Below, one piece after another: positions 1 to 35,816 of a stretch of 35,816 nt of DNA (position 1 is its first letter; each line of letters opens with the position of its first letter). The translations under genes were made by a program, and so were the position numbers. Below the pieces are notes generated by a model. That model was given only the letters and a program-made list of their open reading frames with translations. It searched no databases and was not told the DNA's origin. Origin of the DNA: an uncultured bacterium (GTDB taxonomy: Bacteria; Cyanobacteriota; Vampirovibrionia; Gastranaerophilales; Gastranaerophilaceae); assembly GCA_949288725.1 (NCBI GenBank), contig CASELF010000043.1:1-35816 (forward strand), written 5' to 3'.

Positions 1-1073
1 ACCTCTAACAGAGCATTAACAAGCCCGAGTAAATCTTCATTGCTTTGAAGCATTGTTGATAACAAAACTTTCTGCTGATCTTTCAATTCTCCAAGAGAGC
101 CGTCAATGAAGAATTTGAGTGTTTGTATTGCTGCAAGCAGAGGAGTTCTCAGGTCATGTGTTAGTGTCGCAATGAAGTCATCCCGTAATCTTTCTGTTTC
201 TTTTTGGATACTGAAATTACGAATTACTCCGACAAATCTTTCGATATCAGTATCATCACCCGACAGGGCTGCAAAATTTATTTCAACAGGAATTGCTTCA
301 TCAGTAACAACGTTTCTTATATATAAATCTCGAAGTAAAAATTCTGAATTTTCACAGGATAAACCTAAAATTGCACTCTTGACGGAAGATTTTTGTGCCT
401 TGTTTAATTTTGGGTTATCAGTATAAGCAATTTCTTGAATTTTCATTTTTTGCAGCGCATCGGCAGATAATCCAACCATATTTTCACATGCCGGATTTAC
501 TTGTTCAATGTTGCCTTTTGCATCTATAATGATAATTCCGTCTGCACAATAGTTAATTATTCCTGATAACTTTTTATTAGCAATTGTAAGTTCATTTGTC
601 CTTTCGGCTACAAGAACTTCTAATTTGTCATTATAATCTTGGAGTTGTTTTTGGGCAACTTCTAGTTCTGCAATTTTTTCACGCAAATCTGCCAGCAAAT
701 GACTTCTTTCAATCCCGTTTTTAATGTTCATTACAAGATCATCATTATCCCAAGGCTTTTCAATATATTTGTAAACTCCAATTTCATTAATCGTTTTTAT
801 AGCATTTTCTTTATCAGCATAGGCTGTAAGGATAATCATACTGACTTCAGGGTGTAATTTCTTTGCCTCTCTCAAAAACTCAAGTCCGTTCATCTCAGGC
901 ATTAAAAAATCAGAAATAATTAAGTCAGGAGTATTGCTTTTTAAATATTCAACAGCCTCTAAAGGGTTATTAAACACAACAACATCCTTAAACCCCTCAA
1001 TTTTCATCAATGTAGAAAATGATGAGGTTAGAATTTTTTCATCATCAACATATACTATCTTCCCTAAATTCAT
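1..1073 (-). CDS. Hybrid response-regulator/PAS/histidine kinase (partial, 3' end outside window)
   Basis: The reading frame starts at the ATG at 1073-1071 and runs off the left edge, so 357 codons are visible. Residues 1-120 form a CheY-like receiver domain: acidic pair D10-D11, phospho-acceptor D55 (ISDFLMPEMNG), T83 and K106 (EKPWD). A coiled-coil helix follows (about 120-168), then a PAS domain (about 169-290), then a HisKA H-box with the phospho-acceptor His near residue 306 (THDLRTPLLAA). The ATPase domain should lie beyond the window. The receiver-first order suggests a kinase controlled by phosphorylation of its own N-terminus, as in cyanobacterial-type hybrid kinases; no membrane segment is seen, so it is probably cytoplasmic. 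There is no Shine-Dalgarno; a candidate promoter lies directly upstream. Signal and target are unknown. Confidence 0.9.
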   Translation of the reverse strand, partial: MNLGKIVYVDDEKILTSSFSTLMKIEGFKDVVVFNNPLEAVEYLKSNTPDLIISDFLMPEMNGLEFLREAKKLHPEVSMIILTAYADKENAIKTINEIGVYKYIEKPWDNDDLVMNIKNGIERSHLLADLREKIAELEVAQKQLQDYNDKLEVLVAERTNELTIANKKLSGIINYCADGIIIIDAKGNIEQVNPACENMVGLSADALQKMKIQEIAYTDNPKLNKAQKSSVKSAILGLSCENSEFLLRDLYIRNVVTDEAIPVEINFAALSGDDTDIERFVGVIRNFSIQKETERLRDDFIATLTHDLRTPLLAAIQTLKFFIDGSLGELKDQQKVLLSTMLQSNEDLLGLVNALLE

Positions 1074-1079
1074 AACTAT

Positions 1080-1108
1080 ATAATAGTTTATTATGCAAAA
1101 TTAAACAA
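1080..1108 (-). promoter_or_regulatory. Candidate promoter of the hybrid kinase gene
   Basis: On the minus strand TTGTTT (1108-1103) and TATTAT (1085-1080) are separated by 17 bases. The start codon lies only 6 bases after the -10 box, so the transcript would begin at or very near the A of the ATG. No Shine-Dalgarno is present, which fits a leaderless message. The -35 match is only partial. Confidence 0.35.
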
Positions 1109-1173
1109 ATTAGTTACAAATTCGCAATATTTCATTACTTTTATATTTGAATTTATAAGATGAATTTTAGATT

Positions 1174-1845
1174 TTACATTAGGTAATAGGTATTAAATAG
1201 TTTTGAAACGTCTTTACAGTCTGGTTCCAATTTCCCTAATGTTGTTTCATTGTACCACAAGTCCTTTAATTTATTTCCATCAAACAGCATATATAATTTT
1301 AGATCATCACTAAATTTACTTGAGAAAAATGTGTCTATATTTTTGATGCAGTTGTTTACATCTATACTTGCATACATATTTTTCGTATCAGGTATCACAG
1401 TACTTCTGTAGTTGGGAGAATTTACTTCTTTGCGTAAGTCTGCACTTTTTTGACCCAGAGTATATATAATTGAGGTAAGTTGCATAATTCTATCTGGATT
1501 GTTTTTTATTAATTTATTTTCCATAAGATTTTTAAAGGATGGATTCTTTGTATATGGGTCTAAGAGGTCTATTTCTGATTTCAAATAATTCATATTCACA
1601 AGCATCCTTTTATAATTGTGATTATTTGCATGATACACAATTAAATTTGTTTCCGGATTTTTAGCAAGAACAGCTTTTTCTTCATCTGTCTGTTTATACA
1701 TCTCATCCAATCCCGTCGTAGGTTTTATTGTTACCATTGGATAAGTTGGTTGAGTCTGCTGTATTTGATTTTGCGGAAATAGTGGTTTGGGCGGTATATA
1801 AGTGTAATATTGAACCGGGTAAATCGGAACACTTTGGATACTCAT
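1174..1845 (-). CDS. Unknown 223-residue protein with proline/tyrosine-rich N-terminus
   Basis: I do not recognise a family. The first 45 residues are rich in Pro, Tyr and Gln (VPIYPVQYYTYIPPKPLFP), likely disordered. The remainder is a soluble, mostly helical-looking polar domain with two Cys (NNCIKN and EPDCKD). There is no signal peptide or membrane segment. The start is well supported by a perfect AAAGGAGGT on the minus strand (1863-1855), nine bases before the ATG, implying strong translation. It ends with TAA at 1174-1176. It lies between the kinase gene and pnp but is separated from pnp by a terminator, so it is probably transcribed alone. Confidence 0.7.
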   Translation of the reverse strand: MSIQSVPIYPVQYYTYIPPKPLFPQNQIQQTQPTYPMVTIKPTTGLDEMYKQTDEEKAVLAKNPETNLIVYHANNHNYKRMLVNMNYLKSEIDLLDPYTKNPSFKNLMENKLIKNNPDRIMQLTSIIYTLGQKSADLRKEVNSPNYRSTVIPDTKNMYASIDVNNCIKNIDTFFSSKFSDDLKLYMLFDGNKLKDLWYNETTLGKLEPDCKDVSKLFNTYYLM

Positions 1846-1933
1846 GTGATTGTTACCTCCTTTATGAATAATACTTTATCACAAAAAAGTTACAATACTA
1901 CAATCGTAATATTAAAATGAAGTTTTGTTACAA

Positions 1934-1967
1934 ATATAAAAAAAGTCAGGCAGTAATGCCTGACTTT
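1934..1967 (-). terminator. Rho-independent terminator of pnp
   Basis: A perfect 11-bp stem (1942-1952 with 1957-1967) encloses a 4-base loop. On the minus strand it is followed by a run of T (about 1944-1934). It lies about 20 bases past the pnp stop codon. Confidence 0.9.
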
Positions 1968-1986
1968 AAATTATTCAAAAGTTGTT

Positions 1987-4125
1987 TTATTGAATTCTTG
2001 TCATATCTTCTTCGGTAACACCTTTGATTGTTAGGTTAATTCTGCCTTTTTCGTCAATTTTGATAACCTTAACAACAACTTCTTGACCGATAGTTAGATG
2101 TGGTTCAATAGTTTCAATTCTTTCGTTGCAAACTTGAGAAATGTGAACCATACCGTCTTTACCGCCACCAAGTTCAACGAATGCACCGATAGGAATAATT
2201 CTAACAACTTTTCCTCTAATAACCATTCCGACTTCAGGTTTGAAGGTTAGGTCTTTAATCATTTTCTTAGCGATAGCCGCGCCTTCTTGGTCATTAGAAG
2301 TAATAGTTACAACACCGTTATCTTGGATATCAATTTCCGCACCTGAAGCGTCAATGATTGCTCTAATTTGCTTTCCTCCAGGTCCGATTACTGTTCCGAT
2401 ATCATCAACAGGAATTGTCATTGTTGAAATGCTTGGAGCAAATGGTGACATTGGTCCAGGTTCAGTGATTACTTCTCTCATTTTGCCTAAGATATGTAAT
2501 CTGCCTTCTTTTGCTTGAGCTAATGCTCTTCTTAATGTATCATGTGCAATACCTTTAGCCTTCATATCCATTTGAAGAGCAGTGATACCATCGTCATTAC
2601 CTGTAACTTTGAAGTCCATATCACCTAGGAAGTCTTCAATTCCTTGAATATCAGTTAATACAACAGGTTCTTTTCCTTCTTCTGTAATCATACCCATTGC
2701 AACACCGCCAATCATACACTTAACAGGAACACCTGCATTCATTAAAGCCATAGATGAACCGCAAGTTGAAGCCATAGATGTTGAACCGTTTGATTCAAGA
2801 ACGTCAGATGTAACACGAATTGTATATCCAAATTCTTCTTGAGAAGGAAGTGCAGGAACATTTGCTCTTTCTGCCAAGTTTCCGTGACCAACTTCTCTTC
2901 TTCCCGGTCCTCTTAAAGGTTTTACTTCACCTACAGAAAATCCAGGGAAGATGTATTTGTGCATATATGTTTTTTCTCTTTCAGGATCAACACCGTCAAG
3001 TTCTTGTTTCATTGCAGGGCCTGCAAGTGTTGCAACTGATAATACTTGAGTTTGACCTCTTGTAAATACAGCAGAACCGTGTGCTCTTGGTATTACACCA
3101 ACTTCACACCAGATTGGACGAACTTCGTTTGGTTTTCTTCCGTCTGCTCTTACACCTTCATCAAGAATCATTGCACGCATAATTTTCTTTTCAGCATTTT
3201 TAAATTCTTCTGCTACAAAATCAATGCCTGTTTCTTCGATAATTTTCTTGATGTAATCATCTTCAGGAAGAGCATCAATTTTTTCTTTTACAAGTGCTTT
3301 TGCTTCTTCAAGTTTCTTTTGTCTGTATTCTCTGTCAAAGTTGTGATATGCATCAAAAATCATATCGTGTGCTGTTTCATCAATAATCTTTTTGATTTCA
3401 GTTGTGTCATAAGGATTTACGAATTCTTCTTTCACAACACCGCATGCTTTTGCAAATTCAACTTGAGCATCACATTGTTTCCTGATTTCGTTTTGCGCAA
3501 ATTCAACAGCGTTCATAATATCATCTTCTGATACAAATTTGCATCCTGCTTCAACCATGATTACAGAATCATGTGTACCGGCAACAACAATATCAAGGTC
3601 AGACGCTTTTGCTTGTTGGTGTGTTGGGTTTGCAATCATATTACCTTCAGCATCCCTTGATACTCTAACAGCACCAATAGGACCTTCAAATGGTGCACCT
3701 GAAAGCATTAAGGCACATGATGCACCTAACATTGCTAATGTATCAGGTTGATTTACTTGGTCATAACTGAATAATTGCGCAACGATTTGTATATCGTTTC
3801 TATAACCTTTCGGAAATAGCGGTCTGATAGGTCTGTCAATCAATCTTGAAATAAGTATAGCCTTATCTCCTGCTTTTCCTTCAGAACGGTTGTATCCGCC
3901 AGGAATTCTTCCAATAGCGGACATTCTTTCTTCGTAATCAATTAGTAATGGGAAAAAATCAATTCCTACTCTTGGTTCTTTTGATACACAGCAGTGAACA
4001 AATAACATTGTGTCACCACATCTTACTGTAACTGAACCGTTTGCGGATTGAGCGTATTTCCCGGTTTCAACAGTGACGGTCTTTCCGCCGATTTCCAGTT
4101 GAAAACTTTTTGTTTCAGGTTTCAT
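1987..4125 (-). CDS. pnp: Polyribonucleotide nucleotidyltransferase (PNPase)
   Basis: Phosphorolytic 3'-5' exoribonuclease that degrades RNA to nucleoside diphosphates and acts in mRNA turnover, typically as a trimer. All expected domains are present in 712 residues, the normal family length: a first RNase PH domain, a helical linker, a second RNase PH domain with the catalytic-core segments SNGSTSMASTCGSS and LGDMDFKVTGNDDG, then a KH domain (IGTVIGPGGKQI, about 570-620) and a C-terminal S1 domain (IRGKVVRIIPIGAFVEL, about 635-705). An AAAGG Shine-Dalgarno precedes the ATG. The rpsO gene that commonly precedes pnp in other bacteria is absent. It may cooperate with the RNase E/G and Ski2-like helicase encoded elsewhere in the window; that link is inference. 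Confidence 0.98.
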   Translation of the reverse strand: MKPETKSFQLEIGGKTVTVETGKYAQSANGSVTVRCGDTMLFVHCCVSKEPRVGIDFFPLLIDYEERMSAIGRIPGGYNRSEGKAGDKAILISRLIDRPIRPLFPKGYRNDIQIVAQLFSYDQVNQPDTLAMLGASCALMLSGAPFEGPIGAVRVSRDAEGNMIANPTHQQAKASDLDIVVAGTHDSVIMVEAGCKFVSEDDIMNAVEFAQNEIRKQCDAQVEFAKACGVVKEEFVNPYDTTEIKKIIDETAHDMIFDAYHNFDREYRQKKLEEAKALVKEKIDALPEDDYIKKIIEETGIDFVAEEFKNAEKKIMRAMILDEGVRADGRKPNEVRPIWCEVGVIPRAHGSAVFTRGQTQVLSVATLAGPAMKQELDGVDPEREKTYMHKYIFPGFSVGEVKPLRGPGRREVGHGNLAERANVPALPSQEEFGYTIRVTSDVLESNGSTSMASTCGSSMALMNAGVPVKCMIGGVAMGMITEEGKEPVVLTDIQGIEDFLGDMDFKVTGNDDGITALQMDMKAKGIAHDTLRRALAQAKEGRLHILGKMREVITEPGPMSPFAPSISTMTIPVDDIGTVIGPGGKQIRAIIDASGAEIDIQDNGVVTITSNDQEGAAIAKKMIKDLTFKPEVGMVIRGKVVRIIPIGAFVELGGGKDGMVHISQVCNERIETIEPHLTIGQEVVVKVIKIDEKGRINLTIKGVTEEDMTRIQ

Positions 4126-4251
4126 AAATTACCTTTTCTTTCTGCGTTCTACCTAACGCCTTTTAGTCATACACTTCCATTTATGTTTTTATTATAACTC
4201 AAAAATATAAACTTATTATATTAATATTTTTTTATATTTTTACTAAAACCC

Positions 4252-4280
4252 TTTACTTATCTGTCTATATGTGAAATAAT
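4252..4280 (+). promoter_or_regulatory. Candidate promoter of the 4390-5693 gene pair
   Basis: TTTACT (4252-4257) and AATAAT (4275-4280) are 17 bases apart, with a TGn extension just before the -10 box (4272-4274). Transcription would start near 4287, leaving about 100 bases of leader. The sequence is very AT-rich, so chance matches are easy. Confidence 0.4.
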
Positions 4281-4389
4281 AAATAAGTTAATGTAACGTT
4301 TTGTTAATGGAGTCTTTTAGAGATAGCAAAAAAATATTTTCAGATGATTTAGTATGTAGGAAATTATTAGAAAGTAGTGAGGCATCTAA

Positions 4390-5190
4390 ATGTTATCAAT
4401 TCAACCAAGTATTACAAATCAAACAATACGCAAAGCACCTGTTTTTAAAGGTGACACATCATCAAATACTATTGATGAACATTTATACGAGTCCAAGAGA
4501 GATTATTACGAAGGTCAAAAAAATGAATTCGAAAGCATTCTTAACGACGAAAGAACAGTAAAACCGTTAAAAGATATCGCAAGAGTTTTCAAAGTAATCT
4601 CTGAGATATTGTTTGAAGGTTGGGCTGTTGCTTGGGGTGCTTCTAAAGGTGCAAAATTTGTAAAATCATCTGTTGTAGGTGGTATAAACAGTAACGTCGG
4701 AAAAGGCATTAAAAATGTGTTAAAACCTTTAGGTAAAGGAATTGTTGCTGCAGGTGAAAAAATTGCACAATATGCACAAGCAACTGTTAAATATGTTAAA
4801 GCGACACCTACGTATGCTAAATTCCAAAAGAATGCAGCTGAAATTATCGAAAAAATGGATAATAACAAATATGGAAAAATTGCATTAAAAGCCTTAAATA
4901 CTATATACAATGGAGTTGAAGAAGTTGCAGGTTGGGTTGTTAAACCGTTTAAGAAATTTGCAGCAAGTCTAAAGAATACCTCATTTGATGCTGCGTATGA
5001 CAAAGCAGCAAAAGCAACCTCAACTACATTAGGAGTAGGTGCTGGTGCTACTTGCGGTTATAACGAAGTAATGCACCCTGAAAGAGCAAATGTAAATGAG
5101 CAGGAAGAAACTGAAAAGGTTGCAGAAGATAGAAATGATGTAGACTTAGATGATGAAACTCCTGAAGCGTTGGATGAGGAGGTAGAATAA
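4390..5190 (+). CDS. Unknown 266-residue protein with N-terminal VFKG motif and acidic tail
   Basis: No family recognised. The N-terminus carries KAPVFKGDTSS (about residues 15-25), resembling short motifs at the same place in four other unknown proteins here. The middle (about 60-230) is rich in Ala, Gly and Lys and reads as long amphipathic helices without a clear membrane span; a Gly/Ala-rich stretch (GVGAGATCGYNE) lies near 216-227. The last 35 residues are strongly acidic. It overlaps the next gene by one base (TAATG) with GAGGAGG just upstream, so the two are translationally coupled and their products may work together. The Shine-Dalgarno of this gene is weak (GTGAGG at about 4377-4382). 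The overlapping frame opening at 4301 looks like a shadow. Confidence 0.7.
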   Translation: MLSIQPSITNQTIRKAPVFKGDTSSNTIDEHLYESKRDYYEGQKNEFESILNDERTVKPLKDIARVFKVISEILFEGWAVAWGASKGAKFVKSSVVGGINSNVGKGIKNVLKPLGKGIVAAGEKIAQYAQATVKYVKATPTYAKFQKNAAEIIEKMDNNKYGKIALKALNTIYNGVEEVAGWVVKPFKKFAASLKNTSFDAAYDKAAKATSTTLGVGAGATCGYNEVMHPERANVNEQEETEKVAEDRNDVDLDDETPEALDEEVE

Positions 5191-5693
5191 TGATTTCTTC
5201 TGTAGTTCAACCAATTAATTTTACATCAAGTCAGGCACAATCTGTACAAGAACAACGTAAAGATAAGCAAGAACAAGTTGCTACAGGTATTGGTGGTGCA
5301 GCAGGTGTTACTGCAGCAGCAACAAAATATGCAGGAAGAAAAGGTTTAAAAGCACAAGCAGGTGAGAAATTCTTAGGTGAACTTTCCGGACAAGTTGCTA
5401 ACGGGATAAAAGGTGTAAACAAAACTCAACAGGTTGCAGAAGGTTTTATTGCATCTTTCAAACAAAATCTAAAAATGTATTCTGCAAGTATTATGGAACA
5501 CCTTAACAAGTTCAAAAATACAAAAATTATCGGTTCAATTGTAAAAAGCCCGATTGCCAGAAAAGCATCTTTCTTATTTGGTGGCGCTTTAGCCTTCTTT
5601 GTTTTGGTTACCGGTGTTAATAAAGCGTTTGAAAACGGACAAATTGCAGTTGAAGATTTTAAACAACAATATAGAGATTTTAAAAATATGTAA
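5190..5693 (+). CDS. Unknown 167-residue membrane protein with N-terminal INFTS motif
   Basis: No family recognised. The protein begins with VQPINFTSSQ (residues 7-16), followed by a polar Gln/Lys segment, a Gly/Ala-rich stretch (about 32-50), and one convincing transmembrane helix at about 126-144 (FLFGGALAFFVLVTGV). The C-terminus is short and charged. There is no N-terminal signal peptide. The start overlaps the preceding stop by one base and is preceded by GAGGAGG, so coupled translation is likely. The Gly/Ala stretch recalls the C-terminal GVGAGATCGY segment of the partner protein, perhaps a shared helix-packing element (inference). Confidence 0.75.
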   Translation: MISSVVQPINFTSSQAQSVQEQRKDKQEQVATGIGGAAGVTAAATKYAGRKGLKAQAGEKFLGELSGQVANGIKGVNKTQQVAEGFIASFKQNLKMYSASIMEHLNKFKNTKIIGSIVKSPIARKASFLFGGALAFFVLVTGVNKAFENGQIAVEDFKQQYRDFKNM

Positions 5694-5705
5694 ATTTTAA
5701 CAGAT

Positions 5706-5734
5706 TTGTAAAATTTTGAAAATCGTGCTAAACT
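5706..5734 (+). promoter_or_regulatory. Candidate folP promoter giving a leaderless transcript
   Basis: TTGTAA (5706-5711) and TAAACT (5729-5734) are 17 bases apart. Transcription would begin at about 5741, the A of the folP ATG. This fits the lack of any Shine-Dalgarno before folP. Both boxes match only four of six consensus positions. Confidence 0.35.
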
Positions 5735-5754
5735 AAGTTTATGCACGATTTTTT
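5719..5754 (+). terminator. Terminator-like hairpin spanning the folP start codon
   Basis: A perfect 10-bp stem pairs 5719-5728 with 5743-5752. It can be extended inward by five more pairs (5729-5733 with 5737-5741) around a 3-base loop with one bulged base, and it ends in a run of T. It would terminate transcription from the upstream gene pair, but the ATG of folP (5741) lies inside it. Confidence 0.6.
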
Positions 5755-6883
5755 AATTAAAGAAATTAAAACAACTCAAATGGAAGATGAATTACTTGCT
5801 GTTGGTTTTGATGGGCCCTATGTACCCAAAGCAGTAGGCAAGTTTTTTTATAAGAATTTAAAGATATTTAATTTATCTGTTGCTCAGGCTAATATTTTAA
5901 AGCAAACCGCTTTATCAGTTGGGGCTGATTGTGCAACTCACAAAGATGTTATCACCGGTAAAATTGAAAATTCTTCATGTATATTAGGCGGTAGTTACTC
6001 TCAAATAAGAAAAATTGCTGAAAAACTGCAATTTCAACCGTTTCAAATGAAGGATTTGGGGAAAATATTATTAAAGGAATGTGATATTTCTGTAGAAAAA
6101 CCTGAAACAAAAATTGTTGGGGTGCTAAATATAACAAGAGATTCATTTTCTGATGGCGGAATGTTTTATGAGTTTGAAGAATCAATTGAGCAGTTGAACA
6201 AACTTATTGATGATGGTGCTGATGTTATTGATATTGGGGCCGAATCAACAAAACCCGGATTTACTCCTGTTAGCCCTGATGCGCAGTTAGAAAAATTGTT
6301 GCCTGTTTTGGAGTATATCAATGACAATGATATAAGTATTCCAATCAGTATTGATACAAGGAGTTCAATTGTTGCAAAAGAGTGTATTGAATCAGGGGCT
6401 TCTATTATTAATGATGTTTCAGGTTTAACTTCTGATGCTGATATGGCTGAAGTAGTTGCAAGATATCCTGATGTAAAAGTTATTATTCAACATACTCTCG
6501 GACTGCCTTATGATATTAGTGTTAAACCTCATTATGATAATTTAATGGATGAAATATTTTTATATCTTGCTGAAAAGGTTAATTATGCAGTATCAAAGGG
6601 AATTTCAAGAGAGGATATTATTATTGATCCGGGTATTGGTTTTGGGAAATTGAAATCTCACAATCTTGAAATAATAAATCGTTGGCAAGAATTGAAGGCT
6701 ATTGGTTGTCCTGTGATGATCGGTTTATCAAGAAAAAGTCTTTTAGAATGTCCTGATGCTGAAAATGATGAAAAAGATATTTATACTCTTGCGCTTGATA
6801 GTATTTTAATAAATCAGGGAATAGATTATTTGAGAGTACACAACCCTGCTTTGCACAGAAAAATTATAAGTATTTTGAAGTAG
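5741..6883 (+). CDS. folP: Dihydropteroate synthase with N-terminal extension
   Basis: Condenses p-aminobenzoate with dihydropterin pyrophosphate in folate synthesis. The TIM-barrel signature segments occur in order: GVLNITRDSFSDGG (about 126-139), DIGAESTKPG (about 165), SIDTR (about 203), INDVSG, DPGIGFGK (about 295), IGLSRKS (about 327) and RVHNP near the end, where most enzymes have RVHD. The first 110 residues form the extra domain seen in a subset of these enzymes (ANILKQTALSVGADCATHKDVI). Homology to that extension supports the ATG at 5741 rather than the next one at 5780. There is no Shine-Dalgarno; the start sits inside a hairpin and directly after a possible promoter. The MCE-type gene follows after 48 bases. 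Confidence 0.95.
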   Translation: MHDFLIKEIKTTQMEDELLAVGFDGPYVPKAVGKFFYKNLKIFNLSVAQANILKQTALSVGADCATHKDVITGKIENSSCILGGSYSQIRKIAEKLQFQPFQMKDLGKILLKECDISVEKPETKIVGVLNITRDSFSDGGMFYEFEESIEQLNKLIDDGADVIDIGAESTKPGFTPVSPDAQLEKLLPVLEYINDNDISIPISIDTRSSIVAKECIESGASIINDVSGLTSDADMAEVVARYPDVKVIIQHTLGLPYDISVKPHYDNLMDEIFLYLAEKVNYAVSKGISREDIIIDPGIGFGKLKSHNLEIINRWQELKAIGCPVMIGLSRKSLLECPDAENDEKDIYTLALDSILINQGIDYLRVHNPALHRKIISILK

Positions 6884-6931
6884 TTTAATTTGCTAATTTA
6901 TTTATTTGAACTTTAGATTAGTATTTGAGGT

Positions 6932-7822
6932 ATGAAAAATACTATTATTGCTCTTTCAATTTTTTTAATTGTAATATGGGGACTGTTTTTTATTTTTGAG
7001 CAGTTAAATCATACTTATATCAAGGCTGAATTTAAACATATTGATCCTTTGCCATCTAAAATGGATGTTTTTTATAAAGGGTACAAATTGGGTTCTACAA
7101 GTAAGTTAAAGATATCTAATGATTTTAAGACGACTTACTTATATATAACCTTAAATCAAAGAGGACTACATTTGCCAAGAAATATTTCTGTTGAGATTAA
7201 AGATTATGACAAAGAAACAAAGTATGTTGATATTATCTATCCTCGCTCACCGCAGTTAAAATATATTAAAACCGGTGATGTTATAAAGGGAAAGACTACA
7301 TATTCGCTAAATGGTATTTCAGAGTTAAACCAAGCACATTTAGATAATCTTTCGGAAAAGGGTGAGGATTTGTTGAGTTCAGCCAAAAAGACTACTGACT
7401 CACTTACAAAAATGATAAATTTAATAAATGATATTTTAGATGAAAACAGGCTGAATATTTATCAAATTACTACTAATTTAAAAGATAGCACATTTACTTT
7501 AAGCAGGACATCAAACAATTTGGAAAATCTTACAACCAAGATAGATCAAGGGCTTACTGAGGAATTTATCCATAATAGCAGTAATAATGTTGAAAAACTT
7601 ACGGATAATTTAGCAAAATCATCAGATAATTTATATCAAATTTCAGGTTCATTGGTAAAAACGACTTCAAATATTTATAATGTAATAAGTAACGCTGATT
7701 CATTAATCGAAATTGCAAAAATGGCATTATGTAATATTAATACAATAATAGAAGCCTTTAAAGTTACATTAAGTAAACGCTTTGGCGGAGCGAGGATATT
7801 ATTTAAACAACCTATAAAATAA
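6932..7822 (+). CDS. MCE/MlaD-family lipid-transport substrate-binding protein
   Basis: A single N-terminal transmembrane helix (about residues 4-23) is followed by one MCE domain (about 30-115; YKGYKLGSTSKLKI is the typical core) and a long helical, probably coiled-coil C-terminus (about 125-270). This matches MlaD-like proteins, which form hexameric rings anchored in the inner membrane and shuttle phospholipids between membranes with an MlaE/MlaF ABC transporter. No transporter genes lie next to it, so partners must be elsewhere. TGAGGT lies just before the ATG, with short spacing. It converges with sdaAA, the stops being only 8 bases apart, and I see no strong terminator between them. Substrate is not inferable. 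Confidence 0.85.
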   Translation: MKNTIIALSIFLIVIWGLFFIFEQLNHTYIKAEFKHIDPLPSKMDVFYKGYKLGSTSKLKISNDFKTTYLYITLNQRGLHLPRNISVEIKDYDKETKYVDIIYPRSPQLKYIKTGDVIKGKTTYSLNGISELNQAHLDNLSEKGEDLLSSAKKTTDSLTKMINLINDILDENRLNIYQITTNLKDSTFTLSRTSNNLENLTTKIDQGLTEEFIHNSSNNVEKLTDNLAKSSDNLYQISGSLVKTTSNIYNVISNADSLIEIAKMALCNINTIIEAFKVTLSKRFGGARILFKQPIK

Positions 7823-7830
7823 TTTGGTAT

Positions 7831-8706
7831 CTATCCAAAAACTTTTTTTTGAACTTCTAGTGCTGTTTTAGTTGTCGCAAGCCCTGCTTGAGAACTTTCT
7901 TTAAGCGTTGGAGACATAAGAGCACCTGTTTGTTCCATAGCATCAACAACTTCATCAAATGGAATTTTTGATTTTATATCCGCAAGAGCAAGTTCTGCTG
8001 CAGTAATTGAATGAACCGCTAAAAATGGATTTCGCTTAACGCAAGGGACTTCAACAAGCCCTGCGACAGGGTCGCAGGTCAACCCAAGTATATTTTTAAG
8101 CGCAAGAGCCGCAGCATTTAATACTTGAGAAACATTTCCGCCTTGAAGTTGGCAGACAGCCGCTGCACTCATCGCCGATGCAACTCCACATTCTGCTTGA
8201 CATCCTGCAACGGCACCTGCTAGTGCAACTTTTGCTGAGATAATTCTTCCGATTTCACCTGCAGTAATGAGAGCATTAATCTGTTCACGTTCAGAGTGGT
8301 TATAATCTTCACTAACCGCAACAAGTGCAGCTGGTACTATTCCGCATGAACCTGCTGTTGGGCAGGCAACAATTTTTCCCATTCTAATATTTTCTTCGCT
8401 TGTTGCTAGGGCATATTCAACAATTTTTTCAAATGTTCCGCCAAATATTGCTCTTTCTCTTCTGTATCTGGTTTGCAATCTCCAACAATCTTGTCCGCAC
8501 ATTTCGCTCATAGAAAGTTCTTTGCTTGCCATTCCGCTTTGAATTGCCTCTTTCATTGCAAACAAACTCTTATTGGCAAATACTCTTACTTCTTCTACTG
8601 TAATTTCACCGTCTTCTGCCATGTTTTGTTGGGCAATTTCGTATATTTTTTTGTTTTTTGATATACATTCTTCATATAATTGTTCAAATGTGCTTATTTT
8701 TCCCAT
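7831..8706 (-). CDS. sdaAA: L-serine dehydratase, iron-sulfur-dependent, alpha subunit
   Basis: Catalytic subunit of the two-subunit 4Fe-4S serine dehydratase that deaminates L-serine to pyruvate and ammonia. The conserved cysteine segments are present: CPTAGSCGIVPA, GCQAECGVASAMSAAA and LTCDPVAGLVEVPCVKRN. The length of 291 residues is normal for the alpha subunit of the split (Gram-positive type) enzyme. It starts five bases after the beta-subunit stop, so the pair is co-transcribed and probably forms a heterodimer. It is the last gene of the apparent operon descending from about 14.7 kb. The cluster is oxygen-sensitive, which fits an anaerobic host (inference). Confidence 0.97.
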   Translation of the reverse strand: MGKISTFEQLYEECISKNKKIYEIAQQNMAEDGEITVEEVRVFANKSLFAMKEAIQSGMASKELSMSEMCGQDCWRLQTRYRRERAIFGGTFEKIVEYALATSEENIRMGKIVACPTAGSCGIVPAALVAVSEDYNHSEREQINALITAGEIGRIISAKVALAGAVAGCQAECGVASAMSAAAVCQLQGGNVSQVLNAAALALKNILGLTCDPVAGLVEVPCVKRNPFLAVHSITAAELALADIKSKIPFDEVVDAMEQTGALMSPTLKESSQAGLATTKTALEVQKKVFG

Positions 8707-8711
8707 AATCT

Positions 8712-9380
8712 TTAGTTTTCCAATTTCTCAATGTAACTTACAAAATAAACTTCAGGTATTTCTTGTATCATTTGTACGACATCATTATCTAGCGTTCCAT
8801 CAATGCTTATTATCATTGATGCTTCTTGACCTTTGGCGTTTCTGTCGCAATTTAAGGAGGCAATATTTTTGTTGTGATATTGCAATATTGACGATACTTG
8901 TGAAATCATGCCGGGCATATCTTTATAGACTATTAGAATAGTATTATATTTCCCTGTAAGTTTTACGTTAAATTCGTTAATCCTGCGAATAACGATTTCT
9001 CCCGCTCCAACTGATGCTCCTGCTATAAACATATTAATATCACCTTCAAACATCATTTCAACGGCATTTGGGTGAAGTTTAAAATTATCAGCATACTGAA
9101 ATTCATAGTCTAAACTTTTGGCAAGATCAGATTCAAAAATATCTTTTATTCTTCTATCATCAACACCAAGACCTAATACCCCTGCTAATAGTCCTTTTTC
9201 TGTACCGTGACCTTTTCCGGTATGGGCATAGGAATTATATAATTTGAAGGTTATTTTTTTAGGTTTGTTCTTATAAATATTTTTTGCCAATAGTCCTAAT
9301 CGTACAGCCCCTGCTGTGTGTGAACTTGATGGACCAATCATTATTGGTGATATTATGTCAAATAACGTAGTCTTTTTCAT
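8712..9380 (-). CDS. sdaAB: L-serine dehydratase, iron-sulfur-dependent, beta subunit
   Basis: Beta subunit of the split serine dehydratase. The N-terminal domain has the characteristic DIISPIMIGPSSSHTAGAVR and the SYAHTGKGHGTEKGLLAG segment. A C-terminal ACT domain (about 145-215; YKDMPGMISQVSSIL) is a likely regulatory ligand-binding module. The length of 222 residues is typical. Its start overlaps the stop of the upstream 74-residue gene by one base (TAATG), so it is translationally coupled to a small membrane protein of unknown role. It is followed immediately by the alpha subunit gene. Confidence 0.96.
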   Translation of the reverse strand: MKKTTLFDIISPIMIGPSSSHTAGAVRLGLLAKNIYKNKPKKITFKLYNSYAHTGKGHGTEKGLLAGVLGLGVDDRRIKDIFESDLAKSLDYEFQYADNFKLHPNAVEMMFEGDINMFIAGASVGAGEIVIRRINEFNVKLTGKYNTILIVYKDMPGMISQVSSILQYHNKNIASLNCDRNAKGQEASMIISIDGTLDNDVVQMIQEIPEVYFVSYIEKLEN

Positions 9381-9604
9381 TAGTAACTTTCTTTAATTAA
9401 ATTTTGCTCAATTTTGTCTCTTAGTTGTTTTTTAGATTCAATTTCTTTTAATTTTGTATTAACTATTTCTTGTTTGGTTTTAATTTCTCTTTGCTCTTCA
9501 AATGGATTTTTTCTCCCGCCTTGTCCATTGGAATATGCAAGGTATAATACAATTATTACGACTATTACGATTAATAATTCTAATAAGCCTGCCGCTTTTT
9601 TCAT
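9380..9604 (-). CDS. Small membrane protein with pilin-like N-terminus and coiled-coil tail
   Basis: Seventy-four residues. The N-terminus KKAAGLLELLIVIVVIIV resembles the hydrophobic helix and cleavage region of type IV prepilins (ELLIV core with a preceding short basic leader). The canonical G/F cleavage pair is not in register: alignment on the Glu puts Ala at -1. After the membrane helix (about 5-24) comes a charged Lys/Glu/Gln-rich region (about 30-74) that reads as a single coiled coil, not a pilin beta-sheet head. It may instead be an ordinary one-span membrane protein. It sits between a 101-residue membrane gene (13-base gap) and sdaAB (one-base overlap), inside the RNase E/G operon. 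Confidence 0.7.
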   Translation of the reverse strand: MKKAAGLLELLIVIVVIIVLYLAYSNGQGGRKNPFEEQREIKTKQEIVNTKLKEIESKKQLRDKIEQNLIKESY

Positions 9605-9617
9605 ATATATTCTCCAA

Positions 9618-9923
9618 TTATTTAAGTTTATTCTTTGTAAGGTACATTATAATTGCTTCATCTTTATCAGAGGGGCCTCTTAGTGAGTATTTGCCAAGTT
9701 TGTAATTCTTTACTTCCCCGGGAACAAAAAATCTGTTATATATTGATAACCCAATTGTCATAATCACAGTAAACGCAACAACCCCTAGCATTGCAAGTGA
9801 AAGTTTGACAATCCCGGTTTTTAATGATGCTGACGCAACCGTTTTGGCAAATGCAAAGTTAGTAGTGCATAAAAGCACTACTAATATTGCGATAAGACTT
9901 ATGTAAATTTTCTTATTCTTCAC
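9618..9923 (-). CDS. Small membrane protein with signal-peptide-like N-terminus
   Basis: One hundred and one residues, GTG start (9923-9921). A signal peptide or first membrane helix covers residues 5-25 with a plausible cleavage after AFA (26). A second membrane helix follows at about 40-63 (LSLAMLGVVAFTVIMTIGLS), then a positively charged cytoplasmic-looking tail. No family recognised. The gene overlaps the end of the RNase E/G gene by 11 bases and its GAGGA ribosome site lies within that gene, so the two are co-expressed. A role in holding the RNase at the membrane is possible but unsupported by any motif. Confidence 0.75.
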   Translation of the reverse strand: MKNKKIYISLIAILVVLLCTTNFAFAKTVASASLKTGIVKLSLAMLGVVAFTVIMTIGLSIYNRFFVPGEVKNYKLGKYSLRGPSDKDEAIIMYLTKNKLK

Positions 9924-11811
9924 TTACATCCTCTGTTTTTTTAGATTTTTTTGTTGTTTTTGAAGAGCCTCTGTTTGGGCGTCTTGATCTTTTTTTAGGT
10001 TTTTCTTCCTCTGGTTTTTCTATTGCTTCTGCTGTATCTGTGCGTTCTGCAGTATCTGCGGCAGAAACTTCTTGAGTTGCTTGTTCTTCAACTTTTGTAG
10101 CGGCTGCTTCTTCTGCTTTCTTTTTAGCAGCGGCTTTTCTTTTTCTTGTTTTACCTTTGATTTTAGGTTCAACCTCAGGTTCAGGGGATGTTGTTGTAGG
10201 TTCAACTTCAACAACATCTTGTGCTTGTTGTGCTATTTCTGTCTGTTTTATTTCTTCTGGTTCAACTACAACTTCAGTTGGTGTTTCAACTTGTTGTTCT
10301 TGAGGTTTGTTTTGTTGTTCTTGTTTTTCAAATCTATTTTTCTTATTTTTGCGTTTATTGTTTTCTTTTTTTACAATTTCTTCGGCAACCGCTGCAGATG
10401 GTTCTGTTTCGATTGTTATTCTTTGCGGCTGTTCTGTTTCTTGAACTTCAGGTTCTTTATTTTCCTGCGGTTGATTATTTTTGGTAAACTTATTATTCTT
10501 TTTGAATGCACCTGTCGGGAGTTTAACTTTTGCTGCTTTTGCTCTATATTCCCCCTCTGCGGTTGGTGTTGCAAAGTTAAATTCTACCATAGTGTAGCCG
10601 CTACCTTGGCAGTGTGGACATTTTTTAGTAAATATTTCAGATAGAGATTGTCCTTGACGGTGTCTTGTCAATTCAACAAGTCCTAAATCTGATAGTTGAC
10701 CAACCTGTGGTTTTGCTTTATCCGGTTCTAATGCAATCTCAAGTTCTTCCATCATTGCAAGTTTGTCAGCTCGTGAAATCATATCAATAAAGTCAACAAT
10801 AATCATGCCGCCGATGTTTCTTAATCTTAATTGTCTTGCTATTTCATGTACTGCTTCTATATTCGTTTTCAATATAGTTTCATCTTGTGTTGCAGAGCTG
10901 ATAAATTTACCGCTGTTAACATCAATTACCGTAAGTGCTTCAGTTTGCTGAATGTATAAGTAACCGCCTGATGGCATATTTACTTTAACTTTTAGTGCTG
11001 CTTTTATTTCTTTATGAATATCCATTGCAACAAGCAAAGGTTCGGTACCTTTATATAGTGTAACTTGTGTACCTTTTGCCATGTGCCAGTTTTGTAGAAT
11101 TGATTGAACTCTATTCATTGCAAACGGAGTATCAACAATAATTTCTTTAACATCTTCTGTGCAAGCCTCTCTTATTACACGATAAAGTAAGTCTTGATCT
11201 CTGTAAATAAGATTTGGAGGAGTAAGAGTTTCTGCAGATGTGATAATATTGTTCCATTTCTCAAGTAGAATTTCCAAATCCTCTTGAATATCTGCTTCTG
11301 ATTGTCCTTCTGCTTCCGTTCTGATAATAACACCAACTCCAACTGGCTTAATCAGATTAATAATTGCTTTTAATCTTGCTCTTTCTTTAGAATTTTCAAT
11401 TTTTTTACTAATACTTACTCCGGGTTCATTAGGCATTAAGACAAGAAATCTCCCCGGTAGGCTTATTTCTGTTGTAACCCTAGGACCTTTATGTCCTGTT
11501 GGTTCTTTTACAACCTGAACTACTAATTTTTGTTTTGGAGAAAGTTTTTCTTTTAATGTCCCTTTACCCATAACATCTTGAGCGTGTAAAAATCCCATTT
11601 TATCTGTTCCAACATTAACAAATGCCGCATCAATACTAGGTAAAATATTATCAACTGTAGCAAGATAAACATCACCTAGAAGAACTTCTCCTCTATGGAT
11701 AAAAAAGTCAGTAACAACTTTGTTTTCTAAAACTGCCGCAATATTATCTCTTTCGGCAATAACAATCTTTTTTTCGATGGGTTGATTTCCATTTTGATTT
11801 TTGTCGTGCAT
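9913..11811 (-). CDS. rng: Ribonuclease E/G
   Basis: Endoribonuclease for mRNA decay and rRNA processing. Numbered from the ATG at 11811: S1 domain about 35-110, RNase H-like and 5'-sensor regions, catalytic Asp in VIDVNSG (about D297) and IIVDFIDM (about D340), and the zinc-link Cys pair CPHC (about 398-401). The tail from about 415 to 632 is low-complexity, rich in Lys, Glu, Gln, Thr and Val, as in RNase E scaffold regions. An earlier ATG at 11835 would add eight residues, but only the 11811 start has a good Shine-Dalgarno (AAAGGA). It follows the radical SAM fusion gene by 13 bases, an arrangement seen in many bacteria. Whether it behaves as RNase E or RNase G cannot be decided from sequence. 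Confidence 0.95.
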   Translation of the reverse strand: MHDKNQNGNQPIEKKIVIAERDNIAAVLENKVVTDFFIHRGEVLLGDVYLATVDNILPSIDAAFVNVGTDKMGFLHAQDVMGKGTLKEKLSPKQKLVVQVVKEPTGHKGPRVTTEISLPGRFLVLMPNEPGVSISKKIENSKERARLKAIINLIKPVGVGVIIRTEAEGQSEADIQEDLEILLEKWNNIITSAETLTPPNLIYRDQDLLYRVIREACTEDVKEIIVDTPFAMNRVQSILQNWHMAKGTQVTLYKGTEPLLVAMDIHKEIKAALKVKVNMPSGGYLYIQQTEALTVIDVNSGKFISSATQDETILKTNIEAVHEIARQLRLRNIGGMIIVDFIDMISRADKLAMMEELEIALEPDKAKPQVGQLSDLGLVELTRHRQGQSLSEIFTKKCPHCQGSGYTMVEFNFATPTAEGEYRAKAAKVKLPTGAFKKNNKFTKNNQPQENKEPEVQETEQPQRITIETEPSAAVAEEIVKKENNKRKNKKNRFEKQEQQNKPQEQQVETPTEVVVEPEEIKQTEIAQQAQDVVEVEPTTTSPEPEVEPKIKGKTRKRKAAAKKKAEEAAATKVEEQATQEVSAADTAERTDTAEAIEKPEEEKPKKRSRRPNRGSSKTTKKSKKTEDVSEE

Positions 11812-11824
11812 AAAATTTCCTTTA

Positions 11825-14347
11825 CTATAACTCATGCAAAGACTCGGTTAGAAACTTCACTCTTGTTATTTCAAATGCGATATCTTTTGCTATAACATCC
11901 ATAAGGACATCGGCTCTGAGTGGAGGAATTTCGGATCCTTGACCGGTCTTTAATACTATAAACAGACTATTATCTTCAAATCGGTGTGGACCGATTGACT
12001 TTTTGATATCTATTGTTTTTAATAAACCTTTTTTGTTTTTCTTCTCGACTAAAATTTCATCAGAAGACAAAACTTTTTCTGTATTATATACTAATTTTTC
12101 AAAATCGTAAAGAGCAGGATTTAATATGTTAATTTTATATTCTGCCCAAGATACCGTTCTATCAATTGCAGGTGCTGATTTTTCAATTCTTTTTACATCT
12201 AAAATGTCAGCCCCGTTAGGTAACATTTTTTGCAGTTCCGTTTTTATGATATCAGGTTCAACTTGTTCTAAAAGTTCAATATCTACAAGTTCTGTCAAAC
12301 TCTCGCAGAAAAGCGGAAGTGCAATTCCCATAGAAATTTTCATCATCGGATTATATCCGCCAGAAAATGCTACTTTGAGATTTGTTCTTGAAATTGCTTT
12401 AAAAAATGTGTTTTGCCAATCAAGATGTGAAAAATATTTCAAGTTACCGCATTTTGTTAATTTTATTCTGTAGCGGAAAGTTTCTTGATGATTTTGGCAA
12501 GTTGAAGGATCAACGGGTTCTTGAATTTTCAATTGTTGGGCTTTTTCACAGGCCTTGAACGGCTTATCTAAAACTTTTTTCACCCCAAAATTAAAGCAAA
12601 CTCCGCATCCTACGCATCCTTGTTGGCAGGTTGGAACGATGTGTTGAGATTTTGCATCAACTTCCATTGCTTGTTTATATTCGTTTTTAAACCATTTTTG
12701 ATTTATTCCTACATCAATGAAGTTCCAAGGTAATTCTTCATCTAAACTATATTGCTTTTGTGCAAGTTTGTTCAACTCAATGCCAAGTTCATTTGCTGTT
12801 TCAAACCAAACTTTTTTGTCGAAATATTCACCCCAAGCATCAAGATAGCAGCCTTTTTTGTATAGCGCTTCTATATATTTGCAAAGTGAATCATCTCCTC
12901 TTGTTAAAACGGCTTCTAACAAAGAAACAAATTTTTCGTGATAATTTACTTTAACACCTTTTATATGCTTAACTTGTTCCATCAAGTGATGAATATGTTC
13001 TGTAACTTTATCTAAATCCATTTGAGCACACCACTGGAACGGAGTGAAAGGTTTCGGTACAAATATTGATAAGGTACAAGTTAAATCAAGTGAATGCGCA
13101 AGTCCTTTTTCTTTTTTCAAAAGTCTAGAACGGTACCTTATTTTTCTGAACAATTCTGCCATTTCATCCATATCTTCAAGGGTTTCAGTTGGCAGACCGC
13201 ATATAAAATAAAATTTAACTCTTGACCAACCGTGTTCATATAGGGTTAAAACAGCATCCATTATTTGTTCTTCTGTAATATTCTTTTTAATTACATCCCT
13301 AAGTCTTTGACTTCCTGCTTCGGGAGCAAGAGTCATTGTTGATTTTCTGACACTTTGAACAAGATTGGCAAGTTCAAGGTTAAATCCGTCAATTCTTTGG
13401 CTTGGAAGTGATACGGAAATTTTTCTGTCATTAAAATCAACAGCAAGTTCTTTTATAACTTCGTTTATATTTGCATAATCATTTGATGACAATGACAAAA
13501 GCGAATATTCATCATAACCCGTATTATTAACAAGTTCTTTTGTCAATTTGATAATATCATCTGCTTTGCGTTCTCTAATTGGAAGTGTTACGTGTCCAGG
13601 TTGGCAAAAACGGCACATTCTGCCACAACCTCTCCTAATTTCGACAACAGCCCTATCTTGAATTGAAGATGAAAATGGTATTGGATATTTTGTTACTGCA
13701 TTGTCATAATCAAGTTGTACAATTCTTTTTTTTACTTTACCGCCTGTTAATTTTGACCATCTGCCGGAATTTTCTCCTTCGCAAAGTGCTTTAATTCTTT
13801 CGTTTCTCGGAAGTTCTTTAGTTCTTTCAAGAATTTCACAAGTTTCAATTATTGCTTCCTCACCGTCACCAATCATAAATACATCAATAAAATCACTAAG
13901 CGGTAACGGGTTGAATGCGCAAGGGCCGCCTGCTACGATTATTGGATCAGAATCTGATCTTTCTGAATTCTTGTATGGTATTTGTGACATTTCAAGCATT
14001 TTTAAAACAGTCGGATAAGACATTTCATATTGTAGTGAAAATCCGACTACATCAAAATCTTTTAAATCTCTTTTAGATTCAACACCATATAAAGTTTGAG
14101 GTTTGAAGTCAGGTTCCGGGGCATACACTCTGTCACACATAAATTTAGGTTTTCGGTTAATGAGTTCATAAAGTATTCGCACTCCCAAATTTGAAATTCC
14201 TATTTCATACTTATCAGGAAAAGCCAATGCAAAACGAATTTTGGCACTATCAAAATCCTTATTCCAAGATAAGTATTCTCCCCCGACATATTGATATGGC
14301 TTGTTACATTTGAATAGACTTTCGTGATATTTTCTAAAAAAACACAT
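11825..14347 (-). CDS. Radical SAM protein (TIGR03960 type) fused to a DUF2344 domain
   Basis: An 840-residue protein. The N-terminal part (to about 215) resembles the Rossmann-like region of TIGR03960 proteins (GGPCAFNPLPL, GDGEE). The radical SAM core has the cluster-binding CGRMCRFC (C241, C245, C248). A cysteine-rich segment near 568-580 (CQQGCVGCGVC) may bind a second iron-sulfur cluster. The C-terminal ~200 residues (YRIKLTKCGNLKYFSHLDWQ onward) are a DUF2344/TIGR03936 domain, which in many bacteria is a separate downstream protein. The function is unproven; the habitual neighbourhood with RNase E/G and ribosomal genes suggests RNA or ribosome modification. It is preceded by a small gene after 15 bases and followed by rng after 13. 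Confidence 0.93.
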   Translation of the reverse strand: MCFFRKYHESLFKCNKPYQYVGGEYLSWNKDFDSAKIRFALAFPDKYEIGISNLGVRILYELINRKPKFMCDRVYAPEPDFKPQTLYGVESKRDLKDFDVVGFSLQYEMSYPTVLKMLEMSQIPYKNSERSDSDPIIVAGGPCAFNPLPLSDFIDVFMIGDGEEAIIETCEILERTKELPRNERIKALCEGENSGRWSKLTGGKVKKRIVQLDYDNAVTKYPIPFSSSIQDRAVVEIRRGCGRMCRFCQPGHVTLPIRERKADDIIKLTKELVNNTGYDEYSLLSLSSNDYANINEVIKELAVDFNDRKISVSLPSQRIDGFNLELANLVQSVRKSTMTLAPEAGSQRLRDVIKKNITEEQIMDAVLTLYEHGWSRVKFYFICGLPTETLEDMDEMAELFRKIRYRSRLLKKEKGLAHSLDLTCTLSIFVPKPFTPFQWCAQMDLDKVTEHIHHLMEQVKHIKGVKVNYHEKFVSLLEAVLTRGDDSLCKYIEALYKKGCYLDAWGEYFDKKVWFETANELGIELNKLAQKQYSLDEELPWNFIDVGINQKWFKNEYKQAMEVDAKSQHIVPTCQQGCVGCGVCFNFGVKKVLDKPFKACEKAQQLKIQEPVDPSTCQNHQETFRYRIKLTKCGNLKYFSHLDWQNTFFKAISRTNLKVAFSGGYNPMMKISMGIALPLFCESLTELVDIELLEQVEPDIIKTELQKMLPNGADILDVKRIEKSAPAIDRTVSWAEYKINILNPALYDFEKLVYNTEKVLSSDEILVEKKNKKGLLKTIDIKKSIGPHRFEDNSLFIVLKTGQGSEIPPLRADVLMDVIAKDIAFEITRVKFLTESLHEL

Positions 14348-14362
14348 TTTTAAATTTTTCTC

Positions 14363-14713
14363 TTATGCTAAATCTTCCGGAAAGTATTTATCAATTTTTA
14401 TAATTGTTCCATCAAGCTTATTTTCTTCAAAAGATTTCATAAATTTGAACAAATCAGAGTTTGGAACATGATAACTATATACAACAACCTCAGAATTTAT
14501 TTCTCTCATTACAGTAACCATATAATGACATTTTGAGGCATAATTTAGTAAATTTTCTTTGTTAAAAGTGTTGCCGTTTACATCTTTTGTGTGCTTAACG
14601 TAATTGAAACCGGCATAAAATTTAACTTGATCTCTTACTTCGGGAGGCATGCCATTAATATTCTGAACTGCTGAAAACATATTTATGACGTTATTGTTAT
14701 CATCTTTTGTCAT
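14363..14713 (-). CDS. Unknown 116-residue soluble protein
   Basis: No family recognised. It is a compact polar protein with no signal peptide or membrane segment; the C-terminal half (about 60-116) reads as alternating strand and helix (YMVTVMREINSEVVVYSYHV, then a Lys/Glu helix). A strong purine-rich GGGAGGG lies seven bases before the ATG, supporting the start. It ends 15 bases before the radical SAM fusion gene and is probably the first gene of that operon. One Cys (KCHY) and no catalytic-looking motif. Confidence 0.75.
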   Translation of the reverse strand: MTKDDNNNVINMFSAVQNINGMPPEVRDQVKFYAGFNYVKHTKDVNGNTFNKENLLNYASKCHYMVTVMREINSEVVVYSYHVPNSDLFKFMKSFEENKLDGTIIKIDKYFPEDLA

Positions 14714-14771
14714 ACAGTCCCTCCCAATATATATTAAACAACAAGAATAGAAAAATGTCTAAATGTTAAGA

Positions 14772-15089
14772 TTAATCTTTAGGATCTTCTTCTTTAGTTA
14801 TTTCTTTCAGGTAATCTAATACCTTAATTGCAGTTTCTCTTCTAATGTCTTTTGGTGCAAGTCGAAGATATTCAATAGCATGAGAAACTTTAATATTTTT
14901 ATCATACCATCTGCGAAGAATATAATTATACTGTTCTTCAAGGCTTAGTTGTTCAAGTTCAACATCTTTAAGTAAATCAATAATATACTCTGCACATCTT
15001 ACTTGAATATCTGTGGATGCTTTCTCTAATTCATTTATAGCACGGCTTACAGCAACATCTGCATCGTACCATCTTTTAAACATGTTCAT
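14772..15089 (-). CDS. Unknown 105-residue protein made of two tandem repeats
   Basis: The protein consists of two copies of a ~45-residue helical unit with a period of 54 residues. Unit 1 starts RWYDADVAVSRAINELEKA (from residue 6) and unit 2 starts RWYDKNIKVSHAIEYLRLA (from residue 60). Conserved positions include RWYD, VS-AI--L--A--DI and a following hydrophobic helix. No signal peptide or membrane helix. GAGGAAG precedes the ATG at 15089 with good spacing; a second in-frame ATG lies two codons later. It is transcribed away from the 15200 gene. Function unknown; such two-helix repeats often bind proteins, which is only a guess here. Confidence 0.75.
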   Translation of the reverse strand: MNMFKRWYDADVAVSRAINELEKASTDIQVRCAEYIIDLLKDVELEQLSLEEQYNYILRRWYDKNIKVSHAIEYLRLAPKDIRRETAIKVLDYLKEITKEEDPKD

Positions 15090-15135
15090 AAATACTTCCT
15101 CATTTGTTAAGTATATTAAAGCAAAAGTTAAGAAA

Positions 15136-15165
15136 AAAGTAAATTATTTTCTTAAAATTTACTTT
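15136..15165. promoter_or_regulatory. Perfect inverted repeat between divergent genes
   Basis: Ten-base arms (15136-15145 and 15156-15165) are exact inverse complements around a 10-base AT spacer. The repeat lies in the 110-base gap between the divergently transcribed 15089 (-) and 15200 (+) genes, so it could be an operator. It is AT-rich, which lowers its significance. Confidence 0.3.
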
Positions 15166-15199
15166 ATATATATGTAGGTAAAATGTAAAGGTTAATGTT

Positions 15200-15544
15200 A
15201 TGGCAGATATTTATGATTTAAGTGGTTTGACAACCGGTGATGTAATGAATACAGATATCGGTTTAATGAATATGGATAAACAAATAACAGTCCCGTCATT
15301 TGCATACGGTCCTTCATTTAATTTGTTAAACGGAGTAAACATGCGCGGTCCATTAACCTCAGACAAAGTAGAACTTACAACACAAAAAGAGAAAGATAAA
15401 AAGGTTTGGAAGGGTATATTTATAACTGCAGGAATTGTCGGTGCAGGACTTCTTGCTTTGAAATTCGGTAAAAACGGCGCAAAAAAAGTTTGGAATTTTA
15501 TAAAAAATGGTTTCTCAAAATTAGTGGCAAAATTCAAAAAATAA
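15200..15544 (+). CDS. Unknown small membrane protein with cationic amphipathic tail
   Basis: One hundred and fourteen residues, no family recognised. The first 60 are polar and probably flexible. One membrane helix lies at about 72-89 (GIFITAGIVGAGLLALKFG). The last 25 residues form a Lys-rich amphipathic helix (KKVWNFIKNGFSKLVAKFKK). There is no N-terminal signal. An AAAGG ribosome site precedes the ATG, and a strong terminator follows 26 bases after the stop, so it is a single-gene unit. The layout (soluble head, one helix, charged tail) recalls the protein at 5190-5693, though the sequences do not align. Confidence 0.75.
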   Translation: MADIYDLSGLTTGDVMNTDIGLMNMDKQITVPSFAYGPSFNLLNGVNMRGPLTSDKVELTTQKEKDKKVWKGIFITAGIVGAGLLALKFGKNGAKKVWNFIKNGFSKLVAKFKK

Positions 15545-15569
15545 AATAGTGAGTAGTAATAGTGTGTTT

Positions 15570-15597
15570 AGCGAGAATGTACAATTCTCGCTTTTTT
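15570..15597 (+). terminator. Rho-independent terminator after the small membrane protein gene
   Basis: A perfect 9-bp stem (15570-15578 with 15584-15592), GC-rich for this genome, has a 5-base loop and is followed by a run of T. Confidence 0.88.
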
Positions 15598-15626
15598 ATG
15601 TTATATTAGTTTAAAAGGAGAGTTAT

Positions 15627-16127
15627 ATGGCTAAAGATTGTAGTTTTGATATTGTATCTGAATATGATAAACAAGAACTTGTGAACGCAGTTGATCAGGT
15701 TAAAAGAGAATTAACAACAAGATTTGATTTGAAAAATTCAAATTCAACCGTTGAACTAGAGCAAGACAAAGAAATTACTATTACCACTAATGATGAAATG
15801 AAATTGAAAAATATTTTGGATATTTTGCAATCAAAATTGGTAAAAAGAAATTTAAGTATAAAAATTCTTGATCCAAAGCCTGTAGAAAATGCTCTTGGCG
15901 GAAATGTAAGACAGGTTTTTGCATTGAAAAAAGGTTTAACTCAAGAACTTGCTAAAAAAATAGTTGCCGATATTAAAAATACAAAATTAAAAGTTCAAGC
16001 ATCTATTCAAGGCGAACAAGTTAGAGTTACAGGCAAGGATAAAGACGATTTACAGGCAGTAATTCAAATGCTTAGACAAAAATCAGATTCTTACGATGTA
16101 CCTTTGCAGTTTACAAATTATAGATAA
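15627..16127 (+). CDS. yajQ: YajQ-family nucleotide-binding protein
   Basis: One hundred and sixty-six residues, the normal family length, with the conserved start (CSFDIVSEYDKQELVNAVDQ), the TRFDLKNSNS segment, and the C-terminal KLKVQASIQGEQVRVTGKDK-type motif. It consists of two ferredoxin-like RNA-binding folds. Family members bind RNA or nucleotides, and some bind cyclic di-GMP; the cellular role is unsettled. AAAAGGAGAG precedes the ATG with ideal spacing. It follows a terminator and is separated from the helicase gene by 77 bases carrying a promoter, so it is probably its own unit. Confidence 0.95.
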   Translation: MAKDCSFDIVSEYDKQELVNAVDQVKRELTTRFDLKNSNSTVELEQDKEITITTNDEMKLKNILDILQSKLVKRNLSIKILDPKPVENALGGNVRQVFALKKGLTQELAKKIVADIKNTKLKVQASIQGEQVRVTGKDKDDLQAVIQMLRQKSDSYDVPLQFTNYR

Positions 16128-16164
16128 TATTTGAACATAAGGGCTAAAAAAATCTTAAAATCTA

Positions 16165-16173
16165 TGTTATAAT
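16165..16173 (+). promoter_or_regulatory. Extended -10 promoter of the Ski2-like helicase gene
   Basis: TGTTATAAT is a perfect -10 box (16168-16173) with a TGn extension. No good -35 is seen at the expected distance, which is normal for extended -10 promoters. The start codon lies 32 bases downstream. Confidence 0.6.
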
Positions 16174-16204
16174 ATATATAAATAGTTTTTAAGGATAGTC
16201 GAGT

Positions 16205-18493
16205 ATGTATGAATTTCCATTTGAGTTAGATGATTTTCAAAAAGAGGCTTGTAAGGTTATTGATGATGGCAACAGTGTAGTTGTCTGTGCACCAACAGGT
16301 GCAGGTAAGACTGTCATTGCAGAACATGCTATTCATAGAGCCTTAGAAAATGGCTGCAGAATTTTTTACACGACACCCTTAAAAGCGTTATCTAATCAAA
16401 AATTTTATGATTTTAGCCAGAAATATGGTGCTGATAAGGTAGGACTTTTAACCGGTGACACTTCAATAAATCGGAATGCACAAATTGTTATTATGACAAC
16501 AGAAGTTTTTCGCAATATGTTGTATGGTACAAATTTTGGTGCTGTTGCTGATAATTTAAAAGATGTCAGATATGTAGTTTTAGATGAAGTTCACTATATG
16601 AATGATGAACAGCGAGGTACTGTTTGGGAAGAAAGTATTATCTATTGCCCGACAAATATTCAAATTATCGCCTTATCTGCAACTGTTGCAAACTGTGATG
16701 AACTTACAAACTGGATAAATACTGTTCATTCCAAAACTGTTTTAGTTAATACTGATTTTCGACCTGTTCCATTAAGATTTTACTATTTTGACAGTTCTCA
16801 ACCCTTCAAATTGTTACCTTTATTAACCCCTACGGGTCAATTAAATAAAAAAATTAAACCCGAAAAACCTCAATGGGCAAAAGGTAAAGATAAGCGTAAA
16901 AAAAGTTATGTCAAACAGATAATTTCAAATCTTGCCGAAAATGATATGCTGCCGGCAATATATTTTACATTTTCAAGAAAAAAATGTGATGAACAGATGG
17001 AAAAATGTTCAGGGCTTGGTTTAAATACTAAAGCAGAACAAGAAAAGATAAAAAGTTTTATAGACGAGTACATCGCAGAAAATCCTCATTTATATGGGAA
17101 TAAGCATACAGAATATCTAATTCAGGGGGTTGCCTCTCACCATGCTGGGTTGTTGCCTGCTTGGAAAAATCTTGTGGAAAAACTTTTTCAACAAGGGTTG
17201 ATTAAGGTTGTATTTGCAACAGAAACGCTTGCTGCCGGAATAAATATGCCTGCTCGTTCAACGGTGATAAGTTCGACAAGTAAAAGAACCGATACAGGTC
17301 ATAGAATGCTTACTGCAAATGAATTTTTGCAAATGTCTGGTCGAGCAGGTCGTCGAGGAATGGATAAAGTTGGATATGTTACAATTGTAGGTACACCGTT
17401 CCAATCTCCAACTGAGGTTGCTGAACTTGTTTTGAGCGGCTCAAATCCTTTAGAAAGTCGTTTCTCCCCTGGATATTCCATGGTTTTAAATTTGTTGCAA
17501 AGATTTAGTTTGGAAGAATCAAAAGAATTAATTTTGAAAAGTTTTGGATATTATTCTTCAGATTTTCGTATAAAACCGATACTTAATTTGTTAGATGAAT
17601 ATAATTCAGAACTAGAGGCCAGACAATTTGCTTGCCCATCTAAACTTTCTGATGAAACACTTAAAGAATATGACAAGATTAGATATTTGTATGTTCAGAA
17701 CAGAAAAACATACAAAAAAATTCTACGACAAGAAAAAGCGAAACATCGCCCATTATTACCTGAAGTTATTGAATTTGGCGAACGCAATAAAGCAGAACTT
17801 GTAAAAATGCAAAGTTTTCCTTGTGACTGTTGCAAGTATTATAAAAAGCATTCTAAAAATCTTGAAGTTATTGAAAGAATTTTGGAAAGAAAACGCAAAA
17901 TTGAAAAAGAAATCGAAAAGCAAAAAGACATTTATTGGAATAAATTTTTAGCACATAGACAAGTTCTTATTGATTACGGATATCTGGAAAATGATTATCC
18001 TACCGCAAAAGGTAAGACAACATCTCAAATTCGCTCTGAAAATGAATTATATCTTGCAGAAATTATCTTTTCAGGCGTGTTAGAAAATCTTACACCAGCA
18101 GAATTAGCCGGTGTAATTTGTGCGATAACAACAGAAGATTTGCATATGGAAATTCCATATATTCCGTTTTCTGAACCTGTAAGAAAAACTCTTAATCATA
18201 TTAGAAACATTAAGAAGAAACTATATAAAATTCAAACAAAATATGATATAGATTCACCTTTATATATAAATCCTTATTTTAGTTCATTGATTGAACTTTG
18301 GGTTCAGGGCGCTGAGTGGGAAACAGTTTCTGAATCTGTTCAAATCGGGGAAGGTGATATTGTCAGAGCCTTTAAGCGTGTTGTTGATGTTTTAAGACAA
18401 TTTACTACAATAGACAATGTTCCGGAATCCCTTGTATTTACAGCGAGAGAAGCCATCGAAAAAATTCAGCGTTCACCGGTAGATATAGATTAA
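16205..18493 (+). CDS. Ski2/Mtr4-like DExH-box RNA helicase
   Basis: A superfamily 2 ATP-dependent helicase of 762 residues. Motifs in order: DDFQ near residue 9, Walker A APTGAGKT (29-36), TTPLKALSNQ, DEVH (127-130), SAT (about 159), TETLAAGINMPAR and QMSGRAGRRG (about 378). A variable insertion with a Cys-rich segment (FPCDCCKYY, about 538-546) follows, then a C-terminal DSHCT-like helical domain (from about 615; ENLTPAELAGVICAITTED). This architecture matches the Ski2-like helicases of cyanobacteria and plastids. The family unwinds structured RNA; its substrate here is unknown, although PNPase and RNase E/G encoded nearby are natural partners. An extended -10 promoter lies just upstream. 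Confidence 0.93.
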   Translation: MYEFPFELDDFQKEACKVIDDGNSVVVCAPTGAGKTVIAEHAIHRALENGCRIFYTTPLKALSNQKFYDFSQKYGADKVGLLTGDTSINRNAQIVIMTTEVFRNMLYGTNFGAVADNLKDVRYVVLDEVHYMNDEQRGTVWEESIIYCPTNIQIIALSATVANCDELTNWINTVHSKTVLVNTDFRPVPLRFYYFDSSQPFKLLPLLTPTGQLNKKIKPEKPQWAKGKDKRKKSYVKQIISNLAENDMLPAIYFTFSRKKCDEQMEKCSGLGLNTKAEQEKIKSFIDEYIAENPHLYGNKHTEYLIQGVASHHAGLLPAWKNLVEKLFQQGLIKVVFATETLAAGINMPARSTVISSTSKRTDTGHRMLTANEFLQMSGRAGRRGMDKVGYVTIVGTPFQSPTEVAELVLSGSNPLESRFSPGYSMVLNLLQRFSLEESKELILKSFGYYSSDFRIKPILNLLDEYNSELEARQFACPSKLSDETLKEYDKIRYLYVQNRKTYKKILRQEKAKHRPLLPEVIEFGERNKAELVKMQSFPCDCCKYYKKHSKNLEVIERILERKRKIEKEIEKQKDIYWNKFLAHRQVLIDYGYLENDYPTAKGKTTSQIRSENELYLAEIIFSGVLENLTPAELAGVICAITTEDLHMEIPYIPFSEPVRKTLNHIRNIKKKLYKIQTKYDIDSPLYINPYFSSLIELWVQGAEWETVSESVQIGEGDIVRAFKRVVDVLRQFTTIDNVPESLVFTAREAIEKIQRSPVDID

Positions 18494-18505
18494 TCTGTGA
18501 ATTTC

Positions 18506-18535
18506 TTGACATATTAACTCTTTTGAGTTTATATA
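18506..18535 (+). promoter_or_regulatory. Sigma-70-like promoter of the 118-residue unknown gene
   Basis: A perfect TTGACA (18506-18511) is followed after 18 bases by TATATA (18530-18535). The spacer contains a 5-bp inverted repeat (18516-18520 with 18525-18529) that could be an operator. A GGAGAG ribosome site precedes the ATG at 18579. Confidence 0.65.
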
Positions 18536-18578
18536 AGTGTGTTGATTACATTTTTACATTTACTCGGAGAGAAATATT

Positions 18579-18935
18579 ATGGAAATTAGTAGAATTGATG
18601 CTGTAAATTTTGCAGCAAAACCGTCTAAGAACCTTGAACAAATTACCACTAAGGTATTTAAGAAGTTGAGTGCAGTAAGAGGCAATAAATTAGGAACCTA
18701 TCTTGGTACAACTCAAAATGGTGATAATGTTACTATTAGAGAAACAAGTTTAGGTAAAGCCGCTGATTTTTATGTATCTTATTCAGACAAAATGAACAAA
18801 GGAGCAAAAAAATTTGATATATTTCATATAACAAAATCAACAGATGCTCCTGCAAAAATTGTGTCTGATGAAGGCAAAAAGGCTTCAAAAAGTGATGTTG
18901 CTCAAATTGGACGTATGATTGATACTCTTGTATAA
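18579..18935 (+). CDS. Unknown 118-residue protein with N-terminal VNFAAKP motif
   Basis: No family recognised. The start ISRIDAVNFAAKPSKN carries the short hydrophobic-N-F-x-A motif (residues 9-13) shared with other small unknown proteins in this window. The rest is a compact, basic, soluble domain with probable beta strands (GTYLGTTQNGDNVTIRETS) and a helical C-terminus. There are no Cys and no membrane helix. It has its own strong promoter (TTGACA/TATATA), a good GGAG ribosome site and a hairpin downstream, so it is a well-expressed single gene of unknown role. Confidence 0.75.
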   Translation: MEISRIDAVNFAAKPSKNLEQITTKVFKKLSAVRGNKLGTYLGTTQNGDNVTIRETSLGKAADFYVSYSDKMNKGAKKFDIFHITKSTDAPAKIVSDEGKKASKSDVAQIGRMIDTLV

Positions 18936-18960
18936 ATTTCAAAAGTATGTAAAGTTGTTA

Positions 18961-19003
18961 AAAGGCTTGCTGATGTAATATATACACTTGCAAGTCTTTT
19001 ATT
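18961..19003 (+). terminator. Probable terminator after the 118-residue gene
   Basis: A 10-bp stem with one G-U pair (18961-18970 with 18990-18999), a 19-base loop and a T-rich 3' side. The long loop lowers confidence. Confidence 0.5.
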
Positions 19004-19108
19004 TGTGAATATTTAGAAATTTATCATTACTAAAAAATACAATAATAATATCAAAATAGTGTAAAAAATCCACTATTTAGTTTTGTAAAACCCTTGTGCC
19101 GTATAGGA

Positions 19109-19137
19109 TTGAAGTATTTGTAAAAATATGTTACAAT
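19109..19137 (+). promoter_or_regulatory. Promoter of the phosphodiester glycosidase-family gene
   Basis: TTGAAG (19109-19114), a 17-base spacer, and TACAAT (19132-19137) with a TGt extension (19129-19131). Transcription would begin near 19144, leaving an unusually long leader for this genome. Confidence 0.65.
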
Positions 19138-19143
19138 AGTAGT

Positions 19144-19252
19144 AGGAACATCCTATTAGCCCTCATAGGTCTCTGATGAGTGTTATTCCCCACCCCACTC
19201 TAAAATCAAAAAGGTATCCGCGATTATAACACTGTAAAGGTGGTAATTATAT
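19144..19252 (+). promoter_or_regulatory. Structured 5' leader, possible cis-regulatory RNA
   Basis: About 110 bases lie between the inferred transcription start and the ATG. The leader can form a 7-bp hairpin closed by a 3-base loop (19141-19147 with 19151-19157), a CTCAT/ATGAG pairing (19162-19166 with 19175-19179) and an alternative GAGTG/CACTC pairing (19178-19182 with 19196-19200), followed by a strong AAAGGTGGT ribosome site (19236-19244). The last two pairings overlap and are mutually exclusive, as in a switch. No known riboswitch class is recognised. Confidence 0.35.
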
Positions 19253-20503
19253 ATGGATACAATTTTTGGAAAAGATCGTACATACTATCAACTCAGAACA
19301 TACTTATATGCCATAGGCTTTTTCTTTTTTAGTTTTGTTCTGTACAATATATATTTTTTACCATCAATTCAGGCTAATGACTTAATTGCGAACACAAATT
19401 TAACAATCCCAAAAATGTCAACAATAACCAAACAAATGAATAAAGAATTAAGTCCTGATGCAATCAGAGCAAAGTTTGATGATAGAATAAAAATTAAATA
19501 TCAAGGTTACAATGTAAAAAGTGTAGCCAATGGTATCAAACATGTTCAAATGACAAGATATTTTAGCGGGCGACCGGTCAGAATAAATATAGTTGAAGTA
19601 AATAAATCTGTAGCAACAGATTACGAAATAAAACCTGCAGTTGCATCCTCCACGCTTCAAAGCAAACGTTCTTTGAGAAATATTGCACAAAGAACAAACT
19701 CAATTGTTGCGATAAATGGGGGCTTTTTCAAACCGCAAAACGGAGTTCCTCTTGGAACATTAATGATAAATAACAAACTTTATACAGGACCTATATACAA
19801 CAGAGTTGCGCTGGGTATTTTCGATAATGGATATACAGTTGGTCGAGTACAATTTAATGGTGCAATTATCGGAAACGGTCACGAGATTAAAATTGATAAT
19901 ATCAATCAGCCAAGAATGTTATCCTCATATATAATAATTTATACAAGGGATTGGGGAACGTATGCGCCTGTTTCGCCACAGTATGGCGTTCAACTGAGAG
20001 TTGAAGGAAATCGCATAACTGCTGCTTCTGCCAATCCCCTTTCTATTCCTCAAAACGGATATGTAATTGTTGGTCCAAAATCTAAGTTGTCAGCTTTATT
20101 TGGTGCAAAATATGTTGATACACAAATTTCCTTGAGTCCTCAATGGGATAATGTTCGTCATATTATAAGCGGTGGTCCATATTTGGTAAAAAATGGCGAA
20201 GTCTTTGTTGATATGACAGAGCAAAAACTTCAGTCTATCGGTGGAAGAAATCCTAGAACGGCAATCGGATATACTAAAGATAATGATTTAATTTTAATAA
20301 CTGCAGACGGTAGAGAAGGAAGTTCTGTCGGACTTACGTTAACTGAACTTGCATATTTTATGAAATCATTAGGTTGTATAAATGCTATAAACCTTGACGG
20401 TGGAGGGTCAACTGTAATGTATGTAAACGGAAGTATTGTTAATCGTCCGCCACAACCGGGAGGAATTGCATTATCAAATGCACTTGTTATTTCTAAAAAA
20501 TAA
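19253..20503 (+). CDS. Phosphodiester glycosidase (NAGPA/DUF2233) family protein, membrane-anchored
   Basis: A 416-residue protein with an N-terminal membrane anchor (about 17-40) and an extracytoplasmic body. The family signatures are present: AINGGFFKPQNGVPLGTL (about 154-171), GGRNPRTAIGYT (about 330), LILITADGR and INLDGGGSTVMYVNG (about 378-392). Homologues include the human mannose-6-phosphate uncovering enzyme and bacterial proteins linked to exopolysaccharide or cell-wall sugar metabolism; the substrate cannot be told here. AAAGGTGGT provides a strong ribosome site and the leader is long and structured. Downstream it converges on a small exported protein gene, with a shared terminator. 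Confidence 0.88.
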   Translation: MDTIFGKDRTYYQLRTYLYAIGFFFFSFVLYNIYFLPSIQANDLIANTNLTIPKMSTITKQMNKELSPDAIRAKFDDRIKIKYQGYNVKSVANGIKHVQMTRYFSGRPVRINIVEVNKSVATDYEIKPAVASSTLQSKRSLRNIAQRTNSIVAINGGFFKPQNGVPLGTLMINNKLYTGPIYNRVALGIFDNGYTVGRVQFNGAIIGNGHEIKIDNINQPRMLSSYIIIYTRDWGTYAPVSPQYGVQLRVEGNRITAASANPLSIPQNGYVIVGPKSKLSALFGAKYVDTQISLSPQWDNVRHIISGGPYLVKNGEVFVDMTEQKLQSIGGRNPRTAIGYTKDNDLILITADGREGSSVGLTLTELAYFMKSLGCINAINLDGGGSTVMYVNGSIVNRPPQPGGIALSNALVISKK

Positions 20504-20535
20504 AAGACATCTATTTGATTAGATGCCTTTTATTT
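20502..20535. terminator. Bidirectional terminator between convergent genes
   Basis: The stem pairs 20502-20512 with 20521-20531 with one A-C mismatch and an 8-base loop. A-runs and T-runs flank both sides, so it can serve the glycosidase-family gene (+) and the exported protein gene (-). Confidence 0.75.
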
Positions 20536-20551
20536 CATTATTTATTTAATA

Positions 20552-20998
20552 TTATTTTAATTCCTCTTCAACAATATTAGGGTATGCTTTTCTTAGTGCT
20601 GTTTTCAATCTTTGAATGCAACGTTTTTCATTATCACTGGCACCTTGTTTTATATACATAGTTGGTTGAGGTTTTAATGTAAAATCAACTCTGCAAGTAT
20701 CAACACCGTAAGCAATTTGTGTGTATCTCATATTACTTAACTTGCACTCTCTACTGCGATATTCTGCTTTTGGTTTTGAGTATAATGCTTTATATTCATC
20801 TGAGCATTTTCTAAATTCACTTGGTTTCATTGGTGTTGGGCGCATGCAGTATAGAGAAACATTTATTAGAGGGGAATATTTTTCCATTGATGGGCATTCG
20901 TAATACGGATAATCAGGTGTAGATAAACCCATTGCAACGTTGTATGATAACCCTAAAATTAGTGCTGAAAAAAAGACTAATAAACCGATCTTTTTCAT
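20552..20998 (-). CDS. Small exported protein with six cysteines
   Basis: One hundred and forty-eight residues. The N-terminus is a signal peptide (basic start, hydrophobic core at about 4-20, likely cleavage after AMG at 23). The mature part contains six Cys (YECPS, LYCMR, RKCSD, RECKL, DTCRV, KRCIQ), enough for three disulfides. It is basic with many Tyr, Pro and Lys. No family recognised; probably periplasmic. It is a single gene between rpsA and the glycosidase-family gene, sharing the terminator with the latter. Confidence 0.75.
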   Translation of the reverse strand: MKKIGLLVFFSALILGLSYNVAMGLSTPDYPYYECPSMEKYSPLINVSLYCMRPTPMKPSEFRKCSDEYKALYSKPKAEYRSRECKLSNMRYTQIAYGVDTCRVDFTLKPQPTMYIKQGASDNEKRCIQRLKTALRKAYPNIVEEELK

Positions 20999-21052
20999 AA
21001 TTTATTCCCCTTTCCAAAATTATATGAATTATAATAAATCAAGTACCTTTTG

Positions 21053-21096
21053 TCAATATAAAAACAGATACAGCAAAAAAATTGCCATATCTGTTT
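21053..21096 (-). terminator. Rho-independent terminator of rpsA
   Basis: A perfect 9-bp stem (21062-21070 with 21088-21096) can be extended by an inner GCAA/TTGC pairing. On the minus strand it is followed by a T run. It lies 29 bases past the rpsA stop. Confidence 0.85.
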
Positions 21097-21124
21097 AAAA
21101 AGATTAAGTTAAGTTAACTAATTA

Positions 21125-22189
21125 CTATTCAGCATCTTTTTTAATATCTTTAATGCTCAAAGCAATTCTGTGTTCTTGTGGTGTAAATTTCTTGATAAGA
21201 ACTTCTACACTGTCACCAACTTTGAATTTGTTGAACGGATTAACATTTTCTTCAGCCATTTCAGAAATAGGAAGTAATGCTTCTACTCCAGGGAAGATAT
21301 TAATAAATGCACCAAATCCGGTAACTTTGTTTACTGTACCAGTGATAACTTGACCTTCTGAGAATTGACCTTCAATTTGTTGCCATGGATCTTCACCCAT
21401 TCTCTTCAATGATAGTGAAATTCTCTTTAATTCGTGGTCAATTTTAATGATTTTAACTTCAATAGTTTCACCAAGTGAAATAACATCTGAAGGATGTTTA
21501 ATTCTTTGCCAAGAAATTTCAGAAATAGGAAGCAATCCGTCAATACCGTTGATATCAACAAATGCGCCAAAATCAGCAATTCTTACAACTTCACCTTTTA
21601 CAACTTGTCCTTCTTCAAGTGTTGCTAAAATATTATCAACTACTTGATCTCTTTGCTCAGCAACTGCTTGTCTTTGAGAAAGGATAAGTTTATTTTTCTT
21701 AGGATCTGCTTCTAAAACTTTAACTTCAATTTTTTGATCTAAAAGACCGTCAAATGGAGTTCCTGTTCTTAATTGAGAAGAAGGGATAAAACCTTTCAAA
21801 TCAGCAACGTCAACTAAAACGCCACCTTTAACAACTGAAACAACTTTTGCAAGGATAGTGTCACCTTGAACTTTTGCATCATTAAGTTGAGCCCATGCTT
21901 GAGCAAATGCAAGTCTTTTCAATGACAATACCATACCTTCTTCATCGTGTTCTTCTTTTAGAACATAAAATTCTTTTACATCACCAACTTCAAGTGGTGT
22001 TGCTTCTTCTAGTGCAGAAATTTCTTTGTTAGGTAAGAATGCTTCTGTTTTAGCACCTCTTACGCTGATTAGATATCCGTCTTGATCTTTTTTCAAAACT
22101 GTACCTTCTACGATATCAGCTACAGAGTGTCCTGTTGAAAAACTTTCTTCTAATAGTTTTTCAAATTCATCTAATGTTGCTTGTGTCAT
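21125..22189 (-). CDS. rpsA: 30S ribosomal protein S1 (four S1 domains)
   Basis: Binds mRNA on the small ribosomal subunit and helps initiation. There are four S1 domains in 354 residues: about 25-93 (degenerate), 107-172, 193-262 (VKGEVVRIADFGAFVDI) and 278-348 (ITGTVNKVTGFGAFINI). This is shorter than the six-domain enterobacterial protein and matches the length class of cyanobacterial and Gram-positive forms. It lies 47 bases downstream of ispH, an adjacency known in several lineages. The gap contains a 6-bp hairpin (22222-22227 with 22233-22238) overlapping the ispH stop, which may lessen read-through. AAAGGAG precedes the ATG. Confidence 0.95.
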   Translation of the reverse strand: MTQATLDEFEKLLEESFSTGHSVADIVEGTVLKKDQDGYLISVRGAKTEAFLPNKEISALEEATPLEVGDVKEFYVLKEEHDEEGMVLSLKRLAFAQAWAQLNDAKVQGDTILAKVVSVVKGGVLVDVADLKGFIPSSQLRTGTPFDGLLDQKIEVKVLEADPKKNKLILSQRQAVAEQRDQVVDNILATLEEGQVVKGEVVRIADFGAFVDINGIDGLLPISEISWQRIKHPSDVISLGETIEVKIIKIDHELKRISLSLKRMGEDPWQQIEGQFSEGQVITGTVNKVTGFGAFINIFPGVEALLPISEMAEENVNPFNKFKVGDSVEVLIKKFTPQEHRIALSIKDIKKDAE

Positions 22190-22236
22190 TTTTTATTCTC
22201 CTTTTCTTTGTTTTATTTTAAAGAGGTTGACTACCT

Positions 22237-23103
22237 CTAGAATTCTTGTAATTTTTCCATAACAGATTCAATGACATTTGGAGGTGTTGAGGCTCCTGCT
22301 GTTACGGAAATTTTATTTGCATTGTTTATTATCTCTTTATACGCTGATAATTCATCAGAAGTTTCAATGTGAATTGTCTTTGTTATATCTGATAAAATTT
22401 CAGCAAGATGGGTTGTGTTAGCGCTTTTTTTAGAGCCGACCACAACCATCAAATCACTTTTTTTTGCCAGTTCTTTTGCTTCTTTTTGGCGTGCTGAGGT
22501 ACTTCCGCAAATTGTGTTTGCGATTAAAAGTTCTTTTGCAAGTGGTGTTAAATAATTGACTATGCTATTTAGTGTTGTAATCATTTGAGTTGTCTGGACA
22601 ACTACACCTATTTTTTTATGTACTTTTAATTCATTTATGTATTGTTCTAATTCTTGCGTAGAATCGGCAACAATAACATTTTTGCTGAATTGGAGAGCAT
22701 TTGCTTTAATTGCAATGACTTCAGGGTGTTGCGCTTTGCCTACAATTACGAGATAATACCCGTTTTTCGCAAGTTCAATTGCTTTTTGCTGAACCTTTTT
22801 AACATCAGGACAAGTCAAATCATAAACTTCAAATCCTGCTTTTTGAATTTGTTCAAATACTTCAGGACTTTCTCCATGACTTCTGACAACACAAATTCCG
22901 CTACCTTTTGAAGGTAGTTCTTTCAAAGAAGTAATGCCCAGATTTTCTAATTCTTTTATGACTTGGGAATTGTGGATAAGTTCTCCAAGTACACATATGT
23001 TTTTATCAGGGTTTTCTGATTTAAGATTTTTAACAGTTTCAACGGCTCTTCTAACGCCGTAACAAAAACCTGCACATTTCGCTAATTTAATTATTTTCGG
23101 CAA
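22237..23103 (-). CDS. ispH: 4-hydroxy-3-methylbut-2-enyl diphosphate reductase
   Basis: Last enzyme of the MEP isoprenoid pathway; a 4Fe-4S reductase making IPP and DMAPP. The conserved cysteines appear in KCAGFCYGVRRAV (C14 is the cluster ligand), DLTCPDVKKVQ and ANTICGSTSARQKEA. Other signatures are GELIHNSQVI, RSHGE and TAGASTPPNVI. The length of 288 residues is normal. The only suitable start is a TTG at 23103-23101 with a weak AAGAAG ribosome site, suggesting modest translation. A 5' hairpin lies at 23122-23152. Co-transcription with rpsA is likely. Confidence 0.96.
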   Translation of the reverse strand: MPKIIKLAKCAGFCYGVRRAVETVKNLKSENPDKNICVLGELIHNSQVIKELENLGITSLKELPSKGSGICVVRSHGESPEVFEQIQKAGFEVYDLTCPDVKKVQQKAIELAKNGYYLVIVGKAQHPEVIAIKANALQFSKNVIVADSTQELEQYINELKVHKKIGVVVQTTQMITTLNSIVNYLTPLAKELLIANTICGSTSARQKEAKELAKKSDLMVVVGSKKSANTTHLAEILSDITKTIHIETSDELSAYKEIINNANKISVTAGASTPPNVIESVMEKLQEF

Positions 23104-23121
23104 TTTGTAATTGTCTTCTTT

Positions 23122-23152
23122 CTATAGACTCGCAAGTGAACTTGCTGTATAG
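23122..23152 (-). promoter_or_regulatory. Hairpin in the leader of ispH
   Basis: Outer arms 23122-23126 with 23148-23152 and inner arms 23132-23136 with 23141-23145 enclose a TGAA/TTCA loop. No T run follows on either strand, so it is not a standard terminator. It lies just upstream of the TTG start of ispH and could influence RNA stability or translation. Confidence 0.3.
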
Positions 23153-23187
23153 AAATTACAACATAAATAAATCAAAAAATCAAGTTG

Positions 23188-26100
23188 CTAGCCCCAGTAA
23201 ATAGTGCCACGTTTTTGTTTATCGTAGTCTCTGCCAAAAGGTAGTTTCGTAGCGCCTGCTGAACCTATTTCCCAGTCAATGTCATTATCTTCCGGAGTAT
23301 AAGTTGCATAAACTGATGATGGAGGAACTTTAACACCTGCTTGCATTCTTCTTATGTTAGATTCCCATTCATCAGAACCTGGCTGAGTTTTAGAATTACT
23401 ATTGTTAGTAAATTCATCTAATTGCGTTTCATCTGTTGTGTCATAAAAGGGTTCTAACCCATCATCATAAAATTGCTCATTTCTTTCATTTGAGGGTTTT
23501 TTATTATTCGAAGCCTCTGTGGGTTGGTTTGAGGTTTGATTTACGGTTTGGGTGCTTGTTGTATTAAACCCGAGTTTATCAGCGTACATGCCGATTTCTC
23601 CGCCCTCTGAACCTGTATATTGTGTTTGAGCAAATCGTGCTTTTACAAGTGCTTGTCGTTCATCAAGTGGCAAGTATTTTAAGTAATGATTAAAATCACT
23701 ATTGCTCATAGATGAAATGTTTTTCAGTACATACTCTTTCAAAACTTTATAATCTACTGATGATAAATCAGTAATTTGATGTGCCGCAAGCATTTCAGAA
23801 ACCGTAGTTGGAGGTAGTAAATTAAGTAGTTCGGATTTCAATGTTGAACTTCCGCATTTAATGTACAAGTCTTTGATAATTTCTTTGCTTCCGTTGTTTT
23901 CTGCAAAGTTATGAATTGCTGCAGCACTTCCATTTGTTGCAAGTATATCTACAAATTTGTTTTGTACTTTGGAACCATAAATTGAAACAAGTTTTGTATA
24001 AAGATCATTAATACTTGTTGCATTAGCAACCAAATTCCTTACGATTGCTTTTGCTTCACTTGTTGCCATCGGATCTTCTAATACATCATCAATTACACCT
24101 GAAGTTACTGCTGTTTTTAGTGTTTCTATATCATTAGAATTCAATGTTTGATTGTGCGTCTTTTCCCAATCTTTAATTGAGTTATCAATATTAGTTTTTG
24201 TATCAGCCGCATTGCTCATAGCATCTGCCTTTTTAGCAGATGAGGTTTCTTGAGTTCTGCTTGTAGAACTTGTAGTAGAAGTCTTTATACTATTTGAAAC
24301 TGTCGAACTTGATGTAGTTGACGGTGTGCTAATATTATCATTATTTATTTGTGATATTGTTTGTTGATTTTGTGTTGATGCTGTCGCTGATGCCGTAGCA
24401 GCCGGTTGCGTTGGTACAGTAGCATTAGTAGGTTGCTGAGTTTGAGCAGGTTGTTTTGCTTCAGCTGCACGATTTGCATTATCAGCATTAGAAACTTTAG
24501 CATTAGAATTGTCTGCACCTTTTTCAGGGATTGATTTGTCAGCTAATGTTTCTTGGCTTATATTTCCTGATTTTAATGCATTCCTAATTTTGTTAGCATC
24601 AGAACTTGAATAATTGCCTGATGATATAGCATTTTCAATTATCTTATTATATTGAGATCTATAATTTGAATCGATTGAATCGGATGCCGCAGCAACACCT
24701 TCTGTGATTGCCGAATTACCAAAATTTGATAATTGCTCAGCAAAATATAATTGAGTATCAGTACCTTGATTTTTTGCTTCTGTAATGAATTCTTCAGAGA
24801 AGGTTGCCCAAGTTGCCTTTGGAACAATATTCATTTCATTAACATTACGAAGTATGTTGGTTGCATCTTCTTTTTCCATGTAGTTTTGCATACCATAAGT
24901 CATTGCTTTTCTGCTATGATCATGTTCCATACAGTTTGCAGTTAAATGTGCTGTACAGTCTTCAGTTGTAAATCTGGAGGCAATTGAGTACATTTTACCG
25001 CCTCTTTTATGGTCGGAGGTTTCCTCTATTGATTTACTGATTTTACCTGCATCGTTTTGAGCAATACCGCTGACTCCTAATGCATCATAAACAGTTTGTC
25101 GATATTTTTGCATTTCTTCAGGTGTACAATATTTACTTAATGCATTTAATATACTTTCGGTATTTTCACCTTTATTACTTAGAATTTTTGCAAGCAAAAA
25201 TTCTTCCATTGCTTCTGGGTCTTTTCCGTACAGTTTATATGCAAGTTCTACTGCATCATTATCTGAACGTTTTGTAATATCAGTTTGTCTTGCTAATCTT
25301 GCGGCTGGACTGTTAAGGCTTATATTTTCATACCTTTCGTCAAGTTGCATCATTACTGCAGATTCTTTTTTTATTCTTTTTTCATATTCAGATAATTTTC
25401 TTGTTTTTTCCTGTTCTGTTAAATATTTATGTACGTCTTTGGGCTTAGGGTCTGTTATCCCTTGTTTTTGTAATTGTGTATAGATGTCTTTTTGGCTTAC
25501 TAATACTTCTTTGAAATCTTCAACTGCTCCTCGGTGATTTATTTTTAAATCTGGATCTGCGAGATTTTTATCTATTAAAGCCACCAATTTTTTGTTAGCA
25601 TCAATTGATGTAGAATATTCAGCCATATAATCTTTAATTGTTATATCTTCGGGTTGCTCTGCAAAATCTTTTAAAACCCATGTTAAGCATTGAAATTGTA
25701 CATTTCGGTTTTCTCTTTCCTTATCTAAATTTATACGTGCTGTATTTTTATTTTCAATGCTAATAGGAATACCCATCATATCCAGTTTATCTTGCAATTC
25801 TTTTTGTACAAATGCTACTTTTTCTCTTGGTTTCATATTGGCATATTCTTCATTATCTGCAAAAAGAATATCTCCTATAGCCATCATTTGATCATTTATA
25901 TCTCTGCCATTTGCGAATTCTTTTCTTTTTAATAATTCTTGAATGCCCTTTTTCATTTGGTTGCTTACTGCAATATCTGCTTTTTGTGCAATAGCCTTAT
26001 CTGAAAAATCTTTTATAGATTCTCCTTTCCTATTTGCATCATCAAGAATTGATATTGCAACAAATGCTGTAGTATTAGGTTTGCGTCCATTTCTACTAAT

Positions 26101-26892
26101 TGTATTTATAAATTCGTTTGTCTTTTGTAAACTATATTCTTTCTTTTCTTCATCTGATAATTTTGCATATTTAGGGTCATTTGCTGTTAAATATGCATCC
26201 ATATAGATATTTACTTTTTCTTCTGGAGTTTTATTTTTGAATTCTGTTGATAATGTTACCGCTGTTGGAAGTAAAAATGGTTTTTGATTTTGTTGTTCAG
26301 TTTGAAACTCAGTTTGTGATGGTTTTAAACCTTGAAAGCCATTATCTAGTAATGTATTAAAAGTCTTTAGCATTTTGCTTTGTTCTGCTGTCAGTTCAAC
26401 TCCGCTTTCTTGTAATTTAACTAGATAGTCATAAACATCTCCTTGAGTCGGTTTTTCAATCCCCCGTTGTTTTAGAGTTTCAATAATATCTTGTTTTGCT
26501 GTAATTTCTGCTTTTGTTGCATCATTACTGCTTGCTGCATTTTTTGTTTGAATATCTTCACCTGATGCTATCATTGTTCTTTGCTCAAATTCTGCAGCAA
26601 CTTTTTTAGCATTTTTTAATGTTTCACTTAATTCTTTATCAGATAAACCTAGACCATATTTTTCTTTGAATGCTTTTAATTGTTCTTCTTCTGACAAATT
26701 TTTAAACTCTTCAGAATTCAGAAAATCGAGGATTTCAATATTTTTCTTAGATTCTTGAGTTGTTTTGTCAGTTGTAAAGTCAATTGGTTTTGTGTTTTGT
26801 TCTTTAACTTCTGCTACCCCGTTATTATTTTGAGTTTGGGTAGTTTGTTGCACCACTTCTTTTTGTTCAAGTTTGCTTAAATTTAAATCCAT
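23188..26892 (-). CDS. Large low-complexity protein of unknown function (1234 residues)
   Basis: No family recognised, and there is no signal peptide or membrane helix. The N-terminal ~660 residues are helical and charged. They contain a diverged internal repeat: residues 135-160 (LKQRGIEKPTQGDVYDYLVK) and 469-495 (LQKQGITDPKPKDVHKYLTE). A compact metal-site-like cluster C646-x2-H649-x4-C654-x2-H657-x-H659 follows. Residues ~790-890 are a Ser/Thr/Gln/Ala linker. A second helical domain covers about 900-1110, and the tail is polar with a distinctive end (KLPFGRDYDKQKRGTIYWG). The ribosome site is weak. It is a single long gene between ispH and the tandem paralogues; size and composition suggest a structural or secreted role, without proof. 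Confidence 0.75.
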   Translation of the reverse strand: MDLNLSKLEQKEVVQQTTQTQNNNGVAEVKEQNTKPIDFTTDKTTQESKKNIEILDFLNSEEFKNLSEEEQLKAFKEKYGLGLSDKELSETLKNAKKVAAEFEQRTMIASGEDIQTKNAASSNDATKAEITAKQDIIETLKQRGIEKPTQGDVYDYLVKLQESGVELTAEQSKMLKTFNTLLDNGFQGLKPSQTEFQTEQQNQKPFLLPTAVTLSTEFKNKTPEEKVNIYMDAYLTANDPKYAKLSDEEKKEYSLQKTNEFINTISRNGRKPNTTAFVAISILDDANRKGESIKDFSDKAIAQKADIAVSNQMKKGIQELLKRKEFANGRDINDQMMAIGDILFADNEEYANMKPREKVAFVQKELQDKLDMMGIPISIENKNTARINLDKERENRNVQFQCLTWVLKDFAEQPEDITIKDYMAEYSTSIDANKKLVALIDKNLADPDLKINHRGAVEDFKEVLVSQKDIYTQLQKQGITDPKPKDVHKYLTEQEKTRKLSEYEKRIKKESAVMMQLDERYENISLNSPAARLARQTDITKRSDNDAVELAYKLYGKDPEAMEEFLLAKILSNKGENTESILNALSKYCTPEEMQKYRQTVYDALGVSGIAQNDAGKISKSIEETSDHKRGGKMYSIASRFTTEDCTAHLTANCMEHDHSRKAMTYGMQNYMEKEDATNILRNVNEMNIVPKATWATFSEEFITEAKNQGTDTQLYFAEQLSNFGNSAITEGVAAASDSIDSNYRSQYNKIIENAISSGNYSSSDANKIRNALKSGNISQETLADKSIPEKGADNSNAKVSNADNANRAAEAKQPAQTQQPTNATVPTQPAATASATASTQNQQTISQINNDNISTPSTTSSSTVSNSIKTSTTSSTSRTQETSSAKKADAMSNAADTKTNIDNSIKDWEKTHNQTLNSNDIETLKTAVTSGVIDDVLEDPMATSEAKAIVRNLVANATSINDLYTKLVSIYGSKVQNKFVDILATNGSAAAIHNFAENNGSKEIIKDLYIKCGSSTLKSELLNLLPPTTVSEMLAAHQITDLSSVDYKVLKEYVLKNISSMSNSDFNHYLKYLPLDERQALVKARFAQTQYTGSEGGEIGMYADKLGFNTTSTQTVNQTSNQPTEASNNKKPSNERNEQFYDDGLEPFYDTTDETQLDEFTNNSNSKTQPGSDEWESNIRRMQAGVKVPPSSVYATYTPEDNDIDWEIGSAGATKLPFGRDYDKQKRGTIYWG

Positions 26893-26996
26893 TTTCTATA
26901 CTCGTCCATAAACTTAAAAAATTCCATCTAAATATTAATAACGGTATTTTTTATATACAAATTCAATACTTCAAAAAAAAATTTACAAAAATTAAT

Positions 26997-27028
26997 AAAA
27001 AGGATATGTTGTACAACATATCCTTTTT
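26997..27028 (-). terminator. Terminator of the first tandem paralogue (perfect palindrome)
   Basis: A 32-base perfect palindrome centred at 27012/27013. The hairpin has about 14 bp and ends in a T run on either strand, so it may stop transcription both ways. It lies about 29 bases past the stop of the gene at 27057. Confidence 0.85.
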
Positions 27029-27056
27029 ATTTTATATAGATTCAAAAAATAATATA

Positions 27057-27818
27057 CTAATAACTTGTAGTCACAGTAGGTCTTAATTGTGCAGATTTAG
27101 TTTCTGAATATTTTATACTTGTAAAATTCTTCATAGAGGAATAATTAGCCAATAAATCAATCAACGTTTGAGCACATTCATCAGGTAGTCGAACTTCTTC
27201 TTTTGTTGACTTAAATTTACCATTCGGTAATTTTTGTATTGATCTGACAATCACACCACAATATTCCTTTTCTTTGCCTAAATCGTGATAAATTAACTCT
27301 TGAACGAATGGTAATTGTTTTCCATTCTCATTTCTAAATCCCTCAGGAAATACAGAAACTTTACTTACATTATCTGAACTCTTTAAGCCACTATATACAA
27401 TATAATGTTTTTTCCCATCTTTCATAAAGGTATCAGTGTGGTATATTCTGTGTCCATTAAGAGCAGCAACTCCAAATGGCGGATTTATTTGATTTGTAGG
27501 AGGGACATTAAATTCAGGAGAAATAGTGCTCATTTCATCTAATTCTTCTGAATCAATCGGAATAGGTGTAATAATTTCAGTTTTTTCACCTTCCATTTCT
27601 GATAAATTATTAACCGGTGTTTTTGCATTCATCATCGCTGGTGACATTGCCATTAACACAATAACCGGCACTTTTGCTAAATTATTTGAACTTCTGTTAT
27701 ATTCAACAGGTGAACCTTCTGTATCACCATTATTTTTTCTTCTGTTATAACCTGAAAAACTTACATTATTTGCTGCACCAAAAACAGTGCTTGCAACTGA
27801 TATCGGCATTACTACCAT
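27057..27818 (-). CDS. Unknown 253-residue protein, tandem paralogue A
   Basis: The N-terminus contains NNVSFSGYNRRKN (residues 17-29), a short motif seen in other unknown proteins here. A hydrophobic stretch (VPVIVLMAMSPAMM, about 50-63) could be an internal membrane or signal segment. Then comes a Thr/Pro/Glu-rich linker and a C-terminal domain (about 110-253) with FGVAALNGHRIY, YIVYSG, VFPEGFRNENGK and ELIYHDLGKEKEYCGV. Its first ~95 codons, leader and promoter are almost identical to those of paralogue B (27996-28754), but the C-terminal domains differ widely. AAAGGAG precedes the ATG. No family recognised. Confidence 0.78.
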   Translation of the reverse strand: MVVMPISVASTVFGAANNVSFSGYNRRKNNGDTEGSPVEYNRSSNNLAKVPVIVLMAMSPAMMNAKTPVNNLSEMEGEKTEIITPIPIDSEELDEMSTISPEFNVPPTNQINPPFGVAALNGHRIYHTDTFMKDGKKHYIVYSGLKSSDNVSKVSVFPEGFRNENGKQLPFVQELIYHDLGKEKEYCGVIVRSIQKLPNGKFKSTKEEVRLPDECAQTLIDLLANYSSMKNFTSIKYSETKSAQLRPTVTTSY

Positions 27819-27841
27819 ACTAAACTCCTTTTTTGCTTCTT

Positions 27842-27862
27842 TAGGTTCCTTCCATTAACCTA
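27842..27862 (-). promoter_or_regulatory. Conserved leader hairpin, copy A
   Basis: A perfect 6-bp inverted repeat (27842-27847 with 27857-27862) with a 9-base loop lies between promoter and ribosome site. The same hairpin occurs in copy B at 28778-28798. Confidence 0.4.
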
Positions 27863-27884
27863 TTTTTTACACTAAACTTCTATG

Positions 27885-27912
27885 ATTATATCTGTAAATT
27901 TATTTTTGTAAA
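27885..27912 (-). promoter_or_regulatory. Promoter of tandem paralogue A
   Basis: On the minus strand TTTACA (27912-27907) and a perfect TATAAT (27890-27885) are 16 bases apart. The copy in front of paralogue B has the same boxes with 17 bases between. Confidence 0.65.
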
Positions 27913-27933
27913 GATTTGCTTTTTACATAATTT

Positions 27934-27971
27934 ACTAAAAGAGATAAATATTAATATTTATCTCTTTTAGT
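27934..27971 (-). terminator. Perfect 38-base palindrome after paralogue B (terminator-like)
   Basis: Arms 27934-27952 and 27953-27971 are exact inverse complements and can form a long AT-rich hairpin. It lies 25 bases after the stop of paralogue B and 22 bases upstream of the -35 box of paralogue A. The T-rich part is inside the stem and not after it, so termination strength is uncertain; it could also be a binding site. Confidence 0.55.
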
Positions 27972-27995
27972 GAAAATTATTATTGAAAAATATTA

Positions 27996-28754
27996 TTACA
28001 TTTCAACTTTAGTTGGTCTTAAATGCGGTGATTGGGTTTTTGAATATGATATGCTTGACATGTTTTTCATTTCTGTATCACCTGCCATAAAATCAATTAG
28101 GTTCTGTGCAACTTCATTTGGCAAACGAATTTCTTCTCTTACATTTTTTACTTTTCCATTTTTTAATACTGTATCAGCGGAAACAAATACTCCACAAAAT
28201 TCTTTGCCTTTGCCTAAATCGTGATAAATTAATTCATGCACTATAGGTAATAACTTACCATTTTCATTTCTAAAACCTTCTGGAAATACTGTAACACTAT
28301 TAACGTATTTAGAATTTTGTCTTCCACTATAAACTATATAATATTTTTGTCCTTTACTAACAAAAGTTTCAGCTTTGTATATCTTTCGCCCAATAAGTTC
28401 TGCTACCCCAAAAGGAGCTTTTACTTGTTCTGGACGTGGTTCAGAGAATACTGACGGACTTGCTGTCATTACATCTAATTCTTCTGAATCAATCGAAATA
28501 GGTGTAATAATTTCAGTTTTTTCACCTTCCATTTCTGACAAATTATTAACCGGTGTTTTTGCATTCATCATCGCTGGTGACATTGCCATTAACACAATAA
28601 CCGGTACTTTTGCTAAATTATTTGAACTTCTGTTATATTCAACAGGTGAACCTTCTGTATCACCATTATTTTTTCTTCTTTTATAACCTGAAAAACTTAC
28701 ATTATTTACTGCACCAAAACCAGTGCTTGCAACTGATACAGGCATTACTACCAT
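27996..28754 (-). CDS. Unknown 252-residue protein, tandem paralogue B
   Basis: Paralogue of the gene at 27057-27818 with the same layout: NNVSFSGYKRRKN near residues 17-29, hydrophobic VPVIVLMAMSPAMM, acidic/Thr linker, and a C-terminal domain with FGVAELIGRKIY, YIVYSG, VFPEGFRNENGK and ELIYHDLGKGKEFCGV. The C-terminal domain is clearly homologous to paralogue A but only roughly half identical, whereas the first ~95 residues differ at only about six positions. It has its own TTTACA/TATAAT promoter and AAAGGAG ribosome site, so the two genes appear to be separately transcribed but controlled alike. No family recognised. Confidence 0.78.
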   Translation of the reverse strand: MVVMPVSVASTGFGAVNNVSFSGYKRRKNNGDTEGSPVEYNRSSNNLAKVPVIVLMAMSPAMMNAKTPVNNLSEMEGEKTEIITPISIDSEELDVMTASPSVFSEPRPEQVKAPFGVAELIGRKIYKAETFVSKGQKYYIVYSGRQNSKYVNSVTVFPEGFRNENGKLLPIVHELIYHDLGKGKEFCGVFVSADTVLKNGKVKNVREEIRLPNEVAQNLIDFMAGDTEMKNMSSISYSKTQSPHLRPTKVEM

Positions 28755-28777
28755 ACTAAACTCCTTTTTTGTTTCTT

Positions 28778-28798
28778 TAGGTTCCTTCCATTAACCTA
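28778..28798 (-). promoter_or_regulatory. Conserved leader hairpin, copy B
   Basis: The same 6-bp inverted repeat (28778-28783 with 28793-28798) as in the leader of paralogue A, with an identical loop. Confidence 0.4.
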
Positions 28799-28821
28799 TT
28801 TTTTTACACTAAACTACTATG

Positions 28822-28850
28822 ATTATAGCAGTAAATTCTTTTTTTGTAAA
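28822..28850 (-). promoter_or_regulatory. Promoter of tandem paralogue B
   Basis: TTTACA (28850-28845) and TATAAT (28827-28822) on the minus strand are 17 bases apart. The boxes are kept although the spacer differs from copy A at several bases. Confidence 0.65.
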
Positions 28851-28880
28851 GATTTGCTTTTAACAAATCTTAATTTCCTG

Positions 28881-30341
28881 CTAAAATTTGTCTTCGTGTG
28901 TTGTTAACCCCAGTGTTTTATTGTTGTCTATTTCTATAATATGCTTTATTAAAGCGTGTGCCATAAGCAGCAAATATGGATTAATTTCAGTAGTTTGTGA
29001 CATATTAACTGATGCAGTTTGTTTTATTCCTTCATTTTGTTTTATGTTTTCATCTGTTTTAAAACTTAACACTGAATCCATGGCATAATAAGTTTGTTCT
29101 TTTTCAATTCGTAATTTTAATTCTTTTTTCGGGAAAGTTTCTGAGCATTCTATCGATACTTGAACAGAATTTGAGGTTTCTAAAATGAGTGTTGATCTAA
29201 CAGTTCCATAATTTACTGTGGTTACTGTTATTACTAGAATGCTATCATTTTCTTGGTTTTCAGAATTTGTTTTTTCTTCAATTTCTATATCAAAATTTAC
29301 ACCATCTTCAAGCGGCAGCCATGGTAAATATAATAATAGAAATAATTTAAGTGTTTTTTGCGGATTGTTTTCTGCCGCAACTGATATACTTGCATTAATA
29401 AATTTTGCCATTTCTTTCATCTGCGAAAGATCTTCAATACCTGATTTTGAAACTTCGGTCATCGACATAATAATTTTAGTTATGGCATCTTTTCCGTTTT
29501 TTTGTATAAGTTGAGAAATTTTGCCCAAACTTATCATACAACCGGGATTTATTTCTAGTTTTTTGAGTGTTGCTTGAAGTTCTTTTGCAAGCACAATCTC
29601 TGCGGTTTCTTCTGTCGTTGTCGCATTAGGATCATAAATCTCTGCCAAAAGTTTTGAATTTATTGCTTCTTGTGTTTTCTTTTGAATATTTAAGTTCCCA
29701 TTATTCATCACCTGACCTGATAAAATATTCTGTGCAACGGTTTGCTGAGGTGTTAGTGGTTGTTGATTTTGTGAGGCACCGCCTGTCATCGATGTTTGGG
29801 GTTGTGAGTTTTGACCTTGTTGATTTATATTTTGCATATTTTGTTGATTTGGGGCTTTCTGTGTTAGGTTTTGTATAGTTAAGGTCTTTGTGTTCGCATT
29901 ATTTAGGTATGCTTGTTGAGAAAGTATTTGGGACTCAATATTAGAGATTGTTTTTCCTTGCGTTTGCGGTGTTTGCGCTTGCGATAGTTGTTGTTTTGCA
30001 AGTTCATTAGATAATTCTTTTCTTGACAAATTTCGTTGAACCATATAAATAAATTCATTAACATTTTTAGGCAAATTGAGAACGTCTTTTAAATACGTTG
30101 CTCTATCAGCATTTTCCAATACATTTAGTTTAAAATTCTGAACAGCAGTTTTAATATTTTGTCCAATGTGATTGAGTGCATTTTGAGATGGAAGATTAGG
30201 ACCAGACGTATCCATTTCTACACGAGCAGGAGTAGTTTGTATATTTGAGGAAGCAGTCGAACTTGTCCCTGTCGTTGAGGGTTGTCGGTTGTAATTCTGC
30301 GAAAAACTGTTCAAAAATTTTTTGATATTTATGCCGGACAT
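28881..30341 (-). CDS. Gln/Asn-rich protein with possible FliK-like C-terminal domain
   Basis: A 486-residue protein. Residues ~10-45 and ~115-225 are Gln, Asn, Ser and Thr-rich and probably disordered. The segment from about 240 to 330 is helical. A hydrophobic patch (LKLFLLLYLPWLPLEDG, about 335) leads into a beta-rich domain (about 350-430; ITVTTVNYGTVRSTLILE, then VQVSIECSETFPKKELKLRI). This order of a disordered front and a small beta-rich domain with a 'G-x-V-x-x-x-L' strand recalls flagellar hook-length control proteins, but the match is weak and no other flagellar gene is present. No clear Shine-Dalgarno precedes the ATG. It lies 32 bases downstream of the GNAT gene and may belong to that operon. 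Confidence 0.6.
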   Translation of the reverse strand: MSGINIKKFLNSFSQNYNRQPSTTGTSSTASSNIQTTPARVEMDTSGPNLPSQNALNHIGQNIKTAVQNFKLNVLENADRATYLKDVLNLPKNVNEFIYMVQRNLSRKELSNELAKQQLSQAQTPQTQGKTISNIESQILSQQAYLNNANTKTLTIQNLTQKAPNQQNMQNINQQGQNSQPQTSMTGGASQNQQPLTPQQTVAQNILSGQVMNNGNLNIQKKTQEAINSKLLAEIYDPNATTTEETAEIVLAKELQATLKKLEINPGCMISLGKISQLIQKNGKDAITKIIMSMTEVSKSGIEDLSQMKEMAKFINASISVAAENNPQKTLKLFLLLYLPWLPLEDGVNFDIEIEEKTNSENQENDSILVITVTTVNYGTVRSTLILETSNSVQVSIECSETFPKKELKLRIEKEQTYYAMDSVLSFKTDENIKQNEGIKQTASVNMSQTTEINPYLLLMAHALIKHIIEIDNNKTLGLTTHEDKF

Positions 30342-30373
30342 AGAATTAATTTAACTTATTTTTTTATAAAAGT

Positions 30374-31351
30374 CTAGTTTTTCACAGGTAAATATGCTTG
30401 CGGATAACTGTAATCCTCAATAAATCCGAGATTTTTATATAATCTGAATGCCTGAAGATTATTGGTTTCAGTTGTCGTATTAATTTCTGTAATTGGTGTA
30501 TTATACTGGTCTATGGCATTAATCACATAATCCATTGAATGTTTTAGCATAATAGTTGATAAACCTTTTCCTTGATGTTCAGATAAAATACCAACAAGTG
30601 GAATATTAACAATTGAGCCGCTTGTCAAATTCATAAAGGCAAAACCTACCGCTTCATCATTATAAAGCAATACACTTGTAGAATTTGGCATAAATTCCGC
30701 ATAAACATCATTAACAACTTTTGTTATAATGTCAGTAGTCCCTTCAATTGTGGTAAATCTTGGATCAAATAATGCATCTGAACTGTCTTTAAAAGATTCA
30801 TGAATAACTCTTACTGCATCATCAAAATATTTGTTATTCCATGATACAACTTTGTAATCCTCAGGAATTGGAACAACCCTTGCTCTTGAAAAAATTTCTC
30901 TTGATGCATTTGTGTCAAATTTAAACCTTAAAACCTCAGTTCCAACGAACTTAAATCCTAATTTAGCAATTACACTGATAAGATTTTTTTGTTCACCAAG
31001 CATTGGGTAGCAAACTATTTTTTCACGTCTTAAAGCGTCAGTTATATCAAGAAATTTAACAAGCAATTCTTTTGCAATAGTACTAAAATCATCATCTTTG
31101 ATTGAATGTATAATATTTAGTTCAATAGCCTCTGAAATTGCAGTAGTATAAACAAGAAATGCAACCATTTCTTCACCTTCAAAAAGAACAATACATTTGA
31201 TTAAATCTTTATCAAGTGCAGCTAAAAATCCCTCAAAATCAAGCGGTTCAAGTTCAAAATTATATTCGCTTGCTGCCTTTTGTCTAAAATCTTCATATAA
31301 TTTCTCGAATTTATGATATTCTTCAGCTGTTAAAATTTTTGCTATATACAT
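30374..31351 (-). CDS. Double GNAT-family N-acetyltransferase-like protein
   Basis: A 325-residue protein that appears to contain two GNAT folds. The C-terminal copy (about 165-320) has the acetyl-CoA-binding signature in HQGKGLSTIML and the typical NNLQAFRLYKNLGF end motif. The N-terminal copy (about 1-150) lacks a clear binding signature and may be structural; it too ends in an 'AKLGF' segment. Substrate unknown. AAAAGGA precedes the ATG. It starts 21 bases after ribBA, suggesting co-transcription with the riboflavin genes, but that does not define its substrate. Confidence 0.82.
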   Translation of the reverse strand: MYIAKILTAEEYHKFEKLYEDFRQKAASEYNFELEPLDFEGFLAALDKDLIKCIVLFEGEEMVAFLVYTTAISEAIELNIIHSIKDDDFSTIAKELLVKFLDITDALRREKIVCYPMLGEQKNLISVIAKLGFKFVGTEVLRFKFDTNASREIFSRARVVPIPEDYKVVSWNNKYFDDAVRVIHESFKDSSDALFDPRFTTIEGTTDIITKVVNDVYAEFMPNSTSVLLYNDEAVGFAFMNLTSGSIVNIPLVGILSEHQGKGLSTIMLKHSMDYVINAIDQYNTPITEINTTTETNNLQAFRLYKNLGFIEDYSYPQAYLPVKN

Positions 31352-31372
31352 CTTTTTCGTTCCTTTTAAATT

Positions 31373-32590
31373 CTATAAATAGTGGTGCATTTTTTCTTTT
31401 TTAGTGTTTATATATCGTTGATTGTAAGGTGTAATTTCAGAATTAACCTTAATTATATCATTAACATTTAATCCATAACCTTCAAGTCCAACAATTTTTT
31501 TAGGATTATTTGTTATCAAATCAAATGTTGTGTAGCCCAAATCAACAAGAATTTGAGCCCCTGTACCGTAATCTCTTAAATCAGACTTGAAACCTAATGA
31601 AATATTTGCTTCAATAGTATCTTGACCTTGCTCTTGAAGTTTGTAAGCCTTTATTTTGTTACAAAGCCCAATTCCTCTGCCTTCATGATCTGTCAAATAC
31701 ACCAAAGCACCTTTACCATATTCACTTATGTATTTTAAAGCATTATGAAGTTGAGAATTGCAATCACACTTCAAACTATGGAAAACATCACCTGTTAAAC
31801 ACATACTATGTACACGAACGGCAGGGATTTTATCAGAACCGTCATCCATAACTAGTGCAACATGTTCAGATTTATTTATTCTGTTTTTGTAAGCATACAA
31901 TTTGAAATTACCGTAAGGAGTCGGAAGCATAGTTTCTGCCTCACGAGTGACAATTTTTTCCGATTTTAATCGGTATGCAATCAAATCTGCAACAGAAATA
32001 AATTTCATATTATATTTGTCTGCAAATTTTCGCAAATAATCCCTTCTTGCCATATGCCCATCATCTGCCATAACTTCGCACATAACACCTGCAGGGCGCT
32101 GAGAACATATCTTTGCCAAGTCAACAACGGCTTCGGTGTGACCTGTCCTTTCTAAAACCCCGCCACGTCGTGCAACACAAGGGAATAAATGCCCCGGGCG
32201 TCTTAAATCAGACGGTTGTGCATCACGAGCAGTAGCAACTTCAACGGTTTTTGCTCTGTCGTATGCTGAAATCCCTGTTGTAACTCCGTATTTTTCTGCA
32301 GCATCTATACTAACAGTGAAGGCTGTTTTCATCCCCTCGGTATTTTGTTCAACCATTTGCGGTAAGTCTAATTGCTCTGCGATTTCTTTTGAAATAGCAA
32401 GACAAATAAGACCTCTAACTTCTGTTGCCAAAAAATTAATAACTTCAGGAGTAACTTTTTCTGCTGAAACGATAACATCTCCTTCATTTTCTCTGTCTTC
32501 ATCATCAGCAACAATAATTGGTTTGCCTTGTCTAAAATCTATAATTGCATCTTCTATACTATCAAATTTAAATTTTTCTTCTCTTTCCAT
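31373..32590 (-). CDS. ribBA: Bifunctional DHBP synthase / GTP cyclohydrolase II
   Basis: Supplies both precursors of riboflavin. The N-terminal half (about 1-205) is 3,4-dihydroxy-2-butanone-4-phosphate synthase with the acidic loop DDEDRENEGD (29-38) and the RRPGHLFP segment. The C-terminal half (about 210-405) is GTP cyclohydrolase II with zinc-binding Cys in HSMCLTGDVFHSLKCDC, DHEGRGIGL and a TNNPKK motif. At 405 residues it has the usual fused length. Its ATG overlaps the ribE stop by one base (TAATG). ribD and ribH are not in the window, so the pathway is split or continues elsewhere. Confidence 0.97.
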   Translation of the reverse strand: MEREEKFKFDSIEDAIIDFRQGKPIIVADDEDRENEGDVIVSAEKVTPEVINFLATEVRGLICLAISKEIAEQLDLPQMVEQNTEGMKTAFTVSIDAAEKYGVTTGISAYDRAKTVEVATARDAQPSDLRRPGHLFPCVARRGGVLERTGHTEAVVDLAKICSQRPAGVMCEVMADDGHMARRDYLRKFADKYNMKFISVADLIAYRLKSEKIVTREAETMLPTPYGNFKLYAYKNRINKSEHVALVMDDGSDKIPAVRVHSMCLTGDVFHSLKCDCNSQLHNALKYISEYGKGALVYLTDHEGRGIGLCNKIKAYKLQEQGQDTIEANISLGFKSDLRDYGTGAQILVDLGYTTFDLITNNPKKIVGLEGYGLNVNDIIKVNSEITPYNQRYINTKKEKMHHYL

Positions 32591-33231
32591 TATACAAAAC
32601 CATTTTCCATTAAAAAATCTATACTAATATCTTTTTTATTATTGTTCACAGATAAAAATTTTTCAACATATTTCCCTAAAATATCAGTTTCTATATTAAC
32701 ATAATCACCTTCTTTTAAGGTTAACAAATTAGTATTTTCAAATGTATGCGGAATTATTGCAACTTCAACTATATTATTTTTTATACTTGCAACAGTTAAA
32801 CTAATGCCATTAATCGTGATAGAACCCTTGTAAACAACATATTTATCTAATTCTGAAGGAATTTCAAAAACTAAATTATAAAAATCGGTCAGTTTCTCTT
32901 TTGAAACAAATTTCCCAACTCCATCCACGTGACCTGATACAATATGTCCGCCAAGACGGGAAGATAGAGTCAACGCTCTTTCAAGATTAACTGATTGCCC
33001 CGCTTTTGCGTAGTTAAAATTTGTAACCCTCAAGGTTTCATCACTAATTTGAGCCTTAAAAGAATTATTTAAAAGTTCAATAACAGTTTGGCAAGTACCG
33101 TTGACGCTGATACTATCACCAATTTTTGTATCTTTTAGAACTTCTGAACATTCAACTTCGATTTCGGCACCGTTAGAATTTTTTTTGAAAGTCTTAATTT
33201 TTCCCGTTTCTTCAATAATCCCTGTGAACAT
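32590..33231 (-). CDS. ribE: Riboflavin synthase alpha chain
   Basis: Dismutates two molecules of 6,7-dimethyl-8-ribityllumazine to riboflavin. The protein has the typical duplicated barrel: repeat 1 (about 1-92) begins MFTGIIEETGKI and contains SVNGTCQTV, and repeat 2 (about 93-190) begins with GHIVSGHVDGVG and contains ITINGISLTV. Length 213 residues is normal. The start has only a short AGG before it and a putative extended -10 box (TGTGATAAT, 33248-33240) eight bases upstream, so the message could have almost no leader. No FMN riboswitch is present upstream. It is translationally coupled to ribBA. Confidence 0.96.
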   Translation of the reverse strand: MFTGIIEETGKIKTFKKNSNGAEIEVECSEVLKDTKIGDSISVNGTCQTVIELLNNSFKAQISDETLRVTNFNYAKAGQSVNLERALTLSSRLGGHIVSGHVDGVGKFVSKEKLTDFYNLVFEIPSELDKYVVYKGSITINGISLTVASIKNNIVEVAIIPHTFENTNLLTLKEGDYVNIETDILGKYVEKFLSVNNNKKDISIDFLMENGFV

Positions 33232-33239
33232 ACCTATAT

Positions 33240-33248
33240 ATTATCACA
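33240..33248 (-). promoter_or_regulatory. Candidate extended -10 promoter of ribE
   Basis: TGTGATAAT on the minus strand (TGn extension plus GATAAT). The ATG of ribE lies 8 bases further on, implying a very short or missing leader. No good -35 box is visible. Confidence 0.35.
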
Positions 33249-33326
33249 TTTACCTATCTAATAAAAGAATAATAACAAAACATTTACATATCATTTTGTG
33301 GATATCTAATAAACCTAAAGCATAGT

Positions 33327-33355
33327 TTGCACTTTATTTGTGTTCATTGTATCAT
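33327..33355 (+). promoter_or_regulatory. Promoter of obgE
   Basis: TTGCAC (33327-33332), 17-base spacer, TATCAT (33350-33355). An AAAGGA ribosome site follows before the ATG at 33376. Confidence 0.6.
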
Positions 33356-33375
33356 CACACTAAAGGATTTATACT

Positions 33376-34659
33376 ATGCAATTTATAGATAAAGCGAAAA
33401 TAAAAATATCATCAGGCAAGGGCGGAAATGGCGTTGTTGCTTGGCGCAGAGAAAAATTTGTTGATAAAGGCGGCCCAGCAGGCGGTGATGGTGGCAAAGG
33501 CGGCAGTGTTTATTTAGTCGCTGATGAAGGTTTGTCAACTTTGCTTGATTTTACATATCGTTCTATATTTAAAGCAGATAATGGCGAAAACGGTTTCAAA
33601 AAAAGTATGCACGGCAAAAGTGCAAAAGATATATATATAAAAGTCCCTACAGGAACTATCGTAAAAGACTTAAAAACAGGTAATATCATTGCTGATTTAA
33701 CTGAACATAACCAAACAGTTTTGGTAGCCCAAGGCGGTCGCGGAGGCAGAGGAAATACTCATTTTTGTACCCCGCAAAACAGAGCACCTCAATATTGTGA
33801 ACCTGGTGAGCCCGGTATAGAAAGAGAATTACAATTAGAATTGAAATTGCTTGCAGATGTCGGACTTATAGGATTTCCAAATGCGGGAAAATCAACCTTT
33901 ATAAGCAGGGTTTCAGCTGCTAAACCCAAAATTGCTGATTATCCGTTTACAACTATAGTTCCAAACTTGGGTGTTGTAAGAAAATCAGATGGTGACGGTT
34001 ATGTAATTGCTGATATTCCAGGTTTGATTGAAGGTGCTTCAGAAGGAATCGGTCTTGGTCACGATTTTTTGCGACACGTTGAAAGATGTAGATTTTTATT
34101 ACATATTGTTGACGGTACAGAAGAAAATCCTATTCAGAATTACAAAATTATTAATGAAGAGTTGAAAAAGTATTCTGAAAAACTTGCTAATTTATATCAA
34201 ATTGTTGCTATAAATAAAATTGATGCAATAGATGAAACCAGACAAAAAGAACTTGCCTCAGAGTTTGAAAAATTGGGAGTGAAACCGTTTCTTATTTCTG
34301 CTGTTACCGGAGAAAATTTACAGTCAATAAAAAATGAACTTGAAGAAAAAGTTAACTCAATAGAAAAACCTAAATCCGAAGTCAATGTGATAGAAGATAC
34401 AGATGCTACTAACAATGATGACGGGTATTGGGATGTTCAAAAGATTAAAAAAGATACATATCTTGTGACAGGCGGCAGAATTATCAGAATTTCACAAGTA
34501 ACAGATTCCAGAAGTACCGAACAAGTTATAAGATTTCAAAATATTATGATTGGTATGGGTATTATGGATGAATTAAAACGTCAAGGTATTCAAAACGGTG
34601 ATACCATTATTGTTGGTAAACTTGAACTTGAATATTGGGATGACGAAGTTTATAAATAG
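33376..34659 (+). CDS. obgE: GTPase Obg/CgtA
   Basis: Essential ribosome-associated GTPase involved in 50S assembly and stress response. The N-terminal glycine-rich Obg fold (about 1-158) is complete (GGDGGKGGSVY, GGRGGRGN). The G domain has Walker A GFPNAGKST (166-174), DIPG (213-216) and NKID (280-283). A C-terminal OCT domain (about 355-427) is present. Length 427 residues is typical. It is divergent from ribE with its own promoter. A short hairpin downstream (34670-34674 with 34686-34690) may weaken read-through into the zinc-ribbon gene. Confidence 0.97.
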   Translation: MQFIDKAKIKISSGKGGNGVVAWRREKFVDKGGPAGGDGGKGGSVYLVADEGLSTLLDFTYRSIFKADNGENGFKKSMHGKSAKDIYIKVPTGTIVKDLKTGNIIADLTEHNQTVLVAQGGRGGRGNTHFCTPQNRAPQYCEPGEPGIERELQLELKLLADVGLIGFPNAGKSTFISRVSAAKPKIADYPFTTIVPNLGVVRKSDGDGYVIADIPGLIEGASEGIGLGHDFLRHVERCRFLLHIVDGTEENPIQNYKIINEELKKYSEKLANLYQIVAINKIDAIDETRQKELASEFEKLGVKPFLISAVTGENLQSIKNELEEKVNSIEKPKSEVNVIEDTDATNNDDGYWDVQKIKKDTYLVTGGRIIRISQVTDSRSTEQVIRFQNIMIGMGIMDELKRQGIQNGDTIIVGKLELEYWDDEVYK

Positions 34660-34731
34660 AAATAATCTTGCACTAAATTTCAATCAGTGCTAAAATTTTA
34701 TGTGTATAGTTAAGAATGAGGGAAATAAATT

Positions 34732-34902
34732 ATGGCAAGATTAATTAGACCAACTCTAGCAATCAGATGCGTACAATCAGGCTGCAGATGTTTGTTTGAA
34801 GTTGCTCAAGTAGAAGATGGAAAACAACAAGAAGTAGTTTGTCCAAATTGCGGTGAACATTATGTTTATCCTATTTATGACAACGATGATGAACAAAAAT
34901 AA
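34732..34902 (+). CDS. Small zinc-ribbon protein (56 residues)
   Basis: A short gene: ATG at 34732, TAA at 34900-34902, with GAGGGAAA before the start. The sequence begins MARLIRPTLAIRCVQSGC and has C13, C18 and C20 followed by a second pair CPNC (C37, C40), which forms a probable zinc ribbon. The C-terminus is acidic. The next gene starts two bases after the stop, so the pair is co-transcribed and possibly coupled. No named family recognised; such mini zinc ribbons are often RNA- or protein-binding, which is inference. Confidence 0.72.
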   Translation: MARLIRPTLAIRCVQSGCRCLFEVAQVEDGKQQEVVCPNCGEHYVYPIYDNDDEQK

Positions 34903-34904
34903 TA

Positions 34905-35816
34905 ATGTTATTTAATAATACAGACAAAAGATACAACCAATTTAGTGCATATTTAAAGAATAAATTCGGAGCAAAGGTTTACAAAATAACTATAGATGCC
35001 GGATTTTCCTGTCCCAATCGTGACGGTACAATATCTACTGGTGGTTGTATTTTTTGTGATGATGGAGGGAGTTTTTCTCAGGCCCATTCTAATCAGTTGT
35101 CTATAGAAGAACAAGTTAGAGTTGGGGCTCAAACTCTGCATGACAGGTTTAAGGCTGAAAAATTTATGTCATATTTTCAAGCCTATTCAAATACTTACAA
35201 ACCTGTTGATGAACTTGAAATTATTTATAAATCAGCACTTACGCATCCTGATGTTGTAGGCTTATCTGTAGGAACTCGTCCTGATTGTGTTGATAATGAC
35301 AAATTAAACTTGCTATCTGATATTTCCAAAGATTATTATACTTGGATTGAGTATGGGCTGCAATCTATTCATGATAAAACTCTAAAAAGAATTAACCGCG
35401 GCCACGATTTTGATTGTTTCTTAAAAGCGTATGAATTATCAAAAGAAAAAGGTTTGAATGTCTGCGTGCATGTTATTTTCGGCTTGTGGGAAACTAAAGA
35501 AGAAATTTTACAGACGGCGCAAAAACTTGCACAGTTAAAAGTTGACGGTGTAAAAATACATATGCTCTGCGCACTCAAAGATACTAAACTTGCGCAGTTA
35601 TATTATGACAACAAAATAGATTTTATGTCAGAAGATGAGTATGTTAACCTTGCGGTAGATTTTTTGGAATTTTTACCGCCTGAAACAACAATACATCGTC
35701 TTGCCGGAAACGGTTTGAAGAAAAACCTCATAGCACCGCGCTGGTTAGGCGCAAAATTGGACTGTCTGAATAAAATTGACAGAGAATTTATCCGCCGTGA
35801 CAGCTGGCAGGGTTCA
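34905..35816 (+). CDS. Radical SAM protein, TIGR01212/YhcC family (partial, 3' end outside window)
   Basis: The frame is open from the ATG at 34905 to the right edge (304 codons). The N-terminus NNTDKRYNQFSAYLKNKFG and the cluster-binding segment SCPNRDG...GGCIFCDDGG (C36, C48, C51) are characteristic of this Elp3-like radical SAM family. Further motifs are GLSVGTRPDC, WIEYGLQSIHD, RINRGHD and HVIFGLW. The family is usually a little over 300 residues, so only the last few residues should be missing. The reaction is not established; members are often suggested to act on RNA. Starts two bases after the zinc-ribbon gene stop, without a separate ribosome site of note. Confidence 0.9.
   Translation, partial: MLFNNTDKRYNQFSAYLKNKFGAKVYKITIDAGFSCPNRDGTISTGGCIFCDDGGSFSQAHSNQLSIEEQVRVGAQTLHDRFKAEKFMSYFQAYSNTYKPVDELEIIYKSALTHPDVVGLSVGTRPDCVDNDKLNLLSDISKDYYTWIEYGLQSIHDKTLKRINRGHDFDCFLKAYELSKEKGLNVCVHVIFGLWETKEEILQTAQKLAQLKVDGVKIHMLCALKDTKLAQLYYDNKIDFMSEDEYVNLAVDFLEFLPPETTIHRLAGNGLKKNLIAPRWLGAKLDCLNKIDREFIRRDSWQGS

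What the first reader, a model, noticed from the sequence alone, without database searches (positions are those of the whole stretch)
27057..28861. Tandem paralogues with near-identical promoter, leader and N-terminal half but diverged C-terminal half
About 390 bases (27536-27924 and 28472-28861), covering promoter, leader, ribosome site and ~95 codons, differ at only ~15 positions. The rest of the two genes is roughly half identical at protein level. A simple duplication would diverge evenly, so either gene conversion has homogenised the 5' halves, or the C-terminal domains are being swapped or diversified behind a constant front, as in modular effector or surface-protein families. The constant part contains the NNVSFSGY motif and a hydrophobic segment, which is consistent with a delivery module.
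Basis: seen in the sequence. Interest (0 to 1): 0.55.

Follow-up and report, generated by a model that had tools for sequence, protein, structure and literature searches.

The report
Swapped C-domains behind constant secretion front
In gut bacteria related to cyanobacteria, one small, probably exported protein keeps its front end but has had its back end repeatedly exchanged between species by recombination, and this genome carries two versions side by side, which is what you would expect of a protein whose changing face matters to viruses, hosts or rivals.

Summary
Genes A (27057-27818, -) and B (27996-28754, -) are 97% identical over codons 1-95 and 65% over codons 113-253 (DNA), with a sharp break. 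Of the two readings offered, domain swapping behind a constant front is supported.

By its nearest named relatives the genome is a Gastranaerophilales draft. The family sits at one conserved locus (ribE-ribBA-GNAT-p486-[gene]-BIG-ispH-rpsA), normally one close copy. In seven close species pairs DNA homology enters the gene, stops at codon 65-92 in the predicted disordered linker, and resumes near the gene's end or at residue 681-713 of the neighbouring ~1000-1480-aa gene BIG. The C-domain tree rejects groupings that flank genes or fronts support (AU p down to 4e-13; one group not rejected). B's C domain equals that of another species, G030, at 123/123 residues, including 323 bp with one mismatch against ~14% background divergence.

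The pair is best read as a recent tandem duplication whose copies carry different C-domain alleles. Outside the genus the front occurs on very different backs, followed by a BIG-sized gene in the 18 loci examined. No family or fold matched. Function (exposed recognition protein, or competition factor) is inferred, not shown.

The parts
27057..27818 (-). gene A, 253 aa: constant front + C domain (allele A)
   Evidence: ORF; family; no match above cut-off in Pfam/NCBIfam, none in PHROGs/PADLOC
27996..28754 (-). gene B, 252 aa: constant front + C domain (allele B)
   Evidence: ORF; 70% identical to A overall
27534..27818 (-). constant front of A, codons 1-95 (N-motif, hydrophobic segment, linker start)
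   Evidence: AF2 pLDDT <50 for nearly all of residues 1-110
28470..28754 (-). constant front of B, codons 1-95
27060..27482 (-). C domain of A, codons 113-253
   Evidence: AF2 block pLDDT 85-96 over residues 121-253
27999..28418 (-). C domain of B, codons 113-252
   Evidence: residues 113-235 identical to G030 (123/123)
28081..28403 (-). cross-species tract: 323 bp with 1 mismatch to G030; longest such tract in the ~25 kb compared
27885..27912 (-). sigma-70-like promoter of A (TTTACA-16-TATAAT)
   Evidence: 14 sites found vs 11.9 in shuffles, but only this and B's score 11/12; a similar pair is seen by eye, uncounted, in many of the leaders
28822..28850 (-). sigma-70-like promoter of B (TTTACA-17-TATAAT)
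27842..27862 (-). leader hairpin of A (TAGGTT/AACCTA)
   Evidence: z 0.22, not significant alone; a related GGGG-loop hairpin covaries in other genus leaders
28778..28798 (-). leader hairpin of B
   Evidence: z 0.14, not significant alone
27931..27974 (-). palindrome between B and A, candidate terminator of B
   Evidence: (flagged by the scan on the + strand only); resembles the hairpin after the single G030 gene
26994..27031 (-). terminator-like hairpin after A (sequence different from B's)
23188..26892 (-). BIG, 1234 aa, predicted all-helical (residues 1-800); variable partner gene
24943..26892 (-). N-terminal ~650 residues of BIG: the part replaced in other species pairs (not replaced between this genome and G030)
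28881..30341 (-). p486, conserved gene upstream of the locus
   Evidence: match within 1.8 kb upstream in 23 of 40 other genomes
22237..23103 (-). ispH, conserved right flank

Best explanation
A and B are two alleles, side by side, of a polymorphic locus of the Gastranaerophilaceae that normally holds one close copy. Shown for several species groups: the front (promoter, leader, N-motif, hydrophobic segment, linker start) goes with the species, while the folded C domain is replaced by recombination between species, with its left junction in the linker; a second variable block, the N-terminal part of the next gene BIG, is replaced in the same way, sometimes in one ~2.5-kb piece with the C domain and sometimes separately. 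Inferred for this genome: a tandem duplication after the split from G030 left two fronts still 97% identical, and the copies carry different C-domain alleles; B's C domain was recently shared with the G030 lineage. Inferred for function: the hydrophobic segment exports the protein, the C domain is the exposed recognising or recognised part, and rare-allele advantage (phage, host or competitor pressure) drives the swapping.
For: Conserved locus. G006/G021/G024: DNA homology from upstream to small-gene codon 83-92, none until BIG residue 681-713, then 90-93% again. 11 of 21 cross-genome pairs with front identity >=0.58 (A and B counted apart) have C identity <0.40. AU tests on the C-domain tree reject {G006,G021,G024} p=4e-13, {A,B} p=1e-4, {G029,G042,G041} p=1e-4; the front tree holds G006/G021/G024 and A/B together, the flank-gene tree G006/G021/G024 and G029/G042/G041. 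Inverse case: G024/G020 C 0.87, front 0.60. B C domain 123/123 aa to G030, fourfold sites 40/45, against 0.50-0.76 in nine other window genes and 0.55 in BIG. The folded domain begins just after the break.
Against: {G010,G008,G012} was not rejected as a C-domain clade (p=0.23), so fast divergence may contribute. The groups tested were picked from identity tables of the same data, and the flank tree is a 'quick' one with 13 rows under half filled. In the front tree G031 joins G029/G042/G041. The front is itself more alike between G000 and G030 at fourfold sites (0.82-0.86) than the other window genes compared, so it is not simply clonal. C domain and BIG are not always swapped together and their identities correlate weakly (rho 0.28). 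Export, exposure and any selective agent are untested. The genomes are fragmented drafts.
Confidence: 0.72

Rival explanations
1. Old duplication with gene conversion: A and B diverged long ago as paralogues and their 5' halves have recently been homogenised inside this genome.
For: C domains of A and B are saturated at fourfold sites (6/33) while fronts are 36/38 identical; the front is also unusually alike between species.
Against: The nearest relatives with DNA held beyond the gene (G030, G033) show one gene, so an old pair needs losses; C domains are also replaced in genomes with one close copy, where no close paralogue is there to act. G032's contig ends just after the gene, so it cannot vote.
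Confidence: 0.2
2. Polymorphic competition system (works like CDI/Rhs): the C domain is a toxin or effector domain swapped for new weapons; tandem copies are stored or intermediate alleles.
For: Constant front with exchangeable C domain; C domain near-identical in another species; tandem copies (also three in genus g17); one invariant His (41/41) and a near-invariant Glu (38/41) in a domain of ~25% mean identity.
Against: No toxin, immunity or defence family matched; no small immunity gene, BIG begins within 79-169 bp in 38 of 40 other genus genomes and the contig ends in the other two; the C domains of the genus are one alignable family rather than unrelated toxins.
Confidence: 0.15
3. No exchange: the C domain simply evolves very fast in place.
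For: C domains remain one homologous family; the G010/G008/G012 clade is not rejected.
Against: G006/G021/G024 have mostly 90-100% identical upstream DNA but 0.27-0.34 C identity; near-identical C domains in otherwise diverged genomes (G030/B, G024/G020).
Confidence: 0.03
4. Assembly artefact: the second gene or the break is a chimera of strains or species.
For: Draft of 102 contigs; B carries a tract near-identical to another species.
Against: B's linker and 3' end match neither A nor G030 closely, unlike a two-way chimera; longest exact A/B run 74 bp; breakpoints in the same part of the gene recur in other assemblies.
Confidence: 0.05
5. Diversity-generating retroelement mutates the C-terminal half.
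For: Variable C-terminal domain; G000 has one RVT_1 reverse transcriptase, G006 two, G021 one.
Against: G010 and G030 have no RVT_1 match, although G010's C domain is among those that differ strongly from its sisters'; differences include indels over the whole domain; the RT of G000 is on another contig. Template repeats were not searched.
Confidence: 0.02

Closest known systems
S-layer cassette (slpA) of Clostridioides difficile
   Same: A hypervariable cassette of adjacent genes at a fixed locus, with recombinational switching cited in the paper's references; SlpA is a likely phage receptor (PMC8809339, passages; other titles seen as a listing).
   Different: No S-layer or cell-wall-binding family found here; the variable part is the C domain of a small protein plus the front of an unrelated helical protein; different phylum; no receptor role shown.
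CDI / Rhs polymorphic toxins (cdiA-CT/cdiI exchange)
   Same: Constant front, exchangeable C-terminal domain, tandem 'orphan' copies, and a proposed exchange through tandem duplication (PMC3150448, passages).
   Different: No TPS/Rhs carrier, no VENN string in A or B (by eye), no small immunity gene, no toxin family match; C domains are one homologous family.
Extended signal peptide region of autotransporters and two-partner secretion
   Same: Long N-terminal region ahead of a signal-peptide-like segment (starts of abstracts).
   Different: No C-terminal beta-barrel in the model of this 253-aa protein; that the motifs differ is recalled.
DUF4329 (PF14220)
   Same: Weak partial match, A residues 181-231, E 0.028.
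   Different: 14.8 bits against a cut-off of 28.6; seen in 1 of 12 members.

Membership tests
CDI/Rhs-type polymorphic toxin | Constant front with exchangeable C-terminal domain | tested here: met
CDI/Rhs-type polymorphic toxin | Large TPS or Rhs carrier on the same polypeptide | tested here: not met
   253-aa protein; no such family in Pfam/NCBIfam
CDI/Rhs-type polymorphic toxin | Cognate small immunity gene directly after the C domain | tested here: not met
   a large ORF, BIG, follows within 79-169 bp in 38 of 40 other genus genomes
CDI/Rhs-type polymorphic toxin | Toxic activity of the C domain | not testable with these tools
   needs an expression assay
C. difficile-type S-layer cassette | Variable genes exchanged as a block at one locus | tested here: met
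   but C domain and BIG block can also move separately
C. difficile-type S-layer cassette | Secreted S-layer protein with cell-wall-binding repeats | tested here: not met
   no such Pfam/NCBIfam family in A, B or BIG
Autotransporter / TPS with ESPR | C-terminal beta-barrel translocator or TPS domain | tested here: not met
   C domain ~135 aa, strands plus one helix; no family match
Sec-exported protein | Cleavable signal peptide | tested here: inconclusive
   hydrophobic segment at residues ~47-63, often a small residue before the putative cut (by eye; hydropathy); no signal-peptide predictor at hand
Diversity-generating retroelement target | Reverse transcriptase beside the variable gene | tested here: not met
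   RVT_1 only on another contig in G000, none in G010 or G030; template repeat not searched
Known protein fold or family for the C domain | Significant structural match | tested here: inconclusive
   Foldseek PDB best E 0.017, BFVD best 0.066, VIA-align best Z 4.7

The most novel reading that the evidence does not exclude
A so far undescribed diversification system of gut Gastranaerophilaceae: a two-gene hypervariable locus in which the C domain of a small exported protein and the N-terminal half of a giant helical partner are recombined between species as adjacent cassettes, the constant front and the constant tail of BIG acting as recombination arms, with tandem two-allele states like this window as the intermediates of switching.
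Probability: 0.3. Interest if true: 0.8.

Novelty: new variant of a known kind. Interest (0 to 1): 0.62.

Why it matters
Repeated cross-species exchange of one domain is the usual mark of a molecule in an arms race. The family is found in 42 of 46 genomes of the genus, has no name in the four family libraries used, and belongs to gut bacteria whose surface biology is, as far as I recall, little known. It points to a specific candidate for phage receptor, host-facing antigen or competition factor, and the window shows a two-allele state that would be the expected intermediate of allele switching.

Tried and rejected
Sequence families: for A, B, BIG and p486 nothing above cut-off in Pfam or NCBIfam (sub-cut-off matches only, e.g. 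DUF4329 with A, TIGR04440 with p486), nothing better than E 0.2 in PHROGs, nothing in PADLOC; 12 family members in Pfam, three families in one member each, none better than E 0.017; eight other-genus fronts, sub-cut-off matches only. Solved-structure sequence search: none for A3 and p486, two chance-level for BIG. Fold search of A and of BIG 1-800 (best E 0.023, mostly large helical proteins): nothing significant; absent families are not excluded. Phage and plasmid searches with A, viral contigs with A2: no relative.

Homology of other genera's backs to this genus's C domain: hhalign probability 18%, E 0.0014 with 14 backs, and 0.1%, E 0.4 with seven others; left open. BIG-like ORFs of other genera are recognised by position and size; only 1 of the 18 matched a BIG profile (E 1.7e-7).

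A general N-terminal motif as export tag: in 336 ORFs of G030 the enrichment depended on the pattern (observed vs expected 2 vs 0.7, 8 vs 2.2, 17 vs 7.2, 24 vs 13.8, 6 vs 1.2, 5 vs 2.6); not claimed. C domain-BIG coevolution: rank correlation only 0.28; not claimed. Rfam: no match. tRNA: none. One search read minus-strand loci in the wrong orientation; redone.

Full report
WHAT IS THERE. Genes A (27057-27818, -, 253 aa) and B (27996-28754, -, 252 aa) each have their own promoter-like site, leader and Shine-Dalgarno-like sequence. From about 105 bp upstream to codon 95 they are nearly identical (codons 1-95: 96.8%); over codons 113-253 the DNA is 65% identical. Fourfold sites are 36/38 identical in the front and 6/33 in codons 113-253. 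The longest exact shared run is 74 bp. The genome has no third copy at E<=0.01.

WHO CARRIES IT. The window is one contig of an unnamed draft genome (G000, 102 contigs). Of 11 loci from genome contigs, two are titled Candidatus Gastranaerophilales (one of them the contig of G030), one uncultured cyanobacterium, one uncultured Prevotella, and seven an unnamed bacterium. With protein A, 41 of 46 genomes of the genus match; a front-only profile adds G001, which sits at the same locus, so 42 of 46. Only G000 has two close copies; profile searches show a distant second copy in G004 and G040 and weaker partial matches in G037 and G020. Of 40 other genomes fetched, a p486 match lies within 1.8 kb upstream in 23, ispH 3.1-4.5 kb downstream in 32, and a large ORF, BIG, begins 79-169 bp after the stop in 38; in the other two (G009, G032) the contig ends there.

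CONSTANT FRONT, EXCHANGED BACK. Mean pairwise identity over the genus is 0.91 for S1, 0.87 ribBA, 0.75 GNAT, 0.72 ispH, 0.63 p486, 0.31 front, 0.25 C part, 0.21 BIG. Of the 21 cross-genome pairs with front identity at least 0.58 (A and B counted apart), 11 have C identity below 0.40. In G006/G021 the DNA is 80-100% identical in each 100-bp bin from -1500 to +300 and 38-59% after that. blastn gives no match from codon 92 of the small gene to residue 681 of BIG, then 93% again; G006/G024 and G021/G024 stop at codon 83 and resume at BIG 685 and 713; G042/G029 stop at 78 and resume at 683. In G010/G008/G012 there are two separate blocks, small-gene codons 65-83 to 192-237, and BIG residues ~80-104 to ~860-1026 with short matches inside, with conserved DNA between the blocks. 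In G039/G034 and G022/G021 the C part is still alignable but BIG's N-terminal part is not; in G043/G045 and G042/G041 homology runs through the whole small gene. So two neighbouring variable blocks are replaced, sometimes together and in some pairs not at all. In the pairs with a replaced BIG block, most 50-residue blocks of the first 650-850 residues are 8-50% identical, rising to mostly 50-98% towards the end.

TREES. Flank-gene and front trees both group G006+G021+G024 and G010+G008+G012, and put G030 beside this genome (flank tree: with G032, unresolved). On the C-domain tree {G006,G021,G024} is rejected (p-AU 4e-13), as are {A,B} (1e-4) and {G029,G042,G041} (1e-4); {G010,G008,G012} is not (0.23); {B,G030} and {G024,G020} have 100/100 support. 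The groups were picked from identity tables of the same data.

THE WINDOW'S OWN HISTORY. G030 has one gene at the same place. Against G030, nine other window genes are 0.50-0.76 identical at fourfold sites, BIG 0.55, fronts 0.82-0.86, B's C domain 0.89 with 123/123 residues, A's C domain 0.18. The stretch 28081-28403 has one mismatch in 323 bp, the longest such tract in the ~25 kb compared; next comes 25460-25674 inside BIG, 215 bp. B's linker and last residues match neither A nor G030 closely. The hairpin after B resembles the one after the G030 gene, while the DNA after A's hairpin resembles the DNA after G030's (by eye), as expected if a unit [promoter-gene-terminator] was duplicated in tandem. 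A's C domain falls with those of G032, B and G030 (100/98). The order of duplication and replacement is not resolved.

STRUCTURE. AlphaFold2 (12 sequences, mean pLDDT 68) leaves almost all of residues 1-110 below 50 and folds 121-253 at 85-96 per block: strands, one helix, strands. The break thus lies in the linker before the folded domain. His178 is present in 41 of 41 rows and Glu208 in 38 of 41. No significant fold match. BIG 1-800 is predicted almost all-helical, pTM 0.38, most confident at ~650-790, about where the constant part resumes.

BEYOND THE GENUS. The whole-family profile matches 97 of 288 family genomes; the listed matches outside the genus cover the front, mostly residues 1 to ~55-125, in ORFs of mostly 180-490 aa. 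A front-only profile matches 155 of 383 genomes in 18 of 41 genera, own genus included. Fronts share M-x-I-x-P-V-S ... N-x-x-F-x-G ... VP-x-x-VLxAMSP. In 18 of 19 loci examined a 759-1053-aa ORF follows the front gene; the exception is G004's second copy, the only one of the 19 from this genus; a twentieth fetched piece (L094) was not examined. Genus g17 has three tandem copies whose fronts differ clearly from one another.

HOW IT PROBABLY WORKS. Shown, for several groups: recombinational replacement of the C domain and of BIG's N-terminal part between species. Inferred: export by the hydrophobic segment; an exposed C domain; diversifying selection. My estimate for an exposed recognition or target role is about 0.4, for a competition effector about 0.15.

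WHAT IS KNOWN. It works like the C. difficile S-layer cassette (PMC8809339, passages) and like cdiA-CT exchange, where tandem duplication was proposed as the intermediate (PMC3150448, passages), but defining features of both were tested and not met. Searches for Gastranaerophilales; for Melainabacteria with secreted/recombination/surface/genomes; for Gastranaerophilaceae with hypervariable; and for allelic exchange of hypervariable C-terminal domains listed no report of such a locus (listings only, showing 25 of 467 and 12 of 8,449). One termite-gut genome paper was read by passages (PMC5877343). The library holds open-licence papers only.

Noticed in passing
L040 7986-8618; G384:C33:15819-16025 (L183); L184 (G500:C81:64597-65241): Truncated copies, two of the three keeping much of the hydrophobic segment and the C domain but not the N-terminal motif, lie in 2 of 249 genomes of the genus of a Prevotella-titled record, the two larger ones as AT-rich islands in GC-rich DNA. 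Either transfer between phyla or assembly chimeras.
   Followed up: partly
5' leaders of the genus loci; 27842-27862 and 28778-28798 in the window: A leader hairpin with GGGG loop 19-36 bases before the start in 17 of 42 entries (one of the 17 pairs poorly; one of the 42 has no leader held); in 13 distinct sequences 4 of 7 pairs change on both sides and 0 of 500 shuffles reach the covariation score, though 27 of 500 reach the count of such pairs and 222 the number of pair types. The window's version has another loop and is not significant alone.
   Followed up: partly
25460-25674: A second tract, inside BIG, with 1 mismatch in 215 bp to G030.
   Followed up: no
5190-5693 (+), 18579-18935 (+); also L125, L126, L129, L130, L165, L166, L168, L173, L175, L177: Other proteins begin with a similar short motif (such as PVS ... 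N-x-V-x-F-x-G/S-K), several followed by a hydrophobic segment; may be a lineage-wide N-terminal signal. Enrichment in 336 G030 ORFs is weak and pattern-dependent.
   Followed up: partly
28881-30341: p486, a conserved Q/N-rich protein next to the locus with no family match above cut-off.
   Followed up: no
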